Assembly (NCBI GenBank): GCA_900473175.1
Contig: UCKM01000011.1
Location: forward strand, 1-64,000
Source: Hyphomicrobiales bacterium
Lineage (GTDB): Bacteria; Pseudomonadota; Alphaproteobacteria; Rhizobiales; Rhizobiaceae
Length of the DNA stretch: 64,000 nt
Direction of reading: 5' to 3'
In this document: one piece after another, positions 1 to 64,000 of the stretch
How positions within the stretch are numbered: the stretch's first letter is position 1
How the letters are laid out: each line of letters starts with the position of its first letter
Translations under genes and position numbers: made by a program
Notes under the pieces: generated by a model
What the model was told of the DNA's origin: nothing
The model's database searches: none
What the model saw: only the letters and a program-made list of their open reading frames with translations

Positions 1-36
1 TTTATGAGTTTGCGGCCTGAACAACATGAGTCGTAA
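1..36 (+). CDS. 3' end of an upstream gene (partial)
   Basis: The window opens in an open reading frame (frame 1) that ends at TAA 34-36. This stop overlaps the ATG of the next gene as TAATG, the pattern expected of translationally coupled genes. Only about 11 C-terminal residues are visible, so the product cannot be identified from sequence. In several rhizobia I recall dapE upstream of the truA region, but this is inference from gene order only. Confidence 0.3.
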   Translation, partial: FMSLRPEQHES

Positions 37-647
37 TGCCGGATTTTGATGAAATTCAGCGATATCTGTGGGGCGCTTGGCGGATGATGAATGGTCATGC
101 GGATGGGCTTGACCTGCTCGACTTTTCCGAAGACGGGTTCTGGCAGTCTTTCCACGCCATTACGATTTCGCTACCGCCGCTTATCCTCGGCTGGATCATC
201 TTTGCCAATGACATGATTGCGCTGCGTCCGGAAACCGGCAACCGGTTCTCGATCATGGGCCGCGTCGCGTTTGTCGATCTCGCTTCGTGGGTGGCGCCGC
301 TGGTGGTGCTCGCCTTCACCGTCCGGCGGCTCGGGCTTAGCAAGCGCTTCAGCCCCTACGTCGTCGCCAGCAACTGGGGGACGGCGATCGGTGCCTGGCT
401 TATGGTGCCGGCAACGCTGTTGCGCGTCGTGCTGCCGGGTTGGCCGGGCTTTACCGCCAGTTTGAGCCTGCTGCTTTACGGCGGCATCCTGTTCCTGACC
501 TACCGTCTTACGCAAGTTGCCCTGAAAAAATCACACGCCTATACGGCGGGCTTTTTCGTGGTCCTTGTGGCCGGCTCGCTTTTCCTGATGATCCTGCTTC
601 AGAGCGTGCTCGGCATTTCCCTGCCGGAACCGGTCACGATCGGATAA
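36..647 (+). CDS. conserved multi-pass membrane protein, function unknown
   Basis: A 203-residue protein with about four hydrophobic helices (near residues 43-58, 80-97, 111-131 and 136-157, with another near 170-195) and no enzymatic motif that I can recognise. The N-terminal 35 residues are acidic and aromatic and probably cytoplasmic. The start ATG overlaps the stop of the preceding frame (TAATG), suggesting coupling to it. The 3' end runs 49 bp into the convergent truA, so both genes use the same DNA for their C-termini. Membrane location is predicted from hydrophobicity alone; the role is unknown. Confidence 0.75.
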
Positions 648-1384
648 TCCACGCCGATAAGATAAAGCCCAAAGGGCGGCGCCACCGGACCGCAGGCCTT
701 GCGGTCACGCGCCGCAAGGGCAGCGCTGACATCATCAGCATCCCAGCGACCGCACCCGACCTCGTTGAGCGTCCCGGCGAAGGACCGAATCTGGTTGTGC
801 AGAAAGGAGCGGGCCGACGCTCTTATTTCGACGATTTCGCCTTTCCGTGCCACGCTGAGGTGGTCCAGTGTTTTCACCGGACTTTTCGATTGGCACTGGG
901 TGGCGCGAAATGTGGTGAAGTCATGCGTACCAATTAGTCTTTGCGCGGCCGCGTGCATGGCATCGGCATCGAGCGGCTTCTTCACCCACCACGCGCGGTA
1001 TGCTTCCAACGGTGCCGGAGGCCGGCGGTTGATGATGCGGTAGAGATAGTGCCGGCCGGTTGCGGAAAACCGCGCGTCGAAATTGTCGCCGACCAGTTCC
1101 ACATTCATGATGCCAACAGCTTCGCCGGCGACGACGAGATGGGCATTCAGCGCCTCGCGGACTTTCGAACTGCTCCAATTCTTGGTGAGGTCCACATGCG
1201 CGACCTGCGCGCTCGCATGGACGCCGGAATCGGTGCGCCCGGCCGCGCCAAGGGAAATCTTTTCGCCGCAGAACTTGAAGATAGCCTGCTCGATGGCGGC
1301 CTGGACGGTATGACCATTTTCCTGGCGCTGCCAACCAGCATAGGGCGTACCGTCATATTCGACAGTCAGTTTGTAGCGCGGCAC
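599..1384 (-). CDS. truA: tRNA pseudouridine(38-40) synthase TruA
   Basis: TruA isomerises uridines 38-40 in the anticodon arm of tRNAs. The N-terminus [21 protein letters not shown] and the motif GRTDSGVHA with catalytic Asp at residue 52 are diagnostic. Length 261 is slightly above the usual 245-260, because the frame runs about ten residues past the normal end into the convergent membrane-protein gene. The start is GTG at 1384 and shares a base with the stop of the upstream acetyltransferase gene (TAGTG), so it is likely the last gene of def-fmt-GNAT-truA. Confidence 0.97.
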
Positions 1385-1875
1385 TACAGCGCTCCAAAGG
1401 CTGGTGCGTAGATCAGTTTACCTGATGCCGGCGCTTCATAGAAAGCAAGCGCTTGCAGATACTCGCCCTGATACTGGCTGTCGAAGCCTGCAGCGCGCCG
1501 GTGCTCATAGCCGAAACGTCCGTAATATTCGGGGTCGCCGAGAACGACCGACAGTGTTTCGCCAGAAGCAACCAGTTGCTTATGGGCGGCTCTCACAAGT
1601 TCGCTGCCAACGCCCTTCCCCTGCTGTGCAGGAAGGATGGCGAGCGGTGCGAGCGCCACAGCGTTGAATTCTGCTGCGACCTTCAAACGCGAAAACAGGA
1701 TGTGCCCGATGACGATAGCATCCGCCTCGGCCACCAGTTCAAGCACGACATCGTCGTCGTGCCGCAGCCGGTGAACCAGGTCAGCCTCATCTGTGCCGCC
1801 GAACGCAGTTTGCAGAACGTGGGTGATCGCCGGAAAGTCGCTCGATTCGGCTGCGCGGACCGCGATGCCGCTCAT
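1384..1875 (-). CDS. GNAT family N-acetyltransferase (YhbS-like)
   Basis: A 163-residue acyl-CoA-dependent acetyltransferase. The acetyl-CoA binding motif appears as [17 protein letters not shown] (about residues 77-93), followed by [14 protein letters not shown], typical of the YhbS-type subgroup. The substrate cannot be predicted. It overlaps fmt by ATGA at 1872-1875 and its TAG is fused to the GTG of truA, so it lies inside a tight operon of translation-related genes. That context might suggest a tRNA or protein substrate, but this is only association. Confidence 0.88.
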
Positions 1876-2807
1876 GGCAGGCGCGTCCCTTGCGCGATCT
1901 TGGCACCGCGCTGGAATTCGAGACTGTCCATGACCTTTCCACCGGCGCGTTGCAGCGAGCGCAAGCGCACGGCGCCTTCACCGCAGGCGATGCGAAGACT
2001 GTCGTCAAGCACGGTGCCCGGGTCGCCAACGCCAGTCGCCAGCACCGAGCGCAACAGCTTGATCCGTTCAAGCTCGCCGCCGATTTCCATCTCGCACCAA
2101 GTGCCGGGGAAGGGCGCAAGGCCGCGGATACGGTTATGGATTTCGATTGCTGGATCGCTCCAGTCGATGCGCGTTTCCGCCTTGGTAATCTTCGACGCAT
2201 AGGTGACGCCGTCTTCCGATTGCGGCGTCAGCGTCAGGCTGTCGCGCTCGAGCGCAGCCATGGCCCGCACCATGAGGTCGGCACCCGCTGTGCTCAGCTG
2301 ATCATGGAGTTCGCCGGCCGTCATATCGGCGGTGATCTTCACCTTTTCCACCATGGCGACCGGACCGGTATCCAGACCCACGTCCATTTTCATGATCATG
2401 ATCCCGGATTCAAGGTCGCCGGCCATGATGGCCCGCTGGATGGGGGCGGCGCCGCGCCAGCGTGGCAGCAGGGACGCGTGGCCGTTATAGCAGCCGAGGC
2501 GGGTGCCTTCGAGGATTTCCCGCGGCAGGATGAGCCCATAGGCAACGACCACCGCGACATCGGCGTTGAGGTCGCGAAACGCCTGCTGTTCGTCAGCGCC
2601 TCTCAAGCTCGTGGGCGTGCGAACGTCGATGCCGAACTGTTCGGCGTTGCGCTGTACCGGTGAAGGCGTCAGCTCCAGCCCTCTGCGACCGGCAGGCCGG
2701 GGCGGCTGGCTATAGACTGCGACAATCTCATGGCCCTGTCCGATCAAGGCGTTGAGGATGGGCACCGCGAAATCCGGCGTGCCCATGAAGACGATGCGCA
2801 AGCTCAT
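1872..2807 (-). CDS. fmt: methionyl-tRNA formyltransferase
   Basis: Transfers a formyl group from 10-formyl-tetrahydrofolate to initiator Met-tRNA. The 311-residue length is standard. N108 and H110 lie in [20 protein letters not shown], and D146 in DVGLDTGP completes the catalytic set known from the E. coli enzyme. The C-terminal third is the OB-like tRNA-binding domain. It follows def by 3 bp and overlaps the GNAT gene by 4 bp. Pairing with def is the classic arrangement: formylation and deformylation of nascent proteins. Confidence 0.98.
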
Positions 2808-2810
2808 CGG

Positions 2811-3341
2811 CTAAACCGCCAGCCGGCTGGGCAGTCGGTCCTTGGCGAGCTTCTTGAACTTTTTCATCACCATCTCGCGCTTGAGCCGCGATATATGATC
2901 GATGAACAGGACGCCGTTGAGATGGTCGATCTCATGCTGCAGGCAGGTGGCGAGCAACCCATCCGCCGCGACTTCCTGCTGCTTGCCGTCGAGATCGAGA
3001 TAGGCGATGCGCACTTCTGCCGGGCGTTCGACCTCGGCATAGTAGTCAGGGATCGACAGGCAGCCTTCCTCGTAGACGTTGCGATTGTCGCTCGATGCCA
3101 AAACCTGCGGATTGATGAAAATCTGCGGTGCCCTCGGCTCATCTTCCTTGGAAAGGTCGATGACCAGCATGCGCAAGGGCTGGCCCACCTGAATTGCGGC
3201 CAGACCTATGCCGGGAGCGTCGTACATCGTATCGAGCATATCAGTGGCGAACCTGACCAGATCGGCGTCAAAACGCTCCACAGGTTTGGACACCTGACGC
3301 AATAGCGGATCGGGAAGAATGACAAGCGGTTTGATAGACAT
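2811..3341 (-). CDS. def: peptide deformylase
   Basis: Removes the formyl group from nascent N-termini using Fe2+ or Zn2+. All three family motifs are present: GIGLAAIQ (residues 44-51), EGCLSIP with metal ligand C94, and QHEIDH with H136, E137 and H140. I chose ATG 3341 (MSIKPL, 176 residues) because AGGTGA lies about 6 bases upstream; an in-frame GTG at 3350 overlaps that ribosome site. It is the first gene of the def-fmt-GNAT-truA operon, and its upstream region is shared with divergent rmuC. Confidence 0.97.
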
Positions 3342-3454
3342 GAGCATCACCTAATATCTCAATAGTAACGCGTCAATCCGATGCAAAAGTCATTTGCGAA
3401 AATGTTCTTGTTTTGATCTCACATTTGCCATCCGAATCGGTTACTCTGCGCGTC

Positions 3455-4681
3455 ATGGAAACCTCACTCTCTCTCGATCAGACGCTTGTTCAGCTGGGCG
3501 CCACATCGATATCGCTTGGCGCCGCACTGTTTGCTGGCGCGGTCGTGACCGCTTGTGCGATCCTTTTGGCCATTATCGTCCTGTGGCGTTCATCGCGCAT
3601 GCGGCTGGTTGCCGAAATTCAGGCGGAGGACCGCGCCCGCGATGCCGAGGCGCGGATGGGTGAGATCCTGAAGAGCCAGTCCGAGATGCAGGGCCGCATG
3701 CAGACGATGGCGGAGCTCTTTGGTTCCCGGCAAGCAGAACTCAACCAGTCGATCCGCGAACGCCTCGACGGGATGACCAGCCGGATCGGCCAGACAATAA
3801 CCGAGCAGACACAATCGACGCACGAAAATCTTGCCAAGCTGCAAGAGCGGCTTGCCGTCATCGATACGGCGCAGAACAACATTCAGGCGCTTGCCGGGCA
3901 GGTTGTGCAGCTGCAGGCAATCCTTGCCAACAAGCAGACGCGCGGCGCCTTCGGTCAGGCGCGCATGGAAGCAATTATCGCCGACGGGCTGCCAATGGGC
4001 GCCTTTACGTTTCAGGCGACGCTCTCCAATGGCAGCCGGCCGGATTGCATCGTGCATATGCCGAATGGTGCGCCCAACCTTGTCATCGACGCAAAGTTTC
4101 CGTTGGAGGCATGGAACGCCATTCGCGAATCGGAGCATCCGGAAGCCAAGAAAATAGCCCTTGCCCAGTTTCGCCGTGACGTTGAGGTGCACATTCGCGA
4201 TGTGGCGGACAGGTACCTGATCAATGGCGAGACGCAGGATACGGCGTTTCTTTTCGTGCCATCGGAATCAATATTCGCCGAGATCCACGAGAATTTTGAA
4301 GGTGTGGTGCAGAAGGCGCATCGCTCGCGCATCGTCATCGTCTCACCGTCGCTGCTGATGCTGTCGATCCAGGTGATTCAGGCGGTCCTCAAGGACGTGC
4401 GCATGCGTGAACAGGCGCACCTTATCCAGGGCGAAGTGATCCGGCTGATGGAGGATGTCGGCCGGCTGGACGACCGTGTCCGCCGCCTCCAGACCCATTT
4501 TGGTCAGGCCAACAAGGACATCGACGATATTCTCGTCTCTTCGAGCAAGGTGACCAAGCGGGGCCAGAAGATCGAGGCGCTGGAGTTTGCCGAGGCGCCG
4601 GCGAAAGAACCCGAGCCGAGCCGGGCCGCTGCCTCAGCAACAGGCCAGTTGCGGCTGCGCGTTGTCGATGGCGAAGAATAG
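3455..4681 (+). CDS. rmuC: DNA recombination protein RmuC homologue
   Basis: A 408-residue RmuC family protein; members are proposed nuclease-like proteins that limit rearrangement at inverted repeats. It has one N-terminal membrane helix (about residues 17-44), a long coiled coil (about 45-140), then the RmuC core with GRPDCIVHMP, LVIDAKFPLEAW and FVPSESIFAEIHE. The fold is related to PD-(D/E)XK nucleases; the DAKFP stretch may be the active-site lysine region. I use ATG 3455 rather than an in-frame upstream start at 3413. It converges with the CDF transporter gene, only 6 bp away. Confidence 0.93.
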   Translation: METSLSLDQTLVQLGATSISLGAALFAGAVVTACAILLAIIVLWRSSRMRLVAEIQAEDRARDAEARMGEILKSQSEMQGRMQTMAELFGSRQAELNQSIRERLDGMTSRIGQTITEQTQSTHENLAKLQERLAVIDTAQNNIQALAGQVVQLQAILANKQTRGAFGQARMEAIIADGLPMGAFTFQATLSNGSRPDCIVHMPNGAPNLVIDAKFPLEAWNAIRESEHPEAKKIALAQFRRDVEVHIRDVADRYLINGETQDTAFLFVPSESIFAEIHENFEGVVQKAHRSRIVIVSPSLLMLSIQVIQAVLKDVRMREQAHLIQGEVIRLMEDVGRLDDRVRRLQTHFGQANKDIDDILVSSSKVTKRGQKIEALEFAEAPAKEPEPSRAAASATGQLRLRVVDGEE

Positions 4682-4687
4682 ACGCTA

Positions 4688-5647
4688 CTAAGCGGCCTCA
4701 ATCTTCTTGCGACGCACTTCCCAGGTACCGGTCGTTTGCGGCTTTACGAATAGTGTGACGATATCGGGGTTGGCCTTCTTTAAAGCCGCCTCAAGGCGCT
4801 CCACACAGGCCTCTATTTCCGGGGCCTGGACATGATCTTCGAATTCGACGCTGAGCCCGGCGACAATTTGCCTTGGCCCCATATGTACGGTCAAGACGCC
4901 ATTCGCCCTCTGGATATCGGGGTCGTTGTTGGCGATGTCGAGGATTTGTTGTTCGACTTCCGGCAGCGCTGCCTCGCCCATCAGCAGTCCCTTGCTTTCT
5001 CGCGCAAGGAAGATGGCCGTGGCAGCAAGGATCAGCGAAATGCCGATCGATGCGACCCCATCGAGTGCGGGCATTTCGAACAGCTGCGCCGCGGCAATGC
5101 CGATGAAGGCGATGATCAGGCCAAGGAGTGCGGCAGTATCTTCGAAAAGAACCGTGAAGACACTGGGGTCCTTGCTTTTCTGTACGGCCTCGACATAGCC
5201 GAGTTTGCCCTTCACGCTGCGAAATTCCTTGAGTGCCACAAACCACGAACTTCCCTCGAATAGGGTGGCAAAGCCCAGCACGACATAATTGACAAGCGGG
5301 TTGGCAACCGGTTCCGGGGCCATAATGTGGATGAGGCCTTCATAAAACGAAACACCGGCGCCGACGGCAAAGACCAAAAGCGCGACAATGAAGCTCCAGA
5401 AATAGAGTTCCCGTCCGTGGCCGAGCGGATGTGTCTTATCCGCAGGCCGTGCTGCGCGGCGCAGACCGTAAAGGAGAAGGCCGCCATTGCCGGTATCGAC
5501 GAGGGAATGCACGCCTTCCGACAGCATGGCGGAGCTGCCGGTAAAGAATGCTGCGATGAATTTGGTAGCAGCGATCAGGAGATTGCCGAGAATGGCGGCG
5601 TAGATGACCTTTTTCGATCCGGCGTGCGATCCTGAATGTGATGCCAT
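4688..5647 (-). CDS. cation diffusion facilitator family transporter
   Basis: A 319-residue inner-membrane divalent-cation/proton antiporter. Six hydrophobic helices are followed by a cytoplasmic regulatory domain (about residues 215-300). TM2 carries the HxxxD metal site (H47, D51 in HSLVDTGNG), and the HPLGHGRE loop at 73-80 is conserved. In TM5 the usual HxxxD is replaced by FEDTAALLG (E169, D170), which I associate with the ZnT9-like branch, so metal specificity (Zn, Fe, Mn) is uncertain. A His-rich start (HSGSHAG) could bind metal. It is a single gene, transcribed away from the hydantoinase gene. Confidence 0.9.
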   Translation of the reverse strand: MASHSGSHAGSKKVIYAAILGNLLIAATKFIAAFFTGSSAMLSEGVHSLVDTGNGGLLLYGLRRAARPADKTHPLGHGRELYFWSFIVALLVFAVGAGVSFYEGLIHIMAPEPVANPLVNYVVLGFATLFEGSSWFVALKEFRSVKGKLGYVEAVQKSKDPSVFTVLFEDTAALLGLIIAFIGIAAAQLFEMPALDGVASIGISLILAATAIFLARESKGLLMGEAALPEVEQQILDIANNDPDIQRANGVLTVHMGPRQIVAGLSVEFEDHVQAPEIEACVERLEAALKKANPDIVTLFVKPQTTGTWEVRRKKIEAA

Positions 5648-5809
5648 CTATATCCCCTGTTGGTCGGAAACGCCGTTGAAATTAACAAGTTCCGCCGGAA
5701 GCTTCCATCATAGTGCCCTATCGCTGTGGCTGCGTCAGCAAAGAGTCGGAATGGCGCTAGCCCTGCCGCTTGTCTTGCGCTAACGCTGCCGCAAACAGGG
5801 CAAGGCATC

Positions 5810-7825
5810 ATGGCTGAATCTACAACCGAAGACGCAATTTTTCTCGGCATCGATACGGGCGGCACCTATACGGATGCCGTGCTCTGGTCGGAGCAGAGTG
5901 GCGTCATTGCCAAGGCCAAGGCGCTGACGACGCGGCACGACTTGAGCGTCGGCATCTCCGGTGCCGTCGAGCGCATCATTGCGGCAGCGTCGGTGCAGGC
6001 TGGCGATATAAGGCTCGTCTCAATGTCGACGACGCTCGCGACCAATGCGCTGGTAGAGGGGCAGGGCGGCCGCATTGCTCTGATCATGGTGGGTTTTTCA
6101 AAGGCGGACCTCGAAAAAGCCGACCTCGGCACAGCCCTTGGCACCGATCCAGTGGTGTTCATTCCCGGTGGCCATGACGTCTACGGTCGCGCTCAAACGC
6201 TCGATACAACGGCATTGATCGAGGCATTGCCGCGATTGAAGCACGAAGTGACGGGCTTTGCCGTCTGCGCCTATTTTGCCGTGCGCAATCCGGAACATGA
6301 GATCGCGGTTCGCGATCTCATTCGGCGCGAAACCGGCCATCCCGTCACCTGCAGCCATGAATTGTCGGCGAAACTCAATGGCCCGCGCCGCGCCCTGACG
6401 ACGGTTCTCAATGCTCGCCTCATCGCGATGATCGACCGGCTGGTAGCGGCGACTGAAGGTTTTCTCGACAGGAGCGGCATCCATGCCCCGCTGATGGTGG
6501 TGCGTGGCGACGGCGCGCTGGTTTCCGCTGCCTTCGCCCGGCATCGGCCGATCGAGACGATCCTGTCCGGCCCGGCCGCCAGCCTCGTCGGCGCGCGCCA
6601 CATGACCGGGCTCGACAACGCCATCGTGTCCGACATTGGCGGTACGACGACTGATGTGGCGGTTCTTGACCAGGGTCGTCCGCGGCTTGACCCCAACGGC
6701 GCAACGGTCGGCGGTTTCCGGACCATGGTAGAAGCCGTCGCCATGCGCACCTTCGGCCTTGGCGGCGATTCGGAAGTATCGCTCGATGATAATGCCATGG
6801 CGCCGAGCATCAAGCTTGGGCCGCGCCGGCTGGTGCCGCTGTCGCTGCTTGCCGCCAATCATGGTGTGGTGGTTGTCGAACATCTGGCGCGGCAGGTGAA
6901 AGCCGCCAATGCCGGCCGGCTCGACGGGCGATTCGTCTTGCGCACCGGCGTTCCCGCCCAGATGGCTTCCGGATTGAGCAAGAGCGAGGCTGAACTTTAC
7001 GAGCGGATCACCGGCGATCCGCAGCCGCTCGACCGTTTATTGACGTCGATTTCGCAGGCTGCCACCGTCAACCGCCTCGTTGCGCGGGGCCTTGTGCATG
7101 TGTCCGGTTTCACCCCATCGGACGCCTGCCATGTGCTTGGCCTGCAGAGCAATTGGAATGCTGAGGCGGCGCGCTACGGCGCCATCCTCTATGCGCGGCG
7201 CAAGGATGGAGCAGGCCGCCCGCTCTGCGATACGCCGGAAGAGGTTGCACACCGGACCTATGATGCGCTCATCCGGCGCTCGGCCGAAGTGGTGCTGGAG
7301 ACAGTCTTTGCCGAGGATGATCTCGACGGACCCGAAACGGTCGCCAGTCCGCTCATCCAGCGCGCACTATCCGCAAATGGCGGTATTGCCGGAGTCCGGC
7401 TGGCGATCGACCGTCCGGTGATCGGGCTCGGCGCATCAGCGCCGGTTTATTATCCCGCGGTCGGTTCGATGCTTGCCATTGATTGTATCGTCCCGGTTGA
7501 CACTGATGTGGCCAATGCGCTGGGCGCGGTTGTCGGGCAGGTGCGCGTTTCGGTCGAAGCACATGTGAGCCAGCCCGCAGAAGGCCTGTTTCGTGTGCTT
7601 GCCGGCGAAGTGGTCAAGGATTTCCAGGTCGAGGACGAAGCGATAGCCTTTGCCGCGGCAACGCTGCGCCAGCAGGTTGGCGCGCTGGCGCTTGAAGCCG
7701 GGACCGACGAAGCCCAGATCGGCATTGCCCAGGAGATCAGTGCTGCCACTGTGGAGGATCAGCGCAAATTCATCGAGGCCGTCTTGATCGCGACGGCATC
7801 GGGTCGGCCCCGAATCGCGCATTAG
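5810..7825 (+). CDS. hydantoinase/oxoprolinase family protein (HyuA-like)
   Basis: A 671-residue ATP-dependent hydrolase-type protein of the hydantoinase A/oxoprolinase superfamily. The N-terminal domain has FLGIDTGGTYTDAVLW, and the central actin-like domain has the second phosphate-binding motif SDIGGTTTDVAVLDQGRP (about residues 275-292). I chose ATG 5810 with CAAGG upstream. The usual partner, the HyuB-like subunit, is absent on both sides, so this is an orphan A subunit; the natural substrate (hydantoin, 5-oxoproline, acetone-type ketone or other) cannot be predicted. Confidence 0.88.
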   Translation: MAESTTEDAIFLGIDTGGTYTDAVLWSEQSGVIAKAKALTTRHDLSVGISGAVERIIAAASVQAGDIRLVSMSTTLATNALVEGQGGRIALIMVGFSKADLEKADLGTALGTDPVVFIPGGHDVYGRAQTLDTTALIEALPRLKHEVTGFAVCAYFAVRNPEHEIAVRDLIRRETGHPVTCSHELSAKLNGPRRALTTVLNARLIAMIDRLVAATEGFLDRSGIHAPLMVVRGDGALVSAAFARHRPIETILSGPAASLVGARHMTGLDNAIVSDIGGTTTDVAVLDQGRPRLDPNGATVGGFRTMVEAVAMRTFGLGGDSEVSLDDNAMAPSIKLGPRRLVPLSLLAANHGVVVVEHLARQVKAANAGRLDGRFVLRTGVPAQMASGLSKSEAELYERITGDPQPLDRLLTSISQAATVNRLVARGLVHVSGFTPSDACHVLGLQSNWNAEAARYGAILYARRKDGAGRPLCDTPEEVAHRTYDALIRRSAEVVLETVFAEDDLDGPETVASPLIQRALSANGGIAGVRLAIDRPVIGLGASAPVYYPAVGSMLAIDCIVPVDTDVANALGAVVGQVRVSVEAHVSQPAEGLFRVLAGEVVKDFQVEDEAIAFAAATLRQQVGALALEAGTDEAQIGIAQEISAATVEDQRKFIEAVLIATASGRPRIAH

Positions 7826-7933
7826 CGTTCATTATTTCCCTGACGGCATAAATCCTGTTCACTATTGATGAATTGACGGGGAATGCTTCATTGTGATCAA
7901 GGATAGGATGACGCAAAGGCGAAGGAAATGATC

Positions 7934-10111
7934 ATGAGTGAGCGCATCGAAATCAATGGCTTGAAGGTGGCGGGGGAGCTTTATGACTTCGTCGTCAATG
8001 AAGCGATTCCCGGCACTGGTGTCGATGCGGCGAAATTCTGGTCTGGCTTTGCCGAGATCGTGAACGATCTGGCGCCAAGGAACCGCGAACTCCTGCAGAA
8101 ACGCGACGCTTTTCAGCAAAAGCTCGATGATTTCTACAAACAAAAGCGCAATACCGGCTACAGCCAGGAAGAATATGAAGCCTTCCTGAAGGAGATAGGG
8201 TATCTGTTGCCCGAGGGCGATGCGTTCGCCGTTTCAACCAGCAACGTCGACCCGGAGATCGCGGTCACCGCCGGCCCGCAGCTCGTCGTGCCTGTCATGA
8301 ATGCCCGTTACGCACTCAATGCCGCCAATGCGCGCTGGGGTTCGCTCTATGATGCGCTGTACGGAACGGACGCTGTTTCCGACGAGGACGGCGCAGAAAA
8401 AGGCAAGACGTTCAATCCCGTGCGCGGCGGCAAGGTCATAGCCTGGGCCAAGGCCTTCCTCGATGCGAGCGCTCCACTTGCTGGCGCCGGCTGGGCTGAC
8501 GTTACCGGCCTGCGCATTGACGGCAAGAAGCTCGTGCCAACCATGAGCGGAAAGGAGGTGGCACTGCAGGACGAGGCGCAGTTCGCTGGCTATCGCGGCG
8601 ATCCTAAGGCTCCAACTGCGGTGCTTCTGGTCAAGAATGGCCTGCACGTAGAAATCGCCGTCAATGCGGACCACCCGATTGGCAGCACCGATCCCGCCCA
8701 CATCGCCGATGTCATGCTGGAGTCAGCGCTGACCACAATCCAGGATTGCGAGGATTCGATTGCGGCTGTGGATGCGGAAGACAAGGTCGTCGTCTACCGC
8801 AATTGGCTCGGTCTGATGAACGGTGACCTTGCCGACACGTTCGACAAGGGTGGCAAGACAGTGACCCGCAAGCTCAATCCTGACCGCGACTATACCGGAC
8901 CGGACGGTAAGACGCTGACACTTCCGGGACGCTCGCTGATGCTGGTGCGCAATGTCGGTCACCTGATGACCAATCCGGCGATCCTCGACAAGGACAACAA
9001 CGAGATCCCCGAAGGCATCATGGATGCGGCCGTGACAGCACTGGCCTCGCTCCACGATATCGGGCCGGGCGGCAGGCACATGAATTCGCGTGCTGGCTCC
9101 ATGTATGTGGTGAAGCCGAAGATGCACGGCCCTGAAGAAGTCGCGTTTGCTTCCGAATTGTTTGGCCGGGTCGAAGCCCTTGTCGGCATGCAGCCAAACA
9201 CCATGAAGATGGGCATCATGGATGAGGAGCGCCGCACGACGGTGAACCTCAAGGAGGCTATCCGCGCCGCGAAAGAACGCGTTGTTTTCATCAATACCGG
9301 CTTCCTCGACCGGACCGGCGACGAGATCCACACCTCGATGGAAGCTGGCCCGATGATCCGCAAGGGCGATATGAAGCAGGCCTCCTGGATCGGCGCCTAT
9401 GAAAATTGGAACGTCGATATCGGCCTCGAATGCGGACTTTCCGGCCATGCCCAGATCGGCAAGGGCATGTGGGCCATGCCCGACCTCATGGCGGCAATGC
9501 TCGAGCAGAAGATCGCTCATCCCAGGGCTGGAGCAAATACGGCTTGGGTGCCGTCGCCTACGGCCGCGACCCTGCATGCCACGCACTACCACAAGGTCAA
9601 TGTCACCGAAGTCCAGGCCGGATTAAAGAAGCGCGCCCGGGCGAAGCTCAGCGATATTCTCTCGGTGCCGGTCGCTTCGCGTCCCAACTGGACGCCAGAG
9701 GACATCCAGCATGAACTTGACAACAATGCCCAGGGCATCCTCGGCTATGTCGTCCGCTGGGTCGATCAGGGGGTCGGTTGTTCCAAGGTGCCGGACATCA
9801 ACAATGTCGGGCTGATGGAAGACCGCGCCACATTGCGGATCTCGGCGCAGCACATAGCCAACTGGTTGCACCATGGCGTTGCCAGCGAGGCGCAAGTGCT
9901 TGAAACCTTGAAGCGCATGGCGGCAGTCGTCGACAAGCAGAATGCCGAAGACCCGCTTTACCGGCCAATGGCCACGGACTTTGAAGGTTCCATCGCATTT
10001 CAGGCCGCGTGCGATCTTGTTTTCAAAGGCCGCGAGCAACCCAACGGTTATACGGAACCAGTTCTGCATCGTCGCCGGCGGGAATTGAAAGCCAGGCAGG
10101 CAGCGGAGTAG
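7934..10111 (+). CDS. glcB: malate synthase G
   Basis: Condenses glyoxylate and acetyl-CoA to malate in the glyoxylate/glycolate pathway. The protein is about 725 residues, the size of the monomeric G isoform. Hallmark segments include [46 protein letters not shown] and the AcCoA-region [21 protein letters not shown]. Two in-frame ATGs exist (7928 and 7934); AAGGAA abuts the first, so 7934 has the better spacing. No isocitrate lyase or glycolate oxidase gene is adjacent; it appears to be a single transcription unit. Confidence 0.97.
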
Positions 10112-10124
10112 ATTGCAGGAACCC

Positions 10125-10637
10125 ATGGCTGCCCACAGTCGCGCTGCATGTATTTCCTTCTCCATTTTCTTGGTGGCGTTAACGGTGCGTGCGGCGACGG
10201 GGGGCGAGCCTTCGATCGAAATTGTCGATTGGGGGCTGACATCCGCTCGGGAAGTCGGTTCTGAGATCTCGCCCGATACGCCGACCGGGTTGAACCGGCT
10301 CGTCGAGGGTCCGGTAAATGTCATACGCGCCACAAGCATCCGCGCCTGCATCGGCACCAGCTTTGGCGTGATCTACAGGACGGATGACGATAGCGGCGTT
10401 CTTCCAATAATGGTCGTGGTCCAGCATCCTCTGATCAAAACGCCGGACGGACGTTCGATGCAAAAAAGCAGCTGGCACGACAGCGCGATTCCACAGCGCC
10501 GCTATGCGGGCTGGGTATTCGAGCGAGATTTTGAACTCGTCTCCGGTTCCTGGATCATCTCGTTGCGCGACGCTTCCGGCAAGGAAATGGCATCGAAACG
10601 TTTCAACGTAGTCGCAGGCAGTTGCCCGATTTCCTGA
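10125..10637 (+). CDS. exported protein, DUF3859-like
   Basis: A 170-residue protein starting with a clear signal peptide (hydrophobic segment about residues 9-25, cleavage likely near VRAATGG). The mature part, with EIVDWGLTSA, a threonine/arginine-rich middle and FGVIYRTDDDSGVLPIMVVVQHPLIKTPDG, resembles the DUF3859 family of periplasmic beta-rich proteins of unknown function. Family assignment is from memory. I prefer ATG 10125 over an in-frame TTG at 10113. The C-terminus ends in a cysteine-containing VVAGSCPIS. Confidence 0.7.
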   Translation: MAAHSRAACISFSIFLVALTVRAATGGEPSIEIVDWGLTSAREVGSEISPDTPTGLNRLVEGPVNVIRATSIRACIGTSFGVIYRTDDDSGVLPIMVVVQHPLIKTPDGRSMQKSSWHDSAIPQRRYAGWVFERDFELVSGSWIISLRDASGKEMASKRFNVVAGSCPIS

Positions 10638-10686
10638 CGGAATGATCCTGCCAGATTGACGGGCCATTTGAATATTGGAGATGTCG

Positions 10687-11517
10687 ATGGTGCGCGCGTG
10701 GAGGAGTATGGGTTCATTCTGTGCGATTGTCGTTGCGATCGCGCTTGGCTGCAGTTCGGCCGCAGCGTCCGATTCCGGCCTGTACCGCGCCCAGGCCGTT
10801 GTATCCGGCCAAGGCGAAGCCAACCGCGCGATAGGGATGGCGCAGTGCCTGGAAGATGTTCTCGTTAAGGTTTCCGGCGACCAGCGCCTGTTGCGCGAGC
10901 CAAAGGTTGCGGTGTTGAAGCAAGAGGCCGCCGCGTTTGCTACGCGTTTCCAGTATCGCGATCGCATGTCGGGCATTCCGATGCATGATGAGCAAGGCTC
11001 CTACGACAGGCCGCACGATCTTGCCGTGCAGTTCGACCCGCCGAAGATAGACGCGTTGTTGCGCGCGCTCGGCCGGCAGCCCTGGCTGTGGCCGCGTCCG
11101 CATGTCGTCGTTTACGTGTCTGTCCTTGGCAGGAAGGACAGCTTCACGCTTGCCAGCGACAGTGATCGCGATCCCGACATGCGCGCGTCACTGGAAGCGG
11201 CGGCCGAACGGGTTGGCCTGCCGATCGCGCTACCGACGAGGCTGCAATTCGCGCAAGAAGGCTGGAATGTCGACACTCTGCCGCAGGCGAGCCTTGCCAA
11301 GCTGGATGAGGCGGCCAGCGCCGACCATGGCGATCTTGCTCTAGCGGGAAATCTGATCTGGAGCGACCAGGCGCTCGGCTGGATAGCCGAGTGGCGATTG
11401 GGTTCGAAAGGCAGGGCCTATCACTGGCAAGTGCGCGGCGTCGGGTTCGATGATGCCTTTCGCAACGGAATGCACGGCGCTGCTCAGGTGCTTTCCGGTA
11501 ATGGTGAACCGGAATAG
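10687..11517 (+). CDS. exported protein with DUF2066 domain
   Basis: A 276-residue secreted or periplasmic protein of unknown function. It has a signal peptide (hydrophobic run near residues 9-23). The motif RAIGMAQCLEDVLVKVSGDQRLL matches my memory of the DUF2066 signature (AL..VLVKVSG). A second conserved part, PHVVVYVSVLGRKDSF, follows near residue 135. ATG 10687 is chosen because GGAG lies about 7 bases upstream. It follows the other exported DUF protein by about 50 bp on the same strand and could be cotranscribed. Confidence 0.78.
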   Translation: MVRAWRSMGSFCAIVVAIALGCSSAAASDSGLYRAQAVVSGQGEANRAIGMAQCLEDVLVKVSGDQRLLREPKVAVLKQEAAAFATRFQYRDRMSGIPMHDEQGSYDRPHDLAVQFDPPKIDALLRALGRQPWLWPRPHVVVYVSVLGRKDSFTLASDSDRDPDMRASLEAAAERVGLPIALPTRLQFAQEGWNVDTLPQASLAKLDEAASADHGDLALAGNLIWSDQALGWIAEWRLGSKGRAYHWQVRGVGFDDAFRNGMHGAAQVLSGNGEPE

Positions 11518-11686
11518 TCCGCACCGTAGAGGCATTGCAAAAGGCATCATTTGAGGGATAAGCGGTTGGTGGCCGTTGCTTCCTCCATGAATCTTGGCGG
11601 GAGTTTGCCCTGATCAGTAGCCTTGCAGCGGGACGAGTTACACCGCCCACTTGTTTGCTGGCTGATTCTTGTTTAGGCGATGGCGC

Positions 11687-12376
11687 ATGAAACTGCTTGC
11701 GCTCGATACCGCTGCCAATCTCTGTTCCGTCGCCGTGCTCGACGTTGATTCCGGAATTGTCCTGGCGGCGGTCAGCGAAGATATCGGCAAAGGCCATGCC
11801 GAGCGCCTGATGGGCGTGATCGAGAATGTTATCAAAAAAGCGGAAATGGACTTCAGCGGGATCGGCAAGATCGCAGTGAGCATTGGTCCGGGCTCGTTCA
11901 CCGGCGTGCGCGTCGGCGTTGCGACCGCGCGTGGTTTCGCGCTCGCGCTGAAGTGCCCGGCGGTCGGCATCAGTACATTGCAGGCTTTGGCCTTCGATGC
12001 GGCGCAATTGTTCCCCGGCAGGCCAGTCCTGTCGATCATCGATGCGCGGCGCGACGAGGTTTATGCGCAGTTCTTCGGTGAGGATGGTTCAGCGGAATCC
12101 GAGCCAATGGTGACCGCGCTTGCGCTCGTCATGGGCCGGTTGACCGAACTGGGCAACACCCACGTCCTTTCGGGGTCCGGTGCAGCACTTATCAATGAAA
12201 AGCTGGATAAGCCGCTTGATGTTGCTAGGACCACTGCGACCGGCAGCATCGAAGCCTTCGCCCGGCTTGGCGCAATCAGTCTTGCCGGTGGGGACGCGCC
12301 CAAGCCGCTCTATCTGCGCGGCCTTGATGTCAAGCCGCAACAGGGCTTTGTGATGAAAAGGAAGGGCGCCGAATGA
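11687..12376 (+). CDS. tsaB: tRNA threonylcarbamoyladenosine biosynthesis protein TsaB
   Basis: TsaB is the inactive Gcp-like partner of TsaD in t6A37 synthesis on ANN-decoding tRNAs. The 229-residue protein begins MKLLALDTAA and carries the family signature GPGSFTGVRVG (residues 67-77). The ATG at 11687 is used rather than in-frame upstream TTG codons. Its last codons overlap rimI as ATGA; the tsaB-rimI pairing is common in bacteria and supports both calls. The 168 bp upstream hold no gene and probably the promoter, which I could not define. Confidence 0.96.
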   Translation: MKLLALDTAANLCSVAVLDVDSGIVLAAVSEDIGKGHAERLMGVIENVIKKAEMDFSGIGKIAVSIGPGSFTGVRVGVATARGFALALKCPAVGISTLQALAFDAAQLFPGRPVLSIIDARRDEVYAQFFGEDGSAESEPMVTALALVMGRLTELGNTHVLSGSGAALINEKLDKPLDVARTTATGSIEAFARLGAISLAGGDAPKPLYLRGLDVKPQQGFVMKRKGAE

Positions 12377-12873
12377 TCGGCTTTCCGTTTGATAATCTGC
12401 GCCCGCGCAGTTTCGTCATCGAACCGCTTGTGCGGGCAGACTCTGCAGATATCGCCGGCATTCACGACGTCACATTCCGCCGGCCGTGGAGTGACGATGA
12501 TTTTCACGCTCTGCTTGCTGACCAGAATGTGTTTGGGTTCATTGCGCGTGAAGAGGGAAACCGAAAGGCGCAGCCTGGCGGCTTTGTCCTCGCACGGCTT
12601 TTATTGGACGAAGCTGAGATACTGACCATCGCGGTCGCGCCGCAGGCGCAGCGCAAGGGTCTGGGCCATGCTTTGATGGATGCAACACTGCGGCATCTGC
12701 ACAACGCGCGCGCCAGCATGCTCTTCCTTGAGGTCGACGAACTCAACACTCCGGCGCTGGCGCTTTATCGCGGGCTTGGCTTCAAGCAGGTCGGCAAACG
12801 CCCAGGCTATTACGAAACGTCCACCGGTCGCTCCTCCGCATTGACCATGCGCCGCGATCTGAAAGTCCGCTAG
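12373..12873 (+). CDS. rimI: ribosomal protein bS18-alanine N-acetyltransferase RimI
   Basis: GNAT enzyme that acetylates the N-terminal alanine of ribosomal protein S18. Of 166 residues, the acetyl-CoA motif is LTIAVAPQAQRKGLGHALM (about residues 79-97), followed by LEVDELNTPALALYRGLGFKQVGKRPGYY, the typical RimI C-terminal part. It overlaps tsaB by 4 bp, and the next gene starts directly after its TAG, making a tsaB-rimI-acyltransferase operon. RimI-like GNATs are hard to separate from one another, but the context is persuasive. Confidence 0.9.
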   Translation: MIGFPFDNLRPRSFVIEPLVRADSADIAGIHDVTFRRPWSDDDFHALLADQNVFGFIAREEGNRKAQPGGFVLARLLLDEAEILTIAVAPQAQRKGLGHALMDATLRHLHNARASMLFLEVDELNTPALALYRGLGFKQVGKRPGYYETSTGRSSALTMRRDLKVR

Positions 12874-13722
12874 ATGGCCTGGTTGCGCTTTATTGTCATG
12901 GCGGCGGCGTTCGTCCTTGCCATCCTCGTCCTTGTGCCCTTGCAATACATGTTCCTGAAGACAGGTTTGGGGCCCCGTATAGCGACGCCGATGCTGTTTC
13001 ATCGGATCGTAACCCGGCTGCTCGGCTTCCGCGTCCATGTGCATGGGGAAATGGCGAAGGACCGGCCGCTTCTCCTTACCGCCAACCACACGTCCTGGAC
13101 TGACATCGTCATCCTCGGTTCATTGCGGGAAATGGCATTCATCGCCAAGGCAGAAGTGGCGAAGTGGCCGCTATTCGGCATGTTGGCCAAGCTCCAGCGC
13201 ACGGTTTTCATCGAGCGGGAAAAGCGCGGCAAAACGCATCATCAGGCCAGCGAGATCGCAGTCCGCCTCGCCGCCGGCGACCCGATGGTGCTGTTTGCGG
13301 AAGGTACGACTTCGGACGGCAACCGCGTCCTTCCCTTCAAGACTTCGCTTTTTGGAGCTGCGCAGGTGGCAATTCGCGACACCGACGTCGAAACAGTCAC
13401 TGTACAGCCCGTGGCGATTGCCTATACGCGCGTTCACGGCATTCCGATGGGCCGCGTGCATCGGCCGATCGTTGCCTGGCCGGGCGACGTGCCGCTTGGT
13501 CCAAGCCTGATTGGCCTCTTGAAGGACGGCGCCGTCGATGTCGACGTGTGGTTCGGCGAGCCTGTCGTAATTGACGGCAAGAGCGACCGCAAAGCCCTGG
13601 CGCGGACGATGGAAGGAAGGGTGCGCGCCATGGTACAGACATCACTGATGGGACGCGACCTTGTCGCCCAGTTGGATGAAACCGACGATCCCGCTATTCC
13701 GGACCCGGCCAAAAGTGGCTGA
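12874..13722 (+). CDS. 1-acylglycerol-3-phosphate acyltransferase family (PlsC/OlsA-like)
   Basis: A 282-residue membrane-associated acyltransferase. An N-terminal helix (about residues 4-24) precedes the catalytic HX4D motif NHTSWTD (about residues 70-76) and the phosphate-binding [12 protein letters not shown] (about 143-154). Family members acylate lysophosphatidate or, for OlsA, lyso-ornithine lipid. I recall olsA of Sinorhizobium between rimI/tsaB and miaB, the same position as here, so OlsA is the favoured reading, by synteny only. No spacer separates it from rimI. Confidence 0.88.
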
Positions 13723-13805
13723 GGGGATCGGGAAAATGCGGTCAACTCGAGAATCGACAGCCTTTCTGCTTCTATTCGAGCTCAAAAAGCTCTAGAAGCC
13801 TGCGC

Positions 13806-15257
13806 ATGGACGATATCAGTATCAATCACAAGCCGGATGGCAGTTCCGGATCCGAGACGCATTCGCCTGCCCTTGCCAATACCCGCAAGGTCTACGTGAA
13901 GACCTATGGCTGCCAGATGAACGTCTATGACAGCCAGCGGATGGCCGATAGCCTTGCAGCCGAGGGTTATACTTCAACCGACACGGCCGACGATGCTGAT
14001 CTGGTGTTGATCAATACTTGTCATATACGCGAGAAGGCTTCCGAGAAGCTCTATTCGGCGCTTGGCCGTCTGCGCAAGATGAAGGATGCGCGCGCCAGGG
14101 AGGGCCGTGAGTTGACCGTTGGCGTCGCCGGCTGTGTCGCACAGGCCGAGGGAGACGAAATCACACGCCGGGCGCCCGTGGTCGATCTTGTCGTCGGTCC
14201 GCAGACCTATCACCGGTTGCCGCAGGCCCTGGCCCGCGTCCGGCAGGGCGAACGCGTGGTCGAGACCGAATATGCGATCGAAGACAAATTCGAACATTTG
14301 CCAACGCCGCAGAAAGAACAAACCAGAAGCCGCGGCGTCACGGCATTTTTGACCGTGCAGGAAGGTTGCGACAAATTCTGCACCTTCTGCGTCGTTCCAT
14401 ATACCCGCGGTTCGGAAGTATCGCGGCCCGTCGCTCAGATCCTGAAAGAGGCGGAAAAGCTCGCCGATGCGGGCGTGCGCGAACTGACGCTGCTCGGCCA
14501 GAACGTCAATGCCTGGCACGGGATGAGCACGGATGGCCGCGAATGGGGCCTGGGCGAGTTGCTCTATCGGCTGGCCGAAATTCCAGGCATCGCCCGTCTG
14601 CGCTATGTGACCAGCCATCCGCGCGACATGGATGACGCGCTGATTGCCGCACATCGTGATCTTAATGTTTTGATGCCCTATCTGCATCTCCCGGTTCAAT
14701 CGGGCTCGGACCGCATCCTCAAGGCGATGAATCGCAAGCACACCGGCAGCGACTATTTGCGCCTGATCGAGCGCATTCGGATGGCGCGTTCCGATATCGC
14801 GCTCTCCGGCGATTTTATCGTCGGCTTCCCGGGCGAAACCGAGGATGACTTCGAGGCAACGATGGAGATGGTGCGCAATGTAACCTATGCGGCTGCCTAT
14901 TCGTTCAAGTATTCGCCGCGCCCCGGCACGCCTGGCGCCGATATGGACAACCACGTTGAGGAAGCGGTGAAGGATGTAAGGCTGCAGCGTCTGCAGGCTT
15001 TGCTCAGCGAACAGCAATATGCCTTCCAGCGCAGTCTCGTCGGGAAATCCGTGGACGTCCTGATCGAAAAGGCTGGAAGAGTGCCGGGACAGATGGTCGG
15101 ACGATCTCCCTGGTTACAACCTGTAATTATCGATGTACACGGCGGTCGAATCGGCGACATTATCCAGGTACGAATCATCGACACCGGCACCAATAGCCTG
15201 ATTGGGGTGCGGGAGATGAACTCGGCGAGCCATGGAACTATATATGAGACTGTGTAA
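13806..15257 (+). CDS. miaB: tRNA (ms2i6A37) methylthiotransferase MiaB
   Basis: Radical-SAM enzyme that adds the methylthio group to i6A37 of tRNAs. The 483-residue protein has the UPF0004 domain with cluster cysteines C36, C72 and C110, then the radical-SAM cysteines C188, C192 and C195 in [17 protein letters not shown], and a C-terminal TRAM domain (about residues 390-455). The N-terminus is about 25 residues longer than minimal MiaB. The 83-bp spacer upstream holds a short GAGCT/AGCTC hairpin at 13778-13792. It leads the miaB-phoH-ybeY-corC-lnt cluster. Confidence 0.97.
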
Positions 15258-15285
15258 GGGCTGAACACTTCTTTAGGAGAGCCGT

Positions 15286-16305
15286 TTGAACGCCACCGAA
15301 AAACTGAAACCTGCTTCCTCGGGAGCCTCGGATCTGGCGCATATCGTACTGACATTTGACAATAACCGGCTGGCGAGTGCGCTGTTCGGCCAGTTCGATG
15401 AAAATCTCGCCCGCATCGAGCAGAAATTGGGTGTCGACGTTCGCTCAAAGGGAAACCAGCTTGCCATTCGCGGGGAGCCAACCGCAACCGAGCAGGCGCG
15501 CCGGGCCCTCGACCGTCTCTACGAACAACTTCAGAATGGCCATGACATTTCGGCATCCGATGTCGATGGGGCGCTGCGCATGGCGATTGCCGCCGATGAC
15601 CAACTGACACTCCCCACCATGGAAAACAAGAGCAAGATGGCTGCTGCCCAGATATCGACCCGCAAGAAGACGATCTTTGCCCGCACGCCAACGCAGGACG
15701 CCTACATGCGAGCGCTCGATCGCTCCGAGATGGTGTTCGGGGTCGGCCCGGCTGGCACCGGCAAGACCTATCTGGCCGTCGCCCATGCGGCGATGCTGTT
15801 GGAACGCGGTCTCGTGGACCGGATCATTCTGTCGCGTCCGGCGGTGGAAGCGGGCGAACGGCTCGGCTTTCTTCCCGGCGACATGAAGGAGAAGGTCGAT
15901 CCCTATCTGCGCCCGCTATATGACGCCCTCTATGACATGATGCCAGCAGACAAAGTGGAGCGGGCGATTGCAGCAGGCGTTATCGAAATTGCGCCGCTCG
16001 CTTTCATGCGCGGACGCACGCTTGCGCACTCGGCCATCATTCTCGACGAAGCCCAGAACACCACATCCATGCAGATGAAAATGTTCCTGACGCGCCTTGG
16101 CGAGAATGCGCGCATGATCATCACCGGTGATCCGAGCCAGATAGATCTTCCCACCGGCCAGAAGTCGGGGCTTGTTGAGGCTCTCAAGATTCTGGACGGT
16201 GTGAGCGGTATCGTTACAGTCCGCTTTACCGACGTTGATGTGGTCCGCCATCCACTCGTCGCCGCGATCGTCCGGGCTTACGACAAGGAAGGCGCCAAGC
16301 CATAA
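15286..16305 (+). CDS. phoH: PhoH-like ATPase
   Basis: A 339-residue PhoH family P-loop ATPase; its partnership with YbeY in RNA metabolism is suggested by conserved gene order. Walker A is GPAGTGKT (154-161) and Walker B lies in [11 protein letters not shown] (about 246-256), with [20 protein letters not shown] downstream. The N-terminal 110 residues contain a KH-like segment. The start is TTG at 15286, preceded at optimal distance by AGGAGA (15275-15280), so the rare start is well supported. ybeY begins 17 bp after the stop. Confidence 0.95.
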
Positions 16306-16322
16306 GGCTGGGCGGCATCAGA

Positions 16323-16820
16323 TTGATCGATATTGACATACTGGTTGAAACGGAAGGTTGGGCAGACGAGTCCAGCCTCAGCGAACTCTCGGTACGCGCC
16401 ATCGCTGCCGCCTGGCAGGAACTTGATGGCGGCGTCCAGCCCGAAAGCGAGCTCAGTCTCGTCTTCACGGATGACGCAGCCATCAGGGAACTCAACAACG
16501 ACTGGCGTGACAAGGACAAGCCGACCAACGTCCTGTCGTTCCCGGCTTTTCCGCTGAAGGCGGGCCAGAGGCCCGGTCCCATGCTTGGCGACATCGTCAT
16601 TGCCAGGGAAACGGTGGCGCGTGAAGCGCTTGACGAGGAGAAATCCTTCGATCATCACCTGACGCACCTTATCATCCATGGATTTCTGCATCTGCTGGGC
16701 TATGATCACCTTAGCGAGGACGAAGCAGAGGAGATGGAAGGGCTGGAGCGCAAAATTCTTGCGCGTCTTGCAATTCCGGACCCATATGCGCTATCCGTCA
16801 TTGACGATCAATCCGATTGA
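16323..16820 (+). CDS. ybeY: endoribonuclease YbeY
   Basis: Metal-dependent endoribonuclease acting in 16S rRNA 3'-end maturation and ribosome quality control. The zinc motif [11 protein letters not shown] supplies H119, H123 and H129. The 165-residue length is normal. The start appears to be TTG at 16323 with only a weak upstream ribosome site, suggesting coupling to phoH 17 bp upstream. The stop lies only 5 bp before the corC start, and the ribosome site of corC overlaps it. The phoH-ybeY-corC-lnt order is widely conserved in Proteobacteria. Confidence 0.96.
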
Positions 16821-16825
16821 GGACC

Positions 16826-17914
16826 ATGTCTGACACGTCACACCAGAACGATCCTGCCGCACCCTCGAGAGGGACAACGGGGCAGGAAAGTGATGCCGAA
16901 GGGCAAAGTAGCACCAGGGCGCAAAATGCAGAAAAGCGCTCAATTCTTTCAACGATATTTCCGTTCTTGCGCCCCAGGCCGCTAACCTCCCTGAGGGAGG
17001 ATATCGACGCAGCTCTGGCAGAAGCTCATCATGGCGATGCCGCGTTCTCTCCCGAAGAGCGTGCCATGCTGCACAATATTCTTCGTTTGCGCGAGTTGCG
17101 CGTCGAGGACGTCATGATTCCGCGCGCTGATATCGAGGCGGTGGAAGTGTCGACAACGCTGGGTGATCTTCTGGAGGTGTTCGAGAAGTCGGGACACTCA
17201 CGCATGCCCGTGTTTGCGGGAACGCTGGATGATCCGCGTGGCATGGTGCACATCCGCGATGTCGTCAACCACATCACCAAAGTTTCCCGGATCAAGGCAC
17301 CGCGCAAGACCGCAGCCAGAGGCCAAAAACCACCGGCATCAGCCAAGTTCAATCTTGCCAACGTCGATCTGTCAAAGACGATCGCAGAATTGAGCCTGAT
17401 GCGACCAATTCTGTTCGTGCCTCCGTCAATGCTGGCCAATGACCTCATGGGTCGCATGCAGGCTCAACGCATTCAGATCGCGCTTGTCATCGATGAATAT
17501 GGCGGAACGGACGGTCTGGTTTCGCTCGAAGATATCGTGGAGATGGTCGTCGGCGACATCGAAGACGAGCATGACGACGATGAAGTGATGATTGTCGAAG
17601 AACCGGAGGGTGTTTTCGTCGCCGATGCCCGGGCCGACCTCGACGAAGTCTCGCAAAAGATCGGCGGCGGATTTGTCGTCGGCGAGCATGGCGACGATGT
17701 GGATACGGTCGGCGGGCTGATCTTCTCAATCCTTGGCCGAATTCCCGTGCGCGGCGAAATGCTGCAAGCCGTACCCGGTTACGAATTCCACGTTCTGGAG
17801 GCGGACCCGCGTCGTATCCGCAAGGTCCGGATCGTACCTCTGCGCCATGTCGAACGCCGCCCGCGTGCCACGCGCCAAGGCACCGTGGATGAGCCGGCAG
17901 AAACGGACAAATGA
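16826..17914 (+). CDS. corC: CorC/TlyC (HlyC) family CBS-domain protein
   Basis: A 362-residue cytosolic protein with a CBS-domain pair (about residues 90-225; VEDVMIPRADIEAVEV, then LVIDEYGGTDGLVSLEDIVE) and a C-terminal CorC/HlyC transporter-associated domain (about 245-325). Relatives are annotated as magnesium/cobalt efflux proteins or hemolysins, yet no membrane domain is present here, so the biochemical role is not settled. ATG 16826 has GAGGA upstream. It overlaps no gene, but a TTG of the downstream frame follows the stop directly. Confidence 0.9.
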   Translation: MSDTSHQNDPAAPSRGTTGQESDAEGQSSTRAQNAEKRSILSTIFPFLRPRPLTSLREDIDAALAEAHHGDAAFSPEERAMLHNILRLRELRVEDVMIPRADIEAVEVSTTLGDLLEVFEKSGHSRMPVFAGTLDDPRGMVHIRDVVNHITKVSRIKAPRKTAARGQKPPASAKFNLANVDLSKTIAELSLMRPILFVPPSMLANDLMGRMQAQRIQIALVIDEYGGTDGLVSLEDIVEMVVGDIEDEHDDDEVMIVEEPEGVFVADARADLDEVSQKIGGGFVVGEHGDDVDTVGGLIFSILGRIPVRGEMLQAVPGYEFHVLEADPRRIRKVRIVPLRHVERRPRATRQGTVDEPAETDK

Positions 17915-17971
17915 TTGGCGCAAGTCTCACCATTTAGGATTGCGGGAAAATCGGAAGGGGTGGGGCACGGC

Positions 17972-19561
17972 ATGATCCAGCGTCTGGCCGGAAGAATAAT
18001 TCTGCTGTCGGGTTGGAAGCGTGTCGCTCTCGCCTTTTTCATGGGCGCACTGGCGAGTTTCGCCCTGCCGCCTTATGACTTCTTCGCAGTCTGCTTCGTA
18101 TCGTTCCCCGTTCTCGTTTGGCTCATTGATGGCGCCGTAGACAATGCCGGCGCCGGCCCCATCCGCCGATTGTTGCCGGCTGCAATGATTGGCTGGTGGT
18201 TTGGTTTCGGCTACTTCGTTGCCGGGCTTTGGTGGATCGGCAATGCGCTCCTCGTCGATGCGGCCAATTTCGCGTGGGCCGTGCCTTTCGCTGTACTCGG
18301 GCTGCCAGCCTTCCTTGCGATCTTCTATGCCTTTGCCACTGCACTCGCCCGGCTGTTATGGAGTGACGGGCTCGGCCGCGTTCTGGCCTTGGCCTTCGGC
18401 TTTGGCATGACCGAGTGGTTACGTTCCTTCATCCTCACCGGGTTTCCCTGGAATGCGATCGGCTATGCGGCCATGCCAGTACCGTTGCTGATGCAGTCAT
18501 CGGTCATTGTCGGCCTGCTGGCGATGAATGCACTTGCCGTGTTCGTGTTTGCCATGCCGGCGCTGTTTGCTGGCCGCCGAGATCTTAAGACCGGGCTGGT
18601 TCTTGCGCTCGTTCTCGTTGGCGTCCACGTCGGATTTGGCGCCTATCGCCTTGGCACGGCAACGGTCGATCCGAAGGGACCGCAGGTTCGCATTGTTCAG
18701 CCATCCATTGCACAGGACCTCAAATGGGACGCCGAGGCACAGCGCGGAATTCTCGACCGAACCCTTGCTCTAACTGGCGCGGCACCGAAGGACGGCAAGT
18801 CCAAACCGCAGGTGATCGTCTGGCCGGAGACGGCCATTCCCTACATCGTCACCAAGACGCCTGAGGCGCTGAAGAGCATTGCCGATACGCTGACCGAGGG
18901 TCAAGTCCTGCTCGCCGGGGCGATCCGCATGGAGGAGCCAGGCGGCGGGCAGGAACCGCTCTATTATAATTCCATCTACGCCATCGACAGCGAGGGCGAG
19001 ATTACCGGCGCCGCTGACAAGGTCCACCTCGTCCCGTTCGGCGAGTATGTGCCGATGGAGCGCATCCTGCGCAGATTGGGTGTCAGCGAAGTTGTGGAAA
19101 TGCCTGGCGGATTCACGGCTGCAACGACGCGGCGTTCGCTCACGGCAATGGAAAATTTCACTGTTCTGCCGCTGATCTGTTACGAGGCGATCTTCCCTGC
19201 GGGACTGAGTTATGAAGGTCCGCGCGCCGATGCGATTATCAACGTGACCAATGATGCCTGGTATGGGGACACGCCCGGCCCTTACCAGCATTTCCGGCAA
19301 GCGCAGTTGCGCGCGGTTGAGCAGGGGCTCCCGCTTGTCAGGGCCGCAAACAACGGTCTTTCCGCGATTGTCGATCCCTATGGACGAATCGTCGATGGAT
19401 TGGCGCTCAACGCGGTTGGAGTTGCAGATGCCACGCTACCCGCTAAGGTTGATGTACCTGTGGGCGAGCGCACGCGTCGCTTACAATTTTGGATTGTAAT
19501 TGGCATTATATTGATTGTAACGCTGGCGTATTTTTTGCGTCAGCGGACAAGGTTTGGTTGA
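17972..19561 (+). CDS. lnt: apolipoprotein N-acyltransferase
   Basis: Inner-membrane enzyme that adds the third acyl chain to lipoproteins. The N-terminal half has about six to seven membrane helices; the C-terminal half is a nitrilase-fold domain with the catalytic triad E286 (WPETAIPY), K350 (DKVHLVPFGEY) and C403 (LICYEAIFP), numbering from the chosen start. A last helix lies near the C-terminus. ATG 17972 (MIQRLAGRIILLSGWKR, 529 residues) matches rhizobial Lnt starts better than an in-frame TTG at 17915. It ends the miaB-lnt cluster. Confidence 0.96.
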   Translation: MIQRLAGRIILLSGWKRVALAFFMGALASFALPPYDFFAVCFVSFPVLVWLIDGAVDNAGAGPIRRLLPAAMIGWWFGFGYFVAGLWWIGNALLVDAANFAWAVPFAVLGLPAFLAIFYAFATALARLLWSDGLGRVLALAFGFGMTEWLRSFILTGFPWNAIGYAAMPVPLLMQSSVIVGLLAMNALAVFVFAMPALFAGRRDLKTGLVLALVLVGVHVGFGAYRLGTATVDPKGPQVRIVQPSIAQDLKWDAEAQRGILDRTLALTGAAPKDGKSKPQVIVWPETAIPYIVTKTPEALKSIADTLTEGQVLLAGAIRMEEPGGGQEPLYYNSIYAIDSEGEITGAADKVHLVPFGEYVPMERILRRLGVSEVVEMPGGFTAATTRRSLTAMENFTVLPLICYEAIFPAGLSYEGPRADAIINVTNDAWYGDTPGPYQHFRQAQLRAVEQGLPLVRAANNGLSAIVDPYGRIVDGLALNAVGVADATLPAKVDVPVGERTRRLQFWIVIGIILIVTLAYFLRQRTRFG

Positions 19562-19595
19562 CATATCAGACGTTTGCCTGTCAATGATGCCGCAT

Positions 19596-19624
19596 TTGGT
19601 ACGTTGCCTTATTGATGATAAAAT
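19596..19624 (+). promoter_or_regulatory. candidate promoter of the XRE regulator gene
   Basis: TTGGTA (19596-19601), a 17-bp spacer and TAAAAT (19619-19624) match sigma-70-type hexamers at 4/6 and 5/6 positions. Transcription would begin near 19631, giving a leader of about 30 bases before the ATG at 19662. The surrounding 100 bp are clearly AT-richer than the flanking genes. Confidence 0.55.
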
Positions 19625-19661
19625 CAATTTTTAGTTCAATTTCCATACGAATGAGATTTTC

Positions 19662-20075
19662 ATGTCCGATATTACGAATAAAAAGAGACCCAATCCCGTA
19701 GACGTACACGTTGGTGCGCGAATCCGTTTGCGCCGTAACATGATCGGCCTAAGCCAGGAAAAGCTTGGTGAAAGCCTTGGAATTACCTTCCAGCAAATCC
19801 AGAAATACGAGAAGGGTATGAACCGCGTTGGGGCCAGCCGATTGCAGGCTATTGGCAATATCCTCAACGTGCCGGTCACTTTTTTCTTCGACGACATGCC
19901 CGGCCAGCCGGAAAAGCCGAAGGGCTTCGATGAGGAGAGTGAAACGACCTATATCGTCGGCTTTCTCAACAGCTCAGAGGGTATTCAGCTCGCCCGTGCT
20001 TTCGCGAAGATCTCGGATGCAAAAATCAGACGCAAGGTTCTCGAGCTGGTTCGCACCTTGGGCCTCGAAGACTGA
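19662..20075 (+). CDS. XRE-family helix-turn-helix regulator
   Basis: A 137-residue DNA-binding protein. The Cro/C1-type helix-turn-helix spans about residues 17-75 (VGARIRLRRNMIGLSQEKLGES, FQQIQKYEKGMNRVGASRLQAIGNIL). The remainder has a conserved C-terminal part ending RRKVLELVRTLGLED. Rhizobia carry a close homologue in the same place between lnt and metK, so it is a core regulator and not a phage remnant; its targets are not evident from sequence. A promoter-like element lies 40-65 bp upstream. Confidence 0.92.
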   Translation: MSDITNKKRPNPVDVHVGARIRLRRNMIGLSQEKLGESLGITFQQIQKYEKGMNRVGASRLQAIGNILNVPVTFFFDDMPGQPEKPKGFDEESETTYIVGFLNSSEGIQLARAFAKISDAKIRRKVLELVRTLGLED

Positions 20076-20261
20076 TTAGATCAGGGCCCCAACGCCGTTG
20101 CCACGTCGAACTGGCTCGCGAGCGAGGCAAAAAAATTCTCGACGCGGCGTCTGTTTGAAAATGAAAGCAATTGACTGACTCACCTGAGCTTGGCAAAGAC
20201 TAGGCGGCCCACCCGATCTTGGTCAGGCGGGGCGTTGGTTTGCTTTCAAGAGGGGTTCCCC
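20076..20261 (+). promoter_or_regulatory. metK upstream region
   Basis: This 186-bp gene-free region should hold the metK promoter. TTGACT at 20171-20176 is a good -35 candidate, but the matching -10 (CAAAGA) is poor. The ribosome site lies in a short GGGG/CCCC foldback (GGGGTTCCCC at 20252-20261) directly before the GTG start. I could not match the leader to the SAM riboswitch classes I know. Confidence 0.3.
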
Positions 20262-21527
20262 GTGACACGCAGTTCTTATCTTTTTACCAGTGAGTCAGTA
20301 TCGGAAGGTCATCCAGACAAGGTCTGCGATCGCATTTCCGATGAAATTGTCGACATGATCTACAAAGAAGCAAAGAAGACGGGCGTGGATCCGTGGACTG
20401 TGCGCATTGCGTGCGAAACATTGGCCACCACTAACCGCGTTGTGATCGCGGGTGAAGTGCGTGTGCCTGACACGCTACTCAAGAAGGACAAGAACGGCGT
20501 TGTGTTGAAGGACGCCAAAGGTCATCCGCTCATCAACCCTTCGCGTTTCCGCGCGGCGGCACGCCGGGCCATTCGAGATATTGGCTACGCTCAGGACGGC
20601 TTTAACTGGAAGACCGCAAAGATCGAAGTGCTTCTGCATCCGCAGTCGGCGGATATCGCGCAGGGCGTCGACAATGCTAGTGACCGTCAGGGCGAGGAAG
20701 GTGCAGGCGACCAGGGCATCATGTTTGGCTATGCCTGCCGTGAAACGCCTGACCTCATGCCTGCTCCGATCTATTATTCCCACAAGATCCTCGAGCTCCT
20801 TGCGGCCGCCCGCCACAAGGGTGAGGGTGACGCCGGCAAACTTGGACCCGATGCCAAGAGCCAGGTCACTGTGCGCTATATCGACGGTGTTGCCGCCGAG
20901 ACGACGCAAATCGTTTTGTCCACGCAGCATCTCGATGCAAGCTGGGATTCAAAGAAGGTCCGCAAGGTTGTCGAGCCATACATCCGCGAAGCTCTTGGCG
21001 ACCTGAAAATTGCTGACGACTGCGTCTGGTACATCAATCCGACCGGCAAGTTCGTCATCGGTGGTCCGGATGGTGATGCGGGTCTGACCGGCCGCAAGAT
21101 CATCGTCGACACCTATGGTGGCGCAGCGCCCCATGGCGGCGGCGCTTTTTCCGGCAAGGACACAACGAAGGTCGACCGCTCTGCCGCCTATGCTGCACGC
21201 TATCTGGCAAAGAACGTTGTTGCTGCTGGATTTGCCGATCGCTGCACGATCCAGCTTTCCTATGCGATCGGCGTGGCTCAGCCCCTGTCGATCTATGTTG
21301 ATCTGCACGGTACCGGCAAGGTGAAGGAAGATGCGGTCGAGGATGCTTTGCGAAAGGTCATGGACCTTTCGCCGTCGGGCATCCGCAAGCACCTTGACCT
21401 TAACAAGCCCATCTATGCCAAGACATCTGCCTACGGCCATTTCGGGCGCAAGCCCGGCCGCGACGGGTCTTTCTCCTGGGAGAAGACTGATCTGGCAAAG
21501 CAATTGAAGTCAGCTTTGGCCGCTTGA
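20262..21527 (+). CDS. metK: S-adenosylmethionine synthetase
   Basis: Makes S-adenosylmethionine from methionine and ATP. The 421-residue protein begins [27 protein letters not shown] and has the P-loop-like [19 protein letters not shown] and [13 protein letters not shown] signatures. Length is slightly above the E. coli enzyme, as usual in alphaproteobacteria. The start is GTG 20262: AGAGGGG lies 6 bases upstream and alignment supports it; longer in-frame starts (20190) would add an unrelated N-terminus. The stop codon lies inside a large palindrome; trmB starts 21 bp later. Confidence 0.98.
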
Positions 21528-21538
21528 GCGGCCAAAGC
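21513..21538 (+). terminator. palindrome spanning the metK stop codon
   Basis: GCTTTGGCCGCT (21513-21524) and AGCGGCCAAAGC (21527-21538) form a perfect 12-bp stem with only TG between them; in RNA the innermost pairs would open to form a loop. The metK stop TGA (21525-21527) is at the tip. No U-tract follows, so it is more likely an mRNA 3'-stabilising or attenuating structure than a full terminator before trmB. Confidence 0.5.
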
Positions 21539-21548
21539 AACCAATCCG

Positions 21549-22247
21549 ATGACTGAGCCAAGGCGCGAGCGTTCGACGGAAGCATTCTTCGGCAGAAGAA
21601 GCGGCAAGACGCTGCGCCCGCTGCAGCGTTCGATCCGCGACGAATTGTTGCCGTTACTCAAGCTCGACCTGACGGCACCTCCGCCACAAGACCTTCGCAG
21701 TCTTTTCACTGCGGAGGTCGAAACGGTCCGGATGGAAATCGGTTTCGGCGGCGGCGAGCATTTGCTGCATGAAGCGGCGCGCCATCCCAAATCCGGGTTC
21801 ATCGGGGTCGAACCCTTCGTCAACAGCATGGCGAAACTGGTCGTCGATCTGCATGACAATCCCCTGCAGAACATCCGGCTCTATGACGACGATGCCACCC
21901 AGGTGCTCGACTGGCTGCCGGAGGCGTCGCTCGACGGAATCGACCTGTTCTACCCGGACCCATGGCCGAAGAAGAAACACTGGAAGCGTCGCTTCGTCAG
22001 TCAGAAGAACCTCGGTCGCTTTGCCCGCGTCCTGAAGCCTCGCAGCATTTTTCGCTTTGCATCCGATATCGACACCTATGTTAACTGGACGCTGCAGCAT
22101 TGCCGCGCTCACGCTGCGTTTGAGTGGCAGGCCGACACTTCGGCCGATTGGCGCACGCCTTATGAAGCCTGGCCAGGCACGCGCTACGAACAGAAGGCGC
22201 ATCGCGAGGGGCGGGTGGGCGCCTATCTGACCTTCCTGCGACTCTGA
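21549..22247 (+). CDS. trmB: tRNA (guanine-N7-)-methyltransferase TrmB
   Basis: Methylates G46 in the variable loop of tRNAs using S-adenosylmethionine. The 232-residue protein has the SAM-binding [15 protein letters not shown] (about residues 62-76), [13 protein letters not shown] and the family signature [19 protein letters not shown] (about 138-156). It begins 21 bp after metK, whose product is its cosubstrate source, and probably shares its transcript. The C-terminal [14 protein letters not shown] motif is conserved for tRNA binding. Confidence 0.97.
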
Positions 22248-22278
22248 ACCCTATCATCTGGGGCTTGCCTCATTTCTC

Positions 22279-22307
22279 GTGACAGCTTCCTGACAGTTTT
22301 CTAGTAT
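22279..22307 (+). promoter_or_regulatory. candidate promoter of the tct operon
   Basis: GTGACA (22279-22284), a 17-bp spacer and TAGTAT (22302-22307) match the sigma-70 hexamers at 5/6 and 4/6 positions. It lies in the 225-bp gap between trmB and tctC, about 165 bp before the tctC ATG. The gap also contains a T7 run near 22347 preceded by a weak GCTG/CAGC stem. Confidence 0.4.
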
Positions 22308-22472
22308 CATTTTGTCTGTGAGGAGACCGCTGGGAGGCTGTCAGCTTTTTTTGGTAGTTTGCATTGGATTCGGCCGCGTGCCGGTTCAAGTTCGCGACCG
22401 TCGATACCTTCCCGCGACCTCGATATTTATTGAACGCGGATGGCCAGGGGCTGTCATGGGAGGATTTCAAGA

Positions 22473-23423
22473 ATGCGTAAGATGTTGCTTGCTTTTGTTG
22501 CCGCCGGAGCGATGGTTCTGTCCGGCCAAGCCTTTGCGGCCGACTATAAGATTATGGCGCCTGCAGCGCCGGGCGGCGGCTGGGACCAGACCGCCCGCAC
22601 CATTCAGACTGCCATGCAGGAAGAAAAGATTTCCGGCAGCGTCCAGGTGGTCAACGTGCCTGGTGCGGGTGGTACCATTGGGCTTGCCCAGTTTGCCAAC
22701 GCCGCCAAGGGTGATCCCTCGCAACTCATCGTCGGCGGCTATGTCATGGTTGGTGCAATTCTGACCAATGCCTCGCCGGTGACACTCGCCGAGGTAACAC
22801 CGATCGCACGACTGACCGGTGAGTATGAAGCGCTGGTTGTCCCGGCCGACTCGCCAATCAAGAGCATGGCGGATCTGGTCGCGAAGCTGAAGGCGGACCC
22901 CGGCGCAGTGTCCTGGGGTGGTGGCTCGGCTGGCGGTACTGACCACATCACTGCGGGCCTGATTGCCAAGGCTGCGGGCGTTGACCCGACCAAGGTCAAC
23001 TACATTGCCTTCTCCGGCGGTGGTGAAGCATTGGCGGCCATTCTCGGCGGTCAGGTCACGGTTGGTATTTCGGGTTACGGCGAGTTCGAATCGCAGATCA
23101 AGTCGGGTGCTTTGCGCATCATCGGCATTTCGAGCGATGCGAAGGTCGAAGGCATCGATGCCCCGACCTTCAAGGAAGGCGGCGTTGATGTATCCATTCA
23201 GAACTGGCGCATGGTCGCCGCTGCCCCCGGCATCTCGGCCGAGCAGGAGGCGGCTATCGGCGCCGACGTCGAGAAGCTGGTGAAGTCGAAGAGCTGGCAG
23301 GAACAGCTGAAGGCCAAGGGCTGGGCTGACACCTACCTTGCGGGCGACGCGTTCAAGGCGCAACTTGCCAAGGACACCGAAGCCACCTCCACAATCCTGA
23401 AAGAAATTGGCCTCGTAAAATGA
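22473..23423 (+). CDS. tctC: tricarboxylate-binding protein TctC (Bug family)
   Basis: Periplasmic solute-binding receptor for the TctABC tricarboxylate transporter. Of 316 residues, the first 22 (MRKMLLAFVAAGAMVLSGQAFA) are a clear signal peptide. Bug-family features follow: PAAPGGGWDQTARTIQ, VVNVPGAGGTIGLAQF and GGTDHITAGL. GGGAGGA lies upstream of ATG 22473. It overlaps tctB by ATGA. The ligand is probably citrate or another carboxylate but is not determined by sequence. No TctDE two-component system is adjacent. Confidence 0.93.
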   Translation: MRKMLLAFVAAGAMVLSGQAFAADYKIMAPAAPGGGWDQTARTIQTAMQEEKISGSVQVVNVPGAGGTIGLAQFANAAKGDPSQLIVGGYVMVGAILTNASPVTLAEVTPIARLTGEYEALVVPADSPIKSMADLVAKLKADPGAVSWGGGSAGGTDHITAGLIAKAAGVDPTKVNYIAFSGGGEALAAILGGQVTVGISGYGEFESQIKSGALRIIGISSDAKVEGIDAPTFKEGGVDVSIQNWRMVAAAPGISAEQEAAIGADVEKLVKSKSWQEQLKAKGWADTYLAGDAFKAQLAKDTEATSTILKEIGLVK

Positions 23424-23902
23424 CAGAGCAGTCAACGAGTTCCGAAACGCGCCGCCCTGACCGGGCGGCGCTGGTTATTGCGGCGGTCCTGGCGATCATC
23501 GCGGCGGTCATCGTCTACAGCACCGCTACCGCTCATGGCGGCAGTTCAACGCGGGTAGGCCCGTCGGCGTTTCCATACACCATCGCCGGCTGCCTCTTCG
23601 TTCTGGCGATCTGGACTGCCTTCGAAGCGATGCGCCGCGATTTTCCCGAGCGGGAAGAACAGCAAATACAACCTGTGATCTGGATCATCGGCGGTCTTGC
23701 GGCACAGATGCTGCTCCTGCACATCACCGGCTTTGCCATCGCGACGGGCTTGCTGTTTGCGGCAACCGCGCGTGGATTCGGCAAAGGGCCGTTGTGGATG
23801 ACCATCCCCATCGGCATCGTTCTGTCTTTTATCATCTGGGTCATTTTCGCCAAGGGGCTGCAATTGTCGCTTCCTGCCGGACCCCTTGAACGTCTCATCT
23901 AG
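23420..23902 (+). CDS. tctB: tricarboxylate transporter small membrane protein TctB
   Basis: A 160-residue small membrane subunit of the tripartite tricarboxylate transporter. Four hydrophobic helices are visible (about residues 16-35, 50-68, 88-118 and 126-150), with the N-terminal [14 protein letters not shown] motif characteristic of TctB. It starts within the tctC stop (ATGA at 23420-23423) and tctA follows after 14 bp, so the three are one operon and presumably a 1:1:1 membrane system with periplasmic receptor. Confidence 0.93.
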
Positions 23903-23916
23903 AGCAGGTCCCGGCT

Positions 23917-25434
23917 ATGGATAGTTTTTCCCTATTGGCACATGGTTTTGCCGTCGCAATGCAGCCGTTCAACCTGCTCTACGCCCTCATCGGCGTGACT
24001 CTGGGCACGGCTGTCGGTGTGCTGCCGGGCATCGGGCCGGCGCTTACGGTGGCTCTGCTTCTCCCCGTAACCTACAAGCTCGATCCGGGCGGATCGCTGA
24101 TCATGTTCGCCGGCATCTATTATGGCGGCATGTATGGCGGCTCGACCACGTCGATCCTTTTGAATACACCGGGTGAGAGTTCCTCGATCGTCACGGCGCT
24201 CGAGGGGAACAAGATGGCCCGCGCCGGTCGTGGTGGTCCGGCACTTGCAACCGCGGCGATCGGCTCGTTTGTCGCGGGTCTGATCGCAACCATGGCGCTT
24301 GCGTTGATCGCGCCGACAATCGTCAAGTTTGCTCTGTCTTTTGGACCTGCGGAATATTTCGCTCTCATGATCCTCGCTTTCATGACCGTTTCCGCGGCGT
24401 TCGGCGATTCCACGTTGCGAGGTTTGACGGCTTTGTTCCTTGGGCTTGCCCTTGGCCTGGTCGGCATCGACCTTCAGACGGGACAGGCACGGCTTGCTTT
24501 CGGCATTCCTGATCTGCTCGATGGTGTGGAGGTGACGACCCTGGCGGTCGCGTTGTTCGCCATCGGTGAGACCTTGAGCGTTGCTGCCTCCCGCAGTTCC
24601 GGCGAAGAAAAGATCGAACCCGTCAAAGGTTCGGTGTGGATGAACCGGGAAGATTGGGCGCGTTCGTGGAAGCCCTGGCTGCGCGGCACATTGATCGGCT
24701 TTCCGATCGGCGCAATGCCAGCCGGAGGCGCCGAGATCGGCACGTTCCTCTCCTATTCGGTGGAAAAGCAGTTGGCGAAACGGCCTGAAGAATTCGGCAA
24801 AGGCGCTATTGAAGGCGTTGCCGGACCCGAAGCCGCCAATAATGCGTCCGCTGCGGGCACGCTGGTGCCGCTCTTGACCCTCGGCCTGCCTACAAGCGCG
24901 ACGGCCGCGATCATGCTGGCCGGATTCCAGCAGTTCGGCCTGCAGCCGGGCCCGCTTCTGTTCGCCAACAATCCGCAGATCGTCTGGGGTCTGATTGCCA
25001 GCCTCCTCGTTGCCAATTTCATGCTTCTGGTGTTGAACCTGCCGCTGGTTGGTCTGTGGGTACGGCTGCTATCGATCCCAAGACATTGGCTCTATGCGGG
25101 GATTTTGGTGTTCGCGACGCTCGGCACGATCGGCGCCAACCCTTCGACCTTCGAGCTGGGTATGCTGCTGGCGTTCGGTATTTTGGGGTATATCCTGCGC
25201 CGGTTCGGCTATCCGATTGCACCCGTGGTGGTGGGCCTTATTCTGGGGCCGATGGCGGAGCAGCAACTGCGCCGTGCACTGGCGATCAGCCAGGGCGACG
25301 TCACGGTGCTGGTGCATTCACCGATTGCGGTGATTTTGCTTCTGCTTGCCGTATGCGCCGTTGTGGTCCCGCTCATCATGCGAGCGCGGGGCAAAGGCAA
25401 GGTGTTGTCGGCCCTTGCGGCCAATGAAGACTGA
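23917..25434 (+). CDS. tctA: tricarboxylate transporter large membrane protein TctA
   Basis: The 505-residue permease of the TctABC secondary transporter, with about 10-12 membrane helices. Family hallmarks include [21 protein letters not shown] (about residues 29-50), [20 protein letters not shown] (about 68-87) and [19 protein letters not shown] (about 267-285), the duplicated glycine-rich loops of the fold. It is the last gene of tctCBA. A 9-bp-stem hairpin 16 bp downstream may end the transcript. Confidence 0.96.
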
Positions 25435-25449
25435 TGAGGCGGACAAAAC

Positions 25450-25479
25450 ATCCACCGGGGCTTGTTAGTTCCGGTGGAT
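25450..25479. terminator. hairpin between convergent tctA and the small-protein gene
   Basis: ATCCACCGG (25450-25458) and CCGGTGGAT (25471-25479) form a perfect 9-bp stem with a 12-base loop. It lies just after tctA and overlaps the stop codon of the convergent small gene (25465-25467). There is no long T-run on either strand, so termination is only moderately supported. Confidence 0.45.
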
Positions 25480-25629
25480 GGCGCTGAACTGGACCGGATC
25501 GATACCGAGCGTGCGCAAGTCCGATGCAACCGGCTGATGGCCGATACGCGTTGCGGAAGCGGCGGCCACGGCACTGCCGAACACGTTCAGAAGGCGGCCG
25601 ATTTTCGTTGAGGTGTGTTTCTTAGTCAT
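25465..25629 (-). CDS. 54-residue small protein, conserved-looking, function unknown
   Basis: The predicted protein is basic at its start (MTKKHTSTKIGRLLNVFGSA), alanine-rich in the middle (AVAAASATRIG) and ends with DLRTLGIDPVQFSAIHRN. AAAGGATAG lies at proper distance before ATG 25629, which supports translation. I recall similar tiny rhizobial proteins ending in LGIDP-x-x-F, but cannot check it. It may form one amphipathic helix (about residues 9-28) and is not obviously membrane-spanning. The gene has its own upstream region with three copies of an octamer and no operon partners. Confidence 0.65.
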   Translation of the reverse strand: MTKKHTSTKIGRLLNVFGSAVAAASATRIGHQPVASDLRTLGIDPVQFSAIHRN

Positions 25630-25654
25630 TTTTCTATCCTTTCGCATTCATGCT

Positions 25655-25733
25655 GCGATGCAACACAGATAGGAGAGATGAGCGGATAGCGTTAGACGCG
25701 GCGATGCAGGGCAGCCATGCGAAAATGCATCGC
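25655..25733. repeat. octamer GCGATGCA repeated three times
   Basis: GCGATGCA occurs at 25655-25662 and 25701-25708 and, inverted, at 25726-25733; the first and third copies extend to CTGCGATGCA. The second and third form an 8-bp inverted repeat with a 17-base spacer. The cluster sits between the divergent small-protein gene and the rimP promoter, so it could bind a regulator of either. Confidence 0.5.
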
Positions 25734-25778
25734 AGATTCAATGGTTGGCATACGAAGGGCAGAAATTCGTCTCCACGC

Positions 25779-25807
25779 TTGAAACATGCGCGCCGTTTGG
25801 GTATATA
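25779..25807 (+). promoter_or_regulatory. promoter of the rimP-nusA-infB operon
   Basis: TTGAAA (25779-25784), a 17-bp spacer and TATATA (25802-25807) match sigma-70 consensus well (5/6 in each hexamer). The predicted start near 25814 would give an 86-base leader to the rimP GTG at 25900, and an intrinsic terminator lies inside that leader. Confidence 0.7.
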
Positions 25808-25835
25808 GAAGTCATATTCTTGGTCGATAGAACAG

Positions 25836-25866
25836 GAGTGGGTCCAGACCGGTCCCGCTCTTTTTT
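25836..25866 (+). terminator. leader terminator before rimP (candidate attenuator)
   Basis: GAGTGGG (25836-25842) pairs with CCCGCTC (25854-25860) with one G-U pair. The stem continues through CC/GG after a U-U mismatch, the loop is AGACC, and T6 follows (25861-25866). This is a well-formed intrinsic terminator placed about 20 bases after the predicted transcription start and 33 bases before rimP. Confidence 0.75.
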
Positions 25867-25899
25867 GTTTCTTAAGGCCGAAACAGGGAAAAATCTTGC

Positions 25900-26562
25900 G
25901 TGACAGAAAACGCTAATACGGAACAGCAAACGGTTCATACAGACGGGTCGGACGAGCGGATCATCACCGAAACAGGTGTTGATGCTCGCGTTGCGGGTAT
26001 TATCGAGCCTGTGCTGGACTCGATCGGTTTCCGCCTGGTGCGCGTAAGGCTATCGGGCCTTAATGGCCTGACCTTGCAAATCATGACCGAACGCCACGAT
26101 GGCACGATGACCGTTGAAGATTGCGAATTGGTCAGCCGGACATTGTCGCCCGTTCTCGACGTCGAGGATCCGATCGATCGCCACTACCATTTGGAAGTCT
26201 CCTCGCCCGGTATCGATCGTCCGCTTGTGCGCAAATCCGATTTCACCACCTGGACCGGCCATATCGTAAAGATCGACACCTCTGCGGTTCTCGAAGGGCG
26301 CAAGAAGTTCCGCGGACGGATTTCCGCCGTTTCCAATGAAGCGGTGACGGTCGAGAGCGATCAGGCAAGCTATGGCGACAGCCCGGTCGTCGATGTTCCC
26401 TTCGAGATGATTTCCGACGCACGGCTGATACTGACCGACGACCTCATTCGCGATGCATTGCGCCGCGACAAGGATTTGCGTGAGGGCCGAATTCCGGACG
26501 ATAGCGTTGGCGCGCCCGACGCTGGCTCGGCCGACGAGCAGGAACAAACAAAACAGGATTGA
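25900..26562 (+). CDS. rimP: ribosome maturation factor RimP
   Basis: Assists 30S subunit maturation. The 220-residue protein has the N-terminal alpha/beta domain ([58 protein letters not shown]) and the C-terminal SH3-like domain (about residues 108-180). The acidic N-terminal and C-terminal tails make it longer than the 150-residue E. coli protein, common in rhizobia. Start is GTG 25900 with AGGGAA upstream at slightly long spacing. It is the first gene of the rimP-nusA-ylxR-infB operon. Confidence 0.96.
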
Positions 26563-26613
26563 CCTTTCATACGCCCGCTGGAGAAGCGGGGCGGTGAACC
26601 CAAGGAGAAAGAC

Positions 26614-28215
26614 ATGGCAGTCAGTGCAAACAGGCTAGAACTTCTGCAGATCGCCGATGCGGTGGCACGCGAGAAGTCGATTGACCGCGAGATCGTGATT
26701 GCGGCGATGGCCGATGCCATTCAGAAAGCCGCCCGCTCGCGCTATGGCCAGGAAACCAACATTCGCGCCGACATCAATGCGAAGACCGGCGAGATCAAGC
26801 TGCAGCGTTTGCTCGAAGTCGTAGAGTCGGTCGAGGATCCGGTTACGCAGATCGGCATGGACGCCGCGCGCGACCGCAACCCCGATGCGCAGCCGGGCGA
26901 TTTCCTCGCGGACCAACTGCCGCCGATGGATTTCGGCCGCATCGCTGCCCAATCTGCCAAGCAGGTCATTGTGCAGAAAGTGCGTGAAGCCGAGCGTGAC
27001 CGCCAGTACGACGAATACAAGGACCGCGTTGGCGAAATCATTAACGGCAGCGTCAAGCGCGTCGAATATGGCAATGTCATCGTCGATCTTGGACGCGGCG
27101 AAGCCATTGTGCGCCGCGACGAGCTGATCCCCCGCGAGACTTTCCGCTATGGGGATCGCGTCCGTGCGTATGTTTACGACGTGCGCCGTGAGCAGCGCGG
27201 CCCGCAGATTTTCCTGAGCCGCACCCATCCGCAGTTCATGGCCAAGCTTTTCACCATGGAAGTACCGGAAATTTATGACGGCATCATCGAGATCAAATCG
27301 GTGGCTCGTGATCCGGGCTCGCGCGCCAAGATCGCAGTGATTTCCCGCGACTCTTCGATCGATCCGGTCGGCGCGTGCGTCGGTATGCGCGGCTCGCGTG
27401 TTCAGGCCGTGGTCGGCGAGCTTCAAGGCGAGAAAATCGACATTATTCCGTGGTCTCCGGAACCCGCTTCGTTCATCGTCAATGCACTGCAGCCGGCGGA
27501 AGTTGCCAAGGTTGTGCTCGATGAAGATGCCGAGCGTATTGAAGTCGTGGTCCCGGATGACCAACTATCCCTTGCGATCGGTCGTCGTGGCCAGAATGTA
27601 CGTTTGGCCTCGCAGCTGACCGGTTGGGATATCGACATCCTCACCGAACAGGAAGAATCCGAGCGTCGCCAGAAGGAATTTGTCGAACGTTCCAATCTGT
27701 TCATGGAAGCCCTTGATGTCGACGAGATGGTCGGTCAGGTGCTTGCCTCGGAAGGTTTTGCCAGCGTCGAGGAAATCGCCTACGTCGATAGCGACGACAT
27801 TTCTTCCATCGATGGCTTCGATGAAGAAACGGCAACCGAGATCCAGCAGCGCGCCCAGGAGTATCTGGCCCGTATTGAAGAAGAGCGTGACGCCCGCCGC
27901 AAGGAACTGGGTGTATCTGACGAGCTGCGGGACCTTCCTGGCATGACGAATGCGATTCTCGTCGCCGTCGGCGAAGATGGCGTCAAGACGGTTGAAGATT
28001 TCGCCGGATATGCGGTCGATGAACTTACGGGCTGGCGTGAACGCAAGGATGGTGAGACAATCAACTATCCCGGCATCCTGTCGCAGTTCGATGTCAGCCG
28101 CGCCGACGCGGAACAGATGGTGCTTGCTGCACGCCTCAAGGCTGGCTGGATCACGGAAGAGGATCTTGCCGCCGGCGAACCTGAGGCTGATACGGAAGAA
28201 GAGATTGCCGGATAA
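26614..28215 (+). CDS. nusA: transcription termination/antitermination factor NusA
   Basis: RNA polymerase-associated elongation factor. The 533-residue protein has the N-terminal polymerase-binding domain (1-125), an S1 domain (about 135-200; [18 protein letters not shown]), two KH domains (about 230-345; [26 protein letters not shown] and [23 protein letters not shown]), then two acidic repeat-type HhH segments (about 365-505). AAGGAGAAAGAC precedes the ATG, a strong ribosome site. A hairpin lies between it and the downstream ylxR-like gene. Confidence 0.98.
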
Positions 28216-28233
28216 CGCCTGATCCCAAAATGT

Positions 28234-28262
28234 TGCCTGACTTTTCGGGTAAAGGTCAGGCA
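28234..28262 (+). promoter_or_regulatory. hairpin at the ylxR translation start region
   Basis: TGCCTGAC (28234-28241) and GTCAGGCA (28255-28262) form a perfect 8-bp stem with a 13-base loop. The 3' arm overlaps the AAGG(TCAGG) ribosome site of the next gene (ATG 28269), so folding could limit its translation relative to nusA and infB. Confidence 0.4.
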
Positions 28263-28268
28263 GTAATC

Positions 28269-28936
28269 ATGAAGGGCGATCGAGGCGTGGAAGCGGAAAT
28301 GAACGACAGAACGTGCATTGTCACGCGTGAAGGCGGTTCTGTCGATGACATGATCCGGTTCGTCGCCGGCCCTGATGGCACGGTTGTGGCTGATTTGAAG
28401 CGCAATCTTCCCGGACGGGGATGCTGGGTGAAAGCCCAGCGGCGCCATATAGATGAAGCGGTCAAGCGCAAGCTCTTTCCGCGCGCATTGAAGAGCAATG
28501 TCATTGTTCCGGATGATTTCGGACTGGTCGTGGACCAGATGCTTGTAAAATCGGCGCTCGGAAGTTTTGGGTTGGCGCGAAAGGCCGGGGTTGTGGTAAC
28601 AGGGGCCGCAAAAGTGGACGCTGCCATCCGCAACGGCAGTGCTGGACTGGTCCTGCACGCTTTTGAAGCGGCGGAGGATGGCGTCCGCAAGCTTGACCAG
28701 GCCCGCCGTTCGGTTGTTTATGCCGGCGGACCGGAAATACCCGCCCTTTCATTGTTCGAAAGCAGTGAAATGGATTTGGCATTGGGTGGGGTAAATGTGA
28801 TACATGCTGCCGTACTTAAGGGAACGGCAGCTGCCGGGTTTGTTAAACGAGCCTGGCTGCTACAGCATTTTCGCGATGGCCTCACGGATCAGGCCGACGC
28901 TAAAGCGGCAGCTGCCGCGAAGGAAACGGAAACGGA

Positions 28937-28940
<4 letters not shown>
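28269..28940 (+). CDS. YlxR-family RNA-binding protein with L7Ae-like C-terminal domain
   Basis: The 223-residue protein sits between nusA and infB, the standard place of ylxR/rnpM. The N-terminal YlxR (DUF448) domain has [20 protein letters not shown] and [10 protein letters not shown] (about residues 14-60). The second half (about 95-190; [40 protein letters not shown]) looks like a ribosomal L7Ae/L30e-type RNA-binding fold, as in alphaproteobacterial fusions. Start choice (28269 versus ATG 28299) is uncertain. It overlaps infB by ATGA. Confidence 0.9.
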
Positions 28941-31666
<2,726 letters not shown>

Positions 31667-31690
31667 AAAGCGTCTTAATTATTGATGACA

Positions 31691-31719
31691 GGATCGCCGG
31701 ACTTAGAACCCGGCGATCC
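31691..31719 (+). terminator. strong hairpin between infB and rbfA
   Basis: GGATCGCCGG (31691-31700) and CCGGCGATCC (31710-31719) form a perfect 10-bp stem with a 9-base loop, 24 bp after the infB stop. It is followed by ATTTCGTTT, not a clean T-run, so partial termination or RNA processing between infB and rbfA is more likely than full termination. Confidence 0.55.
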
Positions 31720-31741
31720 ATTTCGTTTGGATAAGATTGTC

Positions 31742-32197
31742 ATGTCTCGTTTTGCTTCCTCCGGTCCGTCCCAACGCCAGTTGCGCGTCAGTGAACAGGT
31801 GCGCCACGCTGTATCGCAGGTGCTCCAGCGCGGCGACGTTCGCGATCCCACGCTCGAGAATGCTGTCATCGCCATCTCTGAAGTGCGCATGTCGCCGGAC
31901 CTGAAAATCGCCACCTGTTTTGTGTCACCTGTCGGTGCATCGGACAGCGAGGGGGTGATCAGCGCTCTTAACAAGAACGCAAAGTTCATCCGCGGTCGCG
32001 CCGGGCCATTTCTCAAGCAGATGAAATACATGCCGGAATTCCGTTTCCGCATCGACACGAGTTTTGACAACTACGCCAAGATCGATGCGCTGTTGCGCAA
32101 GCCGGAAGTCACCCGCGACCTTGCGGATCATGACGACGATGACGATGGCGGCGATCCCAATCCCGGCGATGTTCCCGGTCACGACGGTAACGATTGA
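31742..32197 (+). CDS. rbfA: 30S ribosome-binding factor RbfA
   Basis: Binds 16S rRNA during late 30S maturation. The 151-residue protein has the KH-like RbfA core ([74 protein letters not shown]) and an acidic tail ([14 protein letters not shown]) seen in rhizobial versions. ATG 31742 is chosen; the longer in-frame start at 31682 would run through the hairpin. Its TGA (32195-32197) is immediately followed by the truB ATG, implying coupled translation. Confidence 0.95.
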
Positions 32198-32198
32198 A

Positions 32199-33170
32199 AT
32201 GGCAAGGCAGCGCAAGAAAAAAGGCCGTCCGGTTTCCGGCTGGCTGATATTCGACAAGCCGAAGGGCATGGGATCGACGGAAGCAGTTTCCAAGATCAAA
32301 TGGCTGTTCAAGGCGGAAAAGGCGGGCCATGCTGGCACGCTCGATCCGCTGGCGTCGGGCATGCTGCCCATCGCCTTGGGCGAGGCGACCAAGACGGTTC
32401 CCTATGTGATGGATGGCACGAAGATCTATCGCTTTAGCGTTACCTGGGGCGCGGAGCGCACCACAGACGATCTGGAGGGCGAAGTGACGCTCACATCGGA
32501 TACGCGTCCGGATGAAGCAGCGATCAAGGCCTTGCTTCCGAAATACACCGGGGTGGTCCAGCAAATCCCGCCGAAATTCTCGGCCATCAAGATTGCAGGT
32601 GAGCGCGCTTATGATCTGGCGCGAGGCGGTGAGGAAATTGAAATTCCTGCCCGTGAGGTGGAGATCGACCGGCTTGACCTGATCGAGCGTCCGAACGAAT
32701 CCACGGCGATATTCGAAGTTGAGTGCGGCAAAGGCACTTATGTTCGCTCGCTGGCGCGCGACATGGGCCGGGATCTCGGCTGCTACGGTCATATCTCCGA
32801 ACTGCGCCGCATCGAAGTTGCGCCGTTCGACGAGACCGATTTCGTCACGTTGGATGAACTTGAAGCCGCTCATCCGCCAGTGCCGGCAGATGAAGAGGGC
32901 GAGGACCGCTCCTACGAGCGCCTCGCGGAACGCTTCGCGGTGATGGACGCCTTCCTGATTGATACGGGCGCGGCCTTGGACTGTTTGCCGCAGGTCGCAG
33001 TTTCCGACGATCAGGCCCATCGAATTCGCATGGGAAACCCTGTGATACTGCGCGGACGCGATGCGCCAGTCGAAGCCGATGAAGCCTGTGTTACCAGCAA
33101 GGGCAAGCTTCTCGCCATCGGCTTCATCGAGCACGGCCAATTCAAGCCGAAGCGGGTATTTACAGCTTAA
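32199..33170 (+). CDS. truB: tRNA pseudouridine(55) synthase TruB
   Basis: Forms pseudouridine 55 in the T-loop of tRNAs. The 323-residue protein has the catalytic Asp49 in [16 protein letters not shown], the KPKGMGST N-terminal motif, [15 protein letters not shown] (about residues 175-190) and a PUA-like C-terminal part ending GHFKPKRVF-like ([11 protein letters not shown]). ATG 32199 begins one base after the rbfA stop. The last 4 bp overlap the convergent gamma-glutamylcyclotransferase-like gene. Confidence 0.97.
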
Positions 33171-33514
33171 GCTTTCACATAAACCCATGCGGCGATGCCG
33201 GACTTGAGGCGGACCTTTATCCGCTTGTAGTCGGCTACCTCGTAGGCGTCAGCGGCAGCAAGTTCGCGCTCGGTGATTGTGAAGACCATTCCTTCCACCT
33301 CGGCAGACGGATCGTCGCTCGGCATGACGATCGGATGAAAATTGCTGCCGCTCGCCGTGATGACATCGGGGTCGGTAATTTCGATCATGGTTTGCTGATA
33401 ACCCGGCATCGCATCCTTCGAGCCCTTCAGCAGGCGACCGAATGACGAGCGTTGAACGTCGTCTTGCTGGAGCGTCCCGTAGGAAAAGAGATGAATGGAT
33501 GGTGCTTCGGTCAT
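33167..33514 (-). CDS. gamma-glutamylcyclotransferase (AIG2/YtfP) family protein
   Basis: A 115-residue small protein with the family hallmark FSYGTLQ near the N-terminus (about residues 9-15), then [21 protein letters not shown] with the conserved acidic residue region, and YKRIKVRL. Members act on gamma-glutamyl amino acids or amines, but many small bacterial versions have unknown substrates. ATG 33514 has AGGA upstream; longer in-frame starts look unrelated. It converges on truB with a 4-bp overlap, an unusual insertion into the truB-rpsO interval. Confidence 0.85.
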
Positions 33515-33652
33515 GCAAAGTCCTGCGTGAAGATGTTTTCGGGATGCGGTCAGTTTTCGCGATAATTGCTGGAGGGCGCAAGAGCGGGCATGGCTCATCG
33601 GCTCAGAATCATTTGCGACTGGTAATTTGCCGCGTTTTCGACTATACGGCCC

Positions 33653-33694
33653 CCAGCGACGGGCTTTGCCCTCGCTTTAACCGGCCCCCGCTGG
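33653..33694 (+). promoter_or_regulatory. structured rpsO leader (candidate S15 autoregulation)
   Basis: AGCGA plus GGGC (33655-33664) pairs with GCCC plus TCGCT (33668-33676), giving a 9-bp stem with one bulged base. CCAGCG (33653-33658) is alternatively complementary to CGCTGG (33689-33694). The two pairings exclude each other, a layout seen in regulatory leaders. rpsO starts at 33749. Regulation by S15 is inference from the known autoregulation of rpsO in other bacteria. Confidence 0.35.
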
Positions 33695-33748
33695 ACGACA
33701 TCCCGGCCGTGGGCATCCTGTTTTCCTCTTCACAAGAAAGGATATACG

Positions 33749-34018
33749 ATGTCGATAACCGCTGAACGCAAGCAGGCAGTGATCTCTGAATATGCAACCA
33801 AGCCAGGCGATACCGGTTCTCCGGAAGTCCAGGTGGCCGTTCTCACAGAGCGCATTGTCAACCTGACCGAACATTTCAAGGACCACAAGAAGGATAACCA
33901 TTCCCGCCGTGGTCTTCTCAAGCTTGTCTCGACGCGCCGCAGCCTTCTCGATTATCTCAAGAAGGTTGACGAGAGCCGCTACCAGACACTGATCGAAAAG
34001 CTCGGCCTACGCCGCTAA
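33749..34018 (+). CDS. rpsO: 30S ribosomal protein uS15
   Basis: Primary 16S rRNA-binding protein of the platform. The 89-residue length is exactly typical, with [51 protein letters not shown] containing the conserved rRNA-contact residues (about 20-70). AGAAAGGA lies upstream at good spacing. It precedes pnp, as in E. coli, with three hairpins between the two genes. Confidence 0.98.
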
Positions 34019-34025
34019 TGCATTG

Positions 34026-34135
34026 GACCGGCGGATACGCTTTTGCGTTCCGCCGGTCTGTCCCATCCCGTTGGATGGGCACTCATGAGGCAGATCATGG
34101 GGCAGGATTGCAGGCAACTCGGGAACGCGAGTTGC
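34026..34135 (+). terminator. three consecutive hairpins in the rpsO-pnp spacer
   Basis: First, GACCGGCGGATACGC (34026-34040) pairs with GCGTTCCGCCGGTC (34045-34058): 14 bp, one bulge, TTTT loop. Second, CCCATCC/GGATGGG (34062-34068 and 34073-34079). Third, GCAACTCG/CGAGTTGC (34114-34121 and 34128-34135). None has a long T-run. In E. coli this spacer holds the rpsO terminator and the RNase III site that controls pnp, so a similar role is likely. Confidence 0.6.
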
Positions 34136-34228
34136 ACGTTGTCTTGCCCGTGATTGGTCTAAAACGAAACGGAAGAGGGATGCTGCAATCCAAAGGGATG
34201 CGCGACTTCTTCCTCTGAAGGACAAGAC

Positions 34229-36373
34229 ATGTTTAATCAACACAAAGTTGAAATCGAATGGGGCGGTCGTCCGCTCATTCTTGAAACCGGCAAGATCGCC
34301 CGTCAGGCTGACGGTGCAGTCGTTGCCACTTACGGCGAGACAGTCGTTCTGGCCACCGTTGTTTCCGCCAAGGAACCAAAGGCGGGTCAGGACTTTTTCC
34401 CGCTCACCGTCAACTACCAGGAAAAGACCTATGCCGCCGGCAAGATCCCGGGTGGCTATTTCAAGCGTGAAGGCCGTCCGAGCGAGAACGAAACCCTTGT
34501 ATCGCGCCTGATCGACCGCCCGATCCGTCCGCTCTTTGCCGATGGCTACAAGAACGACACGCAGGTCGTCATCACCGTCATCCAGCACGACCTCGAAAAC
34601 AATCCCGATATCGTTTCGATGATTGGTGCTTCCGCAGCCCTTACGCTTTCCGGCGTTCCTTTCATGGGCCCGATCGGTGGCGCTCGCGTCGGCTACATCG
34701 GCGGCGAATACAAGCTGAACCCGACCGTTGACGAGATGGTTGAATCGAGCCTCGATCTGGTTGTTGCCGGTACGGGCGACGCCGTCCTGATGGTTGAATC
34801 GGAAGCCAAGGAATTGGCGGAAGACGTCATGCTCGGTGCCGTCATGTTCGGCCACAAGGGCTTCCAGCCGGTTATCGATGCAATCATCAAGCTTGCTGAA
34901 GTTGCCGCCAAGGAACCGCGCGATTTTGCTACCGACGACCTTTCCGCCATTGAAGCGGCAGTTCTGAAGGTTGCTGAGACCGATTTGCGCGCAGCCTACA
35001 TGATTACCGACAAGCAGCAGCGTTATGCCGCCGTCGATGCAGCCAAGGCCAAGGTCAAGGCGCATTTCTTCCCTGAAGGCGTTGAAGAGCCGGAATTCTC
35101 CCCCGAGCAGATCGCAACTGTTTTCAAGTCGGTTCAGGCGAAGATCGTTCGCTGGAACATTCTCGACACCGGCAGCCGCATCGATGGCCGCGACCTCAAG
35201 ACAGTCCGTCCGATCGTTTCGGAAGTCGGGCTGTTGCCGCGCACCCACGGTTCGGCCCTGTTCACCCGCGGTGAAACACAGGCCATCGTTGTTGCAACGC
35301 TTGGCACGGGCGAGGATGAGCAGTATGTCGACTCGCTGACCGGCATGTACAAAGAAACCTTCATGCTCCACTACAATTTCCCGCCCTATTCGGTCGGCGA
35401 AACGGGACGCATGGGCTCGCCCGGCCGCCGCGAAATCGGCCATGGCAAGCTTGCATGGCGTGCTATCCATCCGGTTCTGCCTGCCAAGGAGCAGTTCCCC
35501 TACACACTGCGCACCGTCTCCGAGATCACCGAGTCGAACGGCTCGTCCTCGATGGCAACGGTCTGCGGCACATCGCTGGCGCTGATGGATGCCGGCGTTC
35601 CGCTTCTGCGCCCCGTTGCTGGTATCGCCATGGGCTTGATCCTCGAAGGCGAAAAGTTCGCCGTTCTCTCCGACATCCTCGGCGATGAAGATCATCTCGG
35701 CGACATGGATTTCAAGGTAGCCGGAACAGAGGGCGGTATCACCGCTCTGCAGATGGACATCAAGATCGACGGCATCACCGAAGAGATCATGAAGGTTGCC
35801 TTGGCTCAGGCCAAGGACGGCCGTATCCACATCCTCGGCGAAATGGCAAAGGCTATTACAGAAGGCCGTTCGGAACTTGGCGAATTTGCACCACGCATCG
35901 AAGTCATGAATATTCCGACCGACAAGATCCGCGACGTAATCGGTTCCGGCGGCAAGGTCATTCGCGAAATCGTCGAAAAGACCGGCGCGAAGATCAACAT
36001 CGAAGACGATGGTACGGTCAAGATCGCCTCGTCCTCGGGCAAGGAAATCGAAGCGGCACGCAAGTGGATCCACTCCATCGTGGCCGAGCCAGAAGTTGGT
36101 GAAATCTACGAAGGCACGGTCGTCAAGACTGCTGACTTTGGCGCATTCGTCAATTTCTTCGGTCCGCGCGACGGTCTCGTTCATATCTCGCAGCTCGCTT
36201 CCGAACGCGTTGCCAAGACCTCCGATGTGGTCAAGGAAGGCCAGAAGGTCTGGGTCAAGCTCATGGGCTTTGACGAACGCGGCAAAGTTCGCCTGTCGAT
36301 GAAGGTCGTCGATCAGGAAACCGGCAAGGAAATCGTCCAGGAAAAGAAGCCTGCGGAAGAAGACGCGGAGTAA
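34229..36373 (+). CDS. pnp: polyribonucleotide nucleotidyltransferase (PNPase)
   Basis: Phosphorolytic 3'-5' exoribonuclease of the degradosome. The 714-residue protein has the first RNase PH domain (1-145), an alpha-helical linker, the second RNase PH domain (about 310-540; [14 protein letters not shown] and [15 protein letters not shown]), a KH domain (about 550-612; [29 protein letters not shown]) and an S1 domain (about 620-690; [20 protein letters not shown]). All standard features are present. It is probably subject to autoregulation through the upstream hairpins. Confidence 0.98.
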
Positions 36374-36397
36374 GCTTCCGACGATATCGATCAAAAG

Positions 36398-36422
36398 GCG
36401 CGCCCCCGTGGCGCGCTTTTTT
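36398..36422 (+). terminator. intrinsic terminator after pnp
   Basis: GCGCGCC (36398-36404) and GGCGCGC (36410-36416) form a 7-bp GC stem with a CCCGT loop, followed directly by T6. It lies 24 bp after the pnp stop and is the clear end of the rimP-to-pnp gene series. Confidence 0.85.
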
Positions 36423-36448
36423 CTTGAAATGACTTATGGGAGACGACG

Positions 36449-37468
36449 ATGGCCGACGGTGCACTCCAGACGCTCTTCCTGCCCTTCGAAAACGGGATAC
36501 TGCCGCTGCCTCACAAGGGCAGCAGCTGGCTGTTTCTCGGCGCCGAGGCCGATCGCGATATTGAAGCCGTGTGGACTGAGGTCCTTACCTGCCTTCAGCC
36601 GTTCAAGCCGGACTATCTGGCCTTGCAGAAGGCCGGCTTCAAGGCAGTTCCACGACTTCAAGGTAATGAGCCTTTTGATGGCGCGCTGATTCTGATCGGC
36701 AAGCATCGCGGCCGCAATGAGGCATGGCTGGCTGCTGCTCTGAACCAGGTCGTGCCCGGTGCGATGATTGTGGTTGCCGGCGATAAAAAGCTCGGGATCG
36801 ACAGCTTTCGCAAGACGGTGGAAACCTTGGCGCCAGTTACCGACAGGTTGTCCAAGCACCATGCGGTGGCGTTCTGGTTTGACCGGCCAGAGGTAATGGA
36901 CATCGATAAAACCCAATCGCTTGTGCCAAAACCGACGCGCCTTGAAAATCGCTTTACCACCGGGCCTGGCATGTTCTCGCACGCCGCCATTGACAAGGGC
37001 TCGGCCATGCTGGTCAAGCATTTCGAAGGGCGGATCAGTGGCCATGTCGCCGACTTCGGTGCCGGTTGGGGCTACCTTGCAAGCGAAATACTGAACCATC
37101 CCGGTAAACTGAAATCCCTGGCGCTTTACGAAGCTGATTTCGAAGCGCTGGAAGCGGCGAGACTGAACGTTACGAGCACGGTGGAAACGCCGGTGAGCTT
37201 CCATTGGCAAGACGTCAAAAGCGAGCCAATTCAAGAGATTTTCGACACGATCGTCATGAATCCGCCATTCCACGCGGGGCGCGGTGCCGACCCGGTCATG
37301 GGGCAGGGATTTATTGCTGTCGCGGCCAAGCGGCTCAAGCCAGGCGGTCGCTTGCTCCTCGTTGCAAACCGGCAGATGCCCTATGAAGCTGGCCTTAAAT
37401 CACTCTTCAAGACGGTGACCCCGCTCGAAGACGATGCCGGTTTCAAGGTCATCGAGGCCAAGAAATAG
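36449..37468 (+). CDS. RsmC-like class I SAM-dependent methyltransferase
   Basis: A 339-residue protein with the two-domain layout of RsmC/RlmG 16S/23S rRNA guanine-N2 methyltransferases: a divergent N-terminal half (1-165) and a catalytic C-terminal half. Motif I is DFGAGWGYLASEIL (about residues 201-214) and the N2-guanine motif is NPPFH (271-275). GGGAG precedes the ATG. It is flanked by the pnp terminator and a 9-bp hairpin, so it is monocistronic. RsmC function is probable, but RlmG is a close alternative. Confidence 0.85.
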   Translation: MADGALQTLFLPFENGILPLPHKGSSWLFLGAEADRDIEAVWTEVLTCLQPFKPDYLALQKAGFKAVPRLQGNEPFDGALILIGKHRGRNEAWLAAALNQVVPGAMIVVAGDKKLGIDSFRKTVETLAPVTDRLSKHHAVAFWFDRPEVMDIDKTQSLVPKPTRLENRFTTGPGMFSHAAIDKGSAMLVKHFEGRISGHVADFGAGWGYLASEILNHPGKLKSLALYEADFEALEAARLNVTSTVETPVSFHWQDVKSEPIQEIFDTIVMNPPFHAGRGADPVMGQGFIAVAAKRLKPGGRLLLVANRQMPYEAGLKSLFKTVTPLEDDAGFKVIEAKK

Positions 37469-37501
37469 CAGTTCCAAGCACCAAGCTTTAAAAAATGATA
37501 A

Positions 37502-37532
37502 GGCCCATTGGCGAACCGGTCGTCAATGGGCC
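37502..37532. terminator. hairpin between convergent methyltransferase and fabI genes
   Basis: GGCCCATTG (37502-37510) and CAATGGGCC (37524-37532) form a perfect 9-bp stem with a 13-base loop midway between convergent stops. AATT follows on the plus strand and TTATCATTTTTT follows shortly after on the minus strand, so a bidirectional terminator is likely. Confidence 0.6.
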
Positions 37533-37557
37533 AATTAGTCTGGACTAAACAGCGCGG

Positions 37558-38373
37558 CTATTCCTTGCCGTCGTCCGATTTCTTCAGTTCTTCCAGCGTC
37601 GGCATCGACACGATGTTGTATCCGGAGTCCACATAATGGATTTCGCCGGTGACACCGCTCGACAGGTCCGACAGGAGATAAAGGGCCGAACGGCCTACAT
37701 CCTCGATATCAACGGTGCGGCGCAGCGGTGCGTTGCGCTTCTGGTAGGAGAACATGGCGCGCGCATCACCGATGCCGGCGCCCGCCAGGGTACGCACCGG
37801 ACCGGCCGAGATAGCATTGACCCGGATGCCTTCCGGACCGTAATCGGACGCAAGATAGCGAACCATGGCCTCGAGCGCCGCCTTTGCAACGCCCATGACA
37901 TTGTAGTTGGGCATGACCCGCGTCGAGCCGCCATAGGTCAGCGTCAGGATTGTGCCGCCGTCCTTCATCAGCTTCGAGGCCCGCTGCGCGATCTCGGTGA
38001 ACGAATAGGCCGAGATCACCATGGTTCGGCTGAAATTGTCGCGCGTCGTCACATCGGCATAGCGGCCCTTGAGCTGCGACTTGTCGGAAAAACCGATGGC
38101 GTGCACGACAAAATCGATAGTGCCCCATTCTTTTTCCAGCGTTTCGAACACCGCATCTACGGTCGAAATGTCCTCCACATCGCATGGCAGCAGGAATTTC
38201 GATCCGAGCTGTTCGGCCAGCGGCGCAACGCGTTTGCCGAAGGCCTCGCCCTGATAGGTAAAGGCAAGCTCAGCCCCATTGTCGGCCAGAACCTTGGCAA
38301 TTCCCCAGGCAATGGAGTGATTGTTCGCGACCCCCATGATGAGACCGCGCTTGCCTTTCATCAGATCACCCAT
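37558..38373 (-). CDS. fabI: enoyl-[acyl-carrier-protein] reductase (NADH) FabI
   Basis: Last step of fatty-acid elongation. The 271-residue SDR-like protein has MGVANNHSIAWGIA for NAD binding, and Y147, Y157 and K164 match the E. coli catalytic residues (YGGSTRVMPNYNVMGVAK). The C-terminal tail (LEELKKSDDGKE) is acidic and species-specific. It lies 9 bp after fabB, as the last gene of fabA-fabB-fabI. A triclosan-type target by family. Confidence 0.97.
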   Translation of the reverse strand: MGDLMKGKRGLIMGVANNHSIAWGIAKVLADNGAELAFTYQGEAFGKRVAPLAEQLGSKFLLPCDVEDISTVDAVFETLEKEWGTIDFVVHAIGFSDKSQLKGRYADVTTRDNFSRTMVISAYSFTEIAQRASKLMKDGGTILTLTYGGSTRVMPNYNVMGVAKAALEAMVRYLASDYGPEGIRVNAISAGPVRTLAGAGIGDARAMFSYQKRNAPLRRTVDIEDVGRSALYLLSDLSSGVTGEIHYVDSGYNIVSMPTLEELKKSDDGKE

Positions 38374-38382
38374 GTTTTCCTC

Positions 38383-39609
38383 TTAACCCTCGTAGCGCTG
38401 GTAGACCAGCGAGGCATTGGTGCCGCCAAATCCGAAGGAATTGGTCAGAACCCTGTTCAATTTGACATTGTCGATTCGCTTGCGCGCAATCGGCATATCG
38501 CCGAATGCCGGGTCGATTTCCTCGATATTGGCGCTCTCGGCGATGAAATCATTGTTCATCATCAGCAAGGAATAGATCGATTCATGCACACCCGTCGCGC
38601 CCTGCGAATGGCCGGTCAGCGACTTGGTTGCCGAGATGGGCGGGCACTGATTGCCTGAACCGAAAACTTCGCGGATGGCCTCAATTTCTTTCAGGTCGCC
38701 GACCGGTGTCGAGGTTGCATGTGGATTGATGTAGTCAATCGGACCTTTGACGTTGGCGATGGCCATCCGCATGCAGCGGGCGGCGCCTTCGCCGCTCGGG
38801 GCCACCATGTCCGCGCCGTCAGAGGTCACGCCATAGCCGACGAGCTCGCCATATATCTTGGCGCCACGCGCCTTGGCGTGCTCCAGCTCTTCGAGAACCA
38901 GGACGCCGGCGCCGCCGGAAATGACAAAGCCGTCGCGGCCTTTGTCATAGGCACGGGATGCGGCCGATGGCCGGTCATTATATTTGGAAGACATGGCGCC
39001 CATGCCGTCGAATAGAACGGATAATGTCCAGTCGAGGTCTTCGCAGCCGCCAGCGAACATCATATCCTGCTTGCCGTACTGGATCATCTCATAGGCGTTG
39101 CCAACGCAATGGTTGGACGTGGCACAGGCGGACGAGATGGAATAGTTGACGCCCTTGATTTTGAACCAGGTGGCAAGGGTGGCCGAGGCGGTCGAAGACA
39201 TGGCCTTCGGCACGGCGAACGGGCCGACCTTCTTGCTGGAGCCCGACTCAATCGTCTTCTCGGCAGCCTCCACAATCGTGCGGGTGGACGAACCGCCGGA
39301 GCCCATGATGATGCCGGTGCGCTCGTTGGAGATCAAATCAGTGTCCAATCCTGCGTCGGCGATGGCCTGGTCCATGGCGACGTGGTTCCATGCCGTACCG
39401 CCACCATGAAAGCGCATGGCGCGGCGGTCTACGAGCGTTGATGGGTCGAGCGTCGGGGCGCCATGAACCTGGCTGCGAAAGCCGCGCTTCGCATATTCCT
39501 CGGCAAATACGATTCCCGATTTTGCAGTCCGCAGGGATTCAAGGACCTCCTGCACATTATTGCCGATAGAGGACACGATACCCATGCCCGTCACAACCAC
39601 TCGCCGCAT
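38383..39609 (-). CDS. fabB: beta-ketoacyl-ACP synthase I FabB
   Basis: Condensing enzyme needed to elongate cis-unsaturated acyl chains. The 408-residue protein shows the Cys-His-His triad: C162 in SSACATSNHC, H297 in NPHATSTPVGD and H334 in KSLTGHSQGATG, plus K329. Gene order fabA-fabB (48-bp gap) supports FabB over FabF. Upstream region and regulation would be shared with fabA. Confidence 0.97.
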   Translation of the reverse strand: MRRVVVTGMGIVSSIGNNVQEVLESLRTAKSGIVFAEEYAKRGFRSQVHGAPTLDPSTLVDRRAMRFHGGGTAWNHVAMDQAIADAGLDTDLISNERTGIIMGSGGSSTRTIVEAAEKTIESGSSKKVGPFAVPKAMSSTASATLATWFKIKGVNYSISSACATSNHCVGNAYEMIQYGKQDMMFAGGCEDLDWTLSVLFDGMGAMSSKYNDRPSAASRAYDKGRDGFVISGGAGVLVLEELEHAKARGAKIYGELVGYGVTSDGADMVAPSGEGAARCMRMAIANVKGPIDYINPHATSTPVGDLKEIEAIREVFGSGNQCPPISATKSLTGHSQGATGVHESIYSLLMMNNDFIAESANIEEIDPAFGDMPIARKRIDNVKLNRVLTNSFGFGGTNASLVYQRYEG

Positions 39610-39657
39610 CGCGATCTCCCTAGAGCCTTACCGGCCGGTGTTGCGCTGGATGAAAAC

Positions 39658-40173
39658 TCAGGCAGCACTTTCCTTGAACAGGCCGACCCGCAGGTCAGTT
39701 GCTTTATAGATAGTCTCGCCGTCGGCCTTTAACCAGCCGTCGGCAATTCCAAGGACCAACCGGCCGCGCATGACGCGTTTGAAGTCGATACCATATTCAA
39801 CAAGTTTGTTTTTCGGTGTGACCATGCCGGTGAACTTGACTTCGCCGGTGGAGAGGGCGCGGCCTTTGCCAGGCTCGCCCAGCCAGCCGAGATAGAAGCC
39901 GGTCAATTGCCACATGGCGTCAAGGCCAAGACAGCCCGGCATGACCGGGTCGCCGATGAAATGGCAGGGGAAGAACCATAGGTCAGGCTTGATGTCGAAT
40001 TCAGCGCGGATATAGCCCTTGCCATTTTCGCCGCCTGTCTCAGAAATCTCGGTGATGCGGTCAAACATCAGCATGGGTGGGGCCGGCAACTGCGCATTGC
40101 CCTGACCGAACATCTCTCCGCGGGCACAGGCAAGAAGCTCATCATACCCGTAGCTTGATTTCTGTTCTGGCAT
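39658..40173 (-). CDS. fabA: 3-hydroxydecanoyl-ACP dehydratase/isomerase FabA
   Basis: Makes the cis-3 double bond that begins unsaturated fatty-acid synthesis. The 171-residue protein has the catalytic pair H71 ([22 protein letters not shown]) and D85, equal to H70 and D84 of E. coli. ATG 40173 has GGGAG at ideal distance; the upstream in-frame start at 40188 is less likely. It is the first gene of fabA-fabB-fabI and divergent from irr, an arrangement I know from Brucella and rhizobia. Confidence 0.97.
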
Positions 40174-40488
40174 TCTGACTCCCATCAATTACTTCAAAGT
40201 TCACGCTTGGAATAAGAGCTGCTCCAGCGCAGGCTGACCCTATCACAGAGTGTTTCGCCCTGAAAACGCTGTCTAGAACAAACCGCAGCCAAATGGAACC
40301 CTTGGCTTGATCATGCTTATTGCGAATTTCTTATGACAGAATGGTGCGATGATTCCGACCTAGACGAATGGCCTAGATCGCGGCTATTGATCGATTTCGC
40401 AAGACAGCATATATCAATTGAGTGGCACGACAGGCCGTTTGTCTGTGGTGTGGTTATTGATATCGGTTAACGGAGTGGCAGACGGGCC
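40174..40488. promoter_or_regulatory. divergent fabA-irr intergenic region
   Basis: About 315 bp without a gene; it must contain the promoters of fabA (minus) and irr (plus). I could not find convincing paired hexamers. A near-palindrome TGTCTAGAACA lies at 40270-40280. GCC TAGA C and CCTAGATCG repeats around 40360-40380 give some symmetry but no recognised Irr (ICE) or RirA box. Confidence 0.3.
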
Positions 40489-40920
40489 ATGCATGTTTCA
40501 TATGAAATTGATGCTGAACTATCTTTGCAGGAGCGCTTGCGCTTCGCTGGATTACGCCCGACCCGTCAGCGTCTTGCCCTTGCCAGCCTGATTTTTGCCA
40601 AGGGTGACAGGCACCTTTCGGCTGAGGAATTGCACGAAGAGGCGCAGGTCGCGAATGTGCCGGTTTCCCTCGCGACAGTTTACAACACCCTGCACCAGTT
40701 CACTCAGGCCGGGATGCTGCGCATCCTCGCCGTCGAAGGTGCGAAGACCTATTTCGACACCAATATTTCCGACCATCATCATTTCTTTGTCGAGGGTGCC
40801 AATCAGGTCATCGATATTCCCAACGGTTCGACCATGGTCGGCAGTCTGCCGCCAGTGCCCGAAGGCATGGAAATCGTTAACGTGGATATCATCATCCGTC
40901 TGCGCAAGAAGCGCGGCTAG
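40489..40920 (+). CDS. irr: Fur-family iron response regulator Irr
   Basis: Heme-sensitive regulator of iron and heme metabolism in Hyphomicrobiales. The 143-residue protein has a winged-helix domain (about 10-85; LRPTRQRLALASLIF, LATVYNTLHQFTQAGMLRIL) and the HHH motif at 96-98 in SDHHHFFVEG, the heme/metal site typical of Irr. The N-terminal Cys-Pro heme motif of Bradyrhizobium Irr is absent, as in Rhizobium and Brucella. Location divergent from fabA supports the identity. Its TAG shares the CTAG with the convergent vapC stop. Confidence 0.95.
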   Translation: MHVSYEIDAELSLQERLRFAGLRPTRQRLALASLIFAKGDRHLSAEELHEEAQVANVPVSLATVYNTLHQFTQAGMLRILAVEGAKTYFDTNISDHHHFFVEGANQVIDIPNGSTMVGSLPPVPEGMEIVNVDIIIRLRKKRG

Positions 40921-41303
40921 ACCATCCGCACAGGTCCGGGGTATTGGGCGACGACGGGGTCGGCGGTCAATAGCGTTATGCCTTCGACAGTGGCTTGCGA
41001 CACAAGCATGCGATCGAACGGATCTTTATGGATCGGTGGCAGTCCGGCAGTCGACGCCGCATGTTCACTTGTGATAGCCAGTTCCTGATAGCCATTGTCC
41101 AGTAACCCCCGGCGAAGCAGGCGCGCATCAGCTTGAAAGTCCGGTCGGGCAAGCCCCTGCTTGATCGCGATCTCCCACAGACTGGCGGAGCTGAAAACAA
41201 GTTCATTAAGGGGCGCATCAAGCAATGATCGGGCTGTCGCAGATAAGCGATCAGGCGATCCCGCAGCCCAAAGAAGCAAATGCGTATCGAGCAATAACTT
41301 CAT
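40917..41303 (-). CDS. VapC-type PIN-domain toxin
   Basis: A 128-residue PIN-domain ribonuclease, toxin of a type II toxin-antitoxin pair. The acidic active-site residues are visible: D6 (LLLDTHLLLW), E44 (ASLWEIAIKQG), D94-D97 region (HKDPFDRMLVSQA) and D114 (LLTADPVV). It starts within the antitoxin stop (ATGA, 41300-41303), the usual coupling. Targets of such toxins are tRNA or rRNA, not predictable here. Its stop overlaps the convergent irr stop. Confidence 0.93.
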   Translation of the reverse strand: MKLLLDTHLLLWAAGSPDRLSATARSLLDAPLNELVFSSASLWEIAIKQGLARPDFQADARLLRRGLLDNGYQELAITSEHAASTAGLPPIHKDPFDRMLVSQATVEGITLLTADPVVAQYPGPVRMV

Positions 41304-41545
41304 TTCCCAAGGCCGAACAATTGCTCGATCTCGTCCTTGCCCAGCCGATCGAAGTCGTCTGGCACAGCGATTTGTCCGGCCATAAAGCCCAACCTGCGGA
41401 TTGGCGCACTCGTCGGCGCGTCGATTGCGACAACTTTCACCATAGGCTTTCCAGCCTTGGCAATGACAAACGGCTCCCCCTTTGCCGCCTGTTCGACCAG
41501 ACGGGAAAGATGCGTTTTGGCCTCGTGCATATTTACTTTTTGCAT
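41300..41545 (-). CDS. Phd/YefM-type antitoxin
   Basis: An 81-residue antitoxin. The N-terminal Phd/YefM DNA-binding part is clear: MQKVNMHEAKTHLSRLVEQAAKGEPFVIAKAGKPMVKVV (1-39). The C-terminal RLGFMAGQIAVPDDFDRLGKDEIEQLFGLGK would wrap the toxin. ATG 41545 has GGTGA upstream; longer in-frame starts would extend through the operator-like repeats. It overlaps the VapC-type toxin by 4 bp. The pair VapC with Phd-type antitoxin is common in Proteobacteria. Confidence 0.92.
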   Translation of the reverse strand: MQKVNMHEAKTHLSRLVEQAAKGEPFVIAKAGKPMVKVVAIDAPTSAPIRRLGFMAGQIAVPDDFDRLGKDEIEQLFGLGK

Positions 41546-41560
41546 AAAAAGTTTCACCAA

Positions 41561-41584
41561 TGAACTTAGTTTAGTGAACTTAGT
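41561..41584. promoter_or_regulatory. tandem 10-bp repeats at the antitoxin promoter
   Basis: TGAACTTAGT occurs at 41561-41570 and 41575-41584, perfect direct copies with a 4-bp spacer (period 14), 16-39 bp upstream of the antitoxin ATG. Type II antitoxins autoregulate by binding repeats at this position, so it is a good operator candidate. Confidence 0.55.
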
Positions 41585-41628
41585 CCATATGTGACGATAA
41601 TACAAGTATGCCGTAGGGTTCAGACGTC

Positions 41629-42192
41629 CTAATCGTCAAACTTCTCATCCGGGTAGGCACCCCATATATCCGGTTGGCGCATCCAGCCGCTCGCCCCGCT
41701 GAACACCACCCGGCAGAAGGCCCCGTTGCAGGCTTTCAATGTTCCAAGCACACCGGGCTGAACCTTGGCGACGACGGCTGATTTATCGTCGGCGCTGCGG
41801 TAGACGTTGAGCATCACGTTATCCTTATCGCGCTGCCAAGGCGCCGTCATCACCGTGCGCTTGCCGGAGAGCAGGGATTGATAGACCCAGCCTTCGGTGC
41901 CTTCCGAATCGCGGATGCGTCGCCAATTGTCATATTCCTGGACGATCTCAACGGGCAGTCCGGATTTCAGGAAAAGCCAGGTCACTGCGTAATCGCGACC
42001 CGGTCCGACGCGCAGATTAACCCGTCCGGGCTTCAAACTGACGAATCGTGGCAAGGGCAGGCCGCTTGGGCCAACCTGCGCTGCTGCCTCGGCCCGCATC
42101 AGCGCCGGTGTGCTGAGCGGAAATGCCAGCATAAGGGCTGCTGCAATTGTGGTTGCAGTTGAGAAGAGGCGATAATTTCGAATGTTAAACAA
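41629..42192 (-). CDS. exported bacterial SH3-domain protein
   Basis: A 187-residue protein with a signal peptide (hydrophobic about 10-30, likely cleavage near AEAAA) and two SH3-like repeats: RVNLRVGPGRDYAVTWLFLKSGLPVEIVQEYDNWRRIRDSEGTEGWVYQSLL (about 57-108) and a second, more diverged copy (about 125-180; VYRSADDKSAVVAKVQPGVLG). Such proteins bind cell-wall or other periplasmic targets. Start is TTG 42192, with AAGGA 7 bases upstream. It is monocistronic and divergent from the dehydrogenase. Confidence 0.85.
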   Translation of the reverse strand: MFNIRNYRLFSTATTIAAALMLAFPLSTPALMRAEAAAQVGPSGLPLPRFVSLKPGRVNLRVGPGRDYAVTWLFLKSGLPVEIVQEYDNWRRIRDSEGTEGWVYQSLLSGKRTVMTAPWQRDKDNVMLNVYRSADDKSAVVAKVQPGVLGTLKACNGAFCRVVFSGASGWMRQPDIWGAYPDEKFDD

Positions 42193-42380
42193 GGTCAGTC
42201 CTTCATCGTTCCTGGCCCCAATCCGCCGGTTTTGCGGCAGAATGGCGAACGATCCCTATTTTTCTTTGTCTTTGATGCGCCGCCTTGATAGACAAGTGGA
42301 GGAGCGCAAAGATCAATTGCAGTTTGCAATGAGTTGGTTAAAGAGGTCTCAATGGCGCCGCTAAAGGGAGGGGAATATTG

Positions 42381-43376
42381 GTGAGCAAGAAGCCGCTGGT
42401 CGTCATCACCCGCAAACTGCCGGATCCCATCGAGACGCGCATGCGCGAGCTCTTTGAAGCACGGCTGAATGTCGATGACCGGCGGTTGTCCAAGGCAGAA
42501 CTGATCGATGCCGTCCAGCACGCCAATGTCCTCGTACCGACAATCACTGATCACATCAGCGAGGAGATCATCGCTGCTGCAGGACCCAACCTCAAGCTGA
42601 TCGCCAATTTCGGTAACGGTACGGACAATATCGACGTCGCGGCTGCCGCCAAGCGCGGCATTACCGTCACCAATACACCCAATGTCCTCACCGAAGATAC
42701 CGCCGACATGACCATGGCGCTGATGCTTGCGGCGCCGCGGCGTCTCGTCGAAGGCGCTTCCATCCTGCTTGACGACGGCAAATGGGAGGGCTGGGGTCCG
42801 ACCTGGATGCTGGGTCGCCGGATCTGGGGCAAGCGTCTCGGTATTGTCGGCATGGGGCGCATCGGCACTGCCGTCGCCCGCCGCGCCAAGGCCTTTGGCC
42901 TGTCGATCCATTATCACAACCGCAAGCCGGTGAACCCGAGGACCGAAGAAGAGCTCGAGGCCACCTATTGGGAAAGCCTCGACCAGATGCTGGCGCGCAT
43001 GGACATCATCTCGGTCAATTGCCCCTCAACGCCTGCGACCTTTCATCTGCTTTCCGCGCGGCGCCTGGCTTTGATGCAGCCAACGGCCTTCATCGTCAAC
43101 ACGGCGCGCGGCCAGATCATCGACGAGCACGCACTGATCGACCAGCTGGAACGTGGCAAACTGTCCGGCGCGGCGCTTGACGTGTTCGAACACGAGCCGG
43201 CGGTCAATTCCAAGCTGCGCAAACTCGCCAAGCTGGGCAAGGTGGTGATCCTGCCGCATATGGGCTCGGCAACCCTGGAGGGCCGGATCGACATGGGCGA
43301 GAAGGTCATCATCAACATCCGCACCTTCATCGATGGCCACCGCCCGCCGGACCGGGTTCTGCCTGATCGGGTCTAG
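42381..43376 (+). CDS. D-isomer-specific 2-hydroxyacid dehydrogenase (glyoxylate reductase-like)
   Basis: A 331-residue NAD(P)-dependent dehydrogenase. The Rossmann motif is LGIVGMGRIGTAVARRAKAFG (about residues 153-173); catalytic Arg lies in NTARGQIID (about 236-244), Glu in DVFEHEP and His in LPHMGSAT (about 293-300). HYHNRKP after beta-2 suggests NADP preference. Best annotation is glyoxylate/hydroxypyruvate reductase. GTG 42381 is chosen since GGGAGGGG lies 7 bases upstream. An inverted repeat follows its stop. Confidence 0.92.
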   Translation: MSKKPLVVITRKLPDPIETRMRELFEARLNVDDRRLSKAELIDAVQHANVLVPTITDHISEEIIAAAGPNLKLIANFGNGTDNIDVAAAAKRGITVTNTPNVLTEDTADMTMALMLAAPRRLVEGASILLDDGKWEGWGPTWMLGRRIWGKRLGIVGMGRIGTAVARRAKAFGLSIHYHNRKPVNPRTEEELEATYWESLDQMLARMDIISVNCPSTPATFHLLSARRLALMQPTAFIVNTARGQIIDEHALIDQLERGKLSGAALDVFEHEPAVNSKLRKLAKLGKVVILPHMGSATLEGRIDMGEKVIINIRTFIDGHRPPDRVLPDRV

Positions 43377-43401
43377 CAACCCCTCCGTTGCACTAACAAT
43401 G

Positions 43402-43524
43402 TGCGTGGTTCGACAGGCTCACCATGAGGGAGGTTGGTTGATTGCGGGGAGCCAAGAACTGCAAAGTCGGCCGTTATCTTGCAACGCGCCCACCTCCCTC
43501 ATGGTGAGCTTGTTGAACCACGCA
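43402..43524. repeat. 33-bp inverted repeat flanking a 57-bp spacer
   Basis: The arms 43402-43434 and 43492-43524 are inverted copies matching at 31 of 33 positions, with core GGCTCACCATGAGGGAGGT. The pair lies between the convergent dehydrogenase and aconitase X small-subunit genes and includes no gene. It resembles the intergenic palindromic repeats common in Hyphomicrobiales; the family name cannot be assigned without a search. It could also serve as a bidirectional terminator. Confidence 0.8.
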
Positions 43525-43530
43525 TCATGG

Positions 43531-43935
43531 CTAAGCCAGCGTGATCTCGCCACTGGAACTGATAGAAATATTGTCCCCCTCAAGTCTTCCAAATTCCTGC
43601 CGATCCAGTTGCAAGGCGATAGGCGTTGAATAGCCCATCTCCTGCGCAACGATGAGACCAAGCAAAAGGATTGCGTCCGGTTCGTGCAGAACAAGTGCGG
43701 CGGGAGCGAGATTGGCGGTAACCAGTTCGAGAAGGACGGCCGCCGCCGAAGATGAGCCGATCGTTCCGGGCAGGCACAGCACCTTGCCGCTGATCGAAAG
43801 GCCGTGTTGCGGATGCCGCACATCGGCAATCAAGCCGGTCTTAGGGTTCACCCCGCCCCAAAAGCTGATCGGCGCCGTCAGCACCAGTCCGCAAGCCTTC
43901 GCCCCCACGCCATTGACAAGTACCCTTGCCTTCAT
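43531..43935 (-). CDS. aconitase X swivel domain protein (AcnX small subunit, DUF126)
   Basis: The 134-residue protein is the small, swivelling domain of aconitase X: VLVNGVGAKACGLVLTAPISFWGGVNPKTGLIADVRHPQHGLSISGKVLCLPGTIGSSSAAAVLLEL (1-70) carries the conserved G-x-S-S-S motif. In split AcnX enzymes it pairs with the large subunit, whose stop overlaps this ATG at 43932-43935. Characterised bacterial relatives are cis-3-hydroxy-L-proline dehydratases; mevalonate 5-phosphate dehydratase is the archaeal alternative. The 16-residue in-frame upstream extension looks spurious. Confidence 0.88.
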   Translation of the reverse strand: MKARVLVNGVGAKACGLVLTAPISFWGGVNPKTGLIADVRHPQHGLSISGKVLCLPGTIGSSSAAAVLLELVTANLAPAALVLHEPDAILLLGLIVAQEMGYSTPIALQLDRQEFGRLEGDNISISSSGEITLA

Positions 43936-45188
43936 CCCGCGGCCCCGAGGATTGGCCGACCTTCGACGGCGCTGGTTACGCATTCGGCCATCGAACCGTA
44001 GATGACGCCGTAGCCGGTGTTGCCCGGTGCATAATGGGCGAACTTGCCGGAATTGGTCATAAGCACCGCTCCCGGGATGTCGGGCAATATCGGCGTTACC
44101 ACCACGCAGGTATCGGCGACGATAACGACGCCGCAGGCTTCGAGCGCCGCCCGGCTGCCGCTCGCCTCTAGCGCCGCGAGCGCGTGGCGGCCGGTGCAGG
44201 CGTAGAGCGGCATTTTGAGGTGGCGCCCGGCGATCAACGCCTCCAGCCGGTCGAACTCTTCAACCGACAGATGCGGACTGCCGATGGCGACGGCATCGAG
44301 CCTGTCCATGGTGACTGCGGTCGAGAGTCGCCGGCGCGAGTCGTTGACCATTGCGCCGGTGACGCGGATGACCGCCAGCGGTGGTTGGTGCTGGAGGGCA
44401 GCGGCGAGATCGGACGCCTCGGGCGTGACCCCCGCCACGTGGAACAGACCGACCGCGCCGGCGGACGCTGCGGCGGCGCCAAACGCTTTGAGTGCGTCTT
44501 CGCCAGGATCGGCCGTGATGCCCGCAACGACGCCCACCGCATCGCCCAGTTCGCGGCCGTAAAGGCTGCCGAGGATCGGAAAGGCAACCTCGGAGCGAAG
44601 GAATGCAGGATCGAGACCGGATACATCGAAGACCACGGTTGCGCGGCGGTTTTCCGGACGGTGAAAGCCGTAATAAGGAGCATAGCCCGAAATGGCGCAG
44701 GCAATGTCGAGGAAATCGCCATAACGGTTGGTGCGCGCACCGAGAACGGAATTGCAGAATACCACGGCGTTCGATTCGCCCCAGGCGACGTCCGTACCAC
44801 GGGCAGGGCGGTGGCCTGCCTGATAGGGCGCGCAGGTCCAGCTCGGCTCGCAGCCGAGCTTGCGATAAGCGTCCATCATGCGCCGTGCCATGGCACGTTC
44901 ATGCAGCGGCAGGAGGTTCTTCGAACAGCCAGTCAGGTCGATCGAGCCGACATTGAGTGTGGCGCGCACCGCGACCCTCGCATCCCCTGCCACCAGTTTT
45001 TCGGCGAAGAGCGTACCCGAATCGCCATGATAAAGCGCTCCATCGATATGCGCGGAGGCAATGGGGATCAGCGAGGGCGCCTCCATCAGGCGAGCCGTCG
45101 CCGCGACAATCCGCATGGCCATGGCGGCGCCTTCACCGCGAATACCATTTGCGATCGCCTGCTGTTCGGCGGTCAGTTCAAGTGGCAT
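43932..45188 (-). CDS. aconitase X catalytic domain protein (AcnX large subunit)
   Basis: The 418-residue large subunit. It has GDSGTLFAEKLVAG (about 55-68), the substrate/cluster region SIDLTGCSKNLLPLHE (about 82-97), CEPSWTCAPYQAGHRP and WGESNAVVFCNSVLGARTNRYGDF (about 135-158), and near the end GKFAHYAPGNTGYGVIYGS. Cysteines in TGCSKN, TCAPY and CNSV may bind an iron-sulfur cluster. Substrate is most likely cis-3-hydroxy-L-proline by analogy with characterised split AcnX; no proline racemase or reductase gene is adjacent. It overlaps the MoeB-like gene upstream by 11 bp. Confidence 0.88.
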   Translation of the reverse strand: MPLELTAEQQAIANGIRGEGAAMAMRIVAATARLMEAPSLIPIASAHIDGALYHGDSGTLFAEKLVAGDARVAVRATLNVGSIDLTGCSKNLLPLHERAMARRMMDAYRKLGCEPSWTCAPYQAGHRPARGTDVAWGESNAVVFCNSVLGARTNRYGDFLDIACAISGYAPYYGFHRPENRRATVVFDVSGLDPAFLRSEVAFPILGSLYGRELGDAVGVVAGITADPGEDALKAFGAAAASAGAVGLFHVAGVTPEASDLAAALQHQPPLAVIRVTGAMVNDSRRRLSTAVTMDRLDAVAIGSPHLSVEEFDRLEALIAGRHLKMPLYACTGRHALAALEASGSRAALEACGVVIVADTCVVVTPILPDIPGAVLMTNSGKFAHYAPGNTGYGVIYGSMAECVTSAVEGRPILGAAG

Positions 45189-45963
45189 CGCCTGAACGCT
45201 TGCGCGCCTTGTATTTGATCGTCTCGAAACGCGAGGTCAGCGCATCGTAAAGGAGAAGGCGGCCGACGAGGGGCTCGCCTATACCGGCGATGAGCTTGAT
45301 TACCTCGGCAGCCTGCAGCGTACCGATGACACCAGGCAACACGCCGAGCACACCCGCCTCGGCGCAGGCCGGCACCAGGCCGGGCGGCGGCGGCTTGGGG
45401 AAGAGGTCGCGGTACGAGGGGTTCGGAACCCCGTCTGCGCTCGTCCCATAGGGCATCAGCGTGGTAACGGAACCGTCGAACCGTCCTAGCGCCGCCGAGA
45501 CCAGCGGCCGCTTCTCGGCAAGGCACGTATCCGCCAGAAGATAGCGCGTGTCGAAATTGTCGGAACCGTCGACGACGATGTCGTAACGGTGCACGAGTTC
45601 AGCCACATTGTCCGGCGCGATGCGCGTTTCGTGTGTCTCGACGATGACATGTGGATTGATCGCGGCAATCGCCCGTGCCGCGCTCTCGACCTTCGCCGAA
45701 CCGACGAGGTCGGAACTATGTATGATCTGGCGCTGCAGATTGGAAAGCGATACGCGGTCATCATCGATGACACCCAACGTGCCGACGCCGGACGCCGCCA
45801 GATATTGCAGCACCGGCGCCCCGAGCCCGCCAGCACCGACGACGAGGACACGGGCGCGTTTCAGCTTCTGCTGGCCCGGCCCGCCAATCTCACCAAGGAT
45901 GATATGGCGGGCGTAGCGCTCGATTTCAGCAGGCGTGAGGGAGGTGCTTTGCGGATCAGTCAT
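45178..45963 (-). CDS. MoeB/ThiF/HesA-family adenylyltransferase
   Basis: A 261-residue E1-like ATP-dependent adenylyltransferase. VLVVGAGGLGAPVLQYLAASGVGTLGVIDDDRVSLSNLQRQIIH (about 39-82) gives the nucleotide site and arginine; DGSDNFDTRYLLAD and CAEAGVLGVLPGVIG follow. The zinc site is unusual: MoeB's CYRC is SYRD here and the C-terminal CPxC is missing, so no zinc ribbon forms. MoeB (sulfur activation for molybdopterin) is the default reading. It overlaps the aconitase X gene by 11 bp, so the three genes form one operon. Confidence 0.85.
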   Translation of the reverse strand: MTDPQSTSLTPAEIERYARHIILGEIGGPGQQKLKRARVLVVGAGGLGAPVLQYLAASGVGTLGVIDDDRVSLSNLQRQIIHSSDLVGSAKVESAARAIAAINPHVIVETHETRIAPDNVAELVHRYDIVVDGSDNFDTRYLLADTCLAEKRPLVSAALGRFDGSVTTLMPYGTSADGVPNPSYRDLFPKPPPPGLVPACAEAGVLGVLPGVIGTLQAAEVIKLIAGIGEPLVGRLLLYDALTSRFETIKYKARKRSGDAT

Positions 45964-46014
45964 GACGCTACACTAGAACAACTCCGATCCGCATTGCAGC
46001 GGTTCATTTGGCCA

Positions 46015-46329
46015 TCAGGCGAGAAATTTGAGTCCGCCGATGCCAGAAACGATGAGCCCGATACAGACGAGGCGGATCACCGTCGCGGGTTCGGCGAAGA
46101 GGTACATGCCGAGCAGCGCCGTGCCGACAGTGCCGATACCGGTCCAGACCGCATAGGCGCTGCCGACGGGCAGTTCACGCAGCGCAAGGCCGAGTAAAAT
46201 AACGCTTATCACCATACTGGCGGCGGTGAGGATGGATGGGGTGAGCCGCGTGAAGCCATCGGTATATTTGAGCCCGATGGCCCAGCCGATTTCGAAAAGT
46301 CCTGCAGCGACGAGTATAATCCAGGCCAT
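46015..46329 (-). CDS. gdx: SMR exporter, Gdx/SugE type (guanidinium exporter)
   Basis: A 104-residue four-helix small multidrug resistance protein that works as a dimer. E13 ([23 protein letters not shown]) is the essential proton/substrate carboxylate; [14 protein letters not shown] and [16 protein letters not shown] are SugE/Gdx-type, distinct from EmrE. A guanidine-II riboswitch lies directly upstream, supporting guanidinium/H+ antiport. ATG 46329 has GGAGG at good spacing. Transcribed alone, away from the DUF1254 gene. Confidence 0.93.
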
Positions 46330-46353
46330 GACGACCTCCTTCACATTCTTGAA

Positions 46354-46412
46354 CGGGCCGTCCCGGATTTGACTGGAAGCGCCTTGTGCTTGCGGCGTGG
46401 AGGTCGTCCCCC
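46354..46412 (-). promoter_or_regulatory. guanidine-II (mini-ykkC) riboswitch
   Basis: Read on the minus strand, hairpin P1 (46412-46399) is GGGGG, ACGA loop, CCTCC; hairpin P2 (46365-46354) is CGGG, ACGG loop, CCCG, separated by 33 bases. Both loops fit the ACGR consensus of mini-ykkC. The P1 sequence GACGACCTCC (46408-46399) is a perfect 10-nt complement of GGAGGTCGTC (46339-46330), the Shine-Dalgarno region up to the ATG. Guanidine stabilising P1/P2 would free the ribosome site. Confidence 0.88.
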
Positions 46413-46586
46413 TGACGATCTATTTAAGAATTGTCCGTGCAATTGGCAAGCCTGGCACGGCGTGAGTAAAATTGGTGCATAAGTTCAAGCGCAATGAAGG
46501 CTCAACCCACCCCGAATTAACTGTTACGTACTTAATCCGGACGCTACGTTGTGATCCATTTGCGGCATTTCAATAAGAGGTGTTCC

Positions 46587-48071
46587 ATGACCATCGCCAT
46601 TTGCGCACGTATTCTGCTGTTCTCGACCGCCAGCCTCGCCGCTTCCGGCAGCCTTGTTGCTGCAGCCGACAGCAACCTTGCCCATGCGCCTTACCATGAA
46701 GGCTATCTGTCAAAGGCCGATGTCGGCCGCTTGCAGGATGAACTTCTCCTGCAACGCGGCGTCCAGACCTATCTTTGGGCGCTCCCGGCGCTCAACATGT
46801 ACGGTATGAAGGAAGGTTCGGAGGCGAGGTTCGGCAAAGGCTATAATGTGCTGCCGATCTTCAAGCAGCGTCTCAACGCCAAGACACTGATCACTACGCC
46901 CAATTCCGACGTCATCTATGCGCTCGGCTATCTCGACCTCAAGGAGGATGGCCCGATGGTGATCGAAGTACCGCCTGGCCTCCAGGGTATCATTGATGAT
47001 TTCTTCCAGCGCCCCATCCCCTCGGAGGGAGAGATCGAAGGTCGCAAATGGGCGGGAGACGTTGGCCTGCCCGGGCCAGACAAGGGCAAGGGTGGCAAAT
47101 ATCTGATCCTGCCACCGGACTATAAGGGGGAGGTTCCGCAAGGCTATTTAACATACCGTTCGGGCACTTATGGCGTCTTCGTCTTCTGGCGCGGATTCTT
47201 CAAGGACCCGAAACAGCTTGAAGAGCCGGTGAAGGTGATGGAACAGACGAAAATCTATCCGCTCGGCAGGGAAGCCACCGCAAAGAAGATGGAATTTCCA
47301 GATGCTTCCGGCGTTGCGGTCAACATGCTCTATCCGCAGGATGGCAGTGCCTTCGACATGCTGTCGCGCTTCATCGACCACGAATATGTCGATGCAAAAG
47401 ATTTCGAGATGCGCGGCATGGCCGCCACGCTCGGTATTGTCAAAGGCCAGCCGTTTCACCCTGACGCGAAGATGAAGAAGATCCTCGACGATGCGGCCAA
47501 GACCGCCTCGCGCATGGGCCACGCCTATTCCTACGGCCCGCTGACGCTGAAATATTATGAGGACCGGCAGTGGCTCAATCCGTTCTCGACCAATGCTAAT
47601 TTCGAGGGTGCCACCTTCTACCAGCTCGATGCACGCGCGAGCTTCTTCACCTATGCCTATTCGACCAGCCCGGGCATGGCGATCAATATGGAGAATGTCG
47701 GTGCCAAATATCCGAACGCCTTCAAGGACGCCGACGGGAATTACCTTTCTGGCGATCACAGCTACAAGCTGACCCTGCCCAAGGACATCCCGGCGCATAT
47801 CTTCTGGTCAGTAACGGTCTATGACCCAATCACCGGCTCCGGCCTCGACAACGGTCAGCCGTTCCCTTCGCTCAATACCATGGACAAGCCAAAGCAAAAT
47901 GCAGATGGGACGACGGATATCTATTTCGGCCCGAAATCACCCGGCGCAGGCAAGAACTGGCTGGCGACCGTGCCGGGCAAAGGCTTCTTCACGATCCTCA
48001 GGCTTTACGGCCCGACCAAGGCATTCTTCGACAAGACCTGGAAGCCAGGGGATTTGGTGAAATTGAAGTAG
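46587..48071 (+). CDS. exported DUF1254/DUF1214 domain protein
   Basis: A 494-residue secreted or periplasmic protein with a signal peptide (hydrophobic about residues 5-25). The DUF1254 part (about 50-195; YLWALPALNMYGMKEG, TTPNSDVIYALGYLDLKEDGPMVIEVPP) and DUF1214 part (about 370-480; SYKLTLPKDIPAHIFWSVTVYDPITGSGLDNG) are the standard pair. Family function is unknown; it is large in many soil bacteria. ATG 46587 has AAGAGGTG upstream. Monocistronic, divergent from the SMR gene. Confidence 0.92.
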   Translation: MTIAICARILLFSTASLAASGSLVAAADSNLAHAPYHEGYLSKADVGRLQDELLLQRGVQTYLWALPALNMYGMKEGSEARFGKGYNVLPIFKQRLNAKTLITTPNSDVIYALGYLDLKEDGPMVIEVPPGLQGIIDDFFQRPIPSEGEIEGRKWAGDVGLPGPDKGKGGKYLILPPDYKGEVPQGYLTYRSGTYGVFVFWRGFFKDPKQLEEPVKVMEQTKIYPLGREATAKKMEFPDASGVAVNMLYPQDGSAFDMLSRFIDHEYVDAKDFEMRGMAATLGIVKGQPFHPDAKMKKILDDAAKTASRMGHAYSYGPLTLKYYEDRQWLNPFSTNANFEGATFYQLDARASFFTYAYSTSPGMAINMENVGAKYPNAFKDADGNYLSGDHSYKLTLPKDIPAHIFWSVTVYDPITGSGLDNGQPFPSLNTMDKPKQNADGTTDIYFGPKSPGAGKNWLATVPGKGFFTILRLYGPTKAFFDKTWKPGDLVKLK

Positions 48072-48141
48072 GGAAAGGCTTGAAGCCGCCACCACGCTTG
48101 ATCAACTCGGCACAAAGGGTCGCGCGTGGTGACGGTAGCAC

Positions 48142-49308
48142 TCAGAATATGGTGTTCACCGATTGGCCGAGCGCCATCGCTCCGGCATAGCGGGCCTGCG
48201 GGCCTTGCTGGAGCGGATGGAAGCGCGCGCCTTGCACATCCCGGAAGCGCTGTTCCAGCCCGTTGGCACGGTAGAAGCCGCTGCCGCCGGCAAGTTCCAT
48301 GGCAAGCTCGACCGTTTTGATCGCATGTTCAGCCACGAGCGCGCGGCCGATCATGATTTCGTTGACGCTGTCCGCGCCGGGCGAATTTCGCTCGGCGATC
48401 TTCACCATCCATTGGTGGGCGAGCTGGGCGGCGCGCAACGTCGTATCCATGCGGCCAGCGAGATTGAGCGCATGCTCGTTCGGCTGCTTCTTCTTGGCAA
48501 GGTGGATGGCGATATCCCGTGCGCTCTCTGCAACGCCGAGATAGGCCGCATAGATCAGCGGGAAAGCCGTCGTGGCGATGATCTGGAACACCGGATGCCA
48601 CTCGCCAGCCTTGCGCGAGAAGGCGACTCCCGCATCAGGTATGAACAGATCTTCAAGTACAACGTCGTTGGAGCCGGTACCACGCATACCCAGAGCCTTC
48701 CAGGTATCGATGATCTTGACTTCGGCAGCTTTCATCGGGGCGGCGAAGTGGATGACACTCTGCGAGCCGTCTTCTGCGCGATAAATTGCGCCGGTCATCA
48801 AAAGGTCGCCAGCATTGGCGCCGGAGGTGAAGACCTTGCGCGCCTTGATGCGGTAGCCACCTTCGACCTTGGTCGCATCGCCGGAGCCGCCGATCCAGTC
48901 GGAGCCGCCGCTGGAGAGCAGGATCAGCTTTTCGGCCGCCACGCGCTTCAAGAGAGGCTCGACCGCGGCGACCTTCTGGTGGCGCCAGCGCCATGCGGGG
49001 ATCGCCACCTGGTGCGTATGCATGGAAAAGGCCAGCGCCGTCGAGGAGCAGGCATGCGCAAGGACGCGTAGCATTTCCGCGAGCTCACCGACTTCCGCTC
49101 CCCCGCCGCCGAGTTCGCTGGGAACGCCGATCTCGACGAGTCCGGCTTCCTTCAGAAGCTTGTAGTTTTCCGCGACAAAGGTGTCGTTCTCATCGAAGTC
49201 TGCTGCGCGAGCCGCGAGCACGGATGTCAAAGAGTGTGCAATATCGACGGCACTTCCGCACGATGCGGTATCGCCCGGGATGGATGAAGTTGAAGCCATG
49301 TTAAGCAT
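48142..49308 (-). CDS. acyl-CoA dehydrogenase family flavoprotein
   Basis: A 388-residue flavoprotein of the acyl-CoA dehydrogenase superfamily. The N-terminal helical part has LLKEAGLVEIGVPSELGGGGAEVGELAEMLRVLAHACSSTALAFSMHTHQVAI (about 55-105); the middle has FTSGANAGDLLMTGAIY and MRGTGSNDVVLEDLFIPDAGV. The C-terminal part is AELAGGSGFYRANGLEQRFRDVQGARFHPLQQ. The subgroup resembles monooxygenase- or sulfur-type relatives (DszC/SfnB-like), so the reaction is open. ATG 49308 has GGAGG. It is divergent from the HxlR regulator, a probable control pair. Confidence 0.87.
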   Translation of the reverse strand: MLNMASTSSIPGDTASCGSAVDIAHSLTSVLAARAADFDENDTFVAENYKLLKEAGLVEIGVPSELGGGGAEVGELAEMLRVLAHACSSTALAFSMHTHQVAIPAWRWRHQKVAAVEPLLKRVAAEKLILLSSGGSDWIGGSGDATKVEGGYRIKARKVFTSGANAGDLLMTGAIYRAEDGSQSVIHFAAPMKAAEVKIIDTWKALGMRGTGSNDVVLEDLFIPDAGVAFSRKAGEWHPVFQIIATTAFPLIYAAYLGVAESARDIAIHLAKKKQPNEHALNLAGRMDTTLRAAQLAHQWMVKIAERNSPGADSVNEIMIGRALVAEHAIKTVELAMELAGGSGFYRANGLEQRFRDVQGARFHPLQQGPQARYAGAMALGQSVNTIF

Positions 49309-49425
49309 TGGTCCCTCCTTTGGCCCCCTGTAAGCGGGCCAGAACGCACAGCGAAATCCATCCCGCTTCAAGAGCACGCGATAGAATCCGCGCTTTCACG
49401 CCATTCGTCCAGTTCACGAATTGTA

Positions 49426-49436
49426 CTACCCCGTAG
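49426..49436. promoter_or_regulatory. candidate HxlR operator
   Basis: CTAC-CCC-GTAG is an 11-bp palindrome in the 182-bp divergent spacer between the acyl-CoA dehydrogenase and HxlR genes. The surrounding TACT-N7-AGGC partly fits the TACT-N7-AGTA arrangement I recall for HxlR-type regulators. Confidence 0.3.
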
Positions 49437-49490
49437 GCTTGGCCCGGCTTTTGGAGTATTCTCCCCCATTGCGACGACTGGGTGGGATCC

Positions 49491-50183
49491 ATGAAGGAAC
49501 ACGGAGGATACGGGCAGTTCTGCCCCGTGGCGATGGCCTCGGAGATATTGTGTTCGCGCTGGACGGCACTGGTGATACGCGAGCTTTTGATGGGGACGAC
49601 GCGCTTCAACGATCTGCGCCGCGGCGTGCCGCGCATGTCGCCTGCACTTCTGTCCAAGCGCCTGAAAGAACTGGAGCGGGCGGGGGTGGTGAGGCCCGTT
49701 CCCAATGCCAGAGGCCTAACCGAATATCACCTGACGCCAGCCGGCGAAGACCTTCGGCCCATCGTGCTGGGCATCGGCACGTGGGGGCAGCGTTGGGTCG
49801 AGTCGGAATTATCGTTGCGCAATCTCGACCCCTCACTGCTCATGTGGGACATGCGCCGGAACCTCAATCCAAAGCCCCTCCCGCCACGGCGCTGTACGAT
49901 ACAGTTTCTGTATCCCGAACTTCCGCAGGCAAAACAGAACTACTGGCTGGTGGTTGACGGAGGCACTGTCGATCTTTGCGGTATTGATCCCGGTTTCGAT
50001 GTCGACCTGTTGGTAACAAGCTCCGTGAAGAGCATGACCGCGATCTGGATGGGGCTGACTGGCGTGCGCCGCGAGGTCGAGGCGGGCCATCTCGAATTCG
50101 ACGGCGATCCGAATATCGCCAGCGCCATGCAGCAATGGCTCGGCCTCAGCACATTCGCCTCCGAACAGCGCAAGGTGTCGTAG
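49491..50183 (+). CDS. HxlR-family regulator with SCP2-like C-terminal domain
   Basis: A 230-residue transcription regulator. The winged-helix HxlR domain (about 1-110) has FCPVAMASEILCSRWTALVIRELLMGTTRFNDLRRGVPRMSPALLSKRLKELERAGVV, with Cys11 as a possible redox sensor. A C-terminal extension (about 120-230; YWLVVDGGTVDLCGIDPGFDVDLLVTSSVKSMTAIWMG) resembles an SCP2 sterol-binding fold and may sense a lipid or hydrophobic ligand. Single-domain HxlR proteins are about 110-130 residues. ATG 49491 is preferred over in-frame GTG 49482. It is followed by the methyltransferase after 8 bp. Confidence 0.86.
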   Translation: MKEHGGYGQFCPVAMASEILCSRWTALVIRELLMGTTRFNDLRRGVPRMSPALLSKRLKELERAGVVRPVPNARGLTEYHLTPAGEDLRPIVLGIGTWGQRWVESELSLRNLDPSLLMWDMRRNLNPKPLPPRRCTIQFLYPELPQAKQNYWLVVDGGTVDLCGIDPGFDVDLLVTSSVKSMTAIWMGLTGVRREVEAGHLEFDGDPNIASAMQQWLGLSTFASEQRKVS

Positions 50184-50191
50184 GCGCCGTC

Positions 50192-51004
50192 ATGGAACCC
50201 GCGTCATTCAAGGATCTTGAGCGCACGGGCTGGATAGCCAAAGCTTCTACCTATCCCTTGGGGTTCGGTGGTGCGACGAAGGGTGCGGTCGATCCGCTGC
50301 TGGATGCCGTTGGAGTGTCGCGCGGAACCCGCCTGCTCGACATTGCCTGTGGTCCGGGCGACGGCGCCGGGAGGGCAGCGGGGCGCGGCGCGACCGCTGT
50401 CGGCATCAACTTCGCGCCGACCATGGTCGAATTGGCGCGGCGGCGCTTTCCAGAAGCCAACTTTCGTGAAGGTGATGCGGAGAGTCTCGATTTCGCCGAA
50501 GCCAGCTTCGATGCGGTGATCTGCGCCTTCGGGCTATTGCACATGGCCGAGCCGGAGCGGGCAATCACCGAGGCATTCCGCGTGCTGGCGCCCGGCGGTC
50601 ACTATGCCTTCACTGTCTGGGCTCCCCCGGAACGACACCAGTTCTACGAACTCGTGTTCAGTGCAATGAATGAATATGGGCGCATGGACGTGCCCTTGCC
50701 GCCGGCGCCGCCCTTCTTCCGCTTCAGCGACCCGGACGAGAGCCGCCGCGTGTTGCTGGCAGCCGGCTTCGATGAATTGAAGGTCGACGAAGTGCCGCTG
50801 GTCTGGCGCTATAAATCGGCTGAGTCCGTTATCGATATGATCTACAAGAGCGCAGTACGTTTGAGCATGATGCTCGAACATCAGACGGCGGATGCACGCG
50901 AGCGCATCCACCAGGCCGTTATCGAGGGCGCGGGAAAATTCCGGCAGTACGGCGGGTACGCGATGGCCGTCCCCGCCGTACTGGTGGCTGCCCGCAAGCC
51001 ATGA
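50192..51004 (+). CDS. class I SAM-dependent methyltransferase
   Basis: A 270-residue methyltransferase of the UbiE/Coq5-like group. Motif I is LLDIACGPGDGAGRAAGRGATAVGINFAPTMVELA (about residues 47-80), followed by GDAESLDFAEASFDAVICAFGLLHMAEPERAITEAFRVLAPGGHYAFTVWA. The C-terminal half (about 165-260) carries a variable, mostly helical part. Substrate unknown. It begins 8 bp after the HxlR stop and is probably cotranscribed; the two may belong to a small-molecule modification response. Confidence 0.87.
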   Translation: MEPASFKDLERTGWIAKASTYPLGFGGATKGAVDPLLDAVGVSRGTRLLDIACGPGDGAGRAAGRGATAVGINFAPTMVELARRRFPEANFREGDAESLDFAEASFDAVICAFGLLHMAEPERAITEAFRVLAPGGHYAFTVWAPPERHQFYELVFSAMNEYGRMDVPLPPAPPFFRFSDPDESRRVLLAAGFDELKVDEVPLVWRYKSAESVIDMIYKSAVRLSMMLEHQTADARERIHQAVIEGAGKFRQYGGYAMAVPAVLVAARKP

Positions 51005-51072
51005 AATGCTGCCCAGCAGTCATGTTGGCCGTATGAGCCCGCAACATTATCCACCGCAATCTATCCGCAGTT

Positions 51073-51366
51073 CTAGCCGAGCGATTTTATGATCTCGCGA
51101 TAGGCGGCCTCCGGGAACGCTTTCAGGGTACGGGTGCGCACGAAGCCTTTTTGCCCGAGCCCAAGCGCGAACCGCGCCATGACCGCATCGTCGGGTGCCG
51201 TCATGACGCCGACCATGTCATATTCACCCATGGTAAGGTAAAACTGGTCGAATGAACCGCCCATTTCCTTGAGCAACTTCTTGGCCGCGTCGAGCCGGTT
51301 CGGCGAGTCTCCTGCGTTCTTCAGGCCAAGCTCGGTCCAATTCAACAGCACAATGTAAGTGGTCAT
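51073..51366 (-). CDS. GYD-domain protein
   Basis: A 97-residue small protein of the GYD family (named from a Gly-Tyr-Asp motif; here GEYDMVGVM, about residues 43-51). It begins MTTYIVLLNWTELGLKNAGDSPNRLDAAKKLLKEMGG. The ferredoxin-like alpha/beta fold is shared with AsnC-type and stress proteins, and function is unknown. GGGGGAGG lies just upstream of ATG 51366; the in-frame upstream 23 residues are not supported. Confidence 0.88.
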   Translation of the reverse strand: MTTYIVLLNWTELGLKNAGDSPNRLDAAKKLLKEMGGSFDQFYLTMGEYDMVGVMTAPDDAVMARFALGLGQKGFVRTRTLKAFPEAAYREIIKSLG

Positions 51367-51474
51367 GGCAAACCTCCCCCGCGGCACGGCCAGTGCCGGC
51401 GGCCGCGAATTGCTCCCTCCGCATCCCCGCCGCAACTATAGCCCTGTTGCCTTGGCCGAACAATGACGACGCGC

Positions 51475-51822
51475 TTATCGCTCCACGAAGGCGCGCAGGC
51501 GCGCGAGAGCATCGTCCCATTGCTGCGAGACACTAGCGAGATAGGCTCTGACCTCCGCGATGGGCTCCGGCCGGAAGGCGAACTGGCTTTCCCGGCCGAC
51601 CTTGCTGCTGATGACGAGCCCGGCATTCTCCAGCACATGCAGGTGCTTGGTGATCGCCTGGCGCGTCAGGTTTGTGTCCGCCGACAGCCCGGAGATCGAG
51701 CGCGTCTGCCCGTCACTGAGCTTCGTCAGCAATGACAGACGCGTCGCATCGCCGAGCGCCGCAAATACATGCGCCGCCAAATGGGGTGCCGGATCGCGGG
51801 CGTAGACGCTATCGCTCAACAT
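51475..51822 (-). CDS. ArsR-family transcription regulator
   Basis: A 115-residue winged-helix repressor: HVFAALGDATRLSLLTKLSDGQTRSISGLSADTNLTRQAITKHLHVLENAGLVISSKVGRESQFAFRPEPI covers the DNA-binding domain (about 18-88). No metal-binding cysteines are seen, so it is the type paired with SRPBCC proteins. It starts inside the upstream SRPBCC gene (14-bp overlap). The order SRPBCC-then-ArsR is opposite to the more common arrangement. Confidence 0.93.
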   Translation of the reverse strand: MLSDSVYARDPAPHLAAHVFAALGDATRLSLLTKLSDGQTRSISGLSADTNLTRQAITKHLHVLENAGLVISSKVGRESQFAFRPEPIAEVRAYLASVSQQWDDALARLRAFVER

Positions 51823-52255
51823 GAGCTTTGATATTCTTGACCTGTTGTTCCCAGCCGCCCTCATTCATTCGCATCGCCTCCGGCATGCGGTGCCGGGGCA
51901 CGCGATCGAAACCTGACTCGGTGACGGTAAGACGGGTCCCGTCCGCAGTCGGCTCCAGTCGGAATTCGACAAGCGTCGGCGTTTCGTGGGAGTAGTCCAC
52001 ATTGGGGTCGATAGCGTAAGGATGCCATGTCATGGAGAACAGGCGTGGCGGATCGATCTCCTTGATACGTGCCTTCCATTCGATATGTTCGTAGCCCGGA
52101 TAAGTCATGTGGCCGGTCGAAACCTCACCCGCAATGAATGGCCCATCCAGCTTGACGCGAAACCATTCGCCGAACTCCTTGTGATCCGTCAGTGCTTGCC
52201 AAACGCGCTCGACAGGAGCCTTGATCTCGATGCTTTTCCTGATTTGATCCGCCAT
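51809..52255 (-). CDS. SRPBCC/AHSA1-family protein
   Basis: A 148-residue START-like/AHSA1 domain protein: IRKSIEIKAPVERVWQALTDHKEFGEWFRVKLDGPF (5-40), MTWHPYAID, PTLVEFRLEPTADGTRLTVTESGFDRVP (about 94-121) and GGWEQQVKNIKAHVER. The hydrophobic cavity may bind an aromatic or lipid ligand. ATG 52255 has TGGAGG upstream. It overlaps the ArsR gene and is probably the sensor/effector partner of that regulator. Confidence 0.9.
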   Translation of the reverse strand: MADQIRKSIEIKAPVERVWQALTDHKEFGEWFRVKLDGPFIAGEVSTGHMTYPGYEHIEWKARIKEIDPPRLFSMTWHPYAIDPNVDYSHETPTLVEFRLEPTADGTRLTVTESGFDRVPRHRMPEAMRMNEGGWEQQVKNIKAHVER

Positions 52256-52259
52256 AAAT

Positions 52260-52315
52260 GCAACCTCCAGGTTGCGCTTAATGTTGCACAACCATAATGT
52301 AAGCGCAACCATAGA
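52260..52315. promoter_or_regulatory. GCAAC/GTTGC half-site cluster upstream of the SRPBCC gene
   Basis: GCAACCT-CC-AGGTTGC (52260-52275) is a perfect 7-2-7 palindrome overlapping the ribosome site. GTTG-CA-CAAC (near 52283-52292) and GCAACC...GTTGC (near 52305-52320) follow. These are plausible binding sites for the cotranscribed ArsR regulator. Confidence 0.45.
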
Positions 52316-52363
52316 GTTGCATAATGGCACTCGGAAGCAAGAGTCGCGGCAAATGGTGGCTCC

Positions 52364-52391
52364 GCCTGCCGAGGAATCTGACCCGGCAGGC
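52364..52391 (-). terminator. hairpin downstream of groL
   Basis: GCCTGCCG (52364-52371) and CGGCAGGC (52384-52391) form a perfect 8-bp stem with a 12-base loop, 9 bp past the groL stop. No T-run follows on the minus strand, so full termination is uncertain. Confidence 0.4.
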
Positions 52392-52400
52392 GTTACGATA

Positions 52401-54044
<1,644 letters not shown>

Positions 54045-54046
54045 TT

Positions 54047-54100
54047 ATTAGGAAGAATCCTAATTTCCCCTTGAAAACACAATGGAATCTGACAAGATTC
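54047..54100. promoter_or_regulatory. two palindromes in the divergent groL-usg spacer
   Basis: ATTAGGA-AGAA-TCCTAAT (54047-54064) is a perfect 7-4-7 palindrome, and GAATCT-GACA-AGATTC (54085-54100) a perfect 6-4-6 palindrome. Between them they contain three GANTC sites (54055, 54085 and 54096), the CcrM methylation target. Neither matches the CIRCE element. Confidence 0.5.
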
Positions 54101-54136
54101 AATTTGACGCATGAGTTGATCCCTGAGGAACTATTC

Positions 54137-54406
54137 ATGACCAGCAGAGCATTCGAACTTCAGTTAAAAGGCTATGGGCTGACGACAGCCGAAATACACT
54201 ATCGTCTTCCCGATCACCCCAGCTTTCTCCAGCTTTATATATGGCAGGAATATGATCTTGCTCCGTCTTTTCCGCAATTGAAAGGCTTTCTTGATTTCTG
54301 GCGCAAGGACATAGAGGGACCGCTGCATTCGGTCCGCATCGTGCATCAGCGTCTGATCGAGCCGCGAGAATGGCGGGCAGTGGACGGGATCATCTCGCTG
54401 CACTGA
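54137..54406 (+). CDS. Usg family protein
   Basis: An 89-residue conserved protein: MTSRAFELQLKGYGLTTAEIHYRLPDHPSFLQLYIWQEYDLAPSFPQLKGFLDFWRKDIEGPLHSVRIVHQRLIEPREWRAVDGIISLH matches the alphaproteobacterial Usg family, whose function is unknown despite an old suggestion of relation to tryptophan biosynthesis. GAGGA lies upstream of ATG 54137; the in-frame extension to 54029 overlaps groL and is not supported. Monocistronic. Confidence 0.87.
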   Translation: MTSRAFELQLKGYGLTTAEIHYRLPDHPSFLQLYIWQEYDLAPSFPQLKGFLDFWRKDIEGPLHSVRIVHQRLIEPREWRAVDGIISLH

Positions 54407-54504
54407 ATGCAGCCGACCTCCTGCGGCCTAACATCGTTGAAGTCGCTACGATCACCGTGCGCATGAACTGTCGCACGGCCATTCACAACCCGCTGGATCG
54501 CCCG

Positions 54505-55209
54505 CTACGGTCGTTTGGGGATGTCGAGCCCGCGTTGCACTGCAGGCCGTGCCAGGCCACGTTCGAGCCACGCCGGCACGCGTTTCAGACTATCGAATTC
54601 GACCAGGTCACGTGCGCCATAGAATCCGATCAGGTTGCGCACCCAGCCCAACATCGAGATGTCGGCGATCGTATATTGATCGCCCATGATCCAGTCGCGG
54701 CCATCAAGGCGGGTTTCGAGTACGCCGAGCAGGCGCTTCGATTCATCCCGGTAACGTTCGAGTGGGCGCTTGTCTTCGATTTCGCGCCCCCCGAACTTGT
54801 AGAAAAATCCGACCTGACCGAATATCGGTCCGATCGCCGCCATCTGGAAGAACACCCACTGGATCGTCTCATAACGCCCGGCGGCGTCTGCGGGGATCAG
54901 CTTGCCGGTCTTTTCGGCGAGGTAAAGCAGAATGGCGCCGGATTCGAACAGGCCGAGTGGCTTGCCGTCCGGGCCATCCGGGTCGATGATCGCCGGGATC
55001 TTGCCATTCGGGTTCAGCGATAGAAATTCCGGCGTCCAGCTTTCGTTCTTGCCGATATCGATCGCATGCGGCTCGTAGGGCAGACCGAGTTCTTCGAGGG
55101 CAATCGATACCTTGACCCCGTTGGGGGTTGGAAAGGAATAGAGTTGCAGGCGGTCGGGGTACTTTGCCGGCCATCGGGTGGCGATGGGAAAGGCAGACAG
55201 ATCTGACAT
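54505..55209 (-). CDS. glutathione S-transferase family protein (YghU/Ure2p-like)
   Basis: A 234-residue thiol transferase or disulfide-bond oxidoreductase. The N-terminal thioredoxin-like domain has LYSFPTPNGVKVSIALEELGLPYEPHAIDIGKNESWTPEFLSLNPNGKIPAIID (about 24-77) with the T-P-N catalytic motif of nu-class/YghU enzymes and LFESGAILLYLAEKTG for GSH binding. The C-terminal helical domain (about 115-220) follows. ATG 55209 has AGGA upstream. Monocistronic. Confidence 0.92.
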   Translation of the reverse strand: MSDLSAFPIATRWPAKYPDRLQLYSFPTPNGVKVSIALEELGLPYEPHAIDIGKNESWTPEFLSLNPNGKIPAIIDPDGPDGKPLGLFESGAILLYLAEKTGKLIPADAAGRYETIQWVFFQMAAIGPIFGQVGFFYKFGGREIEDKRPLERYRDESKRLLGVLETRLDGRDWIMGDQYTIADISMLGWVRNLIGFYGARDLVEFDSLKRVPAWLERGLARPAVQRGLDIPKRP

Positions 55210-55427
55210 TGGGGGGTCCTGGTCTGAGCGGGGTGATTCTGGACGGCAGGTTAGCACGCTGGTCCAGACGCTGCCATGTCAGCGATGCTTTTGTGATTGT
55301 CGGCTTATTCCGAATACAAGTTTCGCCATTTACCGCCTACTCCGAACGCTGCTGCATCACCACACTAATGGCCAACAAGGGCGATGACCCTTCATACAGG
55401 CCGATGCCCGATCAACAGGAGAATGAA

Positions 55428-56192
55428 ATGAACAGATTGTCTGGAAAAGTTGCAATCGTTACCGGTGCGAGCGCCGGAATTGGCCGCGCCACGGCAAAAC
55501 TATTCGCTCGAGAGGGCGCGAAACTTGTTGTCGGTGCCCGTCGCAAGGAGGAACTCGATGCCTTGGTCAAAGAGATCGAAGCCGAAGGCGGCGAAGCGAT
55601 TGCGCTTGCAGGCGACGTGCGGTCCGAAGACTATGCCAAGGGTCTTGTACAACTCGCTGCCGAGCATTTTGGAAAGCTCGATATCGCCTTCAACAATGCT
55701 GGCATACTCGGCGAGGCCGGCCCAACGACTGGTGTTTCAGAAGCTGGGTGGAACGATGCCATCGCGATCAATCTCACTGGCTCCTTCCTTGCGGCAAAGC
55801 ATCAAATTGCGCAGATGCTGAAAAATGGCGGCGGGTCCGTAATCTTTACATCGACCTTTGTCGGCTACAGCTTTGCCTTCCCGGGTGTCGCCGCCTATGC
55901 GGCCAGCAAATCCGGCATCATTGGTCTGACGCAGGCGCTTGCGGCTGAGTACGGGCAGGAGAATGTCCGCGTAAACGCCATCCTCCCGGGCGCAGTCGAC
56001 ACGGCCATGTACCGCGACATGAACAATACGGCAGAATCGCGGGCATTCATCACGAGCCTGCACGCGCTGAAGCGTGTAGCCACTCCGGAAGAGCTGGCAC
56101 GCTCGGTTCTCTACCTTGCCTCAGATGATTCCTCGTTTGTCACCGGCACGGCATCGCTGGTCGATGGCGGCGCATCGATCACCCGTACGTAG
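55428..56192 (+). CDS. SDR-family oxidoreductase
   Basis: A 254-residue short-chain dehydrogenase. GASAGIGRATA (about 13-23) is the NAD(P)-binding motif, NNAG near residue 90, and the catalytic Ser-Tyr-Lys (SVIFTSTFVGYSFAFPGVAAYAASKSGIIG, Y and K about 158-162). AGGAGA precedes ATG 55428. Substrate unknown. It lies in the accessory part between the divergent GST and the FUSC gene. Confidence 0.92.
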   Translation: MNRLSGKVAIVTGASAGIGRATAKLFAREGAKLVVGARRKEELDALVKEIEAEGGEAIALAGDVRSEDYAKGLVQLAAEHFGKLDIAFNNAGILGEAGPTTGVSEAGWNDAIAINLTGSFLAAKHQIAQMLKNGGGSVIFTSTFVGYSFAFPGVAAYAASKSGIIGLTQALAAEYGQENVRVNAILPGAVDTAMYRDMNNTAESRAFITSLHALKRVATPEELARSVLYLASDDSSFVTGTASLVDGGASITRT

Positions 56193-56271
56193 ACCACGAA
56201 CATATTGGGAAGGGGCGATCGCCCCCTTTCTGGCGCTTTCGCGGCTTCCCGATTATCTGTAGAAATGCCCG

Positions 56272-57435
56272 ATGCACCATCTGCGGCATTTCATCGACGT
56301 TTGTGCCGAGCTCTGGCAGAAGATCGCCGAGGAATTGCGCTCGCTTGGCAAGCCGGGTCCGCGTCTGATCGATGAGGTCGAGTGCGTCCTCTCCGTATTG
56401 CTAGCGATCGCTTTCGCGCACGCGCTTGGAGCGCAATATGTCGGATGGGCCGCATTCAGCGGCTATGCGGTGATGCGTTCTACTCTACCGGAAAGCCTGA
56501 TGCGAGGCACGCTGCGCATCGCCGGAACAGCTGCAGGAGCGGTGGTCGCCCTGCTGCTTGCCCCTCTGGTCATAGGCTCGTCCTATACACTCGCCCTGGC
56601 GCTTGCACTTGTCGGTGGTACCACCTTGTATTTCGCCCTCGTCAGCCGGCGCAGCTATGCATGGTTGTTCACCGGCCTGACATTCTGCATGATTCTGATC
56701 GAAGGCATGAAGGTGTCTTCGAATTCCGTCGCGCCCTTCGCGCAGTCGCGGGTGCTTGAAATCGTTGCCGGCACTTGTGCCAGCATCCTCGTGAGCGCCG
56801 TGTCAGCCTGCACGGTTCGACGTGTGACCCGGCGCTGCGATCAACTGGTGCCGGTTGCGGCAGCGGTGCGGCAGTCCCCAATGTGGCACAAGGGTGCGGC
56901 ACTGCACGCCGCGCAGGCCGCAATTGCCCTGGCACTCATCCCCTCTATCTGGAAATGGACCGGCTTCAGTTCACTGAGCCAATCGAGCGTCACGATCATG
57001 GCCGTGATGCTGCTTCCCATCGCGATGCTCGATGCGAGCCCACTGCACCCGGTAACATCGAAGATGCTGTTGCGTTTTGTCGGCTGCGGTGTCGGCGGCA
57101 TTCTGGCCATCGCCGCACTTTTCGCCAGCCACCATTCGCCCTTGCTCATGACGCTGGCCCTGTGCATTGCGGTGATCGTCGGGCGTCACATAGAAAATGG
57201 CAACGCGGCGACCAGCTACATCGGCGTACAGTTTGCGCTTGCTTTCCTCGTCGTGCTCGTTCCCGACAACTACTTCAATGCGCAACCCGATCCTGGCGTT
57301 GGCCGCCTGACCGGGATTCTGCTCGGTATCGTCGTGCTGGAACCTATCCTGCTCGTGTGGCATCTCCTGTTCAATCGCGCCGCTGAGCGCGACGTTCGCA
57401 TGGCGGCGGAGCCCGAAAACATACCGAGAGAATAG
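56272..57435 (+). CDS. FUSC-family membrane protein
   Basis: A 387-residue inner-membrane protein with about ten helices in two halves (about 38-155 and 205-360) separated by a soluble linker (about 168-190). It resembles fusaric-acid/aromatic-acid exporters of the FUSC/AaeB group, but is short. It starts 79 bp after the SDR on the same strand. The partner periplasmic adaptor expected for AaeAB is absent. It ends 4 bp from the convergent recF stop. Confidence 0.85.
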   Translation: MHHLRHFIDVCAELWQKIAEELRSLGKPGPRLIDEVECVLSVLLAIAFAHALGAQYVGWAAFSGYAVMRSTLPESLMRGTLRIAGTAAGAVVALLLAPLVIGSSYTLALALALVGGTTLYFALVSRRSYAWLFTGLTFCMILIEGMKVSSNSVAPFAQSRVLEIVAGTCASILVSAVSACTVRRVTRRCDQLVPVAAAVRQSPMWHKGAALHAAQAAIALALIPSIWKWTGFSSLSQSSVTIMAVMLLPIAMLDASPLHPVTSKMLLRFVGCGVGGILAIAALFASHHSPLLMTLALCIAVIVGRHIENGNAATSYIGVQFALAFLVVLVPDNYFNAQPDPGVGRLTGILLGIVVLEPILLVWHLLFNRAAERDVRMAAEPENIPRE

Positions 57436-57439
57436 AAGT

Positions 57440-58603
57440 TCAGCCTGGCTCTACCTCGCCATGCGACACTTTGAAAAATTGCGCACGGCCTTCAAGGCTA
57501 TCGAACAGGGCTTTGTCCGTCCCGGTCATGAAGGCCTGGCCGCCGAGTTCTTCGATAATGTCGAAGAGCGCTGCCCGCCGGCCCTCATCGAGGTGGGCGG
57601 CGATTTCATCAAGCAGCAGGATTGGCGCTATGCCGGTAAGTTCACCCGTCAATCGCGCGTGCGATAGTATGAGGCCGATCAGCAAGGCCTTCTGCTCGCC
57701 TGTCGAGCAAAGGGCGGCAGGCATTGATTTTGGCCTGTGCCGGACGAGAAGATCGGCACGGTGCGGTCCCTCCAGCGTACGCCCGGCAGCGCGGTCGCGG
57801 TTCCTGCCGTCATGCAAAGCGCGGCGGAAGGCTTCCTCAACGTCGGTCGCCGCTTCGATGCCGATACGCTGCTCAAGCTCACCGTCAAGAAGGCAATCTG
57901 CCTTGGGGAAGGGGCTGTCGTCTGGCAGACGTTCGATCATGCCGTTGATGAGGCGCATCAATTCAGCACGCGCTGCGGCAATGGCAATGCCGAGTTCCGC
58001 CATAGGCGTTTCGATCGCATCGAGCCAGGCGTCGCTACCGCGATCTTCGGTAAGCAAACGGTTACGACTACGCATTGCCTTCTCATAGTCGAGTACGCGC
58101 TTGCCGTGGGCCGGATCGATGGCGAGCACCATTCGGTCGAGAAAGCGGCGCCGGTCGCCGGCGGGGCCGGTAAAGAGGCCATCCATGGCGGGGACGAGCC
58201 AGAGTATCCGCGAATAGTCGAGAAGCTCGTCGGCGCTTGACACGGTAACGCCGTTGATGCGGACGCGGCGGCCGCTATCGCCTGGGGTGTTGCCTGCAAG
58301 CCCCGTGCCGACATCGACCGAGCCTTCAGGGGTCTCGATAGTTGCGTGGACAGCAAAGCCGTCAAGCGCATTGGCCCTCGTAACGTCCGTATAGGTTGCA
58401 CGACGCAGCCCGCGTCCCGGGGACAGGAGGGAGATCGCCTCCAGCAGATTGGTCTTGCCGGCGCCGTTCTCTCCGGTGAGCACGATGTGCGAAGACCCCA
58501 GCCGCAGGGAAAGGCTTTCATAGTTGCGGAAATTGGCGAGCTTCAACCGGCTGATCGAAACACGGGCCGGTTTGCCCGCGTCAGTGAAGGGATCATCGGT
58601 CAT
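57440..58603 (-). CDS. recF: DNA replication and repair protein RecF
   Basis: SMC-like ATPase that loads RecA at gaps. The 387-residue protein has Walker A GENGAGKTNLLEAI (about residues 43-56), the FRNYESL beta-strand at the start, and the C-terminal signature and Walker B SHARLTGELTGIAPILLLDEIAAHLDEGRRAALFD (about 310-345). It follows dnaN by 21 bp and ends convergently 4 bp from the FUSC gene. Confidence 0.97.
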   Translation of the reverse strand: MTDDPFTDAGKPARVSISRLKLANFRNYESLSLRLGSSHIVLTGENGAGKTNLLEAISLLSPGRGLRRATYTDVTRANALDGFAVHATIETPEGSVDVGTGLAGNTPGDSGRRVRINGVTVSSADELLDYSRILWLVPAMDGLFTGPAGDRRRFLDRMVLAIDPAHGKRVLDYEKAMRSRNRLLTEDRGSDAWLDAIETPMAELGIAIAAARAELMRLINGMIERLPDDSPFPKADCLLDGELEQRIGIEAATDVEEAFRRALHDGRNRDRAAGRTLEGPHRADLLVRHRPKSMPAALCSTGEQKALLIGLILSHARLTGELTGIAPILLLDEIAAHLDEGRRAALFDIIEELGGQAFMTGTDKALFDSLEGRAQFFKVSHGEVEPG

Positions 58604-58624
58604 GAGAAGGATGGCTCGGTAGCG

Positions 58625-59743
58625 TCAAACCCGCATCGGCATGAGCACATAGAGCGCATTCTCATCGCCCGTATCGCGCACGAGAGTCGGTGAACCGGCA
58701 TCGGCGAGCATGAAAATGGCCTCGGACCCGGTCAGCTGTCCGGTGATATCGAGCAAATATTTGGCATTGAAGCCAATCTCGATCGGATCAGCATCGTAAT
58801 CCGCGGCAAGTTCGTCCGTCGCACTGCCGGAATCGGGATTGTTGACGGTGAGGGTCAAAAGCCCATCGGCGATGCTCAGCTTGACAGCACGGCCTCGCTC
58901 GCTGGAAATTGTCGACACCCGGTCGACGGCCGATGCAAAGCTCTGGCGATCGATCGTCAGTTTCTTGTCGTTGCCGGATGGAATGACGCGCTGATAATCG
59001 GGGAAGGTTCCGTCGATCAGTTTGGAGGTGAGAACCACCGAACCGATGGTGAACCGGATCTTGGTTTCCGACAATTCGACCGTCACGGCCACATCGGGAT
59101 CATCGACGAGCTTCTGCAACTCCGCGACGGTTTTGCGCGGGATAATAATCCCCGGCATGCCCTCGGCGCCGGCCGGCGCCTCGAGTTCGGCGCGGGCAAG
59201 GCGATGGCCGTCGGTAGCAACAGCCCGCAGCTTGAGTGCCCCATCGCTTTCGATTGCATGCAAATAGATGCCGTTAAGATAGTAGCGGGTCTCTTCCGTG
59301 GAAATGGCAAATTGCGTGCGCTCGATCAGGCTTCTCAGCGCAGCCGACGACATGCGAAACGTGTGGCTGAACGATCCGGCAGTAAGTTCGGGAAAATCCG
59401 ACTGCGGCAGGCACTGCAGGCGGAAATTCGAACGACCCGAGGTGACGGCCATCGAGTTCCCATCAGCATTGGTCGCCAGCATGACTTCGGCGCCGTCCGG
59501 CAACTTGCGCACGATGTCATAAAGCAGGTGGGCCGGCACGGTCGTTGCGCCAGATTGTTCAATTTGCGCCGCCGTCGCTTCTGTCACTTCGAGATCAAGG
59601 TCGGTCGCCTTCAAAGCGAGGCTCGCGCCTTCCGCATTGAGCAGAACATTCGACAGGATCGGGATGGTGTTACGCCGTTCGACCACGCGATGGACATGAT
59701 TGAGCGACTTCAGAAGATTGGAACGTTCAAGAGTTACACGCAT
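58625..59743 (-). CDS. dnaN: DNA polymerase III beta subunit (sliding clamp)
   Basis: Ring-forming clamp that holds polymerase on DNA. The 372-residue protein starts MRVTLERSNLLKSLNHVHRVVERRNTIPILSNVLL and ends with DENALYVLMPMRV, with the third domain hydrophobic pocket region intact. ATG 59743 is chosen; the longer in-frame start at 59833 lacks homology to the family. It lies 178 bp downstream of dnaA and may also be read from its own promoter. Confidence 0.98.
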   Translation of the reverse strand: MRVTLERSNLLKSLNHVHRVVERRNTIPILSNVLLNAEGASLALKATDLDLEVTEATAAQIEQSGATTVPAHLLYDIVRKLPDGAEVMLATNADGNSMAVTSGRSNFRLQCLPQSDFPELTAGSFSHTFRMSSAALRSLIERTQFAISTEETRYYLNGIYLHAIESDGALKLRAVATDGHRLARAELEAPAGAEGMPGIIIPRKTVAELQKLVDDPDVAVTVELSETKIRFTIGSVVLTSKLIDGTFPDYQRVIPSGNDKKLTIDRQSFASAVDRVSTISSERGRAVKLSIADGLLTLTVNNPDSGSATDELAADYDADPIEIGFNAKYLLDITGQLTGSEAIFMLADAGSPTLVRDTGDENALYVLMPMRV

Positions 59744-59904
59744 GATAAATCGGTCTCGCTGACTTATTCCGGAAACGCTGTCGCGGATTTGCGATACATT
59801 TCCAGGGAGGGGAGACAATTTCCCCAAGGTCAAGCAAATTGGCAGAACTTCATGTCAAAAAGCAAGCCTGCGGCGGGTCGGAGCGTACCATACCACAGGC
59901 TTTC

Positions 59905-59913
59905 TGTTGATAA
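59905..59913 (-). promoter_or_regulatory. single DnaA-box-like site
   Basis: TTATCAACA on the minus strand differs from the consensus TTATCCACA at one base. It lies in the dnaA-dnaN region just past the dnaA stop. It is isolated, so an origin role is not supported. Confidence 0.35.
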
Positions 59914-59921
59914 GATGCTCT

Positions 59922-61460
59922 TTACTGAGCCTGCTCGTTGATCAGTCGCTTCAGCAGTTCGAGTTCCTGCGACAGCTTCTGATCCTTGCCGACGATGTCC
60001 TCGATCTTGCGCACAGCGTGAAGAACGGTGGTGTGATCGCGCCCGCCGAACCGGCGGCCGATTTCCGGCAATGAACGTGGCGTCAGCATCTTCGCGAGGT
60101 ACATGGCGATCTGGCGCGGCTTGACGATGGTGCGGGTGCGGCGGTTCGAGAGCAGATCCTGCTTGGACACGTTGTAGTGGCGAGCGACGATGCGCTGGAT
60201 TTCTTCGATGCGGATGCGCTTGGCATCGCCGCCGCGCATCAAATGGCTCAAAAGCTCATCGACACGGTCGACCGAAAGGTTCGGCTCGAATGTCTGGCGG
60301 AACAATAGCTGGTTGAAGGCGCCTTCGAGTTCGCGGCCGCTGCCGGTGACCGACTGCGCGACATGATCGAGGATTTCCGGCGAAATGTTGAGCGACTGGT
60401 CTTCGAGCTGCGCTGCAGCGAGACGGCGCTTCAGGATTTCGAGGCGCATCGCATAGTCCGGCGCGATCATTTCAAGGGCGACGCCGCCCTGCAGGCGCGA
60501 ACGTACCCGCGCATCGAGCGATTCCAGCTCTGACGGCGGACGGTCGGCGGCAACGACTACCTGCTTGGCGCTGTCGAGCAACGTATTGATCAGATGGCAG
60601 AATTCGTGCTGTATCGACTTGCCTTGCAGAAATTGCATGTCGTCGATGATCAGGAGGTCAATGTCGCGCAGCTGCTCCTTGAACGACAGCGCATTGTTGT
60701 CGCGGATCGCTGTTGCAAAGCGCCACATGAAATATTCAGCGGTCAGATAAACGACGCGGGCACGTTCCGGACGCTTGAGCGCCTCGGCGGCGATGGCCTG
60801 CAGGAGGTGAGTCTTGCCGAGCCCTACCGAGGCATGGATGAACAGGGGATTGAAGCGAACCGCGCTGGCCCCTGCATCGGCGATGGTGCGGGCAGCAGCA
60901 AGCGCAACACGGTTGGGTGTGCCGTCGACGAAGGTATCGAATGTATAGCGCGGATCAAGCGGCGAGCCGAAAACCGAATTTTGCGCGCGGTCGGCAAAAT
61001 GCGCGGGAGCCTTCTTGTCCTGTGACGTGCTGCCAACGGCAAAGACCGGCTTTTCGCGGGCGAGGGCACGCGTTTCGGCACGGGGCGAAGTATCTGCGTC
61101 ACAGGCTGGTCGAGCGGCGCGGCTGGCGCTGCGGAAAACAATCTCGACCTTGAGGACCTGATCATCTTCTTCACGCCACAGCGTGGTGATCATGTCGGAA
61201 TAATGGTTGTTGATCCAGGAACGCAGGAATGCAGTGGGTACGGACAGCCGGACGATGCTCTTGGACGTTTCATCAAGTTTGAGCCGGCCGAACCAGCTCG
61301 AGTAGACTTCGCTTCCAAGTTTCGCCTTTAGCTTGCTCTTAACGCGCTCGAAATTCGTTTCGCCCTGACTGTCGGCCGAAGCCATGTCTTTTCCCTCATC
61401 CATATGGAGCGGGACCATGGCTTTCATGCCGTTTTCCATTATTCCGCTGGTCATTGTCAT
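59922..61460 (-). CDS. dnaA: chromosomal replication initiator DnaA
   Basis: AAA+ initiator of replication. The 512-residue protein has the DnaA N-terminal domain (about 35-105), a linker, and the ATPase domain with Walker [11 protein letters not shown] (211-220) and Walker [13 protein letters not shown] (about 269-280). The C-terminal DNA-binding domain has [23 protein letters not shown], the family signature. The first about 25 residues are extra compared with many DnaA; ATG 61460 is used with AGGATGAGG upstream, but ATG 61385 (MASADSQ) is possible. Confidence 0.96.
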
Positions 61461-61882
61461 CGCCTCATCCTGGTATGTCGTTCGGGTCGTTGATCAATGG
61501 ACGCCCGTGTTCTTATATTTGCCGGCGTGTCATCGCCTGGCAGTGATGGTCCGACGAGCCGCCCCAGTGGCCCGCCTGGATAGTCCTGAAAACTAACAGA
61601 TTGAGGATTTAGCGATCACGCGGTGTTGGACTGAATCGATTTGGTCCAAAATGTCATTAACTGCCACGTTCGCATCCCTCTCGTTTTAGGCGCGTAAAGC
61701 CTTCCGCCCGGCTCACGCCAGCGTCGCCAACCCGCTCGATTTATGAAACAACCCAAGCCCGATGAGCTTGAGTACTGACAATACCCACTCGCTACGCAAA
61801 CGGTCAATCTGCGCCCGAACCCACTAATTATTAAGCCTGTTAAATGGGTTTTGCCCCACCCCTTCGATGTCTTGGACCTTAC

Positions 61883-61925
61883 AAAAACCTTTGCAGGAAG
61901 AGCAAGTGCGGGCCAAGGGTTTTTT
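61883..61925. terminator. bidirectional terminator-like hairpin in the dnaA-rpsT spacer
   Basis: AAAAACCTTTG (61883-61893) pairs with CAAGGGTTTTT (61914-61924), 11 bp including one G-U, with a 20-base loop and a sixth T at 61925. A T-run on the plus strand and the matching A-run make it usable in both directions. No gene ends nearby, so it may close an unannotated small transcript. Confidence 0.4.
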
Positions 61926-62273
61926 GATGAATTAAAGGTTAACGCATTTACATTTTTTTTAGTCATCCCCGGTGCAACGTGGAAAAACCGTTCGGATTCA
62001 AGGCCTTTTTTAGGGCTCAGATTTTGTTGCACTGCGGACTTATGCGGGCAAAAAAAAATTATAAATTTGCGCTTGACAGTGGCTGTTGCAGGAGATTCCA
62101 AGGGCCGGGGTCAAGTTATAATTACTACCTGCCGTAAGTCATTGAAAATAAACATTAAATGATGATTGACGCTTTTTGTCCTAATCGATTTGTGACTGCC
62201 AGATGTCATGGTTCTGATAAGCCACGATCTTTTCCGCGGGAAACGAATTTATTCCCAGAATCAGTCGTAAAAT

Positions 62274-62305
62274 AAAAAAACCCGGCTAAGTAGATGCCGG
62301 GTTTT
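62274..62305 (-). terminator. intrinsic terminator after rpsT
   Basis: AACCCGGC (62279-62286) and GCCGGGTT (62296-62303) form an 8-bp stem with a 9-base loop. On the minus strand it is followed by a run of T (62280-62274), the form of an efficient terminator 22 bp past the rpsT stop. Confidence 0.85.
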
Positions 62306-62327
62306 CAAATATAAATATGAGGGTCTG

Positions 62328-62594
62328 TTACGCAGACATGCCCTTCAATCGTGCCGACAGGCGCGATACTTTGCGCGAGGCAGTATTCTTGTGAAGGACG
62401 CCCTTCGATGCTGCACGCATGACTTCCGGCTCGACTGCCTTGAAGGCGATGGCGGCAGCTGCCTGATCGCCGCTTGCAACTGCATCTTCGAACTTGCGAA
62501 GGAAGGTGCGCACGCGGGAGCGGCGGGATTTGTTGACTTCGGTGCGGGCTTCGATCTTGCGCGCCGCTTTCTTGGCCGAAGGAGTGTTGGCCAT
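62328..62594 (-). CDS. rpsT: 30S ribosomal protein bS20
   Basis: Small-subunit protein of helical bundle form. The 88-residue protein [88 protein letters not shown] is a typical bS20, basic and alanine-rich. AGAGAGGCATC precedes the ATG. It is transcribed alone from a strong promoter 92-120 bp upstream and ends in an intrinsic terminator. Confidence 0.98.
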
Positions 62595-62654
62595 GATGCC
62601 TCTCTTTTCTGTCAGCTAATCGGCAGCCTGTAAGCAGCCGTCACAAAATAATAG

Positions 62655-62672
62655 GGTGGCCGAGGGGCCACC
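62655..62672 (-). promoter_or_regulatory. hairpin in the rpsT leader
   Basis: GGTGGCC (62655-62661) and GGCCACC (62666-62672) form a 7-bp GC stem with a 4-base loop just after the predicted rpsT transcription start. bS20 controls its own translation in other bacteria; whether this hairpin takes part is unknown. Confidence 0.4.
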
Positions 62673-62685
62673 GAACGTTGACGGG

Positions 62686-62714
62686 CTTATAGATGACGTT
62701 TGCTTTTGCGTCAA
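62686..62714 (-). promoter_or_regulatory. promoter of rpsT
   Basis: On the minus strand TTGACG (62714-62709), a 17-bp spacer and TATAAG (62691-62686) match the sigma-70 hexamers at 5/6 each. The predicted start near 62679 gives an 85-base leader to the rpsT ATG. Confidence 0.75.
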
Positions 62715-62750
62715 CTTGGAATCGTCGCGACGTCGGGGGATATTTTTCCC

Positions 62751-63524
62751 TTAACGGTTGTTGAATTTGGGTGCACGCTTTTCGGCGAAGGCCGCCATGC
62801 CCTCCTTCTGGTCGTCCAGCGCGAACATCGAGTGGAAGACCCGGCGTTCAAAGCGCAAACCTTCCGAAAGCGTCGTCTCATAGGCGCGGTTGACAGTCTC
62901 TTTGGTCATCATCACAACTGGCAGGGAGAACGAGGCGATCTTGGCGGCAGCCTTCAACGCTTCTTCGATCAGTTCACCAGCAGGCACGACCCGCGATACC
63001 AGCCCGCAGCGCTCGGCTTCAGCCGCGTCCATCATTCGGCCCGTGAGACAAAGGTCCATGGCCTTCGACTTGCCGACAAAACGGGTGAGGCGCTGCGACC
63101 CACCCATGCCCGGCATGACACCGAGTGTAATCTCGGGCTGGCCGAATTTGGCTGTGTCGGCCGCTATAATGAAGTCGCACATCATGGCGAGTTCGCAACC
63201 GCCGCCGAGCGCATAGCCCGCAACGGCAGCGATCAGTGGCTTGCGCAGCCGGGTCACACGTTCCCATTCGCTGAAGTAATCACCAAGATAAGCATCGGCA
63301 AAAGCGAGCGTCTGCATTTCCTTGATGTCGGCACCCGCGGCAAATGCTTTCTCCGAACCTGTGAGAACGATTGCGCCGATCCCGTGATCCTTGTCGAACG
63401 CTTCAAGCGCCGCGGCAAGCTCCGCGAGGAGCGCAGAATTCAGCGCATTGAGCGCCTGCGGACGGTTGAGCTGGATAAACCCCACCTTTTCGCGCGTCTC
63501 GACGATGATGTTTTCGTAAGCCAT
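62751..63524 (-). CDS. enoyl-CoA hydratase
   Basis: Hydrates 2-enoyl-CoA in beta-oxidation. The 257-residue crotonase-fold protein has the oxyanion-hole motifs [10 protein letters not shown] (about 60-69) and [20 protein letters not shown] (about 101-120), with catalytic glutamates at about 113 and 133 ([19 protein letters not shown]). GGAGG precedes the ATG and overlaps the mutM stop, so it is coupled to mutM. The mutM-enoyl-CoA hydratase-rpsT-dnaA order is familiar in rhizobia. Confidence 0.95.
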
Positions 63525-63533
63525 GGGGTCCTC

Positions 63534-64000
63534 CTAGAGCTGGCAAACGGGACAATAGAATGTCGACCGCCCGCTTTGAACGATACGCGTCACCGTGCCA
63601 TTGCAACCGGCACGCGGGCAAGGGGTGCCTTCACGGTCGTAGACGGAAAAGGAGTGCTGGAAGTAGCCAAGTTCGCCATCGGCCTGACGGTAATCCTTGA
63701 GGCTCGACCCACCCGCCTTGATTGCGTCGGCTATGACTGAGCGGATTGCGGCGGCAAGGCGTTCTGACGCCTCCGTGGCTGCGCCGTTCTCACCTGCAAT
63801 ACTGCCGGCCGGGCGCAAGGGCGAAAGCTCGGCGCGCCACATGGCCTCACAGACGTAGATATTGCCGAGCCCTGCGATCAGCCTCTGGTCGAGTAAGGCC
63901 GACTTCAGAGGGGCCGCCTTGTTTTGAAAGAGCTTGGCGAGCAACGCACCGTCGAGGCGGTTGCCGGTAGGTTCAGTGCCAAGGCCCTTGATCAATGGAT
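63534..64000 (-). CDS. mutM: formamidopyrimidine-DNA glycosylase MutM, C-terminal part
   Basis: Excises 8-oxoguanine and formamidopyrimidines. About 155 C-terminal residues are present; the start, with catalytic Pro2/Glu3, lies beyond the window end. Visible are the helix-two-turn-helix ([25 protein letters not shown]) and the zinc finger with C-x4-C...C-x2-C (CPRAGC, CPVCQL). The frame is open through 64000, so it is truncated by the window edge, not broken. The TAG lies 9 bp before the enoyl-CoA hydratase start. Confidence 0.96.

Follow-up and report, generated by a model that had tools for sequence, protein, structure and literature searches.

A candidate guanidine-II riboswitch with a structured linker, and a ribosome-binding site complementary to its hairpin loops, upstream of a predicted rhizobial guanidinium exporter gene

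Results

The exporter gene and its leader

The window (the whole 64,000-nt stretch that we analysed) contains on its minus strand a gene for a predicted SugE/Gdx-type guanidinium exporter, preceded by two hairpins with ACGR loops, P1 and P2, which can be read directly from the letters between 46412 and 46330 (Table 1). They are as the first-pass annotation had described them, with loops ACGA and ACGG, a linker of 33 nt between P1 and P2, and 24 nt from P2 to the exporter ATG (46329).

Table 1. Features of the exporter locus, in window positions
Feature	Position	Strand	Description
-35-like box CTTGCC	46445..46450	-	18 nt from the -10-like box
-10-like box TAAATA	46421..46426	-	ends 8 nt before P1
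P1 hairpin	46399..46412	-	GGGGG-ACGA-CCTCC, 5 bp including one G-U
GACGACCTCC, P1 loop and 3' arm	46399..46408	-	anti-SD candidate 1 (OFF1); exact 10-bp complement of 46339-46330
PL hairpin	46380..46397	-	directly after P1; CGCC/GGCG, 4 bp in the window
P2 hairpin	46354..46365	-	CGGG-ACGG-CCCG, 4 bp, loop ACGG
GACGGCC, P2 loop and 3' arm	46356..46362	-	anti-SD candidate 2 (OFF2); 7 bp, one G-U, with 46336-46330
RBS word GGAGGTCGTC	46330..46339	-	Shine-Dalgarno sequence (SD) plus complement of the ACGA loop
SugE/Gdx-type SMR guanidinium exporter (predicted)	46015..46329	-	104 aa; NCBIfam SugE equivalog

The Gdx-type assignment made at first pass held up well, with transport predicted from sequence: the protein scores 132.9 bits against the NCBIfam SugE equivalog model (cut-off 126), its top PDB match is 6wk5 (E 6e-30), which we take to be Gdx-Clo, and it has the Gdx-subtype residues E13, W16, S42 and W62 (positions counted by hand). 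In the part of PMC7695847 available to us, W16 is given as conserved in Gdx and replaced by Gly or Ala in Qac, and roles of W16, S42 and W62 are described. An orthologous exporter, 86-100% identical, occurs in 20 of 20 genomes of the window's genus, its own included; a named Shinella orthologue, among the best 80 of 583 named matches, is only 71% identical, which makes Shinella an unlikely source of the window; no 16S gene was found in the window's own genome. A gene for a MoeB/ThiF-like adenylyltransferase (45178-45963) follows the exporter gene on the same strand after a gap of 51 nt and might be co-transcribed with it.

Both hairpins are present in the leaders of all 20 orthologous exporters (own genome included). 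Across the genus two of the five P1 stem pairs have changed on both sides, and the P1 loop is ACGA in nine leaders, ACGG in nine and ACGC in two. The P2 stem is invariant in 20/20; 19 leaders have the P2 loop ACGG and one, L048, has ACAG. The linker diverges among these orthologues, unlike the RBS word. Three leaders that are otherwise intact carry natural loops outside ACGR (P1 ACGC in L033 and L034, P2 ACAG in L048), and their response to ligand may differ.

Upstream of P1, a pattern search found a spacer of exactly 18 nt between CTTGCC and a TAAATA-like box in 19 of the 20 genus leaders (the pattern missed the -10 box of L044), with 5-8 nt from the end of the -10-like box to the P1 stem in 19/20. 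We take the boxes to resemble a rhizobial sigma-70 promoter. Because the -10-like box ends so close to P1, the mRNA is predicted to start there: it probably begins at or beside P1.

Assignment to the guanidine-II class

Is the element a guanidine-II RNA despite its Rfam score? At the Rfam cut-off cmscan returned no match in the whole 64-kb window, and a local search gave RF01068 (guanidine-II, mini-ykkC) 16.1 bits (E 0.31 against 4227 families), where the gathering cut-off of 32 bits is a threshold set by curators rather than a biochemical property that defines guanidine-II RNAs. The Rfam alignment of the element needs a 15-nt insertion, which suggests that Rfam misses it because of its long linker and weak P1. 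A covariance model made from 19 genus relatives, with the window sequence omitted, scored the element at 59.6 bits (E 5.9e-14, a rough value), the runner-up being 11.2 bits in the 64 kb and 19 bits (E 0.117) in its own genome. Since relatives pass the Rfam cut-off (5 of 20 genus leaders) and the leave-one-out model is strong, we did not take the miss as a refutation. The Rfam search proposed at first pass as a check came out below the cut-off whereas the model of relatives recognised the element clearly, and guanidine-II identity is well supported by the comparison of the 20 orthologue leaders. Two ACGR-loop hairpins lie in the order P1-linker-P2, close to the RBS, with a guanidine exporter gene downstream; judged by these features, guanidine-II is the class that suits the element best, as a variant with a structured linker. 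In the guanidine-II class, guanidinium clamps the P1 and P2 loops to each other. That the P1 and P2 loops of the window would bind guanidinium, and would turn expression ON, is carried over from the class.

Complementarity between the RBS word and the aptamer loops

The first-pass annotation had reported a perfect match between P1 and the RBS, and GACGACCTCC (46408-46399) is indeed the exact 10-nt reverse complement of GGAGGTCGTC (46339-46330). When the RBS region of the window was shuffled with the SD fixed, 0 of 300 shuffles equalled this complementarity (p 0.003). The word GGTCGTC stands ahead of the ATG in 19 of the 20 genus orthologues (GGTCGC in L048), its non-SD part being conserved too, and it is preceded by GGAT in 17, by GGAGG in L028 and L030 and by GGAAGG in L048. 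The nine ACGG P1 loops keep the pair with the RBS as G-U and the two ACGC loops (L033, L034) break one pair; in these two leaders P2-RBS pairing is retained. P1 and P2 share a core, and therefore either could capture the RBS. The RBS helices are near-invariant, so that covariation gives no proof of them.

How widespread is this complementarity? With the RBS shuffled around a fixed SD, p <= 0.05 was reached in 15/20 genus leaders, 1/24 family leaders and 5/38 other leaders, and in 9/44 named leaders (from the best 80 of 583 matches). The family leaders comprised 27 further ones, of 49 family matches, 24 of them with two hairpins by our filter (not so L060, L063 and L065). The 38 others derive from 57 Rfam-matched loci, of which four were without two hairpins (L003, L090, L102, L106) and two without a start (L006, L020); of the 51 left, eight repeated genus orthologues and five had doubtful starts (L001, L013, L018, L025, L026). 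Among the named loci, which are the best 80 of 583 matches, 48 had two hairpins and 44 were tested for complementarity. Bradyrhizobium leaders with two detected hairpins reached p <= 0.05 in 7/9 (12 loci fetched, among the best 80 of 583 matches), and P2 was the stronger RBS partner in eight of these nine; in L155 (Xanthobacteraceae), from the same 80 of 583 matches, a P1 loop ACGG is matched by an RBS GGGCCG. Because the counts are high in the genus and in Bradyrhizobium, whose rows are each of related sequences and not independent counts, and elsewhere low, mostly at chance level, we conclude from these sequences that the predicted RBS-loop pairing is a recurrent, not a universal, expression platform.

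In four alphaproteobacterial leaders (L093, L091, L115 and L114) the stretch from P2 to the ATG resembles a small hairpin around the SD (CATGGA..TCCATG in L093), possibly another expression platform.

Which hairpin would hide the RBS?

The folds predicted for the leaders depend on how much coding sequence is included. Over the 20 genus leaders with 12-90 coding nt (37 °C), the P2 arm was paired with the RBS at more than 0.5 in 6-17 and the P1 arm in 0-2, and with 60 coding nt neither arm exceeded 0.5 in 13/20. The 14-nt RBS paired mainly with the loop and 3' arm of P2 in 14/20 leaders, with the stretch from P2 to the RBS in 5/20 and with the linker in 1/20. In L031, P1-arm pairing is 0.85 at 33 coding nt, yet P1 is folded at 0.80 with 30; in L048, with its ACAG loop, RBS pairing is weak. 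In the consensus fold, P(OFF1) and P(OFF2) sum to about 0.96.

Could P2 do this alone, its loop and 3' arm, with the first codons, masking the RBS while P1 stays folded? We regard this as a serious contender that nonetheless falls short of being probable. The window ensemble places the RBS on the P2 arm at about 0.88-0.96 whenever at least 12 coding nt are included (+12 to +150), and at 37 °C, for RNAs that include 12-90 nt of coding sequence, the values are 0.89-0.96 for the P2 arm and only 0.00-0.02 for the P1 arm; P2 is invariant in 19/20 of the genus and the usual stronger partner in the Bradyrhizobium leaders given above, and an E. coli deletion over P2 (PMC13064478, discussed below) points the same way. 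However, in constrained consensus energies from the 111-column alignment OFF2 (-22.8 kcal/mol) is 0.9 kcal/mol worse than OFF1 (-23.7; the ON form with P1, PL and P2 is at -21.1), and P2 acting alone leaves unexplained the 10-bp match of P1, which the genus has retained, though with a bulge.

The version put forward at first pass, with the 3' half of P1 as the sole anti-SD, would leave P2 folded when the switch is OFF, and seems to us doubtful. P1 does form the strongest duplex with the RBS (-18.8 vs -11.3 kcal/mol for P2), the RNAalifold consensus structure chooses the P1 arm, and window RNA stopping at the AUG pairs it at 0.98 (37 °C); but the same RNA takes P2 as soon as 12 coding nt are present, the ACGC loop of L033 and L034 breaks a P1 pair, and the hairpin that folds first would have to be opened. 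What stands of that version, with good support from comparison, is an anti-SD derived from the aptamer; P1 is one of two near-equal partners, P2 being the other. In view of the length-dependent folds and the near-equal consensus energies, we hold that the predicted anti-SD sits in the aptamer hairpins, with P2 likelier than P1 at equilibrium and P1 possibly the first to pair.

A third hairpin in the linker

The linker of the window contains a hairpin, PL, that is absent from the first-pass description. In 20/20 genus linkers a hairpin of 3 bp (L044) to 9 bp begins at most 2 nt from P1, and while the linkers vary from 25 to 36 nt (s.d. 3.33), the remainder between PL and P2 is 11-14 nt (s.d. 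0.80). In the alignment 84.1% of PL cells are paired, against at most 52.1% in slid versions. Covariation is 0.116 against 0.048 in shuffles (0 of 500 reach 0.116) and 0.088 with a slide of +1; three PL pairs have changed on both sides, a number equalled by 152 of 500 shuffles. The covariation of PL is, then, mixed but mostly positive.

A second type of leader was recovered by P1 and P2 sequence alone (P1 AGACGRCT, then P2 GRGGACGRCC), a definition made after the hairpins had been noticed. It comprises 18 of the 107 leaders scanned, seven from the same family and 11 named, the latter from the best 80 of 583 matches and including Rhizobium, Sinorhizobium/Ensifer and Shinella. In 18/18 a hairpin starts at most 1 nt after P1, and the remainder to P2 is 7 or 8 nt (s.d. 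0.50) in linkers of 20-36 nt (s.d. 4.57); the first four letters of the arm take ten different forms and shuffle p is <= 0.05 in 14/18. The 18 include several near-copies, and leader L064, which comes from a genome of the window's family, is near-identical to L129 (Ensifer adhaerens), which suggests that this family is that of Rhizobium and Ensifer. None of the 11 named second-type leaders, the only ones of this type that were scanned and all among the best 80 of 583 matches, passed the Rfam cut-off; 2/6 of the short-linker leaders scanned also fell below it. Linkers outside both groups fold mostly weakly; a few have a hairpin, among them L024, L166 and L066 (not abutting P1 in L066), and these were left out of the 18.

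Might PL be a by-product of GC-rich sequence and no structural element? Per-linker shuffle p ranges from 0.004 to 0.119 in the genus, <= 0.05 in 13 leaders and above it in seven; the window stem is short (4 bp, p 0.06) and disappeared from four of the five predictions that included at least 30 coding nt, and both-side pair changes do not exceed those of shuffles. Against these points stands the spread of the remainder relative to that of the whole linker, both in the genus and in the 18 second-type leaders, which were recovered without use of the hairpin, and we think the by-product explanation unlikely. According to the portion of the account of Huang et al. available to us (PMC5486947), the linker of the bound RNA has to bridge both stems, 49 Å for 14 nt; such a geometry would favour a tether of fixed length with a hairpin next to P1. 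We found no description of a linker hairpin in the guanidine-II class in open-licence PMC literature.

Discussion

In our judgement the locus very probably carries a guanidine-II riboswitch that would act as a translational ON switch for a guanidinium exporter, with the RBS hidden by either P1 or P2. RNA polymerase would start at P1, and P1, PL and P2 would then fold one after another. The emerging RBS word GGTCGTC would invade either P1 or P2 and pair there with the 3' arm and the ACGR loop, so that the SD and the region beside the start codon would be hidden; guanidinium, by joining the P1 and P2 loops, would block the invasion and leave the RBS free. PL would pack on P1 and hold the single-stranded tether to P2 at constant length. 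Sensing and switching would be a single event, since the RBS would compete for the very bases of the loops to which the ligand binds. What our data show of this model is the sequence and its conservation, together with counts of base pairs and energies as predicted; binding, kinetics and the direction of control are inferred. That the leader is instead a relic whose hairpins remain after guanidine sensing was lost in this species, as the low Rfam score, the G-U in P1 and the exceptional loops of three relatives might hint, is very improbable given the intact loops (ACGA/ACGG) and stems of the window and given how strongly the loops, the spacing of the promoter-like boxes and the RBS word are conserved.

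How does the element compare with known guanidine-II switches? Like RF01068 it is an ACGR hairpin pair near the RBS of a guanidinium exporter gene, with translational ON control expected; the RF01068 consensus linker is unpaired, whereas that of the window carries a third hairpin and the score lies below the cut-off. With E. coli gdx/sugE it has in common P1 ACGA, P2 ACGG and the exporter type. The E. coli gdx linker is short and, in the model outlined in the available parts of PMC9300104 and PMC9094411, holds the anti-SD, whereas in the window the candidates for this role are the loops and arms of the aptamer. In E. coli ZX-1 a 20-bp deletion over P2 accompanied raised gdx expression, which the authors call constitutive (PMC13064478, seen in part); the RNA-seq there is exploratory (n = 1 per condition), the deletion is presumed to be the cause and the switch is drawn differently. 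The observation fits a repressing role of P2, as repression that needs P2 would be lost with it. Predicted folds of the E. coli leader (RBS-P2 0.26-0.33 up to +30 and 0.01 at +60; RBS-linker <= 0.05) back a repressing P2 only weakly.

The guanidine-II element of P. aeruginosa was demonstrated to be a translational switch by RelE cleavage, a P0 helix from its 5' flank has been proposed, and a mutation in its pocket (L1) keeps the switch OFF (from what is available of PMC9561414). In the window the promoter-like boxes, fixed against P1, would leave no 5' flank for a switch of this P0 type with the RBS, which we therefore set aside. For Gloeobacter violaceus, the excerpts of PMC5486947 at hand give a linker of 14 nt and suggest a stem that overlaps P2 and the RBS and is exclusive with the folded aptamer. 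That overlap is close to a version for the window in which P2 acts alone; the window differs in that its linker is structured and P1 could serve too.

Taken as a whole, the comparisons lead us to give an even chance to an overlooked rhizobial P1-PL-P2 subclass, in which PL would be free in sequence and length and stacked on P1, with a tether of 7-8 or 11-14 nt, and in which, in the window's genus, the RBS would be a third partner of the ligand loops and either aptamer hairpin an anti-SD. Doubts have been voiced about contact in cis between P1 and P2 (PMC7544219, PMC9094411), and published models disagree on how guanidine-II RNAs control the ribosome site (PMC9300104, PMC9561414, PMC5486947), as far as the available portions of these papers go. 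A natural series in which the linker hairpin varies in length and sequence at a constant tether, and in which the RBS may compete for the ligand loops, would offer direct tests on both points. The Rfam cut-off loses 15 of the 20 genus leaders and all 11 named second-type leaders (among the best 80 of 583 matches).

Further guanidine-II loci were seen in the course of this work. In six loci of the same genus (L006, L009, L013, L018, L020, L026) a stand-alone gene for ATP synthase subunit a is preceded by a second guanidine-II element, the gene call being made by Pfam (ATP-synt_A, E 6.3e-64) on L009, the other five being similar frames and that of L013 being without the same start. L009 has a further ACGR hairpin pair and an SMR gene downstream, and L020 likewise has a downstream SMR gene. 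In L005 a guanidine-II element precedes a DUF1989 protein (Pfam, on L005 only), with the same start in L004 and L008; upstream frames in L005 resemble, by eye, parts of an ABC transporter.
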